Shown here piece after piece: positions 1-64,000 of a stretch of 64,000 bases of DNA. The notes below the pieces were generated by a model. It was not told the DNA's origin. It saw only the letters and a list, made by a program, of their open reading frames with translations, and ran no database searches. Within the stretch, counting starts at the first letter, position 1. Each line of letters starts with the position of its first letter. The position numbers and the translations under genes were made by a program. Source of the stretch: Luteibacter sp. UNC138MFCol5.1 (GTDB taxonomy: Bacteria; Pseudomonadota; Gammaproteobacteria; Xanthomonadales; Rhodanobacteraceae); NCBI RefSeq assembly GCF_900110505.1, contig NZ_FODZ01000003.1, positions 105,062 through 169,061 on the forward strand, given 5' to 3'.

Positions 1-37
1 GGCTCACGGCCCCAACGGCGTCGCGGCAAGGGCCGCC

Positions 38-736
38 TCAGCGCAACACGCGCCAGGCGCGTAGTTCGCCGCCGCCGAGATGGAACGCGATCACCTGGCG
101 CATCATCCGCCGCAGCGATGCGAGGCCGGCCGTATCCGGCGCTTCATCGGCGGCGAGTGCCAGCAGGTCGGCGCCACGGATCGCGTGCGGATCGCCCATG
201 CGTCCGGGCATGACGCCGGATTCGGGATCGTAGAAATACGCAGCTGCCGGATCGACCGCTTCGCCGGACGACGCGTCGACGTCGAGCTGCAACGCGTAAC
301 CCAGCGAATCGAGCATGTCGCGCTCGAACCGGCGCAGCGTCCATGCCAGAGGCTCGCTGGCCGCCATCCGGCGCAGCGTTCGCTCGTAAAGGGCGAAGAG
401 TTCGGGGTTCGGATCCTGGCGACCGGTCAGGCGCACGACCAGCTCGTTGAGGTAGAGGCCGGCCAGCCCGGCGTCGCCGGTGAGTCGCATCACCGCGCCC
501 GACGGCTCCGCGCCGCGCAGCGTCGCCAGTTCGCCCTTCGTGATCAGGTCCATCGCCAGACGCTGGAACGGTTCGAGCTGGGCCCGCTGCAGGCGCGCGC
601 GTTCGTTGCGCACGCCACGCGCGACCACGCCGATCCGGCCGAGATCCGGCGTGAGGCATTCGACGAGCAGCGACGTCTCCCGGTACGGCCGGGCGTGCAG
701 GACGAACGCGGGCTGCTGTTCGACGCGCATCGGCAA
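38..736 (-). CDS. recO: DNA repair protein RecO
   Basis: RecO mediates RecA loading in the RecFOR recombinational repair pathway by binding SSB-coated ssDNA. The 232-residue product has the family's usual length, with an N-terminal OB-fold stretch (about 1-80: AFVLHARPYRETSLLVE and the VARGVRNERAR loop) followed by the helical C-terminal domain. It is the last visible gene of the minus-strand lepA-lepB-DUF4845-rnc-era-recO run and starts 15 bases after the era stop codon. The first in-frame codon (TTG at 736) and an ATG at 730 are both possible starts; neither has a clear Shine-Dalgarno, so translation may depend on coupling to era. Positions 1-37 beyond the stop hold no gene I can assign. 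Confidence 0.95.
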   Translation of the reverse strand: MPMRVEQQPAFVLHARPYRETSLLVECLTPDLGRIGVVARGVRNERARLQRAQLEPFQRLAMDLITKGELATLRGAEPSGAVMRLTGDAGLAGLYLNELVVRLTGRQDPNPELFALYERTLRRMAASEPLAWTLRRFERDMLDSLGYALQLDVDASSGEAVDPAAAYFYDPESGVMPGRMGDPHAIRGADLLALAADEAPDTAGLASLRRMMRQVIAFHLGGGELRAWRVLR

Positions 737-751
737 CGGCGCCCGGAGGGC

Positions 752-1684
752 TTACTCGTAGCCGAAGCGCTTGAGCAGGTTCTCGTCGTCGGCCCAGCCT
801 TCGCGCACCTTCACCCAGAGCTTGAGGAACACCTTGCGTTCGAACAGGTGCTCCATCTGCTTGCGGGCGGACGTGCCGATGGCCTTGAGCTGCGCGCCGC
901 CGTCGCCGATGACGATGGCCTTCTGGCCGTCGCGCTCCACCCAGATCACGGCATGGACCTCGGCGATGCCGTCGGGGCGATCCTCGAAGCGCTCGATCTC
1001 GACGGTGGTGGCGTACGGAAGCTCCTGGTCGAGACGCAGCATCAGCTGCTCGCGCACCATCTCCGCCGCGAGGAAGCGCTCGCTGCGATCGGTGATCTCG
1101 TCTTCGCCGTAGATCGCCGGCTGCTCCGGCAGGCGCTTCAGGATGCCCTTCTCGAGCCCCGCCAGCCCCTTCGACTTCAGCGCGCTGACGTAATAGACGT
1201 CGTCGAACGGATGCTTCTGCATCAGGTCCGCGACGAACGGCAGCATGGCCGCCTTGTCCTTCTGCAGGTCGACCTTGTTGATCGCGAGCAGCTTCGGCAT
1301 GTCCTTCTGCTCGGACAGGGCCGCGTACATCGCCATGTCCTCGTCCGTCCAGCGGCCGGCTTCGATCACCTGGACCGCGAGGTCCACTTCGGTGATCGCC
1401 GCCCGCGCGGCGCGGTTGAGGCTGCGGTTCATCGCGCGCTTGCCGCCACGGTGCAGGCCCGGCGTGTCGACGTAGAGGATCTGGCCCTCGGGCTTGCTCG
1501 AGATGCCGAGGATCCGGTGGCGGGTGGTCTGCGGACGGTGGCTGACGATGCTCAGTCGCACGCCGATGAGGGCGTTGAGCAGCGTCGACTTGCCGACGTT
1601 CGGGCGGCCGGTCAGCGCCACGTAACCGCAGCGGAAGTCGTCGTCGACCAGGGTGTCGTTTTCGGGGGTATCGATGTCGTTCAT
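752..1684 (-). CDS. era: GTPase Era
   Basis: Era is an essential GTPase that binds the 3' end of 16S rRNA and checks 30S maturation at the inner membrane. The 310-residue product has the G1 P-loop GRPNVGKS at residues 26-33, the G3 motif DTPG at 73-76 and NKVD near 136, followed by a C-terminal KH RNA-binding domain containing [14 protein letters not shown]. The ATG at 1684 was chosen because it lies in an ATGA overlap with the rnc stop codon, right after a GGAAGAAAAGA Shine-Dalgarno-like run. A longer reading frame exists, but it would extend through rnc. The overlap means rnc and era are translationally coupled, the conserved order in proteobacteria. Confidence 0.97.
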
Positions 1685-2334
1685 GTCTTTTCTTCCAGCA
1701 GACGGCGAAGCACCGCTTCGGCTGCGTCCTGCTCGGCTGAGCGCCGGCTGCCCCCGCGTCCTTCGACGCGGATCGGCTCCGGCTCCTCGATGGCGCAGCT
1801 CACGTCGAAGATCTTCTCGTGATCTTCGCCGTAGCTGTCGATGAGTTCGTAAACGGGCAAGGGCATGCCCCTGCCCTGCAACCATTCCTGCAGGCGCGTC
1901 TTGGCGTCCTTGCTGGAACGCTTGATTTCTGCCACGCGGGGCGTGAACAACCTGCGCACGACCTGGCGGCAGGCGTCGTAGCCGTCGTCCAGGTAGACCG
2001 CGGCCACCAGGGCCTCGAAGGCGTCGGCGAGGATGGAATCGCGACGGAAACCGCCGCTCTTCAGCTCGCCCGGGCCGAGCTTCAGCTGATCGCCGAGTTC
2101 GAGCTCCCGGGCGATCACCGCGAGCGCCTGCCCGTTCACGAGCTGCGCGCGGAGCCGGGAGAGTTCGCCTTCGCTCGCCTTCGGGTGCGCCTCGAAGAGC
2201 AGCTCCGCGACCGTGGCGCCCAGCAGGGCATCGCCGAGGAACTCCAGGCGCTCGTTGTTCGGCTTCCCGGCGCTGCGATGAGTCAGCGCCAGCTGGGCCA
2301 GGTCCGGGTTACGGAAGGAATGAGGAAACGGCAC
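1681..2334 (-). CDS. rnc: Ribonuclease III
   Basis: RNase III cleaves double-stranded RNA during rRNA maturation and mRNA turnover. The 217-residue product has the catalytic signature NERLEFLGD at residues 27-35, the second acidic cluster around [15 protein letters not shown], and a C-terminal dsRNA-binding domain ending in [18 protein letters not shown]. The start is a GTG (2334), nine bases downstream of the stop codon of the DUF4845 gene. The 3' end overlaps era by four bases. Length and motif order are normal for the family. Confidence 0.97.
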
Positions 2335-2343
2335 GATGTCTCG

Positions 2344-2718
2344 TTACATGGGCGCATTCCTCAACTGCACCGCGTTGGAGAAGTGCAGGAGGAAGTCGAT
2401 GTTGTAGAGGAAGGGGATCTTCTTGTCGTAGGCGATCTTCAGCGTGGCGCCGTTGCCGGCGCGGTCCAGCGTGATGTCCTTGGGCTGGATCGTCGCATCG
2501 TCCACGTACTGGAAGCCCATCTTGAAGATGAGATCGCGACGGATGCTGTCGAGGTCCTGCGCGCTGCCGCTCGTCGCGACCTGCGACATGGCCTTCTTCA
2601 CGCCGAAGTACTCGATATAGGAAGGCACGAGCTTCATGGCCATGAAGGCGAAGAAGCCGAGCACGAGCAGCACGATGACGAAGCCGATGAGGGTGATGCC
2701 CGATTGCCTGGATTTCAT
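2344..2718 (-). CDS. DUF4845 family small membrane protein
   Basis: This 124-residue protein has one N-terminal membrane helix (about residues 6-28) followed by a soluble, probably periplasmic domain. The family (DUF4845) is regularly found between lepB and rnc in gamma- and betaproteobacteria and its function is unknown. Its N-terminus (KSRQSGITLIGFVIVLL) resembles a type IV pilin or pseudopilin start, with a Gly followed by a hydrophobic run, but the Glu expected at mature position 5 is Gly here, so it is probably not a functional pilin. The ATG at 2718 is preferred to an in-frame start 36 bases further up because the membrane helix then begins at the terminus, as in relatives. Confidence 0.85.
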   Translation of the reverse strand: MKSRQSGITLIGFVIVLLVLGFFAFMAMKLVPSYIEYFGVKKAMSQVATSGSAQDLDSIRRDLIFKMGFQYVDDATIQPKDITLDRAGNGATLKIAYDKKIPFLYNIDFLLHFSNAVQLRNAPM

Positions 2719-2854
2719 GATCGTGTCCCGCCGCCGTGGCGGCCCCCTGTGCAAGACGTGGAATGCGTACGGGGCGCCCTGTGCGCCCCGCAGCGGAGAT
2801 TACCTTGTCCGGAGGCATCCGCAACGCCCAGGGCGTCACGGACGCACCACGACA

Positions 2855-3757
2855 TCAATGGATGACCCGGCCCATCTTCGAGAAATCGAGCCAGCCGTTG
2901 CCCGGGCCGCGCCAGGCGAGCCAGACGAAGAACGCCTTGCCGACCAGGTTCTGCTCCGGCATGCAGCCCCACCAGCGGCTGTCCGTGCTGTTCATGCGGT
3001 TGTCGCCCATCACGATGTAGCAGCCCTTCGGCACTTCCGAGGGGACCATCGCGTTGGGGATGTCCAGCGGCATGTTGTAGGCCGGCGTGAGCGCGATCGT
3101 GTGGTTGATGCTGCCCAGGTGTTCCGTGTAGAGCTTCGAGCCGAAGGTCATGAGCAGACGGTCCTCGGGACGGCTCATGCTGCCCTTGAACGGGCCGATC
3201 TCGTCGGCCGTGACGCGCTCGCCGTTGATGTACAGCTCGCTGCCCCGGGTCTCGATGCGATCACCGGGAAGGCCGATGACGCGCTTGATCCAGTTCTCGC
3301 TGGGCACCGGCGCGTTCGGATCCTGGCAGGTCAGGTCGCCGCTGCGGACCGTTTTGCCGTTTTCGTCCTTGCACAGGTAGCCCGGAAAGCGGAACACGAC
3401 CACGTCGCCGCGGCGCGGTTCGCCATTGGCGAGCAGCTTGTTGTTGAAGGCCGGCATGCGCAGGCCATAGGCGAACTTGTTGACCAGGATGAAATCGCCG
3501 ACGTCGAGCGTGGGCATCATCGAGCCCGACGGGATCCGGAACGGCTCCGCGACGAACGAGCGCAGGATGAGCACGACGAGGATCACCGGGAACAGCGAAC
3601 GGGCCCAGTCGACCGGCCACGGCTCGGGCTGCTCGGTGCCGGCCGCTTCCGACCGGGCGCGGCGCGCCTTCGCGAGGAACAGGCGATCGAACAGCCAGAC
3701 GACGCCGAAGAGGACCGTCAGGCCGAGAAGGATCGCCGAGAAATCAAATGCCGCCAT
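2855..3757 (-). CDS. lepB: Signal peptidase I
   Basis: LepB is the inner-membrane leader peptidase that removes signal peptides from Sec and Tat substrates. The 300-residue product has two N-terminal membrane segments (about 5-28 and 53-70). It carries the catalytic Ser79 in IPSGSMMPT, the catalytic Lys158 in NWIKRVIGLPGD, and the box E motif MGDNRMNSTDSRWWG near residue 250. A cysteine pair (C129 and C144) sits in the insert domain. It lies between lepA (99-base gap) and the DUF4845 gene (136-base gap) in the conserved minus-strand run. Confidence 0.97.
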   Translation of the reverse strand: MAAFDFSAILLGLTVLFGVVWLFDRLFLAKARRARSEAAGTEQPEPWPVDWARSLFPVILVVLILRSFVAEPFRIPSGSMMPTLDVGDFILVNKFAYGLRMPAFNNKLLANGEPRRGDVVVFRFPGYLCKDENGKTVRSGDLTCQDPNAPVPSENWIKRVIGLPGDRIETRGSELYINGERVTADEIGPFKGSMSRPEDRLLMTFGSKLYTEHLGSINHTIALTPAYNMPLDIPNAMVPSEVPKGCYIVMGDNRMNSTDSRWWGCMPEQNLVGKAFFVWLAWRGPGNGWLDFSKMGRVIH

Positions 3758-3856
3758 ACCAACTCCATCAGTAGTGAGGGGCCCTTAGGGCCCATTCCGG
3801 CGCATCCGGCGCCGGGAATCCATGGGTGAAACGTCATGCCACGACCGTGGCCGGGT

Positions 3857-5647
3857 TTACTTGTCGACCTTGAGCACGGCGAGGAAGGCTTCCTGCGGGA
3901 TTTCCACGCTGCCGACCTGCTTCATGCGCTTCTTGCCTTCCTTCTGCTTCTCCAGCAGCTTCTTCTTGCGCGAGACGTCGCCGCCGTAGCACTTGGCCAG
4001 CACGTTCTTGCGCAGCGCCTTCACGGTCGAGCGCGCGATGATGGCGGCGCCGATGGCGGCCTGGATCGCCACGTCGAACTGCTGGCGCGGGATGAGGTCC
4101 TTCATCCGCTCCACGAGCTCGCGGCCGCGCCGTTCGGCATGCGAGCGGTGCACGATCAGGCTCAGGGCGTCGACGCGATCGCCGTTGATCAGGACGTCCA
4201 CGCGGACGAACGGACCGGCGTCGAAGCGGTCGAGGTGGTAGTCCATGGATGCGTAGCCACGCGACACCGACTTCAGGCGATCGAAGAAGTCGAGCACCAC
4301 CTCCGCCAGCGGCAGCTCGTAGGTCACCTGCACCTGCGTGGCGAGGTACTGGATCGACCGCTGCACGCCGCGCTTTTCCTCGCACAGCTTGATCACGTTG
4401 CCGACGTAGTCCGACGGCGTGAGGATGTTGGCCACGATGACCGGCTCGCGGATCTCCGCGATCTGCTGCGGTGGAGGCAGCTTGGCCGGGTTGTCCATCT
4501 GGATGATCGTGCCGTCCGTCTTCACGACCTCGTACACGACGGTCGGGGCGGTGGTGATGAGGTCGAGGTCGTACTCGCGCTCGAGGCGCTCCTGCACGAT
4601 CTCCATGTGCAGCATGCCGAGGAAGCCGCAGCGGAAGCCGAAGCCCATCGCCTCGGAGCTCTCCGGCTCGAAGAACATGGCCGCGTCGTTCAGACGCAGC
4701 TTGTCGAGGGCCTCGCGCAGCGCCGGGTAATCGTCGGCCGAAACCGGGAACAGACCCGCGAAGACGCGCGGCTGCATCGTCTGGAAGCCCGGCAGCGGTT
4801 CTTCCGCCGGCTTGCCGGCGTGGGTCAGGGTGTCGCCGACCGGAGCGCCGTGGACGTCCTTGATGGACGCGTTGATCCAGCCCACCTCGCCCGCCGAAAG
4901 CTTGTCGAGCTTCTTGCGCTTGGGCGTGAACACGCCGACGTCGTCCACCAGGTGCGTGCGGCCCGTCGACATCACCAGGATCTTGTCGCCCGGACGGATC
5001 TCGCCCTGCATGACGCGCACGAGCGACACCACGCCGAGGTAGTTGTCGAACCACGAATCGATGATCAGCGCCTGCAGCTTGTCGGTGTCGCGCGGCTTGG
5101 GCGGCGGAATGCGATGGATGATGGCTTCCAGCACCTCGACCACGTTCTGGCCGGTCTTGGCGCTGACGGGAATCGCATCGCTCGCGTCCAGACCGATCAC
5201 GGCCTCGATCTCGGCCTTGGCCTTGTCGATGTCGGCGGTGGGCAGGTCGATCTTGTTCAGCACGGGAATGACTTCGAGGCCCTGCTCGATCGCCGTGTAG
5301 CAGTTGGCGACCGACTGCGCCTCGACGCCCTGCGCCGCGTCGACCACGAGCAGCGCGCCTTCGCACGCGGAGAGAGAGCGGCTGACCTCGTACGAGAAGT
5401 CGACGTGTCCCGGCGTGTCGATGAAGTTCAGCTGGTAGGTCTTCCCGTCGCGCGCCTTGTACGGCAGCGACACGGACTGGGCCTTGATCGTGATGCCGCG
5501 CTCGCGCTCGATCGGGTTGTTGTCGAGGACCTGCGCTTCCATTTCGCGCTCGGACAAGCCGCCGCAAAGCTGGATGATGCGGTCGGCCAGGGTCGACTTG
5601 CCGTGGTCGATATGGGCAATGATGGAGAAGTTGCGGATGAGTTCCAT
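3857..5647 (-). CDS. lepA: Elongation factor 4 (LepA)
   Basis: EF4 is a ribosome-associated GTPase linked to back-translocation or 30S biogenesis. The 596-residue product has the P-loop AHIDHGKS at residues 11-18, the switch I RGITIK, the G3 DTPGHVDF and the G4 NKID. It lacks EF-G domain IV and has the LepA-specific C-terminal domain ([24 protein letters not shown]). Length is standard. It is followed by lepB on the same strand and is probably cotranscribed with it. Confidence 0.98.
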
Positions 5648-5778
5648 GGAGCGCCGTGGTCACGTTCACCATCGCTCGCGGCGCGAACGACGCGCGCGAA
5701 GCTCATTTGGCCCGCGCGAATCGGGGGATTATCGCATGGAAGGCCGACCGCCGCCGAGCGACGGCCGGCCCACGGCGA

Positions 5779-7197
5779 TCAGCGGTCGCTGGGGACCGTC
5801 ACGCCGACGAAGCGGGTCGAGTCGTCGCGGCGCACCAGCAGCATGGCCGTATCACCCGGCTTGATGCCCTTGACCGCGTCGCGGAAGGCCGCGGAGGTGC
5901 CCACGCGCTTCTGGTTGACCATCAGGATGACGTCGCCCGCCTGCAGGCCGGCACTCGCCGCGCCACCGCCGGTGATCCGGCTGACGACGACGCCCTCCCC
6001 GGCCTTGAGCCCGAGCTCGGCACGCGCCGACGCGTCGATGTCCTGCACCGACATGCCCAGCGCGGCGGCGGATCCGCCGGGAGTCGCCTCGTCGCCGCCA
6101 GCCGCGGCGGCCAGGGCGTTCTTGTCCCGGGGCAGCTCGCCCACCTTGACGTCGACGGTCTGCTTCTTGTGATCGCGAAGGAGCTCGACCTTCGCCATCG
6201 AGCCCGGCTTCGTGATGCCGACCAGCGGCGGCAGGTCCGCCGACTGGGTCACGGGCGTGCCGTTGAACGAGAGGATGACGTCGCCCTGCTTCAGCCCCGC
6301 CTTGTCGGCGCCGCTGCCGGGCGTGACCTGCGCCACGAGGGCGCCGTTCGCGTCCGGCAGGTCGAGGTTCTTCACGAACTGGTCGACCGGCTGCACCGTG
6401 ACGCCGAGCATGCCGCGAGACACGTAGCCCTTCTCCTTGATCTGCTGGACGACGTTCATCGCCACGTCGATCGGAATGGAGAACGACAGGCCCTGGTAAC
6501 CGCCCGAGGTCGAGTAGATCTGCGAGTTCACGCCGATGACCTGGCCTTGCAGGTTGAACAGCGGGCCGCCGGAATTGCCGCGGTTGATCGGCACGTCGGT
6601 CTGGATGAACGAGGTGTAGGGCTGGTCGCCGCTGCCGAGGTTGCGTCCCACGGCGCTGATGATGCCGTGGGTCACCGTGGCGTCGAGGCCGAACGGGGAG
6701 CCGATGGCGAGCGCCCACTGGCCGCGCTTGACGCCGCGCGAGTCGCCGATGGTCACCGTCGGCAGCGCCGAGCCGTCGATCTTCAGCAGCGCGATGTCGT
6801 ACTGGGGATCCTTGCCGACGACTTTCGCGGTGAAGGTGCGGCGGTCCTGCAGGCGGATCTTCACCTCGTCGGCATCGTCGACCACGTGATCGTTCGTGAG
6901 GACGTAGCCGTCGGCCGAGATGATGAAGCCGGAGCCGAGCGAGGTGGACTCTCGCGGCTGCATGGGCATGCCGGGCATGCCGAAGAAGCGGCGTAGCAGT
7001 TCTTCCTGGTCGTCCTGACCGCCGCCGGGACCGCGCGCCTTGCGCGCCGCGCCCGTCGTCTTCGCTTCGACGTGGACCACCGCCGGCGCGTTCTTTTCGA
7101 CGATGCCGGTGAAGTCCGGCAGCGACTGCGCCTGCGCGCCGGCCGCCGCCACGACGAACGCACCGCCCAACAGTGCGCGTGCATGCCACAAAGCCAT
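5779..7197 (-). CDS. mucD: DegP/MucD-type periplasmic serine protease
   Basis: This periplasmic HtrA-family protease and chaperone degrades misfolded envelope proteins. The 472-residue product has a signal peptide ending near residue 24 (AAGAQAQ). A trypsin-like domain follows with the triad His in LTNDHVVDD, Asp in PQYDIALLKI and Ser in INRGNSGGPL, then two PDZ domains (LGVTVQPVDQF onward, and a second starting around LGMSVQDIDASA). The start at 7197 is set by a strong Shine-Dalgarno (AAGGAGGAAAT) and the signal peptide. It lies downstream of rpoE and rseA on the same strand, so it is probably part of the sigma-E feedback circuit, as mucD is in Pseudomonas and Xanthomonas. Confidence 0.95.
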   Translation of the reverse strand: MALWHARALLGGAFVVAAAGAQAQSLPDFTGIVEKNAPAVVHVEAKTTGAARKARGPGGGQDDQEELLRRFFGMPGMPMQPRESTSLGSGFIISADGYVLTNDHVVDDADEVKIRLQDRRTFTAKVVGKDPQYDIALLKIDGSALPTVTIGDSRGVKRGQWALAIGSPFGLDATVTHGIISAVGRNLGSGDQPYTSFIQTDVPINRGNSGGPLFNLQGQVIGVNSQIYSTSGGYQGLSFSIPIDVAMNVVQQIKEKGYVSRGMLGVTVQPVDQFVKNLDLPDANGALVAQVTPGSGADKAGLKQGDVILSFNGTPVTQSADLPPLVGITKPGSMAKVELLRDHKKQTVDVKVGELPRDKNALAAAAGGDEATPGGSAAALGMSVQDIDASARAELGLKAGEGVVVSRITGGGAASAGLQAGDVILMVNQKRVGTSAAFRDAVKGIKPGDTAMLLVRRDDSTRFVGVTVPSDR

Positions 7198-7228
7198 CGA
7201 TTTCCTCCTTTTTACCTGGACATGGCTG

Positions 7229-7252
7229 CCCGTGCGGCCTACGCCGCACGGG
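7229..7252 (-). other. Hairpin between rseA and mucD
   Basis: A perfect 10-bp inverted repeat (CCCGTGCGGC / GCCGCACGGG) with a 4-base loop sits in the 113-base gap between rseA and mucD, about 30 bases before the mucD start. No T-run follows on the minus strand, so it is not a classical terminator. It could be an RNA processing or attenuation site setting the ratio of mucD to rpoE-rseA mRNA. The structure is seen in the sequence; the role is inferred. Confidence 0.5.
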
Positions 7253-7310
7253 GATTTACGAATGGGATAAATCGCACCGGCGAGCCGCCGGCGCGCGAAA
7301 CGCGGAGGGC

Positions 7311-7952
7311 TCAGCGAGCCTGCGGCGCGGCGACCGGCTGGACATAGCGACTGCCGTCCGGACGGATGAGCAGCATGTAACCGTTGCCATCCGACGTGGA
7401 CGCCGCCGCCCGGGCGCGATGGATCTGATACGGCGTCGAGCGCGGCAGGTAGGCCGCACCCGCATCGCCGCTGCTGTCGAAGGCGGCCTTCTGGGTGAAC
7501 TGCGACGCGTTGCTGCCGGTGAGCCACTGCGGCGCGACCGGCGCGGCGGCCGGAACCGACACCTCCGCGACTTCGGTGTCGCCACCGGCGACGGCACGCT
7601 GTGCGACGTCCGCGGGAACCGAACCGTTACCGGCCGGCTGCGCGAGCATCAGCGCCGCCACGGCCACGCTCGCGGCGATGGCGCCGCCCGCGGACCAGTG
7701 CAGCCAGCGACGACGCGGCGCCGCCGAAGCCGCGGGCTCGGCGTCTATGGCCGCCATGACGCGGCTGGCGAAGTCGCCCGACACCAGCGGAGCGCCCTGC
7801 CGGCGCAGGCCGTCGCGTGCGACGTGGAGGCGTTCCCAGGTATCGGCGAGCACCGGATCGGCCTCGAGACGACGCAGCAGGAAACGGATTTCCTCCCGAG
7901 ACAACTCGCCGTCCATGCCGGCGGAGAGAATTTCCCGATTGGCTTCGCTCAT
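7311..7952 (-). CDS. rseA: Anti-sigma-E factor, RseA family
   Basis: This is an inner-membrane anti-sigma factor that sequesters RpoE until envelope stress triggers its proteolysis. The 213-residue product has an N-terminal RseA-like cytoplasmic domain (residues 1-75, opening with the SAGMDGELSREE stretch typical of the family). A single membrane helix (about 84-106) and a periplasmic tail follow. The start ATG at 7952 overlaps the rpoE stop codon (ATGA), so the pair is translationally coupled and produced in a fixed ratio. The C-terminal region is poorly conserved, as usual. Confidence 0.9.
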   Translation of the reverse strand: MSEANREILSAGMDGELSREEIRFLLRRLEADPVLADTWERLHVARDGLRRQGAPLVSGDFASRVMAAIDAEPAASAAPRRRWLHWSAGGAIAASVAVAALMLAQPAGNGSVPADVAQRAVAGGDTEVAEVSVPAAAPVAPQWLTGSNASQFTQKAAFDSSGDAGAAYLPRSTPYQIHRARAAASTSDGNGYMLLIRPDGSRYVQPVAAPQAR

Positions 7953-8545
7953 GGGGTGTGGTCCTCGCGGTCGGACAACAGCGGCCGCAGTTTCTGGTCG
8001 ATGGCTTCGCGAGCCCTGAAAATACGCGAACGGACCGTCCCGATGGGGCAATCCATGATGGCGGCGATCTCTTCGTAGCTCTTGCCGTCCACTTCGCGCA
8101 GGGTGATCGCGGCCCGAAGTTCTTCGGGCAGGGATTGGACAGTGGAAAACACCGTTTGTTCCACCTGCTCCCGCATCATTTCGCGCTCGGGGGTGGCGCT
8201 CTCGTGCATGCGGGTGGCGCCAGGCACGTAAACGGCATCTTCGATGTCGATGTCGCCGGTGGGCGGACGGCGGCCCATGGCCACCAGGTGGTTCTTCGCG
8301 GTGTTCACCGCGATCTTGTAGAGCCAGGTGTAGAAGGCGCTTTCGCCGCGGAACGAGCCCAGCGCGCGCCAGGCGCGCACGAAGGCCTCCTGGGCGATGT
8401 CCTCGCATTCCGTCCAGTCGTGGACGTAGCGCGAGATCAGCGCGACCACCTTGTGCTGGTACTTGCGGACAAGCAGGTCGAACGCGCGGCGATCCCCTTG
8501 CTGCACACGCTCGACAAGTGCCTGATCCAATTCGTTTTCGCCCAT
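7949..8545 (-). CDS. rpoE: RNA polymerase sigma-E factor (ECF sigma-24)
   Basis: This ECF sigma factor directs the envelope-stress regulon. The 198-residue protein has region 2 (about 25-90, with the DCEDIAQE-like segment ECEDIAQEAFVRAWRAL and FYTWLYKIAVN) and region 4 with its helix-turn-helix (about 130-185, LREVDGKSYEEIAAIMDCPIGTVRSR). It overlaps rseA by four bases and heads the rpoE-rseA-mucD unit. A sigma-E-like promoter lies upstream, consistent with autoregulation. Confidence 0.97.
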   Translation of the reverse strand: MGENELDQALVERVQQGDRRAFDLLVRKYQHKVVALISRYVHDWTECEDIAQEAFVRAWRALGSFRGESAFYTWLYKIAVNTAKNHLVAMGRRPPTGDIDIEDAVYVPGATRMHESATPEREMMREQVEQTVFSTVQSLPEELRAAITLREVDGKSYEEIAAIMDCPIGTVRSRIFRAREAIDQKLRPLLSDREDHTP

Positions 8546-8590
8546 CCGGGCCGTCTCCTCAACTCTTACGGGGCCAGTCGCGGGCGCAGC

Positions 8591-8619
8591 TGAGACAAGC
8601 GGGCCGGACGCAAGTTCAC
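8591..8619 (-). promoter_or_regulatory. Putative sigma-E-dependent promoter of rpoE
   Basis: On the minus strand, GTGAACTT (8619-8612) is followed after 16 bases by TCTCA (8595-8591). This is close to the known sigma-E pattern GGAACTT-N15-GTCTAA. It would start transcription about 40 bases before the rpoE start codon. The match is seen in the sequence; use by RpoE is inferred. Confidence 0.55.
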
Positions 8620-8685
8620 CCGCGCCCGCCGATCGTCCTGCCGCTTATGACTATGCGGGGCATGCGGGCGGACCTCAAGCTCGGG

Positions 8686-11211
8686 TCAGGCGGGGACGGC
8701 CTGACCCTCGGAAACCAGCCGCTCCCGCTCGCCCAGCAGTTTCTCGAACGCGGCGGTCGGCAACGGGCGACAGAACAGGTACCCCTGGAGCTCGTCGCAG
8801 CCGTTGGCGCGCAGGAAATGCAGGTGCTGCTCGATCTCCACGCCCTCGGCCACCACGCCGCGCTTGAGCCGATGGGCCATGTCGATCGTCGCGCGGACGA
8901 TGGCTTCATCGTCGGGGTCGACGCCGATGTTGCGCACGAAGCTCTGGTCGATCTTGATCCGGTCGGCGGGGAGGCGGCGCAGGTAATCCAGCGACGCCGC
9001 CCCGGTGCCGAAGTCGTCGATCGCGATGCGGCAGCCCATGGCATGCAGCGCGTCGAGCGTTTCGACCAGGTGCGGCACGGTCTTCACGCTGATGCTTTCC
9101 GTCACCTCGAGCTCCAGCTGGCTCGCCTGCAGTCCCGAATCGCGCAGCGCGCCGGCGACCACGGCCGCGAGGTTCGGCTGCATGAGCTGCACGGCGGAGA
9201 GGTTCACGCCCAGGCGCAATCCGAGGCCATAGCGGTCTTCCCAGACCTTCGCCTGGGAGCAGGCCGTGCGGAGCACCCATTCGCCGATCGGCACGATCAG
9301 GCCACTCGCCTCGGCCAGCGGGATGAAGAACCCGGGGCTGATCATCCCGAGTTCGGGATGCTCCCAGCGGACCAGCGCCTCCATACCGACGATGTCCTCG
9401 CTCCCCGCGTCCACCTGCGGCTGGTAGAAGACGCGCAGCTCGTCGTTGCGCACCGCATGGCGCAGGCGCGCTTTCAGCTCGGCCTGTTGCTGCTGCGCGG
9501 TGTCCACGTTGGCCGCGTACACCTGGTAGTTGTTCCGGCCCAGGCTCTTCGCGCCATACATGGCCTCGTCGGCGTGGCGCAGCAGCAGCTCGCCCTCGAC
9601 CGCGTCGTCGGGAAAGAACGAAATGCCGACCGACACGGTGGCCTGCAGTTCCGAGCCGTCGGCCAGCGCCAGGGGCACCTCCATCGCCTGCACGATCTTT
9701 TCGGCGATGCGCAGCACGTCGTCGCGCTTGATGATGTGGCGGAGGATCAGCGTGAACTCGTCCCCCGCGTAGCGCGCCACCGTGTCGGACGCACGGACGC
9801 TGGCGCGAAGGCGCTTCGCCACCGACGTGAGCACCTGGTCGCCCACCGCGTGGCCGAGCGTCTCGTTGATCGTCTTGAACCGGTCGAGATCCACCAGCAG
9901 CGTCGCGAACAGCTCGCCGGTGCGCGCGGCCTCGCGGATCGTCGTGTCGAGCCGGTCGTTGAACAGGAGTCGGTTCGGCAAGCCCGTGAGCGCGTCGACG
10001 AGCCCGCGTTCGCGTCCCTGCTCGCGCGCCCGGCGCAGTTCCAGCGCCGCCGCGAAACGGGAGGTCGCGGCGCGCAGCGCCGCGCCGAGCACGGCGGTGT
10101 CGCCGGATGGGCGCCGCCGACCCGCGAAAAGCGCGCCGAGGACGCTGCGCCGTTCGTCCAGCAACGGCAGCCACGCATAGGACGCCAGGCCGAGTGAGTC
10201 CACCAACGGATCGCCCGGCGGCGAGTCGTGGGCGTCGCCAAGCCGCAGCAGCACCTCGCCGCCGAGGCAGAGCTTCAGCAGCGGCAGGTCGTCCGCGGCG
10301 GGCCACGAGACCGTGCCGTCCCCGTTCCATATCCTGGCGACGACCTCGGGACCGCTGTCGCTCTCCGGCAGCGCCGACCACACGCCGACGACGTCGAGTT
10401 CCAGTGCGTCGGCAAGCATGGCCGCGGCCTCGCCGAGGCCCTCGTCGTCGCTGGGGCACGCGTCGAGCACCGCGAGCAGCGACAGCGCGCGACCCGCCGT
10501 TTCCACGGCGCGCAGGTCGCGGAAAGCCACCGCGATCCGGTGCCGACCGGCCACTGCGAGGTGGCGGACATCGATCTCGCCGACGATCTCCCGACCGTCG
10601 CGCAGGCGCACGCGGCACGGCATGCCGTCGCCATCGGGCACGGGCCACGTGGCACCGCTGGCGAGGATGAAGCATTCGGAAAGCAGCCTGCCCTGCACCG
10701 GGCCATCGCCAGCGCACAGCCGCTCCATCGCCGCGCCGCTTTCCACGATGCAGCCGTCGGGAGTGGTTGCCACGACCCACGCGGCTCCCGCGTCGAAGGC
10801 GAAGCGCCAGTCCTGCGGCGCCGGCACGGAAGGCGTCGCCGGCATGCGGATCGCGGCGCGCACTCGCTGCGCCAGTTCCGCGCCGATCGCTCCCTGGCGC
10901 AACCACGCGATCGCGTCATCCGGCGCGATGCCCGGTACGTCGTCGACCACGTATACCAGCGGCAGCGACGCGTAGGCCGGCGACGCGCGGAGGATGCGAA
11001 GGCCCTGGGCCATGTCCGGACCGGCGTCGGCGCCGATCACCGCGACATGCAGGGGCGGCGCGTCGGCGAGCAGCGCCTCGAGCTGCGCCGCGTCGCGCGC
11101 GCTGAGGAGGACGAAGTCGCCGTCCATGTCGAGCGCGTCGAAAACCGCGCGGCGCACGTCGCGCCGCGCCGTGAAGATGAGGACGCCGTCCGGGCCGTTC
11201 GCGGGCGCCAT
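8686..11211 (-). CDS. Bifunctional GGDEF-EAL signalling protein with REC-like, PAS and GAF domains
   Basis: This 841-residue cytoplasmic protein is predicted to make or break c-di-GMP. Domains in order: a receiver-like domain (about 1-130) without a convincing phospho-acceptor Asp set; a PAS-like segment (about 140-250); a GAF-like segment (about 255-400); GGDEF (about 410-570) with the variant motif AGDEF; and EAL (about 580-835). The EAL domain is complete, with MEALVRW, GVNLSAVQ, ELEVTES and DDFGTG. No membrane helix is visible. Its ATG overlaps the stop of the upstream gene (TGATG), so the two are coupled. The intact EAL residues favour phosphodiesterase activity; AGDEF variants can still be active, so cyclase activity remains open. 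Confidence 0.92.
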   Translation of the reverse strand: MAPANGPDGVLIFTARRDVRRAVFDALDMDGDFVLLSARDAAQLEALLADAPPLHVAVIGADAGPDMAQGLRILRASPAYASLPLVYVVDDVPGIAPDDAIAWLRQGAIGAELAQRVRAAIRMPATPSVPAPQDWRFAFDAGAAWVVATTPDGCIVESGAAMERLCAGDGPVQGRLLSECFILASGATWPVPDGDGMPCRVRLRDGREIVGEIDVRHLAVAGRHRIAVAFRDLRAVETAGRALSLLAVLDACPSDDEGLGEAAAMLADALELDVVGVWSALPESDSGPEVVARIWNGDGTVSWPAADDLPLLKLCLGGEVLLRLGDAHDSPPGDPLVDSLGLASYAWLPLLDERRSVLGALFAGRRRPSGDTAVLGAALRAATSRFAAALELRRAREQGRERGLVDALTGLPNRLLFNDRLDTTIREAARTGELFATLLVDLDRFKTINETLGHAVGDQVLTSVAKRLRASVRASDTVARYAGDEFTLILRHIIKRDDVLRIAEKIVQAMEVPLALADGSELQATVSVGISFFPDDAVEGELLLRHADEAMYGAKSLGRNNYQVYAANVDTAQQQQAELKARLRHAVRNDELRVFYQPQVDAGSEDIVGMEALVRWEHPELGMISPGFFIPLAEASGLIVPIGEWVLRTACSQAKVWEDRYGLGLRLGVNLSAVQLMQPNLAAVVAGALRDSGLQASQLELEVTESISVKTVPHLVETLDALHAMGCRIAIDDFGTGAASLDYLRRLPADRIKIDQSFVRNIGVDPDDEAIVRATIDMAHRLKRGVVAEGVEIEQHLHFLRANGCDELQGYLFCRPLPTAAFEKLLGERERLVSEGQAVPA

Positions 11212-11687
11212 CAGACGACCCAACGACCGTCGCGCAGGCGCGGCGCGGCCGCCCGGGCCTGCCAGTCGGCCTCGACGACGCTGACGTCGTTCTCGAACGT
11301 GGCCAGCAGCGTGGGGCCGGCACCAAGCAGGACGACGCGACGCACATGGCCCGTCTGGGTACGCGAGAGTTGCCGCAAAAGCGCACCGTCCGTCGCGCTC
11401 GGCACGCCCGGCGGCATGTCGATCAGGTACACGCCGAAGTGCAGGCTCTGCAGGATGTAGCGCAGCGCGTCGCCCAGCCGCTGGCATCCGGGCACCCGCA
11501 TCTGGGCGTCACGCAGGCTTACCAGTCCTTCGCCATGGCGCCACAGGTAGGCGGCCTGGCCGGTGCGCCGGGCGACGAGCCGGAACTGCTCGACAAGGAC
11601 GGCCGGTTCGCTTGTCTTGAGGGCGACCAGCGGCCCGGACGCCGACAGGATGCGGTCGAAGACGTCGTTTCCTACGTGGTGATCCAT
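11211..11687 (-). CDS. Uncharacterised protein coupled to the GGDEF-EAL gene
   Basis: A 158-residue protein that I do not recognise. It is soluble, with no signal peptide or membrane helix. Its middle and C-terminal parts (LGDALRYILQSLHFGVYLIDMPP and VRRVVLLGAGPTLLATFENDVSVV) have an alternating alpha/beta pattern recalling P-loop ATPase-like or receiver-like folds, but no Walker A motif is present. The stop codon overlaps the start of the GGDEF-EAL gene (TGATG), which suggests the two proteins work together. The ATG at 11687 was chosen; an extended frame to 11786 has an Arg/Pro-rich N-terminus that looks non-coding. Confidence 0.7.
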   Translation of the reverse strand: MDHHVGNDVFDRILSASGPLVALKTSEPAVLVEQFRLVARRTGQAAYLWRHGEGLVSLRDAQMRVPGCQRLGDALRYILQSLHFGVYLIDMPPGVPSATDGALLRQLSRTQTGHVRRVVLLGAGPTLLATFENDVSVVEADWQARAAAPRLRDGRWVV

Positions 11688-11840
11688 GGGCGGTCGCGCG
11701 GCTTGGCTGGCGGGCAGTATCCGCCCAATACGGGGGCGTACGCCAGACACCCCCGGCGGCCGGAACCGTACGCGCGGGTATCGCATTCGGCACGGGGGAA
11801 CGGTATGGTGATGCGCTCATTCGCCACCGCACGACCAGCC

Positions 11841-13898
11841 ATGTTCGAAGGACTCCGATTCAAGCACTGGAAGACCAGCGAAGGCGACGACGGGATCGTC
11901 GTCCTCACGCTCGACCGCGAGGGCGCCAGCGCGAACGCGCTGTCGCGCGAGGTGCTCGACGAGCTGGACACGCTCGTGGAGCGCCTGGCCATCGAAGGAC
12001 CGAAGGGCGTGGTCATCCACTCCGCCAAGCCGATGGGTTTCGCCGTCGGTGCGGACATCCGCGAATTCGTCGAATACGCGCAGACCGGCACCGTCCTCGA
12101 GAACATCGAGAACGGCCAGCGCGTCTTCGAGAACCTCGCCCGCCTGCCCTTCCCGACCGTCGCCGCCATCCACGGCGCCTGCATGGGCGGCGGCACCGAA
12201 CTCGCCCTCGCCTGCCGCCTGCGCATCGCCGCCGACGACGACGCGACGAAGATCGCCCTGCCCGAGGTCATGCTCGGCATCCATCCAGGCTGGGGCGGTA
12301 GCGCCCGCCTGCCGCGCCTGATCGGTGCGCCGGACGCCTTGCCGGCGATGCTGACCGGCAAGGCGTTCAATGCCCGCCGCGCGAAGGCGGTCGGCCTGGT
12401 CGACCGTCTCGCGCGCCCCGACGAACTGCTCGCCGAAGCACGCGCCCTCGCGCGCCGGCCGGCCGCCCGCCCGTTCGCGCAGCGCGCGAAGGGCTGGGCC
12501 ACCAACACGCTGCTGGCCCGCGCGATCCTCGCGCCGATGGTGCGCAAGCAGACGGCCGCCAAGGTCCGCCGGGAGCACTATCCGGCGCCATTCGCGCTCA
12601 TCGACACATGGGCGCGCGGCGGCCCGTCCATCCAGCAGCGCCTGAAGCTCGAGGCGAAGTCGGTGGCGAAGCTCGCCACGACGCCGACCGCCCGCAACCT
12701 CATCCGCATCTTCTTCCTGCAGGAGCGCCTGAAGGGCCTCGGCGGCGGCACCGACCACGGCATTTCTCATGTCCACGTCGTCGGCGCCGGCACCATGGGC
12801 GGCGACATCGCGGCCTGGTCGGCGCTGAAGGGATTCCAGGTGACGCTGCAGGACCGCGAGGCCCGCTTCGTCGAGCCCGCGATCAAGCGCGCCCGCACGC
12901 TGTTCGAGAAGAAGCTCAAGGCGCCGGCGAAGGTCGACGCCGCGGTGGCGCGCCTGCGCGCGGACGTGGAAGGCAAGGGCGTGGCCGACGCCGATCTCGC
13001 GATCGAGGCCATCTTCGAGAATCCGGAAGCGAAGCACGCCCTGTACGCGGCCATCGAACCGCAGTTCCAGGCGGACGAGATCCTCGCCAGCAATACCTCG
13101 TCGATTCCGCTCGACGAACTGCGCCAGGGACTGAAGGCGCCCCAGCGCTTCCTCGGCCTGCATTTCTTCAACCCCGTGGCGCAGATGCCGCTGGTCGAAG
13201 TCGTGCGCCACGACGCGCTCGATCCGGCGATCGAGAAGCGCGCCCTGGCCTTCTGCAAGGCGATCGGCAAGCTCCCGGTGCCGGTGAAGGGCACGCCCGG
13301 CTTCCTCGTCAACCGCATCCTCATGCCGTACCTGATGGAAGCGATGCGCCTGTACAACGAAGGCGTGCCGGGGCCCGTGCTCGATCGCGAAGCGAAGAAG
13401 TTCGGCATGCCGATGGGCCCGATCGAACTGGCCGACACCGTCGGCCTCGACGTGTGCGCCTCGGTGGGCAAGGAACTCGCACCGTTCCTCGGCCTCGAGG
13501 TCCCGCAGGGGCTTGAGGAGAAGCTCGCGGCGAACAAGCGCGGCAAGAAGGACGGCGAAGGCCTCTACGTGTGGAAGGACGGCAAGCCGGAGAAGCCCGA
13601 GGTCGATCCGGATTACGTCCCGCCGGCGGACATCACGGATCGCATGATCCTGCCCATGGTCAACGAGGCGATCGCCTGCCTCGCGGAAAACGTGGTCGAC
13701 GACGCCGACCTGCTCGACGCGGGCGTCATCTTCGGGACGGGCTTCGCGCCCTTCCGCGGCGGTCCGATCCAGTACGTGCGAACCGAGGGCGTGGCCGTCG
13801 TGCGCGAACGCCTGGCGAAACTCGAGCAGAAGCACGGCGCGCGCTTCGCGAAGAAGGAAGGCTGGGAGAACCCCGAGCTTTCGGCGCCTGCCGCCTGA
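11841..13898 (+). CDS. Fused enoyl-CoA hydratase / 3-hydroxyacyl-CoA dehydrogenase (FadB/FadJ-like)
   Basis: This trifunctional-type fatty-acid beta-oxidation alpha subunit hydrates enoyl-CoA and oxidises 3-hydroxyacyl-CoA with NAD+. The N-terminal crotonase domain (about 1-190) has the oxyanion segment GACMGGGTELALACR and the PEVMLGIHPGWGG stretch. The dehydrogenase Rossmann motif VHVVGAGTMGGDIAA starts near residue 310, followed by HFFNPVAQMPLVEVV and the C-terminal domain. No thiolase partner is adjacent. The start is uncertain: ATG at 11841 (685 residues) fits the typical N-terminus, while an in-frame ATG at 11805 has the better Shine-Dalgarno (GGGGGA, five bases away). Confidence 0.93.
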   Translation: MFEGLRFKHWKTSEGDDGIVVLTLDREGASANALSREVLDELDTLVERLAIEGPKGVVIHSAKPMGFAVGADIREFVEYAQTGTVLENIENGQRVFENLARLPFPTVAAIHGACMGGGTELALACRLRIAADDDATKIALPEVMLGIHPGWGGSARLPRLIGAPDALPAMLTGKAFNARRAKAVGLVDRLARPDELLAEARALARRPAARPFAQRAKGWATNTLLARAILAPMVRKQTAAKVRREHYPAPFALIDTWARGGPSIQQRLKLEAKSVAKLATTPTARNLIRIFFLQERLKGLGGGTDHGISHVHVVGAGTMGGDIAAWSALKGFQVTLQDREARFVEPAIKRARTLFEKKLKAPAKVDAAVARLRADVEGKGVADADLAIEAIFENPEAKHALYAAIEPQFQADEILASNTSSIPLDELRQGLKAPQRFLGLHFFNPVAQMPLVEVVRHDALDPAIEKRALAFCKAIGKLPVPVKGTPGFLVNRILMPYLMEAMRLYNEGVPGPVLDREAKKFGMPMGPIELADTVGLDVCASVGKELAPFLGLEVPQGLEEKLAANKRGKKDGEGLYVWKDGKPEKPEVDPDYVPPADITDRMILPMVNEAIACLAENVVDDADLLDAGVIFGTGFAPFRGGPIQYVRTEGVAVVRERLAKLEQKHGARFAKKEGWENPELSAPAA

Positions 13899-13924
13899 CG
13901 AAACGCGAACCGGGGCGAGCACCC

Positions 13925-13942
13925 ATCGCCGATGCGATCGGC
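13925..13942. repeat. Partial copy of the GCCGATCGNATCGGC hairpin repeat
   Basis: This palindrome-like core matches the inner part of the repeat seen at 43454-43479, 58441-58510 and 59795-59818, but lacks the CTCCCAC arm. It lies between the fadJ-like gene and a GTAG-type REP element. Confidence 0.55.
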
Positions 13943-13958
13943 GATCGGCGCCTGCCGC

Positions 13959-14055
13959 GTAGGAGCGCGCCCTGCGCGCGACATGTTTTGGGGCCCTGAG
14001 CAACAGGACCTGTCGCTCTTCGCGAAAAGATGTCGCGCGCAGGGCGCGCTCCTAC
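13959..14055. repeat. GTAG-type REP element (copy 1)
   Basis: A 26-bp perfect inverted repeat starting GTAGGAGCGCGCCCTGCGCG encloses a 45-base centre. It sits between two convergent genes, where it could act as a bidirectional 3'-end structure. The terminal GTAG and the architecture match the GTAG REP class described in Stenotrophomonas (SMAG elements), which is normally mobilised by a REP-associated tyrosine transposase elsewhere in the genome. No transposase is in this window. Related copies are at 23874-23970 and 60695-60791. Confidence 0.85.
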
Positions 14056-14080
14056 GGGAGCACGACCGAAGCGCGCGGCG

Positions 14081-14737
14081 TCACCACATCAGATCGTCAG
14101 GCACCCCATCGTCCGATTCGCTCACGGCGTTCGGATCGACCAGCAACGCGATGAACTCGGGCGCGATGCCGCGCAGTTCGTCGATCACAGCCTTCTGCAC
14201 GACGAGATACCGGCCACCCTGTTGCACGACACCCAGTTCGCCCGCGTTGATCGCCGCCAACTGCGCCGCGTCGACGTGGACGCGACGGATCTTGTCGCCA
14301 TAAGGAAAATGCCGCACCTGGTCGGCTTCGGCGAGGTTGAGCGCCTTGCCCTTGAGCAGCTCCTCGACCTTGCGCTTCTTCTCCTTGCGCAGCCTCGCCT
14401 GCTCGGCGGCTTCGGCCTCGGCCTTGCGGCGTTCGTTCGCGTCGGTCTGCGCACGAATGGCATAGGCCTTCGCCAGATCTATCTCGCCATCGTTGCGCTT
14501 CTGCGGACGCTGTCCGCCCTGGCCCGGCTTACCCGCGTGCTGCGCGGGCCGGCCGCCATGGCGATTTCCGCCACCGCCCTGGGGCTTGCCGCCCTGCTTC
14601 GGCCGGTTGCCCGCATAGGGCTGGCCGCTCGCCGACGATCCACCGCCCTGCCGCGGCGGCGTGGACGTCCGTTTCTCTTCGCGGATCTCCTTGACGAGGC
14701 CGCTCTTCAACAACTGGTCGCGCAGGGACTCTGCCAT
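14081..14737 (-). CDS. DUF2058 family protein (YaiL-like)
   Basis: A 218-residue protein of the DUF2058 family, which has been called a nucleoprotein or polynucleotide-associated enzyme without an established reaction. The conserved N-terminus MAESLRDQLLKSGLV is followed by a Gly/Gln/Arg-rich low-complexity linker (about 28-85). Next come a charged coiled-coil-like helix (about 90-135, rich in Lys, Glu and Ala) and the conserved C-terminal domain. The start at 14737 matches the family N-terminus; a longer frame would run into slyX. It follows slyX and ugd on the minus strand. Confidence 0.85.
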   Translation of the reverse strand: MAESLRDQLLKSGLVKEIREEKRTSTPPRQGGGSSASGQPYAGNRPKQGGKPQGGGGNRHGGRPAQHAGKPGQGGQRPQKRNDGEIDLAKAYAIRAQTDANERRKAEAEAAEQARLRKEKKRKVEELLKGKALNLAEADQVRHFPYGDKIRRVHVDAAQLAAINAGELGVVQQGGRYLVVQKAVIDELRGIAPEFIALLVDPNAVSESDDGVPDDLMW

Positions 14738-14762
14738 GTTCGGTAAGGCTCGTTCGAATGCT

Positions 14763-14975
14763 TCAGTAGTGCGGCGGCGGCGGCTCGTTGGCGGTGTCGC
14801 CACCGAGGCCCGCGCGCATGTTCACGAGGTCCGAGCGCAGATCGCGCACGGCTCGTTCCAGCAGGTCCAGCCGGCGCGCGATTTCCACGTCCGCCGACGA
14901 AAGACCGTTGACCGTATCGTCCACGAACGCGAGGCGCACCTCGAGTTCGGTGACGCGTTCCTCGACATCACCCAT
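14763..14975 (-). CDS. slyX: SlyX family protein
   Basis: This 70-residue SlyX protein is a small predicted coiled coil of unknown function. The signature is visible in [19 protein letters not shown] and in the typical C-terminal PPPPHY. It overlaps the ugd stop by eight bases, so the two are probably translationally coupled; a GGGGAG Shine-Dalgarno lies just upstream of the ATG. Confidence 0.9.
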
Positions 14976-16317
14976 GATCGCTCCCCGCGAGGCTGCGACC
15001 GCGGCCGATGCCGTAGTACGCGATGCCGGCTTCCTCGACGAGCGCCGGATCGTAGATGTTGCGGCCGTCGAAGATGACGGGCGTGCCGAGCATCGACTTC
15101 ACGCGCGCGAAATCCGGGCTGCGGAAGGCTTTCCACTCGGTCACGATCACCAGGGCGTCCGCGCCCTCGAGCGCGTCGTACGGGCGCTCCACGAGCACGA
15201 GGTCGTCGCGGTCGCCATAGATGCGACGGGTTTCGTGCGCCGCCTCGGGATCGAAGGCGCGCACCTTCGCACCGGCGTCCCACAGCTGCTCCATGAGACG
15301 TCGGCTCGAGGCCTCGCGCATGTCGTCCGTGTTCGCCTTGAAGGCCAGTCCCCAGACGGCGATCGTGCGGCCGGCGAGCTTGCCGCCGAAGTGCTTCGAG
15401 AGCAGCGCGAACAGGCGCGACTTCTGCGCGTCGTTCACCGCTTCCACCGCGTCGAGCAGCCGTGCGTCGTAACCTACCGAATGCGCGGTGCGCGCGAGCG
15501 CCTGGACGTCCTTCGGGAAGCACGACCCGCCGTAGCCGGCACCGGGGTAGATGAAGTGGTAGCCGATGCGTGGATCGGCGCCGATGCCCTGGCGCACGAG
15601 TTCGACGTCAGCGCCGACGTGCTCGGCGATGTTGGCGATCTCGTTCATGAAGCTGATCTTCGTCGCGAGCATCGCGTTCGCCGCGTACTTCGTCAGCTCC
15701 GCCGAGCGCACGTCCATCACCACCATGCGATCGTGGTTGCGGTTGAACGGCGCGTACAGCTTGCGCAGCAGGCCGATCGCCTTCGGGCTCGACGCGCCGA
15801 CGATGATGCGGTCCGGACGCATGCAGTCCTCGACCGCGTCGCCTTCCTTGAGGAATTCAGGATTGGAGACGATGTCGAACGGCACGTCCACGCCACGCGC
15901 TTCGAGGCGCGCAGCCACCGCTTCGCGAACGCGGTCGGCGGTGCCCACCGGCACGGTCGATTTGTTCACCACCACGGTGTATCGGTCGATGTGGTCGCCG
16001 ATCGTCTTCGCCACGGCCAGCACGTACTGGAGGTCGGCGCTGCCGTCCTCGTCGGGCGGCGTGCCGACGGCGATGAACACGATGTCGCCATGGGCGATCG
16101 CCGGTGCGGCGTCGGTCGTGAAGTCCAGTCGGCCCTCGGCGTGGTTACGCACGACCATCGGCTCCAGGCCGGGCTCGTAGATGGGCACGTCGCCGTTCTT
16201 CAGGCGCTCGACCTTGCCGGCGTCCACGTCGACGCAGACCACGTGGTTGCCCATTTCGGCCAGACAGGTGCCGGTGACGAGGCCGACGTAACCGGTTCCA
16301 AAGATGGTGACTTTCAT
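14968..16317 (-). CDS. ugd: UDP-glucose 6-dehydrogenase
   Basis: Ugd oxidises UDP-glucose twice with NAD+ to UDP-glucuronate, a precursor of exopolysaccharide and modified lipid A. The 449-residue protein opens with the Rossmann motif [10 protein letters not shown] (7-16). It has the STVPVGT segment, the catalytic Cys in [14 protein letters not shown] near residue 263, and the C-terminal UDP-binding domain ([15 protein letters not shown]). No polysaccharide cluster is adjacent. It is first in a likely unit with slyX and the DUF2058 gene. Confidence 0.97.
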
Positions 16318-16412
16318 GGTGCTCCCGGCATGTCCGTAGCCGCCTATTGTAGTGGCGGATGCGCGGCAAGTGGCGTCGACGAAGGGTCGAGCCGGGTCGC
16401 TCCACCCAAAAA

Positions 16413-16442
16413 AGAAGGGCCGCGATCGCTCGCGGCCCTTCT
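16413..16442 (-). terminator. Rho-independent terminator downstream of fkpA
   Basis: A 13-bp stem (AGAAGGGCCGCGA / TCGCGGCCCTTCT) with a 4-base loop is followed on the minus strand by a T-run, 27 bases after the FKBP stop codon. It separates the fkpA gene from ugd. Confidence 0.9.
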
Positions 16443-16469
16443 GCGGATGTAACGCGTGTCGCGGGAGGC

Positions 16470-17255
16470 TTACTTGCCGCCGCCCTGCGGCGCCGCGCCG
16501 GCGCCCGGACCCTGACCCGCCGGGGTCGGACCGGTCTTGATCAGCTCGACGTCGAAGATGATCGTCGCGTTCGGCGGGAAGCCGTTTTCCGGCTTGGCGC
16601 CGTAGGCGATGTTCGACGGGATGAACAGCTTGTACTTGCCACCCGTCTGCATCAGCTGCAGGCCTTCACGGAAGCCCGGGATCACCGCGGCGAGCGGAAT
16701 CTGGGCCGGGCCGGCCGGCTGGTGGTCGGCCGAGGAGTCGAACTTCTCGCCGTTCACGAACGTGCCGGTGTAGTTGATGGTGACCGTGTCGTTCGGACCC
16801 GGACGCTGACCGGTACCGGCCTGGACGACCTGGTACTGCAGGCCCGAAGCCGTCGTCTTCACGCCGGCGGCCGACTTGTTCTTGGCCAGGAAGGCGTCGC
16901 CTTCGCTCTTGTTCTGGGCGGCGACCTTGTTGTACTCGGCCTCGGCCTTGACCTTCAGCTGGGCCACGAAGGCCTCGCGGACGGTCTTGGCTTCGGCTTC
17001 GCTCATGGTCGGCTTCTGGCCCGACAGGGCGGCCTGAAGCGCCTTGGCGACCGTGGCCGCGTCGACTTCCTTCGCCACGAGCGGCGGAAGCGAGCTGGCA
17101 AGGTCCCAACCCACGACATAGCTGGCCTTCTGCTTATCGACCGCGCCCGCGGGGGCGGCGGCCGGCTTGGCGGCCTGGGCGGATGCGCCCGCGGCCGTAC
17201 CCAGCGCAACCGCCAGGGCGACGGCCGTCATCGTGGGACGCAAAAAGTGCTTCAT
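16470..17255 (-). CDS. fkpA: FKBP-type peptidyl-prolyl isomerase, FkpA/Mip-like, exported
   Basis: A 261-residue periplasmic or outer-membrane-associated proline isomerase. It has a signal peptide (1-27, ending ASAQA), an N-terminal FKBP dimerisation domain (about 40-120, [17 protein letters not shown]) and a linker helix. The FKBP catalytic domain (about 135-240) carries [18 protein letters not shown] and [10 protein letters not shown] Pro/Gly/Ala-rich tail ends the protein. The start at 17255 is supported by the signal peptide and a GAGGGAGT Shine-Dalgarno. It is monocistronic, with its own terminator. Confidence 0.93.
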
Positions 17256-17420
17256 TCGATACTCCCTCTCTTGGAAAGATTCGGCGACGCCGCCGGTACA
17301 CCTCCTTGTGGAGGCGGAAACGCCATTGTGCGGTGGTTCGCGCCCTGCTTGCAATGACGTGGCGAGAGACAGGGTTTCACACCAAAAGTTCATCAACCTT
17401 TCGTGAAATCGAGGAACCCG

Positions 17421-19181
17421 TCACTCATGGGGATCCTGGCCGGGCTTCTCGAGGGTGTCCCGAATGGCCGCCTGCAGCCGGGCATGGACCTGAACCAGCA
17501 CCCGCCAGAGCAGCCAGGTCAGCCCGATCCCGATGAGCACCAGCACCAGCGCCACCTCCCGCGGCGGGAGGATCGTGGAAGCCAGCGCCGCCACCAGCAG
17601 GCCGAGGATCAGCATCGAGGCCAGGGGAATGATCCGGCCCAGAACCGAGCGGATCTGCCACGTCCGCGCACCGAAGCGATCGGGGATCGAGAGCTCCGCC
17701 AGCAGCATGCCCAGGGCCGCCGCCTTGCGGTACGTCGCCACCACCATGGGCAGCGAGAGCAGCGCGGCGAGCGACCAGGCCAGCGTGCGCCGCACCGCGG
17801 GCTCGTCGCTGAAGAGGTCCAGGTGCAGGAAGCCGCGGCGGTACGCGAACGCCATGCCGATGAAGACGGCCACGACCAGCGCGGTGTTGATGACGACGTG
17901 CCAGACGAGGCGACGGATCATCTTCATCACGATCGCGCCCTGCCCCTGCAGGCCCAGGCTGCCCATCCACTCCGTATAGGCGCCGAATACGCCCGTGACG
18001 CGCGTCGGCAGCACGCGCCCGAGGAAACGCGCCAGCGGGTCGGACGAACGGATCAGATAGGGAGTGAGGAAGGTGGTGATCGCCGAAACCGCCACCGCCA
18101 CGGGGTAGAGGAAGCCGCTGGTCACCTTCAGTGTCAGGCCCAGCGAGGCGATCACGAACGAGAACTCGCCGATCTGCGCCAGGCCCATGCCGACGCGCAA
18201 CGACGTGCGTCCGTCGTTGCCCGCGACGAAGCTGCCGAAACTGCAGGTGACGACCTTGCCGACCACGACGGCGATCGTCACCACGGTGATCGGCAGCGCG
18301 TACTGCACCAGCAGGCGCGGGTCGATCAGCATGCCGATCGCGACGAAGAACACCGCGCTGAACATGTCGCGGACGGGCATCACGATGCGCTCGATTCGCG
18401 CGACGCTTTCGGATTCGGCCACGATGGCGCCGATCATGAAGGCGCCCAGCGCCACGCTGTAACCCATTTCGGTGACGAGCAGGCAAAAGCCGAAGCAGAT
18501 GCCCAGCACGGCGACGAGCAGCACGTCGTTGCGGCTGACGCGCGCGATGTAATCGACCACCCGAGGCACCAGCAGCAGGCCCACCACCAGCGACACCGCC
18601 ATGAACAGGCCGAGGCGGCCGATGGCGGCGAACGCCTCGCCCGCTTCGAGATCGCCCGTGCCGGCGATACCGGTGAGCAAGGCCATGAGCACGATCGCGA
18701 GCACGTCTTCGACGATCAGGATGCCGAACATCAGCTGCGCGAAGCGCTCGCGCTTGAGACCGAGATCTTCCAGCGCCTTCATGATGATGGTGGTGGACGA
18801 GATGGACAGCATCGCGCCGAGGAACAGCGAATCCATCGCCGTCCAGCCGAAGAAGCGGCCCATCTCGTAGCCGATCCATACCATCAGCACGATTTCCGCG
18901 AACGCGGCGACGAGCGCCGCGCCTCCCACCGCACGCAGTTTCTTCAGGCTGAATTCGAGGCCGAGCGCGAACAGCAGCAGGATCATGCCCAGCTCGGACA
19001 GCGTGCGGATCGTCTCCTCGTCGTGGATGAAGATCACCGGCAACGTATGCGGACCGACGATCAGCCCCGCGATGATGTAACCGAGCACGACCGGCTGCCT
19101 GAGGCGCTGGAAGAGCACCGTCGTGAGGCCGGCGACGAGCATCACCGTGGCCAGGTCCTGGATGAAAACGATGCCGTGCAT
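17421..19181 (-). CDS. CPA2 family cation:proton antiporter
   Basis: A 586-residue inner-membrane protein with about a dozen hydrophobic segments and the CPA2/Kef core motifs (QPVVLGYIIAGLIVGP, LLLFALGLEFSL, and FGILIVEDVLAIVLM with the conserved Asp). It probably exchanges Na+ or K+ for H+. No C-terminal TrkA-N (RCK) nucleotide-binding domain is present, so KefB/KefC-type glutathione gating is unlikely. Three hydrophobic segments follow the exchanger core, ending in a short charged tail. The Shine-Dalgarno lies within an inverted repeat (19183-19210). Confidence 0.9.
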   Translation of the reverse strand: MHGIVFIQDLATVMLVAGLTTVLFQRLRQPVVLGYIIAGLIVGPHTLPVIFIHDEETIRTLSELGMILLLFALGLEFSLKKLRAVGGAALVAAFAEIVLMVWIGYEMGRFFGWTAMDSLFLGAMLSISSTTIIMKALEDLGLKRERFAQLMFGILIVEDVLAIVLMALLTGIAGTGDLEAGEAFAAIGRLGLFMAVSLVVGLLLVPRVVDYIARVSRNDVLLVAVLGICFGFCLLVTEMGYSVALGAFMIGAIVAESESVARIERIVMPVRDMFSAVFFVAIGMLIDPRLLVQYALPITVVTIAVVVGKVVTCSFGSFVAGNDGRTSLRVGMGLAQIGEFSFVIASLGLTLKVTSGFLYPVAVAVSAITTFLTPYLIRSSDPLARFLGRVLPTRVTGVFGAYTEWMGSLGLQGQGAIVMKMIRRLVWHVVINTALVVAVFIGMAFAYRRGFLHLDLFSDEPAVRRTLAWSLAALLSLPMVVATYRKAAALGMLLAELSIPDRFGARTWQIRSVLGRIIPLASMLILGLLVAALASTILPPREVALVLVLIGIGLTWLLWRVLVQVHARLQAAIRDTLEKPGQDPHE

Positions 19182-19182
19182 G

Positions 19183-19210
19183 CCTGTCCCTGTATGTATG
19201 GACGGACAGG
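19183..19210 (-). promoter_or_regulatory. Inverted repeat covering the antiporter ribosome-binding region
   Basis: CCTGTCC (19183-19189) and GGACAGG (19204-19210) form a 7-bp inverted repeat with a 14-base spacer, directly before the antiporter ATG at 19181. In the mRNA it could sequester the Shine-Dalgarno-like GGGACAGG; as DNA it could be a dimeric repressor site. The role is inferred. Confidence 0.45.
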
Positions 19211-19341
19211 TTAACCCGCGGACACCGCCATCGACACGCGACGCGTGGCCAGGCGTCGGAAGCGTCGCTCGCGCAAGTACGCGCCACGACTCGTCATTCT
19301 CGATTCGTCGAAAATAAATTCAAAAAAAGTGTAATGAATGC

Positions 19342-19370
19342 TTGACGGAATCGCGGGTCGGACGTAATCT
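19342..19370 (+). promoter_or_regulatory. Sigma-70 promoter of the tRNA operon
   Basis: TTGACG (19342-19347) and TAATCT (19365-19370) are separated by an ideal 17-base spacer, 16 bases before the tRNA-Ala gene. An A/T-rich stretch just upstream could act as an UP element. Confidence 0.8.
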
Positions 19371-19386
19371 TTGCGGCTTCCAGCAG

Positions 19387-19462
19387 GGGGCCATAGCTCA
19401 GCTGGGAGAGCGCCTGCATGGCATGCAGGAGGTCGCCGGTTCGATCCCGGCTGGCTCCACCA
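19387..19462 (+). tRNA. tRNA-Ala (GGC)
   Basis: A 76-nt cloverleaf. The acceptor stem GGGGCCA pairs with TGGCTCC, the anticodon loop ATGGCAT gives anticodon GGC, the T-arm is GGTTCGATCCC, and the CCA is encoded. First gene of a three-tRNA unit. Confidence 0.97.
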
Positions 19463-19473
19463 ACTTCTAGTAC

Positions 19474-19549
19474 GTCCCCATCGTCTAGAGGCCTAGGACA
19501 TCACCCTTTCACGGTGGCGACCGGGGTTCGAATCCCCGTGGGGACGCCA
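19474..19549 (+). tRNA. tRNA-Glu (TTC)
   Basis: A 76-nt cloverleaf. The acceptor GTCCCCA pairs with TGGGGAC, the anticodon loop CTTTCAC gives anticodon TTC, and the CCA is encoded. Eleven bases after tRNA-Ala. Confidence 0.97.
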
Positions 19550-19620
19550 CTTTCCGGTCCGCCGGAGAGTGTCAAGGAAGAAGAAGGAAGTTGGTAGTAG
19601 TTGGAAGTTGAACGTAGTGT

Positions 19621-19697
19621 GGAGCGGTAGTTCAGTCGGTTAGAATGCTGGCCTGTCACGCCGGAGGTCGCGGGTTCGAGTCCCGTCCGCTCCGCCA
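19621..19697 (+). tRNA. tRNA-Asp (GTC)
   Basis: A 77-nt cloverleaf. The acceptor GGAGCGG pairs with CCGCTCC, the anticodon loop CTGTCAC gives anticodon GTC, and the CCA is encoded. Last gene of the unit, directly before a terminator. Confidence 0.97.
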
Positions 19698-19711
19698 TTA
19701 CTTCAAAGAAG

Positions 19712-19738
19712 AATCCGCCGATTGGCGGATTTTTTTTT
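19712..19738 (+). terminator. Rho-independent terminator of the tRNA operon
   Basis: An 8-bp stem AATCCGCC/GGCGGATT with a GATT loop is followed by a run of T, 14 bases after the tRNA-Asp CCA. The following ~210 bases up to 19950 contain nothing I can assign. Confidence 0.95.
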
Positions 19739-19950
19739 GCCTGACGATTTTGCGCGCTTTACGCCGCGGGAGACGGGGGATGGGAAATGGGGGTGCATTT
19801 CCCGGCGAAAGCATGCGGACGCCGGTAGCGCTGCGGATGCCTCATCGCCAGCGCGGACTCACCCGCGTCGTCAGACGAACGCCGGCCGTGCCGCCCCCGA
19901 TTCCCACCGCCCGACTCCCGATGCGGTCCAGACGACCGCCTCGCCCAGCA

Positions 19951-20415
19951 TTACCCGCCCACCCGCTCCAGCGTCCCGATCGAATGCCCCTGCTCCGCCA
20001 GGTACTCCAGCCAGCGGCTGAGGAAGCCGTTCATGCGCAGGCGGTGCTGCAGCACCGTATGGGCCGGCGGGAACGGGCCCAGCACCTCGGACAGCTTGCG
20101 GCCCGGCTGGCAATGCATGGCCTCCGCGACGTGCGCGTCGGTGTACATGCGCAGCTGCGCCGAAGGCGACGGCTGGCCGGTGGCCTCGTCGACGAAGTCG
20201 TAGGTGAGTTCCAGTTCCAGGGTGTAAGGATGCTTCTCCTGGACGTCGAGCCGGACCTTGAGGCCGTCGTCCACGTCGGAGACGTAGCGCCCGGCGGACA
20301 GCCGCTGCGGAGCGAACAGACGCGCCAGCCGATGGTAGTTCTCGGCGTAAAGGCCCATCAGGAACTCGAAGCGTCCCGGAATGAGGGCGATGGGGCGTTC
20401 GATCACGGCGGTCAT
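19951..20415 (-). CDS. DUF1249 family protein (YqiB-like)
   Basis: A 154-residue soluble protein of the DUF1249 family, function unknown. The N-terminal part (YAENYHRLARLFAP), the acidic VSDVDDGLKVRLDV segment and the LELELTYDF motif are typical. Starts are possible at ATG 20415 or GTG 20424. It lies 31 bases downstream of ppsR on the same strand and may be cotranscribed. Confidence 0.8.
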   Translation of the reverse strand: MTAVIERPIALIPGRFEFLMGLYAENYHRLARLFAPQRLSAGRYVSDVDDGLKVRLDVQEKHPYTLELELTYDFVDEATGQPSPSAQLRMYTDAHVAEAMHCQPGRKLSEVLGPFPPAHTVLQHRLRMNGFLSRWLEYLAEQGHSIGTLERVGG

Positions 20416-20445
20416 GGGTGTCACGTTTCTCCGGTGTGCGTCACA

Positions 20446-21288
20446 TCAGTACATATGGCGTTCGATACCGAGGTATTCGAAGATCTTGCTCGATATTTCC
20501 TCGATCGACGTATGCGTCGTGTTCAGGACCGGGAGGTTCTCCCGGCGCATCAGGCGATCGGCTTGTTCGAGTTCCCAGCGGCACTGCTTGAGCGTGGCGT
20601 AGCGGCTGCCGGGGCGGCGCTGCTCGCGGATCTGCGCCAGGCGGTTCGGGTCGATGGTGAGGCCGAACAGCCGGCTGCGATAAGGGCGTAGACGCGTCGG
20701 CAGCTCGAGCTTGTCGAGGTCGTCGTCCGTGAGCGGATAATTGGCGGCACAGACGCCGTAATGCAAGGCCATGTACAGGCAGGTCGGCGTCTTGCCCGAC
20801 CGCGACACCCCCACCAGCACCACGTCGGCCTGGTTGTAGTCGACGTCCAGCCCGTCGTCGTGCGCCAGGGCGTAATTGGTCGCCTCGATGCGGGCTTCGT
20901 AGCGTTCGAAATCCACCAGGCCGTGCGAGCGGTTCACCGCGCCCGACTGCTTGGCGCCCAGCTCGGCCTCCAGCGGCTCGATGAAGGGGGCGAACACGTC
21001 AAGCATCAGGGCGCCGCTACCGGCGACGATGTCGCACAGGCTTCGTGAGGTCATGGTATTGACCACGATGGGGCGCTGGCCGTCCTGGGCGTATTTCGTC
21101 TTGATCCGCAGCGAGGCCGCTTCCGCCTTGGCCGCGTTGTCGATGAAGGGCAGCCGGTGGGTGTCGAACTGCACCCCCTCGAACTGGGCCAGCATGCTGT
21201 TGCCGATGGTCTCGGCCGTGATGCCGGTGGAATCGGAAATGAAGAAGACGGTGCGCCGCATGGAACGGTTTCCCTGCATGGAGTCCAT
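20446..21288 (-). CDS. ppsR: PEP synthase regulatory protein (pyruvate, water dikinase kinase/phosphorylase)
   Basis: PpsR of the DUF299 family switches PEP synthase off by ADP-dependent phosphorylation and on by Pi-dependent dephosphorylation. The 280-residue protein has [15 protein letters not shown] near the N-terminus and the P-loop [10 protein letters not shown] at 160-169. It is divergent from its target ppsA, the usual arrangement. Three in-frame ATGs (21288, 21279, 21261) could start it; the first has an AAGGTAAGG Shine-Dalgarno and is used here. Confidence 0.95.
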
Positions 21289-21297
21289 GGCCTTACC

Positions 21298-21331
21298 TTA
21301 GGGCCTATTCACACTGTTTGCATGGCCCTAA
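21298..21331. promoter_or_regulatory. Inverted repeat in the ppsR-ppsA intergenic region
   Basis: TTAGGGCC (21298-21305) and GGCCCTAA (21324-21331) form a perfect 8-bp inverted repeat with an 18-base spacer. It lies within the ppsR leader and upstream of ppsA, where it could be a shared operator or an mRNA hairpin next to the ppsR ribosome-binding site. The role is inferred. Confidence 0.4.
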
Positions 21332-21477
21332 GACCAATACGCCGGCATAACCATCCACCTCCCAGAATGTCGGGCCGTTCTTGTGCATTGCCGCTTGCCC
21401 GTGTGCAATACCACTACGACAATGCGCCGGTTTTTCCCCAGCGCGGCCCGCCGCCCAACCGATGTGAGGATTTTCCT

Positions 21478-23850
21478 TTGAGCGACCTGGTTCTCTGGCT
21501 CGACGCGCTACGCATGACCGATCTGGGCAAGGTGGGCGGCAAGAACGCCTCCCTCGGCGAGATGATCGGCAACCTCGCGAAACTGGGTGTCTCCGTACCG
21601 GGTGGCTTCGCCACGACGGCCGATGCCTTCCAGACCTACCTCGAGAAAAGCGGCCTGGCGAAGCGCATCGCCGAACGCCTCGCCACGCTCGACGTGGACG
21701 ACGTGGACGAACTCACCCGCGGCGGCAAGGAGATCCGCGGCTGGATCGTCGACACCGCCCTGCCCGCCAACCTCGAGCAGGCCATCCGCGATGCCTACGC
21801 CAAGCTGTGCGACGACGCCGGCGCGAAGGACATCGCCGTCGCGGTCCGCTCCTCCGCCACGGCGGAAGACCTCCCGGACGCGTCGTTCGCCGGCCAGCAG
21901 GAAACGTTCCTCAACGTCGTCGGCATCGACGACGTGCTGCACAAGGTCAAGGAGGTGTTCGCCTCCCTGTACAACGACCGCGCCATCGCCTACCGCGTGC
22001 ACCAGGGCTTCAAGCACGAGGACGTGTTCCTCTCCGCCGGCGTGCAGCTGATGGTCCGCTCGGACGTCGGCGCGTCGGGCGTGCTCTTCACCCTCGACAC
22101 CGAATCCGGCTTCCGCGACGTCGTGTTCGTCACCGGCTCGTACGGCCTCGGCGAGATGGTCGTCCAGGGGGCCGTGAACCCGGACGAGTTCTACGTGTTC
22201 AAGCCCACCCTGCGCGACGGCAAGCCGTCGGTGCTCCGTCGCAGCCTCGGCGCGAAGCAGCAGCGCATGGTCTATTCGGATCAGCCCGGCGAGCGCGTGC
22301 GCATCGAGGAAACGCCGCAGGCCGACCGCCACCGCTTCTGCATCACCGACGCCGACGTCGAGGAGCTCTCGCGCCAGGCGCTGGTGATCGAAAAGCATTA
22401 CGGCCGTCCGATGGACGTCGAGTGGGCGAAGGACGGCAACACCGGCAAGCTCTACATCGTGCAGGCCCGCCCGGAAACCGTGAAGTCGCGCGCGCATGCG
22501 ACGACGCTCGAGCGCTTCCAGCTCGGCGAAAAGGGCAAGGTACTCACCGAGGGCCGCGCCATCGGCCAGAAGATCGGCGCCGGCAAGGCGCGTGTCATCC
22601 GTTCGCTCGCCGACATGAACAAGGTGCAGCCGGGCGACGTGCTCGTGGCCGACATGACCGATCCCGACTGGGAGCCGGTGATGAAGCGCGCCGCGGCGAT
22701 CGTGACCAACCGCGGCGGCCGTACCTGCCACGCGGCGATCATCGCGCGCGAACTCGGCGTGCCCGCCGTCGTCGGCTGCGGCAACGCGCTGGACGCGATC
22801 CCCGATGGCGCCGACGTCACCGTCTCGTGCGCCGAAGGCGACACCGGCAGCATCTACGAGGGCATCCTGAAGTTCGAGCGCATCACGGCCGACCTCGGCG
22901 CCATGCCCGAGGCGCCGCTGAAGATCATGATGAACGTGGCCAATCCCGAGCGCGCGTTCGACTTCGGCATGCTGCCGAACGAAGGCATCGGCCTGGCCCG
23001 CCTCGAGATGATCATCGCCAGCCATATCGGCGTGCATCCGAAGGCCCTGCTCGAGTACGCGAAGCAGGACGCCGAGACGAAGGCCCGCATCGACACGCGC
23101 ATCGCCGGCTACAAGGATCCGGTGTCGTTCTACGTCGATCGCCTCGGCGAAGGCATCGCCACCATCGCGGCCTCGGTGTTCCCGAAGCCGGTGATCGTGC
23201 GCCTGTCGGACTTCAAGTCGAACGAGTACGCCGGCCTGCTCGGCGGTTCGCGCTACGAGCCGCACGAAGAGAACCCGATGATCGGCTACCGCGGCGCCAG
23301 CCGTTACGTCGACCCGGGCTTCGCCGAATCCTTCGCGCTGGAATGCAAGGCGGTGAAGTACGTGCGCGAGACGATGGGCCTCACCAACGTCTGGGTGATG
23401 ATCCCGTTCGTGCGCACGCTGGACGAAGGTCGCCGGGTGATCGAGGTACTGCGCGGAAACGGCCTCGTGCAGGGCGAGCACGACCTGAAGGTCATCATGA
23501 TGTGCGAGGTGCCGTCCAACGCGCTCCTCGCGGACGAGTTCCTCGACATCTTCGACGGCTTCTCCATCGGCTCGAACGACCTGACCCAGCTCACCCTCGG
23601 TCTCGACCGCGATTCGAGCATCGTCGCGCACCTGTTCGACGAGCGCGACGCCGCGGTCAAGAAGCTGCTGTCGATGGCGATCCGCACCGCGCGCGAAAAG
23701 GGCAAGTACGTCGGCATCTGCGGCCAGGGCCCGTCGGACCATCCGGACCTCGCCGAGTGGCTGATGGAACAGGGCATCGAGTCGATGTCGCTGAACCCGG
23801 ACACCGTGGTCGATACCTGGCTGCGCCTGGCGAAGAAGAAGGCGGGCTGA
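21478..23850 (+). CDS. ppsA: Phosphoenolpyruvate synthase
   Basis: PpsA converts pyruvate and ATP to PEP, AMP and Pi for gluconeogenesis. The 790-residue protein has an N-terminal ATP-grasp domain ([10 protein letters not shown] and [20 protein letters not shown]). The phosphohistidine domain carries the catalytic His418 in [15 protein letters not shown], and the C-terminal PEP-binding TIM barrel has [18 protein letters not shown] and [11 protein letters not shown]. The start is a TTG (21478) preceded by GAGGA, which gives the standard length; upstream in-frame codons would add a non-conserved Pro/Arg-rich extension. Confidence 0.97.
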
Positions 23851-23873
23851 CGCCCGCTGCTGCTCCATCCATC

Positions 23874-23970
23874 GTAGGAGCGCGCCTTGCGCGCGACATC
23901 TTTTGAGGCCGTGAGTGACAGGATCCGTTGCTCACCGCGAAAAGCTGTCGCGCGCAAGGCGCGCTCCTAC
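23874..23970. repeat. GTAG-type REP element (copy 2)
   Basis: A 25-bp inverted repeat starting GTAGGAGCGCGCCTTGCGCG lies between the convergent ppsA and deoR-family genes. Relative to copies 1 and 3 one arm has C to T and the opposite arm has G to A, so pairing is preserved. The right arm overlaps the last codon of the DeoR gene. Confidence 0.88.
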
Positions 23971-24731
23971 GGCATATTTACCGACACGCCCGCCTCGCGA
24001 TACGGCGTCAGCATCGCCCCGTCGGTATCTGCCGCGACCACCAGATGCGTGATCGCCCCGATCGGCGCCGTGTGATGCGTCGCCGACGCCACGAGCTTGT
24101 CCGGCGTGGCGATCGCCACCGTCTCGCCGCTGGCCTCGATGATCGCCTGCTTGAAGACGGTCTCTTCCTCGTCGAAGGTCCACAACCCGCGCTCCGGGTC
24201 GATGGCGCACACCCCGGGGAAGCACAGATCGGCGCGGATGTCCTGCGCCTGCCGTACCGTGCGCGATCCGATCGCGCCGCCGATGCGCGGATCGACCCGG
24301 CCACCCAGCAGGATCACGTCGAACCCGGGCCGGCCGAGCACGGCCATGGCGACGTCCGGCGCGTTCGTCACCACCGTCAGCCCGCGATGCTCGGGCAACG
24401 CGCGCGCCAGCGCGGTATTCGTCGAGCCCGCGTCGATGAAGAGGATCTGCTCCTCGCCCACCAGTCCGGCGGCGACCCTCGCCAGCGATCGCTTCAGCTC
24501 GGCGCGCTCATGGTGGCGCTCGTCCAGCGGCGCGACCTGCGCGGCCAGGAGCGCGCCACCGTAGACGCGGCGACACAGTCCCTGGGCGGCGAGGTCGCGC
24601 AGGTCGCGACGGATGGAGTCCTCCGACACACGGAACTCCTGCGCCAGGTCCGCGGCGACGACCTTCCCGTCGCGGCGGAGCCGATCGAGGATCAGCTGCT
24701 GCCGCTCGCGCGGAAGCGTGGTGTCGGGCAT
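23967..24731 (-). CDS. DeoR family transcriptional regulator
   Basis: A 254-residue regulator, usually a repressor of sugar catabolism that responds to a phosphorylated sugar. The N-terminal DeoR helix-turn-helix is at about 6-60 (RRDGKVVAADLAQEFRVSEDSIRRDLRDL). The C-terminal DeoRC effector domain has FIDAGSTNTALARAL and GGRVDPRIGGAIG. The ATG at 24731 is five bases after the HAD stop; a GTG at 24740 overlapping that stop is an alternative. The TAG stop codon lies within the REP arm. It is last in the MFS-HAD-DeoR operon. Confidence 0.9.
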   Translation of the reverse strand: MPDTTLPRERQQLILDRLRRDGKVVAADLAQEFRVSEDSIRRDLRDLAAQGLCRRVYGGALLAAQVAPLDERHHERAELKRSLARVAAGLVGEEQILFIDAGSTNTALARALPEHRGLTVVTNAPDVAMAVLGRPGFDVILLGGRVDPRIGGAIGSRTVRQAQDIRADLCFPGVCAIDPERGLWTFDEEETVFKQAIIEASGETVAIATPDKLVASATHHTAPIGAITHLVVAADTDGAMLTPYREAGVSVNMP

Positions 24732-24736
24732 GCCGT

Positions 24737-25354
24737 TCACGGCAGGAAACCGAGGTCCGCGAGATCCCTGCGCAGCTGCGCCGGATCGTGGAAGTGGATG
24801 CCGTGGATGCCCAGCGCGTTGGCGGCATCGACGTTCGCCCGGTTGTCGTCGATGAACACCGCGCGGGACGGATCGATGTCGTAGCGCTCGAGCAGCGTCC
24901 GGTACAGGCGCGGATCCGGCTTGATCATCCCCTCCTCGCCCGACACCACGATGCCGTCGAACAGGGCCAGGAAATCGAACCGTTCGCGCGCGAAGGGAAA
25001 GGTTTCCTGCGACCAGTTGGTGAGGCCGTAGAGCGGATGCCCCGCCGCCTTGAGATCGCGCAGGATGTGCAGGCTGTCGTCGATGGGGCCGCCCAGCGTC
25101 TCCTCCCAGCGGTGCTGGTAGGCGGCGATGAGGTCGGCCTTGGTGGGATGCTCCGCGGTGAGCAGGCGCACCGCTTCGTCCCACGAACGGCCGGCATCCT
25201 GCTGCAGGTTCCACTCCGGCGTGGTGACTTCGGCGAGGAAGGTTTCCATCGCCTCCTCGTCGTCGCCGAACAGCTTGCGATAGAGGTAACGCGGGTTCCA
25301 GTCGATCAGGACACCGCCGAAATCGAAGATCACGACATCGCGTTTGTTGTGCAT
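24737..25354 (-). CDS. HAD family hydrolase (YihX-like)
   Basis: A 205-residue haloacid-dehalogenase-superfamily phosphatase. Motif I is DFGGVLIDW (residues 11-19), motif II LTNWS, motif III Lys in GMIKPDPRLY, and motif IV FIDDNRANVDAA. The second Asp of the usual DxD is Gly, as in YihX/dehalogenase-type members that act on sugar phosphates or haloacids. It lies 10 bases after the MFS gene and five bases before the DeoR gene, which suggests a sugar-phosphate substrate. Confidence 0.88.
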   Translation of the reverse strand: MHNKRDVVIFDFGGVLIDWNPRYLYRKLFGDDEEAMETFLAEVTTPEWNLQQDAGRSWDEAVRLLTAEHPTKADLIAAYQHRWEETLGGPIDDSLHILRDLKAAGHPLYGLTNWSQETFPFARERFDFLALFDGIVVSGEEGMIKPDPRLYRTLLERYDIDPSRAVFIDDNRANVDAANALGIHGIHFHDPAQLRRDLADLGFLP

Positions 25355-25364
25355 GGTCAGGCCC

Positions 25365-26501
25365 TCAGCGGCGAACGATGGAAGCGCAGGCGGAAACGAC
25401 GACGAGCAGCACGGCCACGCCGAACAGCGCCGCCGACAGGCTGCTCAGGTGGGCGGCGAAACCGATGGCCGCGGGTCCGGCGAGCATGCCCGCGTAGCCC
25501 AGCGAGGTGACGGTGGCGATGCCGATGCCGGCCGACGTGCCCGGCTGGCGACCCGCCGCGCTGAACAGCACCGGCACGATGTTCGACGCGCCGAGGCCCA
25601 CGAGGACGAAACCCGCCATCGCGGCCGGTCCCCATGGCACGAGCGTGGCGACGAAGAATCCCAGGGCCGCGATGAAGGCGCCGCCACGGACGATGGTGAC
25701 GGGTCCGACGTGCGCCGTGATGCGGTCGCCCAGCAGGCGGCCAACGGCCATCGCGACGGAGAACGCGGCGTAACCGAACCCCGCCGACGACGCGTCGAAA
25801 CCACGCGAGAAACGCAGGAAGACCGCGCTCCAGTCGAGCATCGAACCTTCCGCGAGGAAGACGACGAGGCACAGGAACCCGAGCAGGAACACCGTGGCCG
25901 ACGGCATGCGGAACCCGGTGGACGCATGCTCGCCTTCCTCGAGGCGAACCATGAAGTGCCGCCACTGCGTCGCGACGATCGCGAGCAACCCGGCCGACAC
26001 GGCCAGCGCGCTGCCGGTGAGCGGCGCACCGGCCTTCAGCAGCGCGGCCATGCCGGCGGAACCGACCAGGCCACCCACGCTGAAGAGTCCGTGGAAGCCG
26101 GACATCATGGGTTTGCCCGCGTGTTTCTCGACGTCCACCGCGTGCGCGTTCATGGCGACGTCGACCACGCCGAGCGACGCGCCGAAGAACAGCAGCGCCG
26201 CGCCGAGCCAGTAGACGTCCGGCGCGATCGTCAGCAGCGGCAACGCCACGCACACGAGCAGGCCGCTGACGCCGATGACGTCGCGATTGCCGAAACGATG
26301 GGTGAGGAAGCCGGCGAGCGGCATCGCCGCCACCGCGCCGCAGCCCATGCACAGGAGCACCAGGCCGAGCGTGGCGTCGTCGAGGCCGAGGCGGGCCTTC
26401 GCATACGGAACCATGGGCGCCCAGCTGGCCATGCCGATGCCGGATAACAGGAAGATCAGTCGGGTGGCTCGTGCGGGCCGCATGCGTGCTCCATCGGGCA
26501 T
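25365..26501 (-). CDS. MFS transporter (YbjJ-like)
   Basis: A 378-residue inner-membrane protein with about 12 hydrophobic segments and an MFS pattern: SGIGMASWAPMVPYAKARLGL at the N-terminus and a GFLTHRFGNR loop between helices 2 and 3. It most resembles YbjJ-type transporters, whose substrates are not established. The ATG at 26501 is chosen; a longer frame would enter the lexA2 promoter. It is first gene of the operon with the HAD and DeoR genes, divergent from lexA2. Confidence 0.85.
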   Translation of the reverse strand: MPDGARMRPARATRLIFLLSGIGMASWAPMVPYAKARLGLDDATLGLVLLCMGCGAVAAMPLAGFLTHRFGNRDVIGVSGLLVCVALPLLTIAPDVYWLGAALLFFGASLGVVDVAMNAHAVDVEKHAGKPMMSGFHGLFSVGGLVGSAGMAALLKAGAPLTGSALAVSAGLLAIVATQWRHFMVRLEEGEHASTGFRMPSATVFLLGFLCLVVFLAEGSMLDWSAVFLRFSRGFDASSAGFGYAAFSVAMAVGRLLGDRITAHVGPVTIVRGGAFIAALGFFVATLVPWGPAAMAGFVLVGLGASNIVPVLFSAAGRQPGTSAGIGIATVTSLGYAGMLAGPAAIGFAAHLSSLSAALFGVAVLLVVVSACASIVRR

Positions 26502-26556
26502 CGGAATGCGCACCAATGTACGCAATCGTGCATAAACGTGCAATCACGAATCCCGC

Positions 26557-26591
26557 TTGCACCGCCGCGCCGACCGCTGTACAAATGTACA
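26557..26591 (+). promoter_or_regulatory. lexA2 promoter with embedded LexA2 operator
   Basis: TTGCAC (26557-26562) and TACAAA (26580-26585) have a 17-base spacer. The palindrome TGTACAAATGTACA (26578-26591) overlaps the -10 and ends one base before the lexA2 ATG. It reads GTAC-N4-GTAC, close to the GTAC-N4-GTGC LexA2 site known from Pseudomonas putida. The expected start point falls on or beside the ATG, so the mRNA is probably leaderless. The motif is seen; binding is inferred. Confidence 0.75.
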
Positions 26592-26592
26592 C

Positions 26593-27216
26593 ATGTCGAG
26601 CCCAACCCTTACAGAGCGTCAGCAAAAGACCTTGGCCTTCCTGCAGGAATACCTGCAGGCCCAGGGCCTGCCGCCTACGCTACGCGAAATCGCCGACGCG
26701 CTGGGCTTCTCCAGCCACAGTTCCGCGCAGGCCTGCGTCGAGTCGCTGGTCCGCAAGGGCGTGCTGGAGCGTTCGCCGCAGCATCGCGGCCTGCGCCTCC
26801 CGGCCGGCAACGCGGCGCTCCTGCGCGGCGCCGCGAACGATCTTCCGCTGATCGGCCGCGTCGCCGCCGGTTCGCCGATCCTCGCCGAGGAAAACATCGA
26901 GTCGCAGCTCGAGGTCGATCCCGCGCTGTTCCGCCCGCGCGCCGACTACCTGCTGCGCGTGGTGGGCATGAGCATGCGCGACGCCGGCATCCTCGACGGC
27001 GACCTGCTCGCCGTGCACAAGACCGCCACCGCGAACGACGGCCAGATCGTCGTCGCCCGCCTCGACGACGAAGTCACCGTGAAGCGGTTGAAGCACGAAC
27101 GCGACCGCCTCCTGTTGCTGCCCGAAAACCCCGACTTCTCGCCGATCGAAGTCGACCCCCGTCGCCACGCGTTCGCCATCGAAGGGCGTTACGTCGGCAT
27201 CATCCGCAGGACCTGA
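26593..27216 (+). CDS. lexA: SOS repressor LexA (LexA2 type)
   Basis: A 207-residue LexA repressor with an N-terminal winged helix (about 1-65). The Ala92-Gly93 self-cleavage site lies in GRVAAGSP, and the Ser127 (VGMSMRD) / Lys164 (VTVKRL) catalytic dyad is intact. It heads the imuA-imuB-dnaE2 cassette and stops three bases before the imuA ATG, the layout known for lexA2 cassettes. The ATG at 26593 matches the family N-terminus but has no Shine-Dalgarno, consistent with a leaderless mRNA. Confidence 0.95.
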   Translation: MSSPTLTERQQKTLAFLQEYLQAQGLPPTLREIADALGFSSHSSAQACVESLVRKGVLERSPQHRGLRLPAGNAALLRGAANDLPLIGRVAAGSPILAEENIESQLEVDPALFRPRADYLLRVVGMSMRDAGILDGDLLAVHKTATANDGQIVVARLDDEVTVKRLKHERDRLLLLPENPDFSPIEVDPRRHAFAIEGRYVGIIRRT

Positions 27217-27218
27217 CC

Positions 27219-27848
27219 ATGAACGCCATCGCCTCCCCGAACCTCGCCCAGGTGCTCGACCATCCCGGTATCTGGCGCCGTTCCGCCGATCGGCAGCCGC
27301 GCGTGCGCGCGTTGTCCACGGGCTGGACCTCGCTGGATGCCAAACTTCCCGGCGGCGGCTGGCCGCAGGGCGCGCTGAGCGAGATCCTGTTCGAACACGA
27401 TGGCCTGGGCGAGCTGGATCTGGTCATGCCCGCGCTCGCCGCGCTGACGCAGGAACACCGCCGCGTGATCTTCGTGGCGCCGCCTTACCTTCCCTACGCG
27501 CCCGCGCTCACCGCGGCCGGCGTCGACCTGCGCTTCCTGCACGAGATCCATGCCGGCAGCACCGAGGCCGCCTGGAGCATGGAGCAGTGCCTGCGCTCCG
27601 GCTGCTGCGGCGCCGTGGTCGGCTGGCTGCCCGAGATCGACTACCGCAGCCTGCGCCGCCTGCAGCTGGCCGCGGAAAGCGGCGACGCCTGCGCCATGAT
27701 CTTCCGCCCCGCCGGACACGCCGCGCAGAACAGCCCCGCGGCTCTCCGCCTGAAGGTCAGCAACAGCGACGAGGCCACCTATGTCGAGGTGCTCAAGTCG
27801 CGCGGTCTGCTGACCACCACCGCTCCGCTGCTGCGCATGCGGGCCTGA
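27219..27848 (+). CDS. imuA: ImuA, SOS mutagenesis RecA-like protein
   Basis: A 209-residue RecA/SulA-like protein of the ImuA family, needed with ImuB and DnaE2 for damage-induced mutagenesis. The RALSTGWTSLDAKLPGGGWPQG region resembles the start of RecA, while the P-loop position (SEILFEHDGLGELDLV) is degenerate, as is common in ImuA. It starts two bases after the lexA stop, so the genes are coupled. Confidence 0.9.
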   Translation: MNAIASPNLAQVLDHPGIWRRSADRQPRVRALSTGWTSLDAKLPGGGWPQGALSEILFEHDGLGELDLVMPALAALTQEHRRVIFVAPPYLPYAPALTAAGVDLRFLHEIHAGSTEAAWSMEQCLRSGCCGAVVGWLPEIDYRSLRRLQLAAESGDACAMIFRPAGHAAQNSPAALRLKVSNSDEATYVEVLKSRGLLTTTAPLLRMRA

Positions 27849-27921
27849 TGGACGTCGTCGTGACGATGCGTGTCCCACGCCGTCATGACGGACGCGTCGT
27901 CTTCGCCATTCCTGCACAGCC

Positions 27922-29331
27922 ATGCTTTGGGCCTGTCTCCGTTTTCCCGGCCTGGCGTTCTCCGCCGCCTTCGCCGCGAGCCCGGAGGCAGGCCCCTCCG
28001 CTCTTCTCGATCACAAGGCGCGCCAGCGCCTGATCGCCGCCGCGAACGCCGATGCCAGCGCGCAGGGCGTTCGTCGCGGACAGAGCCTCGCCGCCGCGCG
28101 GGCGCTGTGTCCCTCGCTCGAGGTACGCCCCCGCGATCCCGCGGCGGAGAACCGCCTGCTGACCGAGCTGGCCGCGTGGTGCTACCAGTTCAGCGGCCAC
28201 GTGAGCCTGGTGCCTTACAACGCGATCCTGATGGAGGTCGGCGCCAGCCTGCGCCTGTTCGATGGCTGGCCCGTGCTCGCCGAACGCCTGCGCGCGGGCC
28301 TGGCCGAACAGGGCCACGCGCACACGATGGCCGCCACGCCGTTCGCCGCCGCGTCCTGGGTCTTCGCCGCCAGCGCCGACGGCATGGTCATCGGCGAACG
28401 CGAGGGCGTGCGCCGCATGCTCGGCGAACTGCCGCTGGCACAGGCCGGGTTGCCCGCCGCCACGGTGACGTCGCTGCAGGCCATGGGGTTTCGCCGTCTC
28501 GGCGAGATCTTCCGCCTGCCCCGCCCCGAACTCACGCGACGCATCGGGCGTGACGGCGTGAACTGGCTCGACCGTCTGCGCGGCGACGCCGCCGACGCCC
28601 TGCCCGCCTGGCAACCGCCGGCCAACTTCGTGCAGAAGATCGAGTTCGACATGGAACTCGACGGCAGCCAGCCGCTGCTCTTCCCGTTGCGCCGCCTTAC
28701 TCGCTCGCTCGCCAACCTGCTGGCGGCGCGCGACGGCGGCGTGCAGCGGTTCACGCTCACGCTGGAGCATGCGCGCGGCGAATCCACGCGCATCGTCGTC
28801 GCCATGGCGGCACCGCAGCGCGACGCGGAGCGCCTGTTCGAACTGGCGCGCACGCGACTGGAGCGGGCCACGCTGCCCGCGCCCGCCCGCTCGATCGAGA
28901 TCGACGCCGCCGAGCTGCCGACGTTCCGCCCGCCGCTGCGCGATCTCTTCGAGCCCATCCGCGGCGACGGACTGGACTGGCCCACGCTCGACGAACGCCT
29001 GCGCGCACGGCTCGGCGACGCGGCGCTGCGGCAGATCGCGCTGGTCGCCGATCACCGTCCCGAGCGCGCCTCGCGTTACGGCACCCCCGGCAACGTCGTC
29101 TCGCCGCCGCGCCGGCGCCGTCCGCTGTGGCTGCTGCCGCGACCGATCCCCATGCGCCCCGAGCCCGCGATGGTGCTGGCCGGCCCCGAACGTATCGAAA
29201 GCGGCTGGTGGGACGGCGAGGACGCGCGCCGCGATTACTACATCGTCCGTACCGCGCAGGGCCAGCAGGCATGGGCCTATCTCCCCCCGGGCACCCTCGA
29301 CGGCTGGATGCTCCACGGCTGGTTCGCCTGA
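27922..29331 (+). CDS. imuB: ImuB, Y-family polymerase-like protein
   Basis: A 469-residue member of the Y-family (UmuC/DinB-like) that lacks the full set of catalytic acidic residues and serves as the scaffold linking the beta clamp to DnaE2. The N-terminus MLWACLRFPGLAF is typical of ImuB. Where an active polymerase would have the metal-binding Asp residues the sequence reads FSGHVSLVPYNAILMEVGAS. A C-terminal tail extends beyond the little-finger domain. The 73-base gap from imuA is the only sizeable gap in the cassette. Confidence 0.93.
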   Translation: MLWACLRFPGLAFSAAFAASPEAGPSALLDHKARQRLIAAANADASAQGVRRGQSLAAARALCPSLEVRPRDPAAENRLLTELAAWCYQFSGHVSLVPYNAILMEVGASLRLFDGWPVLAERLRAGLAEQGHAHTMAATPFAAASWVFAASADGMVIGEREGVRRMLGELPLAQAGLPAATVTSLQAMGFRRLGEIFRLPRPELTRRIGRDGVNWLDRLRGDAADALPAWQPPANFVQKIEFDMELDGSQPLLFPLRRLTRSLANLLAARDGGVQRFTLTLEHARGESTRIVVAMAAPQRDAERLFELARTRLERATLPAPARSIEIDAAELPTFRPPLRDLFEPIRGDGLDWPTLDERLRARLGDAALRQIALVADHRPERASRYGTPGNVVSPPRRRRPLWLLPRPIPMRPEPAMVLAGPERIESGWWDGEDARRDYYIVRTAQGQQAWAYLPPGTLDGWMLHGWFA

Positions 29332-29332
29332 C

Positions 29333-32300
29333 ATGCGCCTCGACCCGTCCCACCTCGTCCCCGCCAACGACGAGGACAGCGAGGTTCCGGCCTACGCCGA
29401 GCTGCACGTCCTCAGCGATTTCAGCTTCCAGCGCGGCGCCTCCTGCGCGCGCGAGCTGTTCGAGCGCGCGAAGGTCCTCGGTTACGGCGCGCTGGCCATC
29501 ACCGACGAGTGCTCGCTCTCCGGAATCGTGCGCGGCCTCGAAGCCTCGATCGAGACCGGCGTGCCGCTGATCGTCGGCAGCGAGTTCCACCTGTCCGACG
29601 GCACCGTCGTCGTGCTGCTGGTGGAAGACCAGGCCGGTTACACCGAACTCTGCCGCCTCATCACGCTGGCACGCCGCCGCGCACCGAAGGGAACGTACGA
29701 ACTGCACCGGCGCGACATCGAGGCCCTCGGCGACGGACTGAGCGTGCTCTGGGCGCCGGGCGCGTACACCGACACCGAGCCCGCGACGCACGAGGACCGC
29801 GCCGCCTGGATCGCCGCCCATTTCGCCGGGCGGGCATGGCTCGCCGTGGAGTTGCATCGCGGCCAGCACGACGGCGCCGACCTCGCCGCGCTGCGCGACC
29901 TCGCCGCCCGCCACGACCTGCCCTGCGTCGCGGCGGGCGACGTGCACATGCACGTGCGCCATCGCCGCGCGCTGCAGGATGTCATGACGGCGATCCGCCT
30001 GAACACGTCCGTCGCCGAGGCGGGCCACGCGCTCTTCCCCAATGGCGAACGCCATCTGCGCCCGCGCGAGACGATCGCGCGCATCTACCCGCGCGACATC
30101 ATCGACGAGACGCTCGTCGTCGCCGCCCGCTGCACCGGCTTCGACATCCGCCGGATCAACTACGTCTACCCCAACGAGCTGGTGCCCGAAGGCCTCGATC
30201 CTCCCACGCACCTGCGCCGCCTGACCTACGAAGGGGCCGCGCGGCGTTTCCCGGAAGGCACGCCGGCCACCCTCGTCGATCGCATCGAGCACGAGCTGGC
30301 CCTCATCGCGCAAAAAGAATACGAAGCGTTCTTCCTCACCGTGCAGGACATCGTCCATTTCGCGCGCTCGAAGGACATCCTCTGCCAGGGTCGCGGCTCG
30401 GCGGCCAACTCCGTGGTGTGCTTCTGCCTCGGCATCACCGAGGTCAACCCTTCGCAGATATCGACGCTGTTCGAGCGTTTCATCTCCATCGAGCGCGACG
30501 AGCCGCCCGACATCGACGTCGACTTCGAGCACGAACGCCGCGAGGAAGTGCTGCAATACGTGTTCAACAAGTACGGCCGCGAACGCGCCGCGCTCGCCGC
30601 CACCGTCATCAGCTACCGGCACAAGAGCGCCGCGCGCGACGTCGGTCGCGCGCTCGGCCTGTCCGAGGACCAGCTCGACCAGCTCAGCCGCGCGTATTCC
30701 CACGCGCATGGCGAGGTCTCCATCGTCGAACGCCTGCGCGAGCGCGGCTTCGACACCGGCAGCCGCACGGTCCGCCTGCTCATGCTGCTGGTCGACCAGC
30801 TGTCCGGCATGCCGCGCCATCTGTCGCAGCACGTCGGCGGCTTCGTCATCTCCGACACGCCGCTGCACCACCTCGTGCCGGTGGAGAACGCGGCGATGGC
30901 CGATCGCACGATCATCCAGTGGGACAAGGACGACCTGGAAACGATGAAGCTGCTCAAGGTCGACTGCCTCGCGCTCGGCATGCTCACCTGCATGCGCAAG
31001 GCGATCGACATGCTGCGCGCCCAGGGCGGTCCGGATTTCCGCCGGCTCGCGGACATCCCGGACAAGGATCCGCGGACGTACGCGATGATCCAGAAGGCCG
31101 ATACCACCGGCGTCTTCCAGATCGAATCGCGCGCGCAGATGTCCATGCTCCCGCGCCTGCTGCCGAAGGAGTATTACGACCTCGTGATCCAGGTCGCGAT
31201 CGTCCGCCCCGGCCCGATCCAGGGCGGCATGGTGCATCCCTATCTCGAGCGGCGGCGCATGCCGAAGGAAGACATCGTCTACGAGAAGGGCGTGCGACCC
31301 GTGCTCGAGCGCACGCTCGGCGTGCCGATCTTCCAGGAACAGGTGATGAAGCTGCTGCAGGTCGTGGCGGATTTCAGCGCCGGCGAGGCCGACGACCTGC
31401 GCCGCTCGATGGCCGCCTGGAAGCGTCGCGGGGGGCTGGAGAAGTTCGAGCCGCGCATCCGCCGCAACATGGCGAAGAACGGCTACTCCACCGAATTCAT
31501 CCAGCAGATCATCGACCAGATCAAGGGCTTCGGCAGTTACGGCTTCCCCGAATCGCATGCCGCCGGCTTCGCGCTCATCGCCTATGCGTCGTCGTACATG
31601 AAGTGCCATTACCCGGCGATCTTCACCTGCGCCCTGCTCAACAGCCAGCCGATGGGTTTCTACGCGCCGGCGCAGCTGGTCGCGGACCTGCGCCGGCATG
31701 GCGTCGAAGTGCGCCCGCCCGACGTGACCGCCAGCGACTGGGACTGCACGCTCGAACCCCAGCCGAAGACCCATGGCGGGTACGCGCTACGGCTGGGACT
31801 GCGCCTCGTCGGCGGCCTCTCGGCCGATCTCGGCGCACGCATCGTCGCCGCGCGCGCCGCCGCGCCACTGCGCGACCTCGCCGATCTGTCGCGCCGCGCC
31901 GGCATGAACCGCTTCGAGCGCGAACGTCTCGCCGACGCCGGCGCCCTGCGCGTGCTCAGCGGCCACCGCCACCGCGCCCGCTGGGAAAGCTCCGGCATCG
32001 AACGCGGCTTGCCGTTGATCGACGCGGTCGCCGAGGAACGTCCCACCCTGCGCCCGCCCACGCTCGCCGAGAACGTGTTCGCCGATTACGCCACGCACGG
32101 CCTGTCGCTCACCGCGCACCCCCTGCAACTGATTCGCAAGAACTTGCAGGCGCGCCGGGCGCGTCGCGCCGCCGACCTCGAACACGAACGCAACGGCACG
32201 TGGCTGCGCCATGCCGGGCTGGTCACCGTGCGCCAGCGCCCGCAGACCGCCAGCGGCATCACGTTCGTCACGATCGAAGACGAAACCGGGCAGGTCAACG

Positions 32301-32479
32301 TGATCGTACGGCCCAGGGTCGCCGAAGCCTGCCGCCATGCGCTCCTCGACGCCGTGCTTCTCGCCGTGGACGGACAGTGGCAATCGATCGACGGCGTCCG
32401 CCACCTCGTCGCCAGCCGACTGCACGATTTCAGCGACCTGCTGCCCGCGCTGGGTTCCGTCTCGCGGGACTTCCACTAG
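29333..32479 (+). CDS. dnaE2: Error-prone DNA polymerase DnaE2
   Basis: A 1048-residue C-family polymerase that performs SOS translesion synthesis. An N-terminal PHP domain (about 20-240, ELHVLSDFSFQRGAS) precedes the polymerase core with GRGSAANSVVCFCLGI and the catalytic-acid segment PDIDVDFEHERREEV. Next come the helix-hairpin-helix region (FGSYGFPESHAAGFALIAYASSYMK, given here as position markers near residues 720-745) and an OB-fold (about 960-1020, TVRQRPQTASGITFVTIED). It begins one base after the imuB stop codon and ends the cassette. Confidence 0.96.
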   Translation: MRLDPSHLVPANDEDSEVPAYAELHVLSDFSFQRGASCARELFERAKVLGYGALAITDECSLSGIVRGLEASIETGVPLIVGSEFHLSDGTVVVLLVEDQAGYTELCRLITLARRRAPKGTYELHRRDIEALGDGLSVLWAPGAYTDTEPATHEDRAAWIAAHFAGRAWLAVELHRGQHDGADLAALRDLAARHDLPCVAAGDVHMHVRHRRALQDVMTAIRLNTSVAEAGHALFPNGERHLRPRETIARIYPRDIIDETLVVAARCTGFDIRRINYVYPNELVPEGLDPPTHLRRLTYEGAARRFPEGTPATLVDRIEHELALIAQKEYEAFFLTVQDIVHFARSKDILCQGRGSAANSVVCFCLGITEVNPSQISTLFERFISIERDEPPDIDVDFEHERREEVLQYVFNKYGRERAALAATVISYRHKSAARDVGRALGLSEDQLDQLSRAYSHAHGEVSIVERLRERGFDTGSRTVRLLMLLVDQLSGMPRHLSQHVGGFVISDTPLHHLVPVENAAMADRTIIQWDKDDLETMKLLKVDCLALGMLTCMRKAIDMLRAQGGPDFRRLADIPDKDPRTYAMIQKADTTGVFQIESRAQMSMLPRLLPKEYYDLVIQVAIVRPGPIQGGMVHPYLERRRMPKEDIVYEKGVRPVLERTLGVPIFQEQVMKLLQVVADFSAGEADDLRRSMAAWKRRGGLEKFEPRIRRNMAKNGYSTEFIQQIIDQIKGFGSYGFPESHAAGFALIAYASSYMKCHYPAIFTCALLNSQPMGFYAPAQLVADLRRHGVEVRPPDVTASDWDCTLEPQPKTHGGYALRLGLRLVGGLSADLGARIVAARAAAPLRDLADLSRRAGMNRFERERLADAGALRVLSGHRHRARWESSGIERGLPLIDAVAEERPTLRPPTLAENVFADYATHGLSLTAHPLQLIRKNLQARRARRAADLEHERNGTWLRHAGLVTVRQRPQTASGITFVTIEDETGQVNVIVRPRVAEACRHALLDAVLLAVDGQWQSIDGVRHLVASRLHDFSDLLPALGSVSRDFH

Positions 32480-32518
32480 TGATGCCTGCCGTCACGCATC
32501 TCCCGCCGCGGCATCACT
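32478..32518. other. Hairpin at the end of dnaE2
   Basis: AGTGATGCC (32478-32486) and GGCATCACT (32510-32518) form a 9-bp inverted repeat starting in the dnaE2 stop codon. No T-run follows, so it may be a weak terminator or an mRNA 3'-end stabiliser. Confidence 0.4.
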
Positions 32519-32554
32519 GAACCACGCCTAATTTCTGCCTGAACGGTGGCTGCG

Positions 32555-32568
32555 AAAATTGCTGCTAT
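32555..32568 (+). promoter_or_regulatory. Shared upstream motif AAAATTGN2GCTAT (copy A)
   Basis: AAAATTGCTGCTAT lies 125 bases before the first small secreted protein gene. The same AAAATTG-N2-GCTAT pattern occurs at 33078-33091 before its paralogue, which suggests a common promoter or operator. This is inferred from two copies only. Confidence 0.45.
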
Positions 32569-32693
32569 GCAGGAGCGTCCGTCATCGAAAAGCGATAGGT
32601 TTTGCCCACCCGACCGGTCTACCGGTAAGCGATGCCTCTGCGCCGTGCATCGCTCTGCTACCCAGGCGCCATAAGTTTTTCAGGAGACTCGTC

Positions 32694-33008
32694 ATGCGCA
32701 ACACGAAACTGATCGTCGCGATGCTGGCCGGCTGTATGGCCGTGAGCGGTGCCGCTCTCGCACAGGACGCTTCGAAGGCTCCCACGCCGGCTTCGACCGC
32801 CGCCACCCCGACGCATTCCACCAGCGATTCGATGAAACATGCGGGCACCGATTCGATGAAGCAGAGCGGCGCCGACGGCATGAGCCAGGATCACGCCTCC
32901 AAGAGCTCCATGGGTAACGACTCGATGGAAAACCAGTCGATGAAGTCGACCCACAAGAAGCACAAGAAGACGGCCGAGCCGGCGAAGTCCTCCACCTCCG
33001 GCATGTAA
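32694..33008 (+). CDS. Small secreted Ser/Met/Lys-rich protein (paralogue A)
   Basis: A 104-residue protein with a signal peptide (1-23, ending GAALAQ). The low-complexity mature part has a loosely repeated D-S-M-K pattern (TSDSMKHAG, TDSMKQSG, ADGMSQDH, NDSMENQSMK) and ends in a basic KKHKK stretch. I do not recognise a defined family; it is loosely reminiscent of pentapeptide MXKDX-repeat proteins. It has a CAGGAG Shine-Dalgarno and is followed by a strong terminator. The paralogue at 33176 shares GADGMSQDHA and the upstream motif. Confidence 0.75.
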   Translation: MRNTKLIVAMLAGCMAVSGAALAQDASKAPTPASTAATPTHSTSDSMKHAGTDSMKQSGADGMSQDHASKSSMGNDSMENQSMKSTHKKHKKTAEPAKSSTSGM

Positions 33009-33026
33009 TGCGCAGCGCATGACAGG

Positions 33027-33057
33027 AAACCCGGTGCCGCGAGGCGCCGGGTTTTTT
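33027..33057 (+). terminator. Rho-independent terminator after paralogue A
   Basis: A 12-bp stem (AAACCCGGTGCC / GGCGCCGGGTTT, one G-U pair) with a GCGA loop and a T-run, 18 bases after the stop codon. Confidence 0.93.
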
Positions 33058-33077
33058 CATGGGCGCGCTTTCCGGCC

Positions 33078-33091
33078 AAAATTGGGGCTAT
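33078..33091 (+). promoter_or_regulatory. Shared upstream motif AAAATTGN2GCTAT (copy B)
   Basis: AAAATTGGGGCTAT lies 84 bases before paralogue B and matches the motif at 32555-32568. GCTATC could serve as a -10 element. Confidence 0.45.
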
Positions 33092-33175
33092 CTACAAGAA
33101 ACGTGGGGCGCATCGGCATACGTTCTTCCCTGGCAGCGACGACACGGCGGCCCTCACCGCCCGGGGAGACAGATC

Positions 33176-33475
33176 ATGCGCGGCACGACACCCATCCTTG
33201 TCCTTCTCGCGGGCTGCCTGCTGGCCAGTAGCGTGTTCGCGCAGGAGGCACCGTCCGCCCCCGCGAAGGCGGCGGCGAACCAGCAAGCCGCGAACGACGC
33301 CATGCGCTTCACCGGCACACGCTCGATCAAGATGACCGGCGCGGACGGCATGAGCCAGGACCACGCCACCGCCAGCGACATGAGCGACGACACCGCCGAC
33401 GTCGGCACGGTGAAGCAGTCGCTGAGGAAGGCGACGCCCGAACTACCGCCGGATAACGCGACCCCCGGTCGTTGA
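33176..33475 (+). CDS. Small secreted protein (paralogue B)
   Basis: A 99-residue protein with a signal peptide (1-22, ending SSVFAQ) and a hydrophilic mature region. It shares the ten-residue block GADGMSQDHA with paralogue A; the rest has diverged. No family is recognised. The ATG at 33176 follows GGGGAGA. Being next to the SOS cassette and on the same strand suggests stress-related expression, but this is inference. Confidence 0.7.
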   Translation: MRGTTPILVLLAGCLLASSVFAQEAPSAPAKAAANQQAANDAMRFTGTRSIKMTGADGMSQDHATASDMSDDTADVGTVKQSLRKATPELPPDNATPGR

Positions 33476-33547
33476 CGTTCGCCAGACGCTGCGCGAGAAG
33501 CGCTGGCGCGTGAGGCGCCGTCGCCCGGACGTAGGCCCCGCCGTGGG

Positions 33548-33698
33548 CACCGGCGTACGCCGGTGCGACGGTGAGGGCCCTTAGGTGGTTCGGGAACGTC
33601 GCGCCCCCTTAGCCCGTTGCACCGGTGCGACGATGAGGGTGCGTGGGTAGTTCGGGAACGTCGCGCCCGCCTACCCGTCACACCGGCGTACGCCGGTG
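33548..33698. repeat. CACCGGCGTACGCCGGTG hairpin pair with internal direct repeat
   Basis: Two copies of the 18-bp palindrome CACCGGCGTACGCCGGTG (33548-33565 and 33681-33698) lie in opposite orientation, judged by the flanking CCGTGGG / CCCACGG. Between them a truncated copy (CACCGGTG, near 33620) and a direct repeat ending TTCGGGAACGTCGCGCCC occur. These fill most of the gap between paralogue B and selO, and belong with the array at 44954-45464. Confidence 0.8.
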
Positions 33699-33738
33699 CC
33701 CACGGCGAGGCGCCCGGAAGAGCGACAGTCCCACCGAC

Positions 33739-35292
33739 TCAGCTGCTGCACGACAACATCGAACAGCCGACACGCTCGCGCGCCCAGTCGGGACGGCGAC
33801 CGCCTAGGTGTTCCTTGCCGGGCTGCAGGTCGTACGGCCGGCGCAGGACATCGAGCAACTCGTGCACGCCGGTTTCGTCGCCCTGCTCCGCGCGATCGAT
33901 CGCCTGCTGGGCGAGGTAGTTGCGCACCACGTACCGTGGATTGGCCGCGTGCATCAATGCCAGGCGCCCGCTCTCCGCGGCGCCGTCGGCACGCACGCGC
34001 TCCGCGTAACGCCGCAGCCACGCCTGCAGCGCGTCCTCGACCGCGACGCGCCCCGCGTCGTCGTAGAACGACGCTCCGACCGTGTCCACGTGCGGCGCGT
34101 GCGGATCGAGCGCCGCCAGGTCGCGATAGAAGATCGTCATGTCCATGCCGCCCGCACGGAGCAACCCGCGGAGATCGGCGATCAGGGCATCGTCACCCGC
34201 GTCGGGCTGCGCGAGCCCGAGCTTCGCGGCGGAAAACGCCGCGTCCGACGCCTCGAACACCTCGACGTAACGGGCCAGGCCCGCGTGCAGCGCCTCGACG
34301 CCGCTGAAGAGCGGCGACAACGCCTGCGCGAGCCGCTGCACGTTCCAGTAGCCGACCTGCGGCTGCTGGCCGAAACGGTAGCGCTTCTGCTGCCGGTCGG
34401 TCGTGTTCGGCGTCCAGTCCGGATCGAAATCGTCGATCCAGCCATACGGGCCATAATCGATGGTCAGCCCGAGGATCGACATGTTGTCCGTGTTCATCAC
34501 GCCGTGCACGAAGCCCACGCGCATCCAGTGCGCCATGAGCCGCGCGGTACGTTCGCAGACCTCGGCGAAGAACGCGGCGTAGCCCTCCTCTCCCGGAAGA
34601 TCGGCGAACTGCGGGTAGTGATGGACGATGGTGAAGTCCACGAGCTGTCGCAGGAGCGCCACGTCGCCGCGCGAGGACGGCAGCTCGAACGAGCCGAAGC
34701 GCACGAACGACGGAGCGACACGGCACACGATGGCGCCGGGTTCAGGCGCGGGATGGCCGTCGTAAAGCATGTCGCGCACCACGCTGTCACCCGTCGCGAC
34801 CAGCGACAGCGCACGCGTGGTGGGCACGCCCAGGTGATGCATCGCCTCGCTGCAGAGGAACTCGCGGATGGACGAGCGGAGGACGGCGCGCCCGTCCGCG
34901 CCTCGCGAATAAGGCGTCCGCCCGGCCCCCTTCAGCTGGAGCTCCTGCCGCCCGTGCTGCGCGGTGACCACCTCGCCCAGCCCGATCGCCCGGCCGTCTC
35001 CGAGCTGCCCGGCCCAGTGTCCGAACTGGTGCCCGCCGTACGCCATCGCGTACCCGGTCATGCCCGGCCAGCGCACGTTGCCCGAAAACACCTGCGCGAA
35101 GTCCGGCGCTTCCGGCGCGATGCCCAGCATCGCCGCCACCTCGTCCGAGATCGCGATCGTCCGCGGGTCGGAGACCGGCGTCGGGTCGACCAACGAATAG
35201 GCCGCGCCGGCGACCTGACGCGGCACGTTCCGGTGATCGGGGTCGGCGGGCAACTCACGGACGAAGGCGTTGTCGAAGCGCAGGGATGTCAT
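33739..35292 (-). CDS. selO: Protein adenylyltransferase SelO
   Basis: SelO is a pseudokinase that transfers AMP to Ser, Thr or Tyr residues of proteins and is linked to oxidative-stress responses. The 517-residue product has the conserved [18 protein letters not shown] segment (about 80-97), [23 protein letters not shown], the metal-binding NTDNMSILG and [13 protein letters not shown], and a C-terminal LSCSS. No in-frame TGA selenocysteine codon is apparent; cysteine is used. The start ATG at 35292 gives the usual length. Confidence 0.95.
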
Positions 35293-35436
35293 CGGGGCGG
35301 GGCTGGGGGCGTTATGGGGAATATCCGGGCGATCGGGCCAAGTGCAAGGCCGCGCGGCGCGCCATGCCATCCGCCCTGCGTAGAAAATCGCCAACTCGTG
35401 CACACTAGCGCCCCCGAACCCGCCGCTCCGGACTCC

Positions 35437-36069
35437 ATGCGCCACCTCCGCTTCCTGGCTCCCCTGCTCGTCGCGCCGCTGGCGATGTCCGTCGGCGCCG
35501 TGCCGGTGAGCGTGCCCCGCAGCGACAAGACCCTGGTGGAGATCATCAACGGGACCATGGGCACGTTACCCAACGCGGTCGACGCGCTCGCGAACAAGTT
35601 GCCCGGGGGCCTGCACGCGACCGCCGACGCCCCGCCGCAGATCGTGCGCAGCCAGCCCTTCGTCACCCGCGACGGCTACCGGATCACGGCGTTCGAAGCC
35701 CGAGGTTTCAACGAAGGCGGCGACGTCCCGATGGTCCGTTTCACCTCGATCCAGCTCGAACAGCGCCCCTGCTTCCAGCGCGCCGAGGTGGACGAAGCCT
35801 TCCACGCGCCGTCGTCCGAGACGAAGCTGCCCGCCGCCCCGTCGATGCTGCCCAACCGCTATCTCGTGATGCAGATGCCCTGGGGGCGCCTGTCGTTCGG
35901 CACGTCGCAGGACAGCGGCGGCTGCGTGATCGCCATCGTCGGCGACGCCACCGGCGGCATCCTCGGCATGCGCATGCCGTTGCCGCTCCCGCAGCCGACC
36001 ACCGTGCCCGGCATGCCCGACCTGCGCCGCACCTGGCCGATGCCGGCCGAGGCTTACCCCGCCGAATAG
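35437..36069 (+). CDS. Exported protein of unknown function
   Basis: A 210-residue protein with a signal peptide (about 1-22). Two cysteines (CFQRAE and [10 protein letters not shown]) could pair in the periplasm, and the C-terminus is Pro-rich. I do not recognise the family. It is transcribed divergently from selO, and its 3' end overlaps the convergent PAS-GGDEF-EAL gene by 16 bases. Confidence 0.72.
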
Positions 36070-37730
36070 ACCGGCTCGTTCGCAGGGAAGAAACCGAGGA
36101 CCCGGTCGATCCCCTCCTGCGGCACCGCGGCGGAAAAGAGGTACCCCTGCAGTTCGTCGCAGCCGGCCTCGCGCAGGAACGCGCGCTGCTGTTCCGTCTC
36201 CACGCCCTCCGCCACCACGCACAGGCCCAGCGCCGCGCCGAGGTTCGACACGGCGCGCACGATCGCGGCGGAATCGTCGGCGAACGGCGCCATCTGCACG
36301 AACGAGCGGTCGATCTTGACCTTGTCGACGTCGAGGTCCTTCAGCAGCGTCAGGCTCGAATAACCCGTGCCGAAGTCGTCCAGCGATATCCGCACGCCGT
36401 CGCGGCGGAGGTTCTTCAGCAGGCGCACCGTCGTGCTGTCCGCGTTGACGATCGCCGTTTCGGTGATCTCGAGCTCGAGGCGGTGCGGCGGCAGGCCGGA
36501 CTCGGCCAGCGCGTTGAGCACCATCGAGGCGAAACGGTCATCGCGCAACTGCACCGCGCTGACGTTCACCGCCACGAACATGTCGCCCATCGGCGCCAGC
36601 CGCATGCAGGCGGTACGCAGGATCCACTCGCCAAGCGCACCGATCAGCCCGGTCTCTTCCGCCACCCCGATGAACTGCACCGGCGGCACCGCGCCGAGCT
36701 CGGCATGCCGCCAGCGCGCGAGGGCTTCGAATCCGATCACCTTGCCGTCGCTCGCGCGCACGAGCGGCTGGTAGTAGCAGTCGAGGCCCTCGCCCGTGCG
36801 CAGGGCCTGGCGCAGGGCGATCTCGACCTTGCGCCGATGGGCGAGCGCGTTGTCGAGTTCGTTGGTGTAGATCACATGGCGGTTGCGCGCGCGTTTCGCC
36901 TCGTAGAGCGCGCTGTCGGCCTTGCGTGCCATTTCGCCGGCCGCGACGGCATCCGTGTCGATGGGCACCACGCCGACGGAGGTTCCGATGAATGCGGTGT
37001 TGGCCGGCACGTCGAACGGCATGCTGGCGAGGACGAGGATCTTCTCGGCGACGGCTTCGATGTCGAGGTCGCCCCCGTCTTCCACCAGCAGCGCGAACTC
37101 GTCGCCGCCGATGCGCGCGACGGTGTCGCCCGGCGCGACGAGATTACGCAGGCGCGTGCCGAACTGCACGAGCAACTCGTCGCCTGCGAGGTGGCCGTAG
37201 GTGTCGTTCACGCGCTTGAAGCCGTCGAGGTCGAGGTAGAACAGCGCGGCCTTGCCACCGCCCCCGGCGGCTCGTGCGATCGCGGCATCCAGACGGCTGA
37301 ACAGCGCCGTGCGGTTCGACAGGCCGGTCAACGCGTCGTGACAGGCGAGCCAGCGCACATGCGCTTCGGACTCGCGCAGTTCGGTGATGTCGGTGACCGA
37401 CGCCAGCACATGCGGCGTGCCCTCGAGTTCGACGCAGGTCTTGCGCGTGAGCAGGGTGCGGACCCGCCCCTGCATGTCGGTCACCGTTTCCTCGGTCTCG
37501 ACCACCTCGTGGCTGCGCAGCACGGCATCGTCCCCGGCGGCGAAACGCGCGGCCTGGTCCGGCGGGAAGAGTTCGCTGTCGCTGCGCCCGATCACTTCGT
37601 CGGGATGGATGCCGAAATACTCGCAGCCCATCCGGTTGACCAGCACCCAGCGGTGCCTGGCGTCGCGAATGAACATCGCGGTCGGCATCAGTTCGAGCAC
37701 CTTCGACCAGCCAGCCAGGTCTTGGATCAC
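36054..37730 (-). CDS. PAS-GGDEF-EAL c-di-GMP signalling protein
   Basis: A cytoplasmic protein of about 558 residues. A PAS domain comes first (about 8-125, LELMPTAMFIRDARHRWVLVN), then GGDEF (about 135-290) with an intact IGGDEFALL, then EAL (about 305-550) with FEALARWRH, AVNVSAVQLR, ELEITETAI and DDFGTGYSS. Both catalytic sets look complete, so it may be bifunctional. The start is uncertain: GTG at 37730 has a well-placed GGGGAG and begins just before the PAS domain; an upstream ATG at 37868 would add 46 poorly conserved residues. Confidence 0.9.
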   Translation of the reverse strand: MIQDLAGWSKVLELMPTAMFIRDARHRWVLVNRMGCEYFGIHPDEVIGRSDSELFPPDQAARFAAGDDAVLRSHEVVETEETVTDMQGRVRTLLTRKTCVELEGTPHVLASVTDITELRESEAHVRWLACHDALTGLSNRTALFSRLDAAIARAAGGGGKAALFYLDLDGFKRVNDTYGHLAGDELLVQFGTRLRNLVAPGDTVARIGGDEFALLVEDGGDLDIEAVAEKILVLASMPFDVPANTAFIGTSVGVVPIDTDAVAAGEMARKADSALYEAKRARNRHVIYTNELDNALAHRRKVEIALRQALRTGEGLDCYYQPLVRASDGKVIGFEALARWRHAELGAVPPVQFIGVAEETGLIGALGEWILRTACMRLAPMGDMFVAVNVSAVQLRDDRFASMVLNALAESGLPPHRLELEITETAIVNADSTTVRLLKNLRRDGVRISLDDFGTGYSSLTLLKDLDVDKVKIDRSFVQMAPFADDSAAIVRAVSNLGAALGLCVVAEGVETEQQRAFLREAGCDELQGYLFSAAVPQEGIDRVLGFFPANEPVYSAG

Positions 37731-37888
37731 CGGATTCTCCCCACAGGAGTCGCTGGCCCAATCTGCGACGGCTTCCGTGAGTACGGCGTGTGCGGCCTGC
37801 GTCACGGTTCGACGCTGCCGAATTTGTGTGACGGTGGCTCCGGCAAGCCACGGCCCTGCCGCGAGCATCCTCCCCGACCGGGGCCGCC

Positions 37889-37912
37889 CCCACCCGCGTG
37901 CCTTCGGGTGGG
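37889..37912 (-). terminator. Hairpin downstream of gspD
   Basis: An 8-bp stem CCCACCCG / CGGGTGGG with an 8-base loop, 29 bases beyond the gspD stop codon on the minus strand. No T-run, so the assignment is tentative. Confidence 0.45.
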
Positions 37913-37940
37913 AGCGCGCTGACGTGCGCCCGCCGCCGCC

Positions 37941-40271
37941 TCAGGGCTTGTTGAGCGGCAACACGACCGTCGCCGGACGGGTGCCGGCCGGCGCCTCGGC
38001 ACGGAACGGCCGCAGCGATTCGAACTTCTGCTGGTACTCGTCGGTGACCTGCTTCGCTTCGTCGCCATTGCTGATCACGCGCGGGGTGATCAGCACGATC
38101 AGCTCCGTGCGGTCGCGGTTGCGCACCGTCGAGCCGAACAGGCGGCCGAACACCGGGATGCGGTTCAGTCCCGGAATGCCGGTATCCGACGTGCCTTCCT
38201 GCTGCTTGATGAGGCCGCCGAGCAGGACCGTCTGCCCGCTCTGCACCGCCACCTGCGTGGAGACCTCGCGCTGCTGGATGGGGAAGTTGGTCGTGTTGAT
38301 GTCCCTCGGGCCCGGCGCGCTCACGACCTGGTTGATGTTGAGGTACACGAGGCCGCCCGGATTGACGCGCGGACGCACGTTGAGGATCACGCCGGTGTCC
38401 TTGTATTCCACCTGGCCGATCGTGTTGTCCGAGTTCGCGTTCGTGTTCACGAACGTCTGCGTGATGGGAATCTGGTCGCCGACCTGGATGTGCGCCTTCT
38501 GGTTGTTCAGCACCACCAGCGACGGCGCGGACAGCGTCTTCGTATTGCCGCTCTTCTCGATCGCACGCAGCGCGACGGCGAGGTTGTTGTTCACGAACGA
38601 ATAGAAGAACGCATCTTTCCCCTGCGTGAAGACGTTGCCGCCGTCGCCCAGCGCCCACTGCTGCTTGTTGCCGGGTTGGCCGACCGAGCCGTTCGTGCCG
38701 CCGACCAGGCCTTCGAGGTACCACTGCACGCCGAACTCGAAACTGCCGGTGAGCGCGACCTCGAGGATGCGGGTCTCGATCTGCACCTGCAGCGGCACGG
38801 CGTCGAGACGCTTGATCGCCTGTTCGATCTCGGCCCACTGCGACGGACGCGCGCGGACCATCAGCTGGTTGTTCGCATCCACCGAGGTGATGCGCACGCC
38901 TTCATCGGTGGTGACCGGACCGCTGTGCTGCCGGCGCGACGAGTCGTCGTCGCCGAAGCCGCCCCCCGACGAGCCGCCCGCGCCGAACGACGAGCCCATG
39001 CTTCCGTTCGAACCGTAGGAACCGCTACCGAAACCGCTGTTGTTCGTGGTGTTGAGCAGCCCCGACGAATTCGACGTGCTGTTGCCGAACGAACCGGTGG
39101 TGCTGCCGAGACCGGAGCCGCCGCGGTTGCCCAGGTCGCTGTCGCCGCCGCCGAGCGTGCCCGAGGTGAGGCCGGGACCCACGCGGCCGCCGCGATCGCC
39201 CGAACGGCCGCCGCCCGATCCGCCGCCATAGATGTCGGAGAGGTAATCGGCCAGATCCGCCGCCTGCACGTTGCGCACGTCGTAGACATACAGCTGCGGC
39301 TCGTTGCCGCCGCCGCGGTCGATGCGGTCGATCCAGCTCTTCACCTCGTCGAGGTAGGCCGGCTGAGGGCTGATGACGACGAGCGAATTGGTGCGCTCGA
39401 TCGGAATGAAGCGCAGCAGGCCCGCCATCGGCGTGTTGCCCTTCTCGCCGAACAGCTTGTCGAGCGTCGGCGTGAGGTCCTTCACTTCCGCGCGCTGCAG
39501 GCTGAACACACCTACGGACATGCCGCGCAGCCAGTCGACGTCGAACGTCGCGATGGTCCGCTGGTAATTCTCCAGTTCGCTCGGGGTGCCGGCCATCACA
39601 AGCACGTTGCGCGTCGGGTCCGCCAGCAGCGTGGCGTCCGGCCGCGCGAACGGCTTGATCAGCTTCTGCATCTCGGTGGCGGAGATGAAGTGCAGCGGGA
39701 ACAGCCGCGCCTGCAGACCGCCGGGCGGTGCCGACGCGCCGATGCTCGGCACGAGGTTGCCCGCGACCGCGTCCTTCGCGGGCAGCACCACGTAACGGTC
39801 GCCCGAGCGGACGAGCGCGTTGCCGGTCCACGAGAGCAGCGTCTCGAGGATCGGCAGCGCCTGCTCGGCGGTGACCGGCTGCGACGTGGAGAACGACACG
39901 TTGCCCTGCACGCCGGGCACGATCGAATAATTCTCGTGCAGCAGGTCGCCGAGGATGGCCTTGACCACCGACTCGACCGGCTGGTTCTCGAAATTGAAGG
40001 TGACCGTGCCCGCGCCCGCGTCGACCGGCTTCGCCTTCGGCAGGCCGACGGCCTTGACGAATTCACCCGTGCCCGTCGTGACGTCGGGCTGGGCGGCCGG
40101 CGGAACCGGCGGATTGGTCGTGCCGACCGTGAGCGGCCGGGGAACGGGCTTTTCGGTGCCTGCGAGCGCCTCGCGCTGCAGCGACCCATCGTCGCGGGGC
40201 TGCGGCAGCGTCGTGCATCCGGCAAGAGCGACCGCGAGCGCCGTGGCGCCGATCAGCGAACTTCTCAACAT
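37941..40271 (-). CDS. gspD: Type II secretion system secretin GspD (lipoprotein type)
   Basis: This outer-membrane secretin forms the exit channel of type II secretion. The 776-residue precursor has a lipoprotein signal with lipobox LAGC (Cys19), like Xanthomonas XpsD. The periplasmic N0-N3 domains follow (about 95-500), then the secretin core (about 530-760, with VPVFGRLFGS and TELIVLITPRVI). A Gly/Ser/Asn-rich insertion of about 100 residues (347-447) sits between N domains. No other gsp gene is next to it, so it is split from the rest of the system or the rest lies elsewhere. The start at 40271 is set by the lipoprotein signal. Confidence 0.94.
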   Translation of the reverse strand: MLRSSLIGATALAVALAGCTTLPQPRDDGSLQREALAGTEKPVPRPLTVGTTNPPVPPAAQPDVTTGTGEFVKAVGLPKAKPVDAGAGTVTFNFENQPVESVVKAILGDLLHENYSIVPGVQGNVSFSTSQPVTAEQALPILETLLSWTGNALVRSGDRYVVLPAKDAVAGNLVPSIGASAPPGGLQARLFPLHFISATEMQKLIKPFARPDATLLADPTRNVLVMAGTPSELENYQRTIATFDVDWLRGMSVGVFSLQRAEVKDLTPTLDKLFGEKGNTPMAGLLRFIPIERTNSLVVISPQPAYLDEVKSWIDRIDRGGGNEPQLYVYDVRNVQAADLADYLSDIYGGGSGGGRSGDRGGRVGPGLTSGTLGGGDSDLGNRGGSGLGSTTGSFGNSTSNSSGLLNTTNNSGFGSGSYGSNGSMGSSFGAGGSSGGGFGDDDSSRRQHSGPVTTDEGVRITSVDANNQLMVRARPSQWAEIEQAIKRLDAVPLQVQIETRILEVALTGSFEFGVQWYLEGLVGGTNGSVGQPGNKQQWALGDGGNVFTQGKDAFFYSFVNNNLAVALRAIEKSGNTKTLSAPSLVVLNNQKAHIQVGDQIPITQTFVNTNANSDNTIGQVEYKDTGVILNVRPRVNPGGLVYLNINQVVSAPGPRDINTTNFPIQQREVSTQVAVQSGQTVLLGGLIKQQEGTSDTGIPGLNRIPVFGRLFGSTVRNRDRTELIVLITPRVISNGDEAKQVTDEYQQKFESLRPFRAEAPAGTRPATVVLPLNKP

Positions 40272-40413
40272 GAAACAACGTACTCCCTCGTTGGACCCGG
40301 TCGGCACACCCTGGGGTGCCGCCGAATGCGCCAACTCTAAAGGGAGGGTTGTTACAGCGCCAGCGTCGCGTGAAGACGGTGTGGCGCAATTCGCACCACG
40401 ACACGGCGCGAAC

Positions 40414-40444
40414 CCGGAAAGCCCGCCGCGGGCGGGCTTTCCGG
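40414..40444 (-). terminator. Hairpin terminator downstream of gnd
   Basis: A perfect 14-bp inverted repeat (CCGGAAAGCCCGCC / GGCGGGCTTTCCGG) with a 3-base loop, 16 bases after the gnd stop codon. It lacks a long T-run but is very stable. Confidence 0.7.
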
Positions 40445-40460
40445 ACGGCCGTTCAGGATC

Positions 40461-41873
40461 TCATTCCGCCCATTCGGCGTGGAAGCTGCCCTTCTCGTCG
40501 ACGCGTTCGAAGGTATGGGCGCCAAAGAAGTCGCGCTGGGCCTGGATCAGGTTCGCCGGCAGCGTGTCCGCCCGGTAGCTGTCGTAATAAGCCACGGCCG
40601 CCGAGAAACCCGGTACCGGCACCCCGGTACCCACGGCCGCCGCGACGACCTCGCGCAGCGCCGCCTGGTAATCCTGCGCGATGTCGCGGAAGTATGGATC
40701 GAGGAGCAGGTTCTTCAGCGCGCCGTCGCGGTCGTACGCTTCGGTGATCTTCTGCAGGAAGCGCGCCCGGATGATGCAACCCGCCCGGAAGATCTTGGCG
40801 ATGGCGCCGTAGTGGAGGTTCCACTGGTTCTCGTCGGAGGCGGCACGCAGCTGGGCGAAGCCCTGGGCGTAAGAAATGATCTTGCTCATATAAAGCGCGC
40901 GGCGCACCGATTCGATGAACGCCTTGCGGTCGCCACCGAATGGCTTCGCCGCCGGTCCCGCGAGCACCTTGCTCGCCGCCACGCGCTCGTCCTTCATCGA
41001 CGAAAGCACGCGGGCGAACACGGATTCGGTGATCAGCGTCAGCGGCACGCCGAGGTCGAGGGCGCTCTGGCTCGTCCACTTGCCGGTGCCCTTCTGGGCC
41101 GCGCGGTCGAGGATCACGTCGACCAGCATCTTGCCGGTCTTCTCGTCCTTGCGGCGGAAGATCTTCCAGGTGATCTCGATGAGGAAGCTGTCCAGTTCGC
41201 CCTCGTTCCACTCGCGGTAGACGTCGGCCAGTTCCTCGTTCGACAGCCCCAGCACGTGCTTGAGCACGGCGTAGCTTTCGGCGATCAGCTGCATGTCGCC
41301 GTACTCGATGCCGTTGTGAACCATCTTCACGTAGTGACCCGAGCCACCCGGGCCGATGTAGGTGACGCAGGGCTCGCCGTCGGGTGCGCGGGCCGCGATC
41401 TCGGTGAGGATCGGCGCCACGAGATCGTACGCGTCGCGCGGTCCGCCCGGCATGATGGACGGCCCTTTCAACGCGCCCTCCTCGCCGCCGGACACGCCTG
41501 TGCCGATGAAGTGCAGGCCGTCGGCGGCCAGCTCGTCGCCACGCCGCACGGTGTCCTTGTAGAACGTGTTGCCGCCGTCGATCAGGATGTCGCCCTTGTC
41601 CAGCAGGGGACGCAGCTGCTCGATCACGGCATCGGTGCCCTTGCCGGCCTGCACCATGAGCAGGATGCGGCGCGGTTTCTCCAGCGAGTCGACGAATTCC
41701 TCGAGGGTGTACGTCGGCACGAGCTTCTTGCCCGAGCTCTCGGCCATCACCTCGTCGGTCTTCTCCTTGCTGCGATTGAAGATCGACACCGCGTGCCCGC
41801 GGCTCTCGATGTTCCATGCCAGGTTGCGGCCCATCACGGCCATGCCGATCACACCGATCTTCTGCTTGCTCAC
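40461..41873 (-). CDS. gnd: 6-phosphogluconate dehydrogenase, decarboxylating
   Basis: Gnd oxidises and decarboxylates 6-phosphogluconate to ribulose 5-phosphate with NADP+ in the pentose phosphate pathway. The 470-residue product has the Rossmann motif [23 protein letters not shown], the substrate-binding [11 protein letters not shown] and the catalytic Lys segment [17 protein letters not shown]. Length corresponds to the long (E. coli-type) form. Monocistronic, with its own hairpin. Confidence 0.97.
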
Positions 41874-42061
41874 GTGGGTTCTCCCAATGACTAAGGTGCC
41901 GAGGATGGAACGCCGCCCATCAAAGCGCCGTCCACGGGCGAGTTCTTGGCGGAATCGTGCACGGATGCGATTGGACCAAAGGGCACCCGCGGGGCCGCCC
42001 CGCCCTCCGCTATCATGAGGGGCGAACCGGCGGCCGGACCGTCCGGAAGGATCGATGACGC

Positions 42062-42781
42062 ATGAACCAGGTGAAGTCGCACTCCCGCGACAAACGTGTC
42101 GCTTCGGCCGGTGAGGCCCTGGCAGGCCTCGTGGCCGACGGACAGACGATCGCCGTCGGCGGCTTCGGCCTCTGCGGCATCCCGGAGCTCCTCATCGAGG
42201 CGTTGCGGGATTCGGGCGTGAAGGGCCTCACCGCGGTCTCCAACAACGCGGGCATCGACGGCGTCGGCCTGGGCCAGCTGCTCGCGACGCGGCAGATCCG
42301 CAAGATGGTCTCGTCGTACGTCGGCGAGAACAAGGAATTCGAGCGCCAGTACCTCGCGGGCGAGCTCGAGGTCGAGTTCACCCCGCAGGGCACGCTCGCG
42401 GAGAAGCTGCGCGCCGGCGGCGCGGGCATCCCGGCCTTCTTCACGCGCACGGGTTACGGCACGCAGGTGGCCGAAGGCAAGGAAACCCGCGAATTCGACG
42501 GCCACATGTACGTGATGGAGCGCTCGATCGTCGCCGACGTGGCGCTGGTCAAGGCCTGGAAGGCCGACCCCTCCGGCAACCTCGTGTACCGCAAGACCGC
42601 GCGCAACTTCAATCCGATGGCCGCCACCGCGGGCAAGGTCTGCGTCGCCGAGGTCGAGATCATGGTGGAGATCGGCGAACTCGATCCGGACCAGATCCAC
42701 ACCCCCGGCATCTACGTCGACCGCATCGTGCACAATCCCGCGCCGTCTAAGCGCATCGAACAGCGCACCGTGCGCGCCTGA
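42062..42781 (+). CDS. scoA: Succinyl-CoA:3-ketoacid-CoA transferase subunit A
   Basis: The alpha subunit of a 3-oxoacid CoA-transferase, which moves CoA from succinyl-CoA to acetoacetate in ketone-body or acetoacetate use. The 239-residue protein has [19 protein letters not shown] and the FFTRTGYGT segment typical of the family. It is followed after 11 bases by subunit B. A GGAAGGATCG Shine-Dalgarno precedes the ATG. It is divergent from gnd. Confidence 0.95.
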
Positions 42782-42792
42782 AGGAGACTCCC

Positions 42793-43431
42793 ATGGCCTG
42801 GACCCGCGATCAGATGGCGCAGCGCGCCGCCCTGGAACTCTCCGACGGCGACTACGTGAACCTCGGTATCGGCTTGCCGACCCTGGTGGCCAACCACCTT
42901 CCGGACGGCGTCGACGTGTGGCTGCAGTCCGAGAACGGCCTGCTCGGCATCGGCCCGTTCCCGACCGAGGACGAGGTGGACGCCGACCTCATCAACGCCG
43001 GCAAGCAGACCGTCACGGCCCGCGCCGGCGCGTCGTTCTTTTCGAGCGCCGACTCCTTCGCGATGATTCGCGGCGGCCACATCGACATTTCGATTCTCGG
43101 CGCGATGCAGGTCACCTGCGAGGGCGACATCGCCAACTGGATGGTGCCCGGCAAGATGGTCAAGGGCATGGGTGGCGCGATGGACCTCGTGGCCGGCGTG
43201 AAGCGCGTCGTGGTCGTGATGGAGCACGCCGCGAAGGACGGCTCGCCCAAGATCCTCACCGAATGCACCCTGCCGCTCACCGGCAAGGGCGTCGTCAACC
43301 GCATCATCACCGAGCTGGCCGTGTTCGACGTGACTCCTGAGGGCCTCGTGCTGATCGAACTCGCGCCGGGCGTGGACGAGGCCAGCGTCCGGGAGAAGAC
43401 GGGCTGCCGGTTCGAGACGCGCCTGCATTAA
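42793..43431 (+). CDS. scoB: Succinyl-CoA:3-ketoacid-CoA transferase subunit B
   Basis: The beta subunit, carrying the catalytic Glu in the motif QSENGLLG, which forms the CoA thioester intermediate. The 212-residue protein has [14 protein letters not shown] near the N-terminus and [23 protein letters not shown] Shine-Dalgarno is well placed. It is last gene of the scoAB pair. Confidence 0.95.
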
Positions 43432-43453
43432 GTACGTCGCACATGCTACCGAA

Positions 43454-43479
43454 GGGTGGGAGCCGATCGCATCGGCGAT
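43454..43479. repeat. GTGGGAGCCGATCGCATCGGCGAT repeat, single arm
   Basis: One arm of the dispersed repeat beginning GTGGGAGCCGATCGCATCGG, just downstream of scoB. Other copies are at 58441-58510 (paired) and 59795-59818. Confidence 0.7.
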
Positions 43480-43495
43480 GCTCTTCGCCCCGCTG

Positions 43496-43661
43496 AAACG
43501 ACAAGGCCCCGGTCTGGCGACCGGGGCCCGGAAATAAAGTCGCCCCGCAGAGGACGCCTCAGCATGGGCCTCGGGGGGGGAGGTAGGCCAGATGCCGGTA
43601 GTTAGCGTCGATGCGGGGCGAGGGACCTACCGACCCAGGGGGAGGGGTTGGTGGTAGGTCA
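43496..43661 (-). ncRNA. Predicted small RNA with two C-rich hairpin loops
   Basis: This 302-base gap between scoB and the LysR gene folds well on the minus strand. Hairpin 1 pairs 43653-43660 with 43624-43631 (GACCTACC/GGTAGGTC) and exposes ACCCCTCCCCC. Hairpin 2 is nested: 43612-43620/43541-43549, then 43605-43609/43553-43557, 43592-43595/43562-43565 and 43585-43589/43567-43571, exposing ACCTCCCCCCCCG. A terminator stem (GGCCCCGGT/ACCGGGGCC, 43505-43528) is followed by TTGTCGTTT. A promoter lies just upstream. C-rich loops that pair with Shine-Dalgarno regions are known in the Xanthomonas sRNA sX13; relationship to it is not shown. The structure is seen; expression is inferred. Confidence 0.6.
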
Positions 43662-43667
43662 GGATCG

Positions 43668-43697
43668 ATATTAGATTTCCTAGGAATTTCCGGCCAA
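43668..43697 (-). promoter_or_regulatory. Predicted promoter of the small RNA with palindrome in the spacer
   Basis: On the minus strand, TTGGCC (43697-43692) and TAATAT (43673-43668) have an 18-base spacer, which places the start at about 43661, the base before hairpin 1. The spacer contains the perfect palindrome TTCCTAGGAA (43677-43686), a possible repressor site that also lies about 50 bases before the divergent LysR gene. Confidence 0.5.
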
Positions 43698-43733
43698 TAT
43701 ATCTTTCAGCGACCACTTATACGAAAAACGACT

Positions 43734-44648
43734 ATGTTCGACCTGCGCCAGCTGCGCTACTTCGTCGAAGTGGCGGAAACCCTGAGTTTCACCCAGGCCG
43801 CGCAGCGCCTGCATATTTCGCAGCCACCGTTGTCGCAGCAGATCCAGTCGCTCGAGGCCGACCTGGGCGTCAGGCTGCTCGACCGGAATCGCCGCCGAGT
43901 CGCGCTGACCGAGCCGGGACGCCTGTTCCTCGCGGAAGCGAAGGCCATCCTCGCCCGCGCCGAAAGCGCCCGGACCGTAGTGACCGAGGCCGCCGCCGGC
44001 TTCACCGGGCAGCTGCGGCTCGCGTACGCCGTCTCCGTATCATTCCATCGCGCGCTGCCGGAAACCTTGCTGCGGTTCTCACATGCGGCACCCGGAGTGA
44101 GCCTGCACCTGGGCGAAATGCTCACCGGGGCCCAGTACGACGCCCTGCTCTCGGGGCAGATCCACGTCGGCCTCCTGCGCGCCCGTCCGGAAGGGGTGGC
44201 CAACGCCCGCCAGCTCAACGTGGAAGTGATCGACCACGAGCCCCTCGTCATCGCCCTGCCCGCCGGCCATCGCCTGGCGAAGCGTGACGCCATCCGGATG
44301 ACGGAGCTCGCCACCGAGCGCTTCGTCGCCCCGCCCCGCGCGCACGCTGTCACCCTGACCGACCGCCTTGGACTGCTCGCGGACAAGGCCGGGTTTCGCC
44401 CGAACATCCGCCAGGAGGCCCAGCAGATCCCTTCCCTGCTGCCGCTGGTCGCGGCGGAGATCGGCGTCGCGCTCGTGCCCGCGTCGCTTCGCGCCGTGAA
44501 GCTCGACGGCGTCGCGTTCGTTCCCGTGGACGATCCGGAGGCCCACCTGTTGCTCGCGGCGGCCTCGCGCGTGGACAATACGTCCCCCGTGCTGGAGAGC
44601 TTCCTGCGCACGGTCCGCGAGGCCCGCGCCAAGCTCGGGCTCGGCTGA
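43734..44648 (+). CDS. LysR family transcriptional regulator
   Basis: A 304-residue LysR regulator with an N-terminal helix-turn-helix (about 1-60, [31 protein letters not shown]) and a C-terminal effector-binding domain. The closest family impression is the CatR/BenM or AlsR-like group, which bind small acids. It is adjacent to scoAB but separated from it by the predicted small RNA. The ATG at 43734 gives the canonical [10 protein letters not shown] start. Confidence 0.92.
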
Positions 44649-44736
44649 AAGACGAATGGCGACGGGCGCTTGCGCTAGCCCGTCCAGGTCGTTACAATCC
44701 CGTTTTTCCTTGTCCTTAAAGTTTCAGGAGCTGGCC

Positions 44737-44862
44737 GTGAAGGTGCTTTCCTCTTTGAAGTCCGCGAAGTCGCGTCACCGTGACTGCAAAGTCGTTCGCC
44801 GTCGCGGCAAAGTGTTCGTGATCTGCAAGAGCAACCCGCGTTTCAAGGCTCGTCAGCGCTGA
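44737..44862 (+). CDS. rpmJ: 50S ribosomal protein L36 (zinc-independent type)
   Basis: A 41-residue ribosomal protein L36 starting at a GTG with CAGGAG upstream. The sequence ([20 protein letters not shown], then [21 protein letters not shown]) is of the YkgO-like class: only two cysteines (C17 and C30) remain of the usual zinc ligands. It is the common form in the Xanthomonadales and is followed by a strong terminator. Confidence 0.95.
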
Positions 44863-44884
44863 TCGGCTGCGACGGGTTCTGAAG

Positions 44885-44912
44885 AAAAGGCCGCGAAAGC
44901 GGCCTTTTTTTT
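44885..44912 (+). terminator. Rho-independent terminator of rpmJ
   Basis: A 10-bp stem AAAAGGCCGC / GCGGCCTTTT with a GAAA tetraloop and T-run, 22 bases after the stop codon. Confidence 0.95.
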
Positions 44913-44953
44913 CGCCTGAATTCCGGGATCGCTGCTGTCGATACCGGGCTCGT

Positions 44954-45464
44954 CACCCCGGCGCACGCCGGGGTCCACGGCGAGAGGATCGGTTTTCGCG
45001 ATGCGCGCTCTATGTGTGGCACCTCGCGAAAATCGCAGACCGAGGCCGTGGATACCGGCGTGCGCCGGTATGACGGCAAGGGGTGCCGCGACTCTCCGGC
45101 GCGTCACCCCGGCGCACACCGGGGTCCACGGCGAGGTGATCGGGTTCCGCGATGACGTTTCCGGCGTGTGGCGCCTCGCGAAAACCGTGCACCGAGGACG
45201 TGGATACCGGCGTGCGCCGGTATGACGGCTCGTCACCCCGGGGTCTGCGGCGGGGCGGTCGATTTCGCGACGATGTGCTCAATGTGCGGCGCCTCGCGAC
45301 ATCCGTACACCAGGGCGGTGGATACCGGCGGTACGACGGCTCGTCGCCCCGGCGTACGCCGGGGTCCACGGCGAGGCGATCGGTTTTCGCGATGACGCTT
45401 CCGGCGTGTGGCGCCTCGCGAAGGCCGTGCACCGAGGACGTGGATACCGGCGTGCGCCGGTATG
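44954..45464. repeat. Tandem array of composite hairpin repeats
   Basis: The 642-base gene-free stretch between rpmJ and the TPR-GGDEF gene is almost entirely repeats. Two palindromes alternate: CCCCGGCGCACGCCGGGG (44956-44973, 45107-45124, 45347-45364, truncated at 45236-45243) and ATACCGGCGTGCGCCGGTAT (45052-45071, 45204-45223, 45444-45463, truncated at 45322-45333). They are joined by conserved linkers with TCCACGGCGAG, GATCGGTTTTCGCGATG and GTGGCGCCTCGCGAAA. This gives about four units of 110-150 bp. Copies differ by point changes and internal deletions at the palindrome centres. No gene is visible here. Confidence 0.9.
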
Positions 45465-45504
45465 ACGGTGCGTCACGGCGGGGCGATCGGTCGCGATGTG
45501 TCGC

Positions 45505-47298
<1,794 letters not shown>

Positions 47299-47305
47299 CA
47301 CGGCG

Positions 47306-47611
47306 TCAGAGCGTCTCGCCCGAGACCGGCGTGCGTGAAATCGAGGTGCCATCGTCGTCCTTGTCGTTGTCGCCGTCCGTCTCGTCGTCCGGCGTCTCCA
47401 CGCTGTCCGGACCGATCTGCATCTGCGCGACGATGAAGGGTCGTTCGCCGATGAGGCGATGCAGCGCGTCGCGATCGCCGTTTCGCAAGGCGGTCCGCGT
47501 TTCATCGTCGATGTCGATGTCGGCAAGGGCTGCTTCGAGCGCTTCCGCATCGGCATGGCGAAGCGTCGCATCGCTGCCGACGCGCTCGAGGAATTCGATC
47601 AGTTTCGACAT
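47306..47611 (-). CDS. Small acidic protein of unknown function
   Basis: A 101-residue protein with no signal peptide or membrane helix. The first 55 residues (MSKLIEFLERVGSDATLRHA onward) look helical and amphipathic and loosely recall Nif11-type or short regulatory helical domains. The C-terminal part is a strongly acidic disordered tail (TPDDETDGDNDKDDDGTS). I do not recognise it firmly. It starts a likely two-gene unit with the TPR-GGDEF gene. Confidence 0.7.
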   Translation of the reverse strand: MSKLIEFLERVGSDATLRHADAEALEAALADIDIDDETRTALRNGDRDALHRLIGERPFIVAQMQIGPDSVETPDDETDGDNDKDDDGTSISRTPVSGETL

Positions 47612-47793
47612 CTACCCGCCCCTTGAGCCGGGAGCGCGCCCGGCCCACCCTGCCAGCCTCCCCTCGAGGCCGCCCGCGCACGGATCATAGCCCCATGAGA
47701 GCGCGTCGAGTAGTAGGCCACTCGGCCGGGGACGAAAGGAAATGTGATGGCGGATCAGATACCTGGCACGACAGGCATCGTCCGAGGCACGCG

Positions 47794-48285
47794 TTAGGCG
47801 TCGAGGTAGACGACGCAGTCGATACCCTGACGGGCCATCTTCGCGTAAGGACAAAGGCGTTCCGTGTTGCGAACCAGCGCGGCGGCGACGCGCCGCTCGA
47901 CGCCCGGCAGCGCGATACGGACCCTGGCGGCCAGGGTGAACAGGCCGTCCATCGGATCGCGGCCGAACGTCACCTCAGCGGTCACCTCGGCATCCGGAAT
48001 GTCTACCCGCTCGCGCGCCGCCAGCAGGTTCAGGGCACCGTGGAAGCAGGCGGCGAAGCCCGCCGCGAACAGTTGCTCCGGGTTGGTGCCGCCGCCCGGT
48101 CCGCCGAGCTCCGTCGGCAGGCGCAAGGCCACGTCCAGGTGGCCGTCGGTCGAGCGTGCGCTTCCGGAGGCGCGACCGTGCCGCGCCTCGCCGCCGGTGA
48201 CGCGTACGCTCGCGGTGTACAGCGGCTGGAAGTCCGGGCCGCCATACCTGTCGAGGAAGGAAAGCGGCGGGGGTGTCGGCTTCAC
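47794..48285 (-). CDS. Organic hydroperoxide resistance protein, Ohr/OsmC family
   Basis: A thiol peroxidase of 163 residues that reduces organic hydroperoxides. The two conserved cysteines are in AACFHGALNLL and ERLCPYAK, and the TNPEQLFAAGFAACF motif is typical of Ohr. It has an N-terminal extension of about 20 residues relative to usual Ohr. The start is a GTG (48285) after GGAAGGACG. It is the last gene of the minus-strand arm of the redox locus, 15 bases after the SDR gene. Confidence 0.92.
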   Translation of the reverse strand: MKPTPPPLSFLDRYGGPDFQPLYTASVRVTGGEARHGRASGSARSTDGHLDVALRLPTELGGPGGGTNPEQLFAAGFAACFHGALNLLAARERVDIPDAEVTAEVTFGRDPMDGLFTLAARVRIALPGVERRVAAALVRNTERLCPYAKMARQGIDCVVYLDA

Positions 48286-48300
48286 CGTGGACGTCCTTCC

Positions 48301-49068
48301 TCAGGCCGCGGCCGCGGGCGTTCGCGCGGCGAACCACTCGTCGAACCCGATCGTGCCGAGGCGCGCGTCCCCACGGGGCACAAGAGTGTCCGGCTCCAGC
48401 ACCGCACCGAAGTACGGTGTCCCCGCGGAACCGATCACGCGGCGAGCATCGCCCGTCTTCGTCAGATACGTGGCCACGAGGTCGGCCATGCTGAACCTCG
48501 CAGGGCCCGCGATCTCGACGACCTGCGTCGTCGGCGGCTCGAGCGTCGCGTCCGCGACCAGCCTGGCGACATCGTCGGCAGCGATCGGCTGGATGTTGGC
48601 CGTCGGCATGTGGACGTCCGCGCCCTTCTCGCCCGATGCGACGATGCCTGGCACGAACTCCATGAACTGCGTGGAATGGACGATGGTGTAAGGCACGCCG
48701 GCGGCGCGTATGAGTTTCTCCTGCGCGACCTTGCCGGCGAAGTAACCGCTGCCGAGGCGATCGAGATCGTCGGTGCCGACGACCGACAGCGCGACATGGT
48801 GCGTCACGCCGGCCCTCTTCTCGGCTTCCGCGATGTTCCTGCCCGCGGTGGTAAAGAACGCGATGACGTCGTCTTTCGCGAACGACGGCGAGTTGGAGAG
48901 ATCGACGACCGTATCGACGCCGGCCATGGCGGCGTCGAGCCCTTCGCCCGTGAGCGTGTTCACGCCCGTCGAAGGCGCGGCAGGCGTCACGTCATGGCCC
49001 GCGTCGCGCAGACGGTTGACTACCTTGGAACCGATGAGGCCCGTGCCTCCGATGACGAGGATCTTCAT
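48301..49068 (-). CDS. NAD(P)-binding SDR/NmrA-like protein
   Basis: A 255-residue atypical short-chain dehydrogenase (NmrA/SDR_a5-like) with the N-terminal GGTGLIGSKVV dinucleotide-binding motif and the IAGPARFSMADLV segment. The catalytic YxxxK of classical SDRs is not in its usual place, so it may be a redox sensor or an isomerase-like enzyme. Such epimerase/oxidoreductase genes are common neighbours of ECF41 sigma genes. AAAGGTGAT precedes the ATG. Confidence 0.88.
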   Translation of the reverse strand: MKILVIGGTGLIGSKVVNRLRDAGHDVTPAAPSTGVNTLTGEGLDAAMAGVDTVVDLSNSPSFAKDDVIAFFTTAGRNIAEAEKRAGVTHHVALSVVGTDDLDRLGSGYFAGKVAQEKLIRAAGVPYTIVHSTQFMEFVPGIVASGEKGADVHMPTANIQPIAADDVARLVADATLEPPTTQVVEIAGPARFSMADLVATYLTKTGDARRVIGSAGTPYFGAVLEPDTLVPRGDARLGTIGFDEWFAARTPAAAA

Positions 49069-49144
49069 GGTGGATCACCTTTCTTGACTGGCGTACAGGA
49101 ATGCTAGGACCGGTGGCTTGTAGCCAGTAGCCCCGGCGCATGGC

Positions 49145-50152
49145 TCACCGTGTTGCCGAAGTGGCAACAATCGGAAGCGTGGTTCCGCATTCGAGATCGA
49201 GCTCCCGAATGGCGGCGATCATGAAATCGATGAACACGCGGATGCGCGATGGCAGCTGCTGCCGGCTCTGGTAACAGAGGTAGTGGCCACGATCGTCGGG
49301 CGCGTACTCCGGCAGGCAGGCGACGATCCGTCCCGCACGCAGGTGCTCGCACACCTGGTAACCGGCGAGCTGGGCGACGCCTCGATGCTCCAGCACCGCC
49401 TGCAGGACGAGGTCGGCATCGTTGAACACCTCCATCGACGGCGGCAGCACCTTGCGCAGGCGACCCTCGACCTTGAACTCCCAGTCCGCGATGCGGCCGG
49501 ACGCCGTGCGGTAATGCACCGCCGGCCGCGCGAGGAGGTCGTCGATCTGGTCGATGTCGCCGCGATCGCGCAGGTACGTGGGCGTCGCCACGACGAACAT
49601 CTGCATGGGGACGATCTGCCGCGCGATCACCTGACTGTCCTCCATGCGACCGTCGCGGAACGCGACATCGATGCGGTCACCCGTGAAATCGACCGGACGG
49701 TCGTCGAGCACCAGGTCGATGCCGATCTCGGGAAACGCGTCGCGAAACCTGTGCAACAGCGGCGCCACCACCTGGCGGCCGAATCCGACCGGCGCGCCGA
49801 TGCGCAACTGGCCTCGCGGCGGCCCGTCGCGCAGTTCGCGCATGTCGTCGAGCGCCTGCGCGATGCGCTCGACACCCGGGTTGCAATTCTCGAAGAAGAT
49901 CGCGCCCTCGGCGGTCAGCGCGGTGCTGCGCGTGGTGCGCGAAAAGAGGCGCGCACCCACCTGCTGTTCCAGCTTCTGCACGCTTCGGCTCACCGCCGAC
50001 CGGCCGATGCCGAGACGATCCGCGGCGCGGGCGAAACTGCCTTCCGTGACCACGGCGATGAACGCGATCACACCGGCATAACTGGCTGAAAACGAGGAGG
50101 CGAGCGCATCCGGGGCATTCGGCCGCGAGGGATGGATGGGGTGGATGGACAT
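49145..50152 (-). CDS. LysR family transcriptional regulator
   Basis: A 335-residue LysR regulator with an N-terminal extension of about 25 residues before the helix-turn-helix (about 25-85, GVIAFIAVVTEGSFARAADRLGIGRSAVSRSVQKL). The effector domain follows, closest in appearance to the AaeR/DmlR-like group. It starts three bases after the stop of the region-4-only sigma gene and precedes the SDR and Ohr genes on the same strand, so it probably controls this locus. Confidence 0.9.
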   Translation of the reverse strand: MSIHPIHPSRPNAPDALASSFSASYAGVIAFIAVVTEGSFARAADRLGIGRSAVSRSVQKLEQQVGARLFSRTTRSTALTAEGAIFFENCNPGVERIAQALDDMRELRDGPPRGQLRIGAPVGFGRQVVAPLLHRFRDAFPEIGIDLVLDDRPVDFTGDRIDVAFRDGRMEDSQVIARQIVPMQMFVVATPTYLRDRGDIDQIDDLLARPAVHYRTASGRIADWEFKVEGRLRKVLPPSMEVFNDADLVLQAVLEHRGVAQLAGYQVCEHLRAGRIVACLPEYAPDDRGHYLCYQSRQQLPSRIRVFIDFMIAAIRELDLECGTTLPIVATSATR

Positions 50153-50155
50153 GTC

Positions 50156-50494
50156 TTACTTCCTCGTCGCGGCAGCCGCATGGATTCGTTCGTGCGCCTC
50201 GTCGACCAGTCGCCGGCAGGCGGCCGCGTCCCTGTGCAGCAAAGCCGCCACGTCGTCGATGCTCGCTTCGAACACGTCGCTCAACAGCAGCGCCAGGCGG
50301 GCATCCGCCGGGAGCCGGTCGAGCGCATCGAGGAGCCCTAGCCACACGGCCGGTTCCGGCTGGCGGCTCGCCAGCTCTCGTCGCAGCCGCTCGTACGTGG
50401 AATGCATCGGGTCCATATCGATCAGACGAAGCAGCCGGTCGATCTGTGACGCCTCCGATTGGTTCCCGTTGCGCAACACCGTGGTCACGCCCAC
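50156..50494 (-). CDS. Region-4-only sigma-factor-like protein
   Basis: A 112-residue protein (GTG start) whose second half (about 50-108, LGLLDALDRLPADARLALLL and AAACRRLVDEAHERI) aligns by eye with region 4 of the ECF41 sigma factor at 51642 (LLLLERLSPEARAAFLLREV and EAACRQLVHRAKDQL). Region 2, needed to bind the -10 and core enzyme, is absent; the first 45 residues are unrelated and charged. It is coupled to the LysR gene (3-base gap). It could be a remnant of a duplicated ECF41 gene or a working antagonist or DNA-binding protein. Confidence 0.72.
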   Translation of the reverse strand: MGVTTVLRNGNQSEASQIDRLLRLIDMDPMHSTYERLRRELASRQPEPAVWLGLLDALDRLPADARLALLLSDVFEASIDDVAALLHRDAAACRRLVDEAHERIHAAAATRK

Positions 50495-50583
50495 GGATCT
50501 ACCGGCGGCGATGGCGCGAACCTAGCCTGTACTCGCCCCGCCCCCTGCGGCGGGAACCCTCACCCCTGACGAAGGATGACGAC

Positions 50584-51120
50584 ATGAACGCCCAGACCGC
50601 CCCGTCGCAGAGCGACGACTCCGTCCAGCAGCCCGTAGTGCCGAAGACGCGTCTCGACTACATGAAGGAAGCGCCGGCGCTGACCAAGAAGCTGATGGAA
50701 CTGAGCATGGTCGCCGCGAAGAGCGCGCTCGGCGACACGATCCTGGATCTGGTCAAGATCCGTGCCTCACAGCTCAACGGCTGCAGCTTCTGCATCGACA
50801 TGCACGTGAAGGAGGCGACGATCCACGGCGAGCGCGCCCTGCGCCTGCACCATGTGGCCGCGTGGCGCGAATCGAACCTTTTCGTTCCGAAGGAACGCGC
50901 GGCGCTGGCGTGGACCGAGGTGCTCACGCAGATTCCGGTCAACGGCGTGCCGGACGACATCTACGAACGGGTGCGCGGTCAGTTCTCGGAAGCCGAACTC
51001 GCCGAACTGACCTTTTCAATCATGATCATCAACGCGTGGAACCGCGCGAACGTCGCCTTCCGTCCGGTGCCGGGCGGTCTCGACAAGGAATGGCACCTCG
51101 ACAGAGCCAACCTGGCCTGA
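50584..51120 (+). CDS. Carboxymuconolactone decarboxylase / AhpD-like protein
   Basis: A 178-residue CMD-family protein with the redox motif CSFC in NGCSFCIDMHVKEA, typical of AhpD-like alkylhydroperoxidases. The N-terminal 20 residues are a non-conserved tail. The ATG at 50584 is preceded by GAAGGATGA. It is first gene of the plus-strand arm (CMD, cupin, ECF41). CMD proteins are the classical partners of ECF41 sigma factors. Confidence 0.93.
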   Translation: MNAQTAPSQSDDSVQQPVVPKTRLDYMKEAPALTKKLMELSMVAAKSALGDTILDLVKIRASQLNGCSFCIDMHVKEATIHGERALRLHHVAAWRESNLFVPKERAALAWTEVLTQIPVNGVPDDIYERVRGQFSEAELAELTFSIMIINAWNRANVAFRPVPGGLDKEWHLDRANLA

Positions 51121-51148
51121 CTCCCCAACCGCAAGAAGGATCGAACCG

Positions 51149-51571
51149 ATGCGTACGATGAAGACAATCGCGATGTTGCTGGCCCTCGCGCCGCTCGGCG
51201 CGTTCGCCCACGGCGACGAACACGGCAACGGCGGCGCGCCGATGGCGAAGGTCACCGAGCTGTTCACCAAGGTGGCCGCCGACAACCCGAAGAAGGAACT
51301 CGAGCTGATTACGGTCGAATACCCGCCGGGCGCGGTGGACCCCGTTCACCGGCACGACGCCCAGGCCATCGTCTATGTGATCGAGGGCCAGATCGTGATG
51401 GGTGTGAAGGGCCAGCCCAACAAGACCCTGAACCCGGGCGACGTCTACTACGAGGGCCCCGACGACCTGCATACCGTCGGCCGCAACGCCAGCGCCACCA
51501 GGCCGGCGAAGTTCGTCGTGTTCTTCCTGAAGGACAAGGGCGCGCCGATCCTCACGCTGACGGACAAGTAA
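51149..51571 (+). CDS. Exported cupin protein
   Basis: A 140-residue protein with a signal peptide (about 1-21, ending GAFAHG) and a single cupin domain (about 45-130) with metal ligands in PVHRHDAQAIVYVIEG and the second-motif His in DDLHTVG. A His/Gly-rich HGDEHGNGG segment follows the signal. Probably periplasmic. It lies 28 bases after the CMD gene and 70 before the ECF41 gene; AAGAAGGATCG is the Shine-Dalgarno. Confidence 0.9.
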   Translation: MRTMKTIAMLLALAPLGAFAHGDEHGNGGAPMAKVTELFTKVAADNPKKELELITVEYPPGAVDPVHRHDAQAIVYVIEGQIVMGVKGQPNKTLNPGDVYYEGPDDLHTVGRNASATRPAKFVVFFLKDKGAPILTLTDK

Positions 51572-51611
51572 CCCCTTGCCGGCGGCTGGCCAGTACTTTT
51601 TTCACAAGACA

Positions 51612-51638
51612 TGTCACAAAGTTCCCATCAGGATCGTC
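51612..51638 (+). promoter_or_regulatory. ECF41-type promoter in front of the sigma gene
   Basis: TGTCACA (51612-51618) and CGTC (51635-51638) are spaced by 16 bases. This matches the promoter signature reported for ECF41 sigma factors. It lies immediately before the ECF41 coding start, so the gene probably activates itself; the transcript would have little or no leader. Confidence 0.7.
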
Positions 51639-51641
51639 CTG

Positions 51642-52544
51642 ATGGGAATGACAGAAGCCACGGCCACTTTCTCCGCGCTGCGTCCCCGCCTGCACGGTAT
51701 CGCCTATCGCATGCTCGGATCCGTCGCGGAAGCCGAAGATGTCGTGCAGGACATCTGGCTGAGCTGGAACGGCGTGTGTCCGGGCAGCGTGGACAATCCC
51801 GAGGCGTGGCTCGTCGCCGCGACGACGAGGCGGTCCATCGATCGCCTCCGGGCCGCCAAGGCGCGCCGCGAGGAGTACGTGGGCATCTGGCTGCCGGAGC
51901 CCGTCCTGACCGACGAGGGCGCTTCGCCCGAGGACATCCGGGAGCTCGCCGACGACGTCTCCGTGGCGTTCCTGCTGCTGCTCGAGCGGCTGTCGCCGGA
52001 GGCGCGCGCGGCGTTCCTGCTTCGCGAGGTGTTCGACGTCGACTATCCGGAACTCGCCGCGACGATCGGCAAGAGCGAAGCGGCGTGTCGCCAGCTCGTG
52101 CATCGAGCAAAGGACCAGCTACGCAACGAGCGAGCGCGCCAGCGCGTTCCCACGGAACAGCACCTGTCGCTGATGCGGCGGTTCGCCGAGGCGATGGCCA
52201 GCGGCGATTTCCCGGCGATCCGCTCGATGCTGGCGGCGGATGCCGAGCTCTCCGGCGACGGCGGAGGCAAGGTCGTCAGTTTCCCGAAGCCGCTGCTCGG
52301 CGGACAGCGCATCGCCCAGCTCTTCTACGCGGCGCACCTGCGATTCGGCGCGGGCGTGCAGGTGCGTGTGGTGCGCATCAATGGCGAATGGTCGCTGCTG
52401 CGCTACATCGACGGCGTCCTGGAATCCGCGCAGACGTACGTCACCGACGGCGAGACGATCCACAGCATCCACGTGCAGCGCAATCCGGACAAACTGGAGC
52501 GCATCGTGCGCGGGCTGCAGGGGTTCACGCCGCTGGGCGACTGA
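51642..52544 (+). CDS. ECF41-family RNA polymerase sigma factor with SnoaL-like C-terminal domain
   Basis: A 300-residue sigma factor with region 2 (about 5-70, HGIAYRMLGSVAEAEDVVQD), region 4 (about 105-165) and a fused C-terminal regulatory domain (about 170-300) that replaces a separate anti-sigma factor. The three ECF41 signature motifs are present: WLPEP in the linker, DGGGK in the C-terminal domain, and NPDKL near the end. Neighbouring CMD and SDR genes fit known ECF41 contexts. Given the promoter ending at 51638, the start may instead be the in-frame ATG at 51648. Confidence 0.94.
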   Translation: MGMTEATATFSALRPRLHGIAYRMLGSVAEAEDVVQDIWLSWNGVCPGSVDNPEAWLVAATTRRSIDRLRAAKARREEYVGIWLPEPVLTDEGASPEDIRELADDVSVAFLLLLERLSPEARAAFLLREVFDVDYPELAATIGKSEAACRQLVHRAKDQLRNERARQRVPTEQHLSLMRRFAEAMASGDFPAIRSMLAADAELSGDGGGKVVSFPKPLLGGQRIAQLFYAAHLRFGAGVQVRVVRINGEWSLLRYIDGVLESAQTYVTDGETIHSIHVQRNPDKLERIVRGLQGFTPLGD

Positions 52545-52558
52545 GGCACGCAAAAAAA

Positions 52559-52577
52559 ACGCCCCGCGAAGGGGCGT
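52559..52577. terminator. Bidirectional terminator between the ECF41 gene and greA
   Basis: A 7-bp stem ACGCCCC / GGGGCGT with a 5-base loop, flanked by an A-run on the left and CTTTT on the right. It can terminate the plus-strand sigma transcript and the minus-strand carAB-greA transcript. Confidence 0.9.
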
Positions 52578-52605
52578 CTTTTCACGATGCCGCCAGGCGT
52601 GCGGA

Positions 52606-53084
52606 TCAGACGTACCGCACGCCCTTGATCTCGTACGTCTTCACGCCGTTGGGCGCCTTGAAGTCGAACTCGTCGCCCTCGCTCTTGCCGATCAGCGCAC
52701 GGGCGATCGGCGAGGACACCGCGATGAGGTTCTGCTTGATGTCCGCTTCCAGGTCGCCAACGATCTGGTAGGTGACCTCGGCATCCGTGTCGAGATCGAC
52801 GAGCTCGACGATGGCGCCGAACACGATGCGCTTGCCCACGCTGAGCCGCTCGGTGTCGATGACTTCCGAGTTCGACAGCGCGGCTTCCAGCTCGGCGATA
52901 CGGCCTTCGTTGAAACCGTGCATCTCGCGCGCGGCGTGGTATTCCGCGTTTTCCTTGAGGTCGCCGTGCGCGCGGGCTTCCGCCACCGCAGCGACGATTT
53001 CGGGGCGCTTCACGCGCTTCAGGTACTCGAGTTCGTCGCGCAGGCGATCGGCACCCTTCTGGGTCATGGGAGGACGGGTCGCGC

Positions 53085-53088
<4 letters not shown>
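52606..53088 (-). CDS. greA: Transcription elongation factor GreA
   Basis: GreA rescues backtracked RNA polymerase by stimulating transcript cleavage. The 160-residue protein has the N-terminal coiled coil (1-78, with the tip acidic pair in [18 protein letters not shown]) and a C-terminal FKBP-like domain ([16 protein letters not shown]). The ATG at 53088 overlaps the carB stop (ATGA), so greA is the third gene of the carAB operon and translationally coupled. Confidence 0.97.
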
Positions 53089-56312
<3,224 letters not shown>

Positions 56313-56366
56313 GGTTTCTCTCGCGTGCTTATGCGGATGGATGAGCGGTACGGGACGAGCGGCGCG

Positions 56367-57509
56367 TCAGGACGCGCGCTTCGCCTTGTGCTCTTCCATC
56401 GAGGCGATGAACGTGTCGAACAGGTAACCGACGTCTTCCGGACCGGGGCTCGCTTCCGGGTGGCCCTGGAAGCAGAACGCCGGGCGATCCGTCAGGGCGA
56501 AGCCCTGCAGCGAGCCGTCGAACAGCGAGGTGTGCGTGATGCGCACGTTGCCCGGCAGCGTCGCCGGATCGACCGCGAAACCGTGGTTCTGCGAGCTGAT
56601 CAGCACGCGGCCGGTGTCGTGGTCCTTCACCGGGTGGTTCGCGCCGTGGTGGCCGAACTTCATCTTCAGCGTCTTCGCGCCGATCGCGAGCGCCATGATC
56701 TGGTGGCCGAGGCAGATGCCGAAGGTCGGGATCTTCGTTTCCAGGATCTGCTTCGTCGCTTCGATCGCGTAATCGCACGCGGCCGGATCGCCCGGGCCGT
56801 TCGCCAGGAAGATGCCGTCCGGATTCATCGCGAGCACCTCGGAGGCGGGCGTCTGCGCCGGCACCACCGTGATGTCGACACCGCGGCCGGCGAGCAGGCG
56901 CAGGATGTTCTGCTTCACGCCGTAGTCGAAAGCCACCACGCGGAATTTCTTCGGCGCGTTGTAGAAGGCCTGCTTGTCGAGGTCGTAGACGCCCTCGGAC
57001 CACTGGTAGGTCTTCGTGGTGCTGACGACCTTGGCCAGGTCCATGCCGTTGAGGCCCGGGAAGGCCTTCGCCTTCGCCACCGCCGCGTCGGCGTCGATCG
57101 CGTCGCCCGCGACGATGCAGCCGTTGAGGGCGCCCTTCTCGCGCAGGATGCGCGTGAGGCGGCGCGTGTCGATGCCGGCGATGGCGACGATGCCGTGGCG
57201 TTCGAGGTACTGCGGCAGCGGTTCGACGCTGCGCCAGTTGCTCGCCAGTCGGGGCACGTCGCGCACGATCAGGCCGGCGGCGTGGACGCGGTCGGCTTCG
57301 ACGTCGACCTCGTTGGTGCCGGTGTTGCCGATGTGCGGATACGTCAGGGTGACGATCTGGCGGGAGTACGACGGGTCGGTCAGGATTTCCTGGTAACCGG
57401 TCATGGCGGTGTTGAACACCACCTCGCCAACCGTCTCACCGCGGGCACCGACCGCGTGGCCGTGAAAAACGCTGCCGTCTTCGAGAGCAAGCAGAGCAGG
57501 AGTACGCAT
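56367..57509 (-). CDS. carA: Carbamoyl-phosphate synthase small subunit
   Basis: CarA is the glutaminase subunit that feeds ammonia to CarB. The 380-residue protein has an N-terminal CPSase_sm domain (1-150) and a class I glutamine amidotransferase domain with the nucleophile Cys in [13 protein letters not shown] and the His-Glu pair in [11 protein letters not shown]. The ATG at 57509 fits the family start ([15 protein letters not shown]). The 218 bases upstream, shared with the divergent oxygenase gene, contain no recognisable structured leader. Confidence 0.97.
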
Positions 57510-57727
57510 GGGATGGCCGCCTTCAGGTGCAGCAAAGCCCGCAAGCCAGCAGGAATGCGGCTCGTGGGCCTTGGGGATAAGGAATCGTAGGGCGGGTAAG
57601 AATGATAGGTGCGAACGCCCTTCCTGTCCACCGGGAATCGCTGAATGAAACGTGCGCGAATGTCGCGGGGAACCCGGCCTGACACGATACAATGCCCGCC
57701 GTGGTAGCCCATCCGAGAACCGCCCGC

Positions 57728-58411
57728 ATGCTGCTGGACCCCGCCCGCCTGGAACGTCCCGACACCGACATCAGGCACGAGCCGTTTTCGTTCATGATCG
57801 CCCATGGGCAGTTGCCGGACGACGCCCGCGGCGACCTTGACCGGGACTTCCCCCAGTACAGCAGCGCCGGCTTCTTCCCGTACGATGCGAGCGACTGCGG
57901 GCCGTCGGTCAACGAGCTGGTCGAACAGATGACCTCGCGGGAGTTCTCCGCCGCGATCGGCCGCCACCTGGGCATCGACGGGCTCGAGAACTACCCCACC
58001 CTCGTGACCCTCTGCCGCCTGCTCAACCGCCGGCACGGCACGATCCACACCGACAGCAAGTCGAAGATCGCCACCGCGCTGATCTACCTCAACCCGATGT
58101 GGCCCGACACCAGCGATGGCTGCCTGCGATTCCTCAAGTCGATCAACGACATCGACGACATCGTCGCGCCCGAGTTGAAGCCGCTGTACGGCGAGTTCGC
58201 CGTCTTCCGCCGGGCCGAGAACTCCTTCCACGGGCACCTGCCCTACGAGGGCGAGCGCCGGGTGATCCAGGTGGCCTGGCTCACCTCCGAGGAGGAAAAG
58301 GCCCGCAAGACCAAGCGCGGCAAGTTCTCGCGGGTGTTCAAGAAGATCTTCGGCAAGCTCGATCGCAGGGTCGGCGCCGACCGCGACCGGAACGCCTCGC
58401 ATCCGGATTGA
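57728..58411 (+). CDS. 2OG-Fe(II) oxygenase superfamily protein
   Basis: A 227-residue cytoplasmic protein with a double-stranded beta-helix oxygenase pattern: the metal ligands HTD (in TIHTDSKSK) and the distal His in [12 protein letters not shown], followed by RRVIQVAWL with the 2-oxoglutarate-binding Arg. The substrate is unknown. The C-terminus is rich in Lys and Arg. The ATG at 57728 is preferred; the alternative at 57692 overlaps a -10-like TACAAT (57688-57693). It is divergent from carA and convergent with the CaCA gene across a hairpin. Confidence 0.82.
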
Positions 58412-58440
58412 GCGTCGTCGCGGGTTTCCCGCTGACGCGG

Positions 58441-58510
58441 GATCGCCGATACGATCGGCTCCCACCCTCCGGTAGCTACCAACGGGTGGGAGCCGATCGT
58501 ATCGGCGATC
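58441..58510. repeat. Paired GTGGGAGCCGATCGTATCGG repeat forming a 27-bp hairpin
   Basis: A perfect 27-bp inverted repeat (58441-58467 and 58484-58510) with a 16-base loop lies between two convergent genes. Each arm is a copy of the dispersed repeat also found at 43454 and 59795 (variant T for C in the centre). It probably acts as a bidirectional 3'-end structure. Confidence 0.85.
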
Positions 58511-58519
58511 CGGAGTCCC

Positions 58520-59527
58520 TCAGCGCACCCCGAAGTACCACCCCACGAACACCGCGAAGACGCCGTAGAGCAGCCCGATCGGCATCAGCCAGCGGGCCTC
58601 GACCGCGCCGCGGCGGAACATCGTCCACAGGGCGATCACCGCCACCATCGTCACGGCACCGGCCACGATCAGCGGCGTGTCGAACAGCCACGGCGTCGCG
58701 AACAGGGCGAGCGAACTCGGAATGGTGGCCTGGATCATCATGGCGCCGGAGATGTTGGCCAGCGCCAGCCGCTCCTTGCCCTGGCGCACCCAGATCAGCG
58801 CGTTGACGGTCTCCGGCAACTCGGTGGCCACCGGGCTGAGCACCAGCGCGATCAGATGCGGCGACAGGGCGAAGTGCGTGCCGAGCGCCTCCAGCTGCCA
58901 GACGAAGGTGCGCGAGGCGATGGCGATGACCAGCAGCGCGAGGACGGTCTGCAGGACGACCCAGCTCATGGCCGGGTCCGCATCGCGCGGCCGGAACGTC
59001 AGGGGTTCGAGCTCCTCGTCCTCCGGGCCGCTGGTGTCGTCGCGCATCTCGCGCCATACGTAGAACGCGTACGCGGCGAGAAAGAGCACGCCGAGCCACG
59101 GCTTCCACGCGAACGCCACGAGGCCCAGGCCGACCTTCACCACGAAGATCGCCAGGAACCAGGACTGGTCGCGGGCGAGGCGGCGGTTGTCCACGCGCAC
59201 CCGCGTGTCCTTGCGCTTCAGCCGCTTACGACCCGCATATAAAGCGAATCCGACCACCGCATAGGCGATGGTGGCGAGCACCAGCGGACCACCCAGCGCG
59301 GCACCGACGCCGATGTCGCGCGCCTCGGGCGTCTTGCCGAAGATGACGGCGACGAAGGTCACCGCGCTCTCGGGCAGCGCCGTGCCGAACGCGGCGAGCA
59401 CCGTGCCGGTGGTGGTGGCGCCGAGGCTGAGCTTGCGCCCGAACCATTCGACACCGTTGACGAAGTACTCGCAGGCGAAATAGATGGCCCCGGCGGACAC
59501 CAGGAACAGGAAACACGTCAGCAGCAT
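58520..59527 (-). CDS. CaCA-superfamily cation exchanger, probable manganese exporter
   Basis: A 335-residue inner-membrane protein with about 10 hydrophobic segments and the two alpha-repeats of the calcium/cation exchanger superfamily: GTALPESAVTFVAVIFG in the first half and SPVATELPETVNALIWV in the second. A charged cytoplasmic loop (MRDDTSGPEDEELEPL) lies between the halves. The family usually exchanges Ca2+ for Na+ or H+. A yybP-ykoY-like Mn2+ riboswitch in its leader suggests Mn2+ export here. The ATG at 59527 begins the first membrane helix; the longer frame to 59674 would run through the riboswitch and is rejected. Confidence 0.88.
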   Translation of the reverse strand: MLLTCFLFLVSAGAIYFACEYFVNGVEWFGRKLSLGATTTGTVLAAFGTALPESAVTFVAVIFGKTPEARDIGVGAALGGPLVLATIAYAVVGFALYAGRKRLKRKDTRVRVDNRRLARDQSWFLAIFVVKVGLGLVAFAWKPWLGVLFLAAYAFYVWREMRDDTSGPEDEELEPLTFRPRDADPAMSWVVLQTVLALLVIAIASRTFVWQLEALGTHFALSPHLIALVLSPVATELPETVNALIWVRQGKERLALANISGAMMIQATIPSSLALFATPWLFDTPLIVAGAVTMVAVIALWTMFRRGAVEARWLMPIGLLYGVFAVFVGWYFGVR

Positions 59528-59539
59528 GTTCAGCTTCGA

Positions 59540-59590
59540 GGCCGGGCGAGCGCGCAGAACCGATGGCACAACGACACCGCTCGCCCGGCC
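59540..59590 (-). promoter_or_regulatory. Hairpin before the CaCA start (candidate expression platform)
   Basis: A perfect 13-bp stem (59578-59590 with 59540-59552, GGCCGGGCGAGCG/CGCTCGCCCGGCC) with a 25-base loop ends 12 bases before the start codon on the minus strand. It could close off the translation start in one riboswitch state. The role is inferred. Confidence 0.55.
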
Positions 59591-59603
59591 CGGGTAAGCG
59601 TGT

Positions 59604-59742
59604 CGATGGCCAAAGGTCTCGCCGGGCCGGCGCCGCACGGATCGTGCGACGCTGCTGTTCGCGCCATGGGGCACAAGGCCGCCAAGTCTGTTGACGCGAA
59701 CTCCTCAGGGGGAACGAGGATGGCTACTCCCCAATGACATCG
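59604..59742 (-). promoter_or_regulatory. yybP-ykoY-like manganese riboswitch
   Basis: On the minus strand the leader of the CaCA gene contains, in order, GGGGAGTAGCC (59732-59722), GCGTCAACAGAC (about 59697-59686) and GGCGAGACCTTTGG (about 59623-59610). These match the conserved blocks of the yybP-ykoY aptamer, where GGGGAGUAGC and AGACCUUU flank the two stacked helices. The outer stem is CGATG (59742-59738) with CATCG (59608-59604). A TACCAT -10-like hexamer (59754-59749) would place the RNA start near 59742. The 321-base gap 59528-59848 also holds a REP-like repeat. Confidence 0.85.
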
Positions 59743-59794
59743 GCGCGGATGGTAGCACGGGTTGCAGGATGCCGTGAGACGCGTTCGCAACGCC

Positions 59795-59818
59795 GTGGGA
59801 GCCGATCGCATCGGCGAT
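59795..59818. repeat. GTGGGAGCCGATCGCATCGG repeat, single arm
   Basis: A 24-bp single copy of the dispersed repeat beginning GTGGGAGCCGATCGCATCGG, between dapB and the riboswitch. Confidence 0.75.
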
Positions 59819-59848
59819 CCCGCGGGAGCGGGTCCGTTCGCGGAAGGC

Positions 59849-60643
59849 TCACACCTTCGCGGCGATCACATCCTCGATCGTCCACGCGCCCGGCGCCCGG
59901 CCGGCGATCCACGCGGCCGCTTCGAGCGCGCCACGGGCGAAGATCGAGCGATCCGTCGCGCGGTGACCGAGTTCGACGCGCTCGCCCTGCCCCATCAGCC
60001 ACGCCTGGTGCTCGCCGACGATGTCGCCGCCGCGCACGACGGCGAAGCCGATCGTGCCCGCCTTGCGCGCGCCCGGCCGGCCTTCGCGCGTGTAGACGGC
60101 CAGTTCGTCGAGGGTGGCGCCGCGTCCCGCCGCCGCGGCGTGGCCGAGCGCCAGCGCGGTGCCGGACGGCGCGTCTTCCTTGCGGCCGTGATGCGCTTCC
60201 ACGATGTCGAGATCCCAGCCGGGCAACGCCGCGGCGGCTTCGCGCAACAGACGGGTGAGGACGGCCACGCCGAGGCTGAAGTTGGCCGCACGCAGCACGG
60301 CGATGCGCTCGGCGGCCTTCGCCAGGTGGTCCTCGATCTCCGCCGACAGACCCGTGGTGCCGGTGACGAGCGATGCCCCGCTGGATTCGCAGTACGCGAG
60401 CGCGGCGCCGAGCCCGTCGGGACCGCTGAAATCGATGACCACGTCGGCGGACTGGGACTCGCTCCAGTCGGAAAAGCGCAGCGCCGAAACGTCGCCGTAC
60501 GCCGACTTGCCCAGACGCGGCGAGCCACTCGAGACGATCGCCTGCACCAGTTCGAAGCGATCGTCGCCGCGCAAGAGGTCGAGCAACGCGAGGCCCATGC
60601 GGCCGGAGGCGCCGCTGATGGCGAGACGGATGGGGCGGGTCAT
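59849..60643 (-). CDS. dapB: 4-hydroxy-tetrahydrodipicolinate reductase
   Basis: DapB reduces HTPA to tetrahydrodipicolinate with NAD(P)H in lysine and diaminopimelate synthesis. The 264-residue protein has the nucleotide-binding GASGRMG (residues 11-17), GTTGLS, and the catalytic segment EAHHGRKEDAPSGTA with its His and Lys. It is downstream of dnaJ on the same strand, separated by a REP element. Confidence 0.97.
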   Translation of the reverse strand: MTRPIRLAISGASGRMGLALLDLLRGDDRFELVQAIVSSGSPRLGKSAYGDVSALRFSDWSESQSADVVIDFSGPDGLGAALAYCESSGASLVTGTTGLSAEIEDHLAKAAERIAVLRAANFSLGVAVLTRLLREAAAALPGWDLDIVEAHHGRKEDAPSGTALALGHAAAAGRGATLDELAVYTREGRPGARKAGTIGFAVVRGGDIVGEHQAWLMGQGERVELGHRATDRSIFARGALEAAAWIAGRAPGAWTIEDVIAAKV

Positions 60644-60694
60644 GCGGTGGCCTTCCGATCAGGATGAACGAGGATCGTAGCAGGCGCGCCACAC

Positions 60695-60791
60695 GTAGGA
60701 GCGCGCCCTGCGCGCGACATCTTTGCGCCGTGAGCGACAGGCCCTGCTGCTCACGGCCCCAAGAGATGTCGCGCGCAGGGCGCGCTCCTAC
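60695..60791. repeat. GTAG-type REP element (copy 3)
   Basis: A 26-bp perfect inverted repeat starting GTAGGAGCGCGCCCTGCGCG, between dnaJ and dapB. The centre holds a second stem GCCGTGAGC/GCTCACGGC, so the whole element can form a two-tier cruciform. It lies within a codirectional gene pair, unlike the other two copies. Confidence 0.88.
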
Positions 60792-60801
60792 GGGGGCGGG
60801 C

Positions 60802-61935
60802 TCAGGAGGTGACGCGCGACCAGAATTCCTTGACGCCGTCCATGAAGGTGTTCGAGCGCGGCGTGTGCTTCGCGGCTTCCTCGCCCACGAACGTCGCTTC
60901 GAGCTGCGTGAGGATCTCGCGCTGCTCCTTCGTCAGGCGCACCGGTGTCTCCACCACCACCGTGCAGATCAGGTCGCCGGTACGGCCGCCGCGAACGGAT
61001 TTGACGCCGCGTCCGCGCAGGCGGAACTGCTGCCCCGTCTGCGTTTCCGGCGGCACGTTCACCGCGACCTCGCCTTCCAGCGTCGGCACCTGGAGCTCCG
61101 TGCCGAGCGCGGCCTGGGCGAAGCGGATGGGCATTTCGCAGTAGAGGTCGGACCCGTCGCGCTGGAAGATCGCATGCTCGCGCACGCGCACTTCGACGTA
61201 GAGGTCGCCCGCCGGCGCACCGGCCGGACCGGCTTCGCCCTGCCCCGTGAGGCGGATGCGGTCGCCGTTGTCGACGCCCGCCGGAATGCGCACGGACAGC
61301 GTGCGTTCTTCCTCGAGGCGGCCTTCGCCGTGGCACTTCTTGCAGGGCTTGTCGATCTTCTGCCCCGAACCGTGGCATGTCGGGCACGCCTGCTGGATGG
61401 AGAAGATGCCGTTCTGCATGCGCACGCGGCCATGGCCCGCGCACGTCGTGCACGTGGACACCTTGCCGTCTTCCGAACCCGTGCCGTTGCAGTGGTGGCA
61501 GTTGACCTGCGTGGGCACCTCGATCTTCTTCTCGACGCCGAACACGGCTTCCTCGAGATCGAGGTCCATCATGTAGCGCAGGTCGGCGCCGCGGCGCGCG
61601 CGCTGGCGTCCGCCGCCCGCACCGCCGAAGATGTCGCCGAAAATGTCACCGAAGATGTCGCCGACGTCGCCGAATCCGGCGCGATTGCCGCGACCGCCAA
61701 AACCGCCGTTCTCGAAGGCGGCATGGCCATACTGGTCGTACGCCGCGCGCTTCTGCGCATCGGACAGCACGTCGTAGGCCTCTTTGGCTTCCTTGAATTT
61801 GTCGATCGCTTCCGGATCGTCCGGGTTGCGGTCGGGGTGGTACTTCATCGCGACGCGACGAAAGGTCTTCTTGAGGTCGCCCTCCGTCACGGTGCGTTCG
61901 ACACCGAGGACTTCGTAGTAGTCGCGCTTGCTCAT
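60802..61935 (-). CDS. dnaJ: Chaperone protein DnaJ
   Basis: DnaJ is the co-chaperone that stimulates DnaK ATPase and delivers clients. The 377-residue protein has a J domain (1-70, with HPD in YHPDRNPDD) and a Gly/Phe-rich region. The zinc domain has four CxxCxGxG repeats ([32 protein letters not shown]), followed by the C-terminal substrate-binding domain. It lies downstream of dnaK after 127 bases. Confidence 0.98.
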
Positions 61936-62016
61936 CGCGGGTGTGCTTTCCCTGGACGGACGAACGCGCCGACGGGAAACCCCTCGGCGCGATCGGTCCG
62001 GTCAACTGTTGGCCAC

Positions 62017-62042
62017 GCGCCGCGGGCATCCACCCGCGGCGC
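62017..62042 (-). other. Hairpin between dnaK and dnaJ
   Basis: A perfect 10-bp stem (GCGCCGCGGG / CCCGCGGCGC) with a 6-base loop lies 20 bases after the dnaK stop. There is no T-run. It may be a partial terminator or RNA processing site that lowers dnaJ relative to dnaK. Confidence 0.55.
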
Positions 62043-62062
62043 TTCGTTGCTGATCGGACGAC

Positions 62063-63988
62063 TTACTTGTGGTCGTCCTTGACCTCGGTGAACTCGGCAT
62101 CGACCACGTCGTCCGGCTGGGCCGAACCGCCGCCCGGCGCCGACTGCTGCGCGGTGTCCTGCGCGCCGCCCGACTGGGCTGCCGCCGCGAGCGACTGGGC
62201 CGCCTGCTCGAGGTTCGCGATCTTCGACTCGATGGCCTCCTTGTCCTCGCCCGTCAGCGCCTTCTCCAGGTCGGACACGGCGCCGTCGATGGTGGCGAGC
62301 TGGTCGGCGGGAATCTTGCCGCCGTGCTCCTTCAGCTGGCTACGCGTGGCGTGGACGAGCTGGTCGCCACGGTTGCGCACCTGCACGAGGTCGTGGAACT
62401 TCTTGTCTTCCTCGCGATTCGCCTCGGCGTCCGCGACCATGCGCTGGATCTCGTCTTCCGAGAGGCCCGAACCGGCCTTGATCTCGATCTTCTGTTCCTT
62501 GCCGGTGTCCTTGTCCTTCGCCGACACGTGCAGGATGCCGTTGGCGTCGATGTCGAAGGTCACTTCGATCTGCGGCGTGCCGCGCGGCGCCGGGCGGATG
62601 CCCTGCAGGTCGAACTTGCCGAGCGACTTGTTGGCGTTGGCGCGCTCGCGCTCGCCCTGCAGCACGTGCACGGTGACCGCGGTCTGGTTGTCATCGGCCG
62701 TGGAGAAGACCTGCGAGGCCTTGGTCGGCACCGTGGTGTTCTTCTCGATGAGCTTGGTCATCACGCCGCCCATCGTCTCGATACCGAGCGACAGCGGGGT
62801 CACGTCGAGGAGGAGGACGTCCTTGACCGAACCGCCCAGCACGCCACCCTGGATCGCGGCGCCGACGGCGACGGCTTCATCCGGGTTGACGTCCTTGCGC
62901 GCTTCCTTGCCGAAGAAGTCCTTCACGGCTTCCTGCACCTTGGGCATGCGGGTCTGGCCACCGACGAGGATCACCTCGTTGATGTCCGATACGCGCAGGC
63001 CGGCGTCGTTCAGCGCGGTGCGGCAGGGTTCGATCGTGCCCTTGACGAGGTCTTCCACCAGCGACTCGAGCTTGGCGCGGGTCAGCTTGATGTTGAGGTG
63101 CTTCGGACCCGAGGCATCGGCCGTCACGTACGGCAGGTTGACGTCCGTCTGGTGCGCCGACGACAGCTCGATCTTCGCGCGCTCGGCGGCGTCCTTCAGA
63201 CGCTGCAGCGCGAGCTGGTCCTGGCGCAGGTCGATGCCCTGCTCCTTCTTGAACTCTTCGACGAGGTAGTCGATGACGCGGTTGTCGAAGTCTTCGCCAC
63301 CCAGGAAGGTGTTGCCGTTGGTCGAGAGCACTTCGAACTGCTTCTCGCCGTCGACGTTGGCGATCTCGATGATCGAGACGTCGAACGTACCGCCGCCGAG
63401 GTCGTACACCGCGATCTTGCGATCGCCCGTGGCGGTCTTGTCGAGACCGTAGGCCAGCGCGGCCGCGGTCGGCTCGTTGATGATGCGCTTGACGTCGAGA
63501 CCGGCGATCTTGCCGGCGTCCTTGGTCGCCTGGCGCTGGCTGTCGTTGAAGTACGCCGGGACGGTGATGACCGCCTCGGTGACGGCCTCACCGAGGAAAT
63601 CCTCGGCCGTCTTCTTCATCTTCATCAGCACCTTCGAGGAGATCTCCTGCGGCGCCATCTTCTTGCCGTCGGCCGTCTGCACCCACGCGTCGCCGTTCTC
63701 ATGCGCGACGATCGCGTACGGGACGAGCTTGATGTCCTTCTGCACTTCGGCGTCGGTGAACTTGCGGCCGATGAGGCGCTTCACCGCGTAGAAGGTGTTC
63801 TTCGGATTGGTGACGCTCTGGCGCTTGGCCGGCGCACCGACCAGGACCTCGTTGTCCTTGGTGAACGCGACGATGGACGGCGTGGTGCGATCGCCTTCCG
63901 CGTTTTCGATGACGCGCGCGGTCGTACCTTCCATCACTGCGACGCAGGAGTTGGTCGTACCGAGGTCGATGCCGATGATCTTGGCCAT
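62063..63988 (-). CDS. dnaK: Chaperone protein DnaK (Hsp70)
   Basis: DnaK is the ATP-dependent Hsp70 chaperone. The 641-residue protein has the ATPase domain (1-385) with [17 protein letters not shown] and the phosphate-binding [14 protein letters not shown], the linker [16 protein letters not shown], and the substrate-binding domain. The lid and disordered tail end in [14 protein letters not shown]. The gene is complete at the window edge, with its Shine-Dalgarno (GGAGTAAC) at the last bases; its promoter and any grpE or hrcA neighbour lie outside. Confidence 0.98.
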
Positions 63989-64000
63989 TGAAGTTACTCC

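Follow-up and report, generated by a model that had tools for sequence, protein, structure and literature searches.

A yybP-ykoY riboswitch upstream of a CaCA-superfamily gene in Luteibacter points to a manganese exporter

Riboswitches of the yybP-ykoY class (Rfam RF00080) are found in front of mntP/yebN, alx, mneA, terC and yoaB genes, and GDT1/UPF0016 and MntP are known families of manganese exporters. The closest described system is BP3410 of Bordetella pertussis, a Mn exporter of the CaCA type whose gene is controlled by a yybP-ykoY riboswitch and which was published in 2021 (PMC8546581). There, BP3410 is induced by Mn through the riboswitch and changes in the aptamer abolish this induction; expression is unaffected by Ca2+, which is stated there as data not shown. 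Strains with a working BP3410 contain about 5-fold less cell Mn, and in most B. pertussis strains the gene is inactive through an internal duplication (PMC8546581). A passage in a review places BP3410 under the Ca2+:cation exchangers (PMC9936198), and for Vibrio vulnificus a yrbG under yybP-ykoY is mentioned (PMC13274385). No paper on the Luteibacter case was among the literature matches listed.

Here we describe a locus of this kind from Luteibacter sp. UNC138MFCol5.1. It is located in a contiguous stretch of 64,000 nucleotides, referred to as the window; all features lie on the minus strand unless indicated otherwise. A gene for a CaCA-superfamily exporter of 335 amino acids occupies 58520..59527 and, as in the case of BP3410, is placed directly under an RF00080 element. 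Both are CaCA proteins with two Pfam superfamily domains, and both have RF00080 in the 5' leader of their genes. Export of Mn2+ by BP3410, however, was shown at the bench, whereas we infer it for the window protein. With BP3410 as precedent, the combination of this riboswitch with a Mn-exporting CaCA protein is already known in kind, and the Mn2+ export reading is not new in this respect. The pair of hairpins in the leader and the altered ion site of the protein go beyond what the literature seen describes.

The RF00080 covariance model matched the leader in full length at 59596..59744 (model positions 1-177 all covered at 59744-59596, E 8.1e-13), and the CaCA gene starts 68 nt downstream of this match. 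The score of 58.4 bits exceeds the gathering score of 45, the outcome that the original prediction had named as support for it. A search of the whole source genome found no other RF00080 match. The original prediction had placed the conserved yybP-ykoY blocks in the right order and orientation, and all three are present at the expected places: GGGGAGTAGCC at 59722..59732, GTCAACA at 59689..59695 and GAGACCTTT, the 3' end of the aptamer core, at 59612..59620. Each of them is unchanged in 18/18 aligned Luteibacter leaders. We take GGGGAGTAGCC to be the 5' strand of the internal loop L1, and GTCAACA presumably belongs to the L3 region. In known aptamers, the Mn-sensing adenosine is located in L3 according to a passage in PMC6754395. 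The stretch GAGACCTTTGGC is unchanged in 60/60 leaders, but these leaders had been selected for GAGACC, and locus L128 was excluded for its absence. The leader folds better than 200 of 200 dinucleotide shuffles (z -2.89). In the predicted fold an outer stem is formed by 59742-59731 with 59616-59604. The claim of such a stem did not hold up on comparison: no compensated changes were found, and two of the ten pairs are broken, in 3 and 8 of the 18 leaders. The aptamer class and the conserved blocks are common to the Luteibacter leader and to the yybP-ykoY RNAs in front of the genes named at the outset. It differs from these RNAs in the exporter family downstream and in that its aptamer and start codon are separated by two hairpins that exclude each other; poly-U is mostly missing there, as is a clear Shine-Dalgarno sequence. 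The evidence supports the view that this leader represents a true Mn2+ riboswitch of the yybP-ykoY class, which would bind Mn2+ as the known class does.

For the region from the end of the aptamer to the start codon, 60 leaders were aligned (the window and 59 loci, drawn from 60 of the 80 loci given, with L128 left out because it lacks GAGACC). Three rows (L152, L155, L166) stop at a TTG slightly upstream of the ATG that is probably the start; the helices are not affected by this. Hairpin H2 at 59540..59590 (arms 59590-59578 and 59552-59540) is the hairpin of 13 bp that had been described just before the start codon; 12 nt separate the end of its 3' arm from the ATG at 59527. In the 60 leaders 93.1% of its cells are paired, two-sided changes occur at 6 of 13 pairs, and its covariation score is 0.115, compared with at most 0.092 in slid versions. 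Hairpin H1 at 59565..59611 is the upstream alternative and excludes H2, since the 5' arm of H2 is part of the 3' side of H1. Here 93.0% of the cells are paired, 8 of 19 pairs show two-sided changes, and the covariation score is 0.188 (at most 0.108 in slid versions). The scores of both hairpins lie above those of 500/500 shuffles, which ignore kinship; the number of pair types in H1 is not above the shuffles (132/500). At column 52, where seven leaders have A instead of G, the partner is U in 7/7 for H2 and in 5/7 for H1. The energy of H1 minus that of H2 is -3.0 kcal/mol for the window (median of the leaders -6.0, range -13.8 to 10.2), calculated for a stretch lacking the 5' part of the aptamer and thus only a rough guide. 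We also considered a third helix, in which the aptamer strand GCCCGGCGAG pairs with the 3' arm of H2. Although 98.7% of its cells pair, two-sided changes are entirely absent, and covariation therefore gives it no support.

In some members of the class an intrinsic terminator acts on transcription alone, and H2 or H1 might serve this purpose. H2 is GC-rich and very stable, a passage on the riboswitch of X. oryzae mentions a terminator hairpin (PMC6754395), and a run of four U follows H1 in 18/60 leaders. Such a run is found within 12 nt after H2 in only 2/60 leaders, however, and the window has one after neither hairpin. Moreover, a terminator scan of 59400-59900 gave no site in the leader and a single one inside the gene. 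A purely transcriptional switch of this type is accordingly unlikely. No promoter was found by a scan of the leader region. With the anti-Shine-Dalgarno letters that we assumed for the duplex energies, the CaCA gene reaches -1.7 kcal/mol, indicating a weak Shine-Dalgarno sequence; the values are -5.7 for dapB, -5.1 for dnaJ, -3.0 for carB and -5.9 for dnaK, for which the window ends after 12 nt of leader. Since a poly-U tract is mostly missing and no clear Shine-Dalgarno sequence is present, the riboswitch more likely acts through translation or through Rho-dependent termination than through an intrinsic terminator. For E. coli mntP, translation or Rho-dependent control is reported in PMC11647493. 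Binding of the ligand would shift the balance between H1 and H2.

Across 147 genomes of the family, RF00080 was found in 136 (120 over gathering) and at 145 places altogether. A search with the window protein gave 81 places in 79 genomes. Three of these are distant, at 26-33% identity; the other 78 have 56-100% and come from 77 genomes. A same-strand RF00080 match of at least 45 bits precedes 77 of these 78 homologues, whose genes start 1-118 nt downstream of it (median 66). According to the original prediction, close relatives with the gene but with the motif lost would speak against it. Such a loss was encountered in only one of the 78 homologues (genome G017), where even a permissive search gave no RF00080 match. 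In this genome (loci L215 and L273) the CaCA gene begins 2 nt past the dapB stop codon and the riboswitch is gone, as if the gene had joined the dapB transcript.

G017 also bears on the notion that an earlier exporter in this place left the riboswitch behind as a remnant, decayed or neutral, that no longer governs the CaCA gene, since this genome keeps the gene without the RNA. The score of 58.4 bits is likewise moderate compared with up to 98.3 bits in front of GDT1 genes. The unchanged core blocks in 18/18 leaders and the two covarying hairpins kept between aptamer and start codon in 60 leaders, however, indicate selection, so that a remnant is very improbable and a working riboswitch remains by far the better explanation.

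The upstream neighbour dapB (59849..60643) is kept in synteny. In all 15 fetched regions with a CaCA protein of at least 66% identity the gene order is dnaK-dnaJ-dapB-CaCA-2OG-carA, including the RNA-less G017; in the others the RNA sits between dapB and the CaCA gene. The 2OG-Fe(II) oxygenase gene (57692-58411, plus strand, PF13640), which is convergent with the CaCA gene, lies on its far side in 15/15 of these regions. carB is also present in 12 of them, and the regions of G009, G015 and G125 end short of it. None of these neighbours occurs in the six fetched regions with a CaCA copy of 56-60% identity. In genome G004 a riboswitch-linked MntP gene (L243) lies a few kb from dnaK-dnaJ-dapB, which is the neighbourhood of the CaCA gene in other genera than that of G004. 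By eye, intergenic repeats like GATCGCCGATACGATCGGCTCCCAC and GTAGGAGCGCGCCCTGCGCGCGAC were seen at 58440-58520, 59770-59850 and 60680-60800.

Linkage of RF00080 to CaCA genes recurs in Burkholderiales, Alphaproteobacteria and Aeromonas. From a search of a contig collection the best 80 of 455 relatives were kept, and 20 of these 80 loci were searched for RF00080. The nearest named relatives, with 85-95% protein identity, agree with Luteibacter as the genus of the source. Matches over gathering were found at 19 of the 20, among them Xenophilus, Ramlibacter and Rhizobacter (Burkholderiales); L163 has none. A CaCA homologue was present in 15 plasmid records, of which 14 were fetched. Eight of the 14 loci have RF00080 over gathering (Azospirillum, three Novosphingobium, Massilia, Aeromonas caviae and two Burkholderia), a Streptomyces plasmid homologue (L210) has a weak match of 23.4 bits, and five have none. 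Massilia putida carries a copy with RF00080 at 101 bits on plasmid unnamed1 (L208) and an RF00080-less one on plasmid unnamed2 (L209), where an IS256 transposase gene ends 156 nt upstream of the CaCA gene. Both of these copies and L205 are near dmeF (Co/Ni efflux), and the two from Massilia are also beside a gene for a metal/formaldehyde-sensitive repressor. Four of the 240 genomes in the family of Xenophilus, Xenophilus among them, hold a close homologue, each with an upstream RF00080 match that in two cases stays below gathering. A class-wide sample comprised 369 genomes, 46 of which gave a match, and with strict filters RF00080 is adjacent only in the source genome. None of the 29 distant loci fetched from this sample (our own excluded) has RF00080 nearby. 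Five distant riboswitch-less homologues (L177, L178, L179, L188, L189) are located close to tRNA genes. The second CaCA gene of the source genome, on another contig, has no RF00080 match either.

In a tree of 69 proteins, which contains several long branches flagged as unsure by the program, the riboswitch-linked clade comprises 33 rows (support 100/100), 28 of them labelled as having the RNA and five not. The linked pair from Burkholderia is separate and falls inside the distant group (100/100). The RNA label changes seven times on the tree, compared with 22.5 times when the labels are shuffled; for this labelling L210 counted as lacking the RNA despite its weak match, and L232 and L233 as having it with matches below gathering.

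The identity of the genes behind the RNA is informative for the substrate. Among the 145 RF00080 matches in the family, 77 precede CaCA genes, 56 GDT1/UPF0016 genes (43 at 45 bits or more) and seven MntP genes (four at 45 bits or more). The remaining five all score below 31 bits, three before TerC genes and two before unassigned reading frames, which are identical in their two genomes. Thus CaCA, GDT1, MntP or TerC is downstream of 143/145 matches. The matches preceding the TerC-family genes at L284, L285 and L286 are weak (26-31 bits).

CaCA and the other Mn exporters nearly exclude each other across the family. Together with GDT1 or MntP, CaCA occurs in only 7/147 genomes, that is, in seven of the 77 CaCA genomes (four with GDT1, three with MntP); in two of the latter, G019 and G074, no RF00080 was found before the MntP gene. 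Three genomes (G114, G119, G142) have none of the three, and the source genome has no match to MntP or GDT1. Fisher's exact test for CaCA against GDT1-or-MntP gave p 1.2e-29 with the genomes treated as unrelated, which overstates the evidence since they are related. Yet several genera contain both kinds: CaCA alternates with another exporter within g6, g18 (six CaCA, four MntP), g24 and g26 (one CaCA, nine GDT1), and MntP with GDT1 within g5. Two MntP matches under the cut-off (G015, G117) and the weak PF01169 matches of G054 and G069, the latter just over the cut-off with its neighbours, were left out of the count. The same applies to a second weak PF01169 match of G077, whose strong one stays counted. 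CaCA is present in each of G015, G054, G069 and G117, and with these four included the sharing would be 11/147 genomes (11/77).

The window protein matches PF01699, with its two Na_Ca_ex repeats in two stretches, at 105.1 bits (cut-off 24.9) and has the CaCA fold. This fold, with two alpha repeats each containing a PE glutamate (E53, E239), is shared with NCX_Mj and YrbG. NCX-type Na+/Ca2+ exchangers are characterized by GTSxPE plus GSNxxD/N. Both motifs are present in NCX_Mj, L066 and L067 but absent from the window protein, where GTALPE, ATELPE and GAMMIQ are found instead; GAMMIQ takes the place of GSNIxD in NCX_Mj and YrbG. By sequence alignment, S51, S77, S210, S236 and D240 of NCX_Mj correspond to A50, G80, E236, A262 and Q266 of the window protein, with the second half of alpha-1, which MAFFT had misplaced, read by eye from phmmer. 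Residues E54, E213, A47, A206 and D240 of NCX_Mj are documented in a passage of PMC11032461. For the YrbG-type calcium/sodium antiporters (TIGR00367) the window protein scores 82.8 bits, under the cut-off of 179.65. To NCLX and the CAX H+/Ca2+ exchangers, whose substrate is Ca2+, it has only 16-17% identity. Judged from these motifs, the window protein appears to belong to a CaCA subfamily with an ion site departing from that of the Na+/Ca2+ exchangers.

All three altered motifs are also present in 28/28 distant homologues analysed, none of which has RF00080 nearby. Consequently, the ion-site motifs alone are no proof of Mn transport. The methionines of the ion site were considered as a mark of riboswitch-linked members only, but this fails in part, since GAM also occurs in distant RNA-less members. 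Association with the riboswitch-linked clade is restricted to the second Met (GAMMIQ) and GGPL. There are exceptions: two Burkholderia members have the RNA but neither motif, L163, L209 and L215 have GAMMIQ and GGPL without the RNA, and L280 has GAMMIQ without GGPL. The tree contains L210 from Streptomyces only as a single cropped domain (33% of columns filled), which explains why it lacks ATELPE there; its full frame has the motifs.

A Ca2+ exporter of the YrbG/NCX type that is switched on in Mn2+ stress because the toxicities of both ions are linked is conceivable, since Ca2+ and Mn2+ stress interact in pneumococcus according to PMC11434433. Pfam and NCBIfam place the protein near the Na+/Ca2+ exchangers, and its fold agrees with this. 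Nevertheless, we regard such an exporter as improbable: the TIGR00367 score is far under the cut-off, the ion-site residues are unlike those of canonical members, and the gene is swapped with Mn exporters across genomes. In addition, BP3410 lowers cell Mn under this very RNA and, by the statement of its authors cited above, is not induced by Ca2+ (PMC8546581). The exporter association and the BP3410 precedent thus support Mn2+ rather than Ca2+ as the exported ion, and the original prediction is very likely right about the substrate.

We therefore favour, with a probability of roughly 85%, that the riboswitch raises CaCA expression at high cytosolic Mn2+ and that the cell exports Mn2+ mainly by means of the CaCA protein. 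When cytosolic Mn2+ is high, the aptamer would bind it, as expected from its class. The Mn2+-bound leader would then increase CaCA expression, the ON direction being that of the known class, and the protein would move Mn2+ outward by antiport. In the source genome, CaCA would in this way fill the place that GDT1/UPF0016 or MntP has in relatives.

A more far-reaching proposal is tentative, and we consider it more probably wrong than right. It states that the subfamily with the motifs GTALPE, ATELPE and GAM-x-x-Q has lost the side chains of both NCX Na+ sites, that E236, as a third acidic residue, and M263 enter the ion site, that all members are dedicated Mn2+/H+ antiporters and that H1/H2 is a new terminator-free output module. 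If this were true, the CaCA fold would have changed both its substrate and its coupling ion, and many riboswitch-less members could be named as Mn exporters from sequence.

For Luteibacter, Dyella, Rhodanobacter and their kin the annotation as sodium:calcium antiporter is probably wrong, and the CaCA gene product is probably their main exporter of Mn2+. How a calcium-exchanger fold came to handle manganese can be tested directly on the altered ion site. In the family, the three-way swap of CaCA, GDT1 and MntP behind one RNA means that the regulator is stable while the exporter changes.
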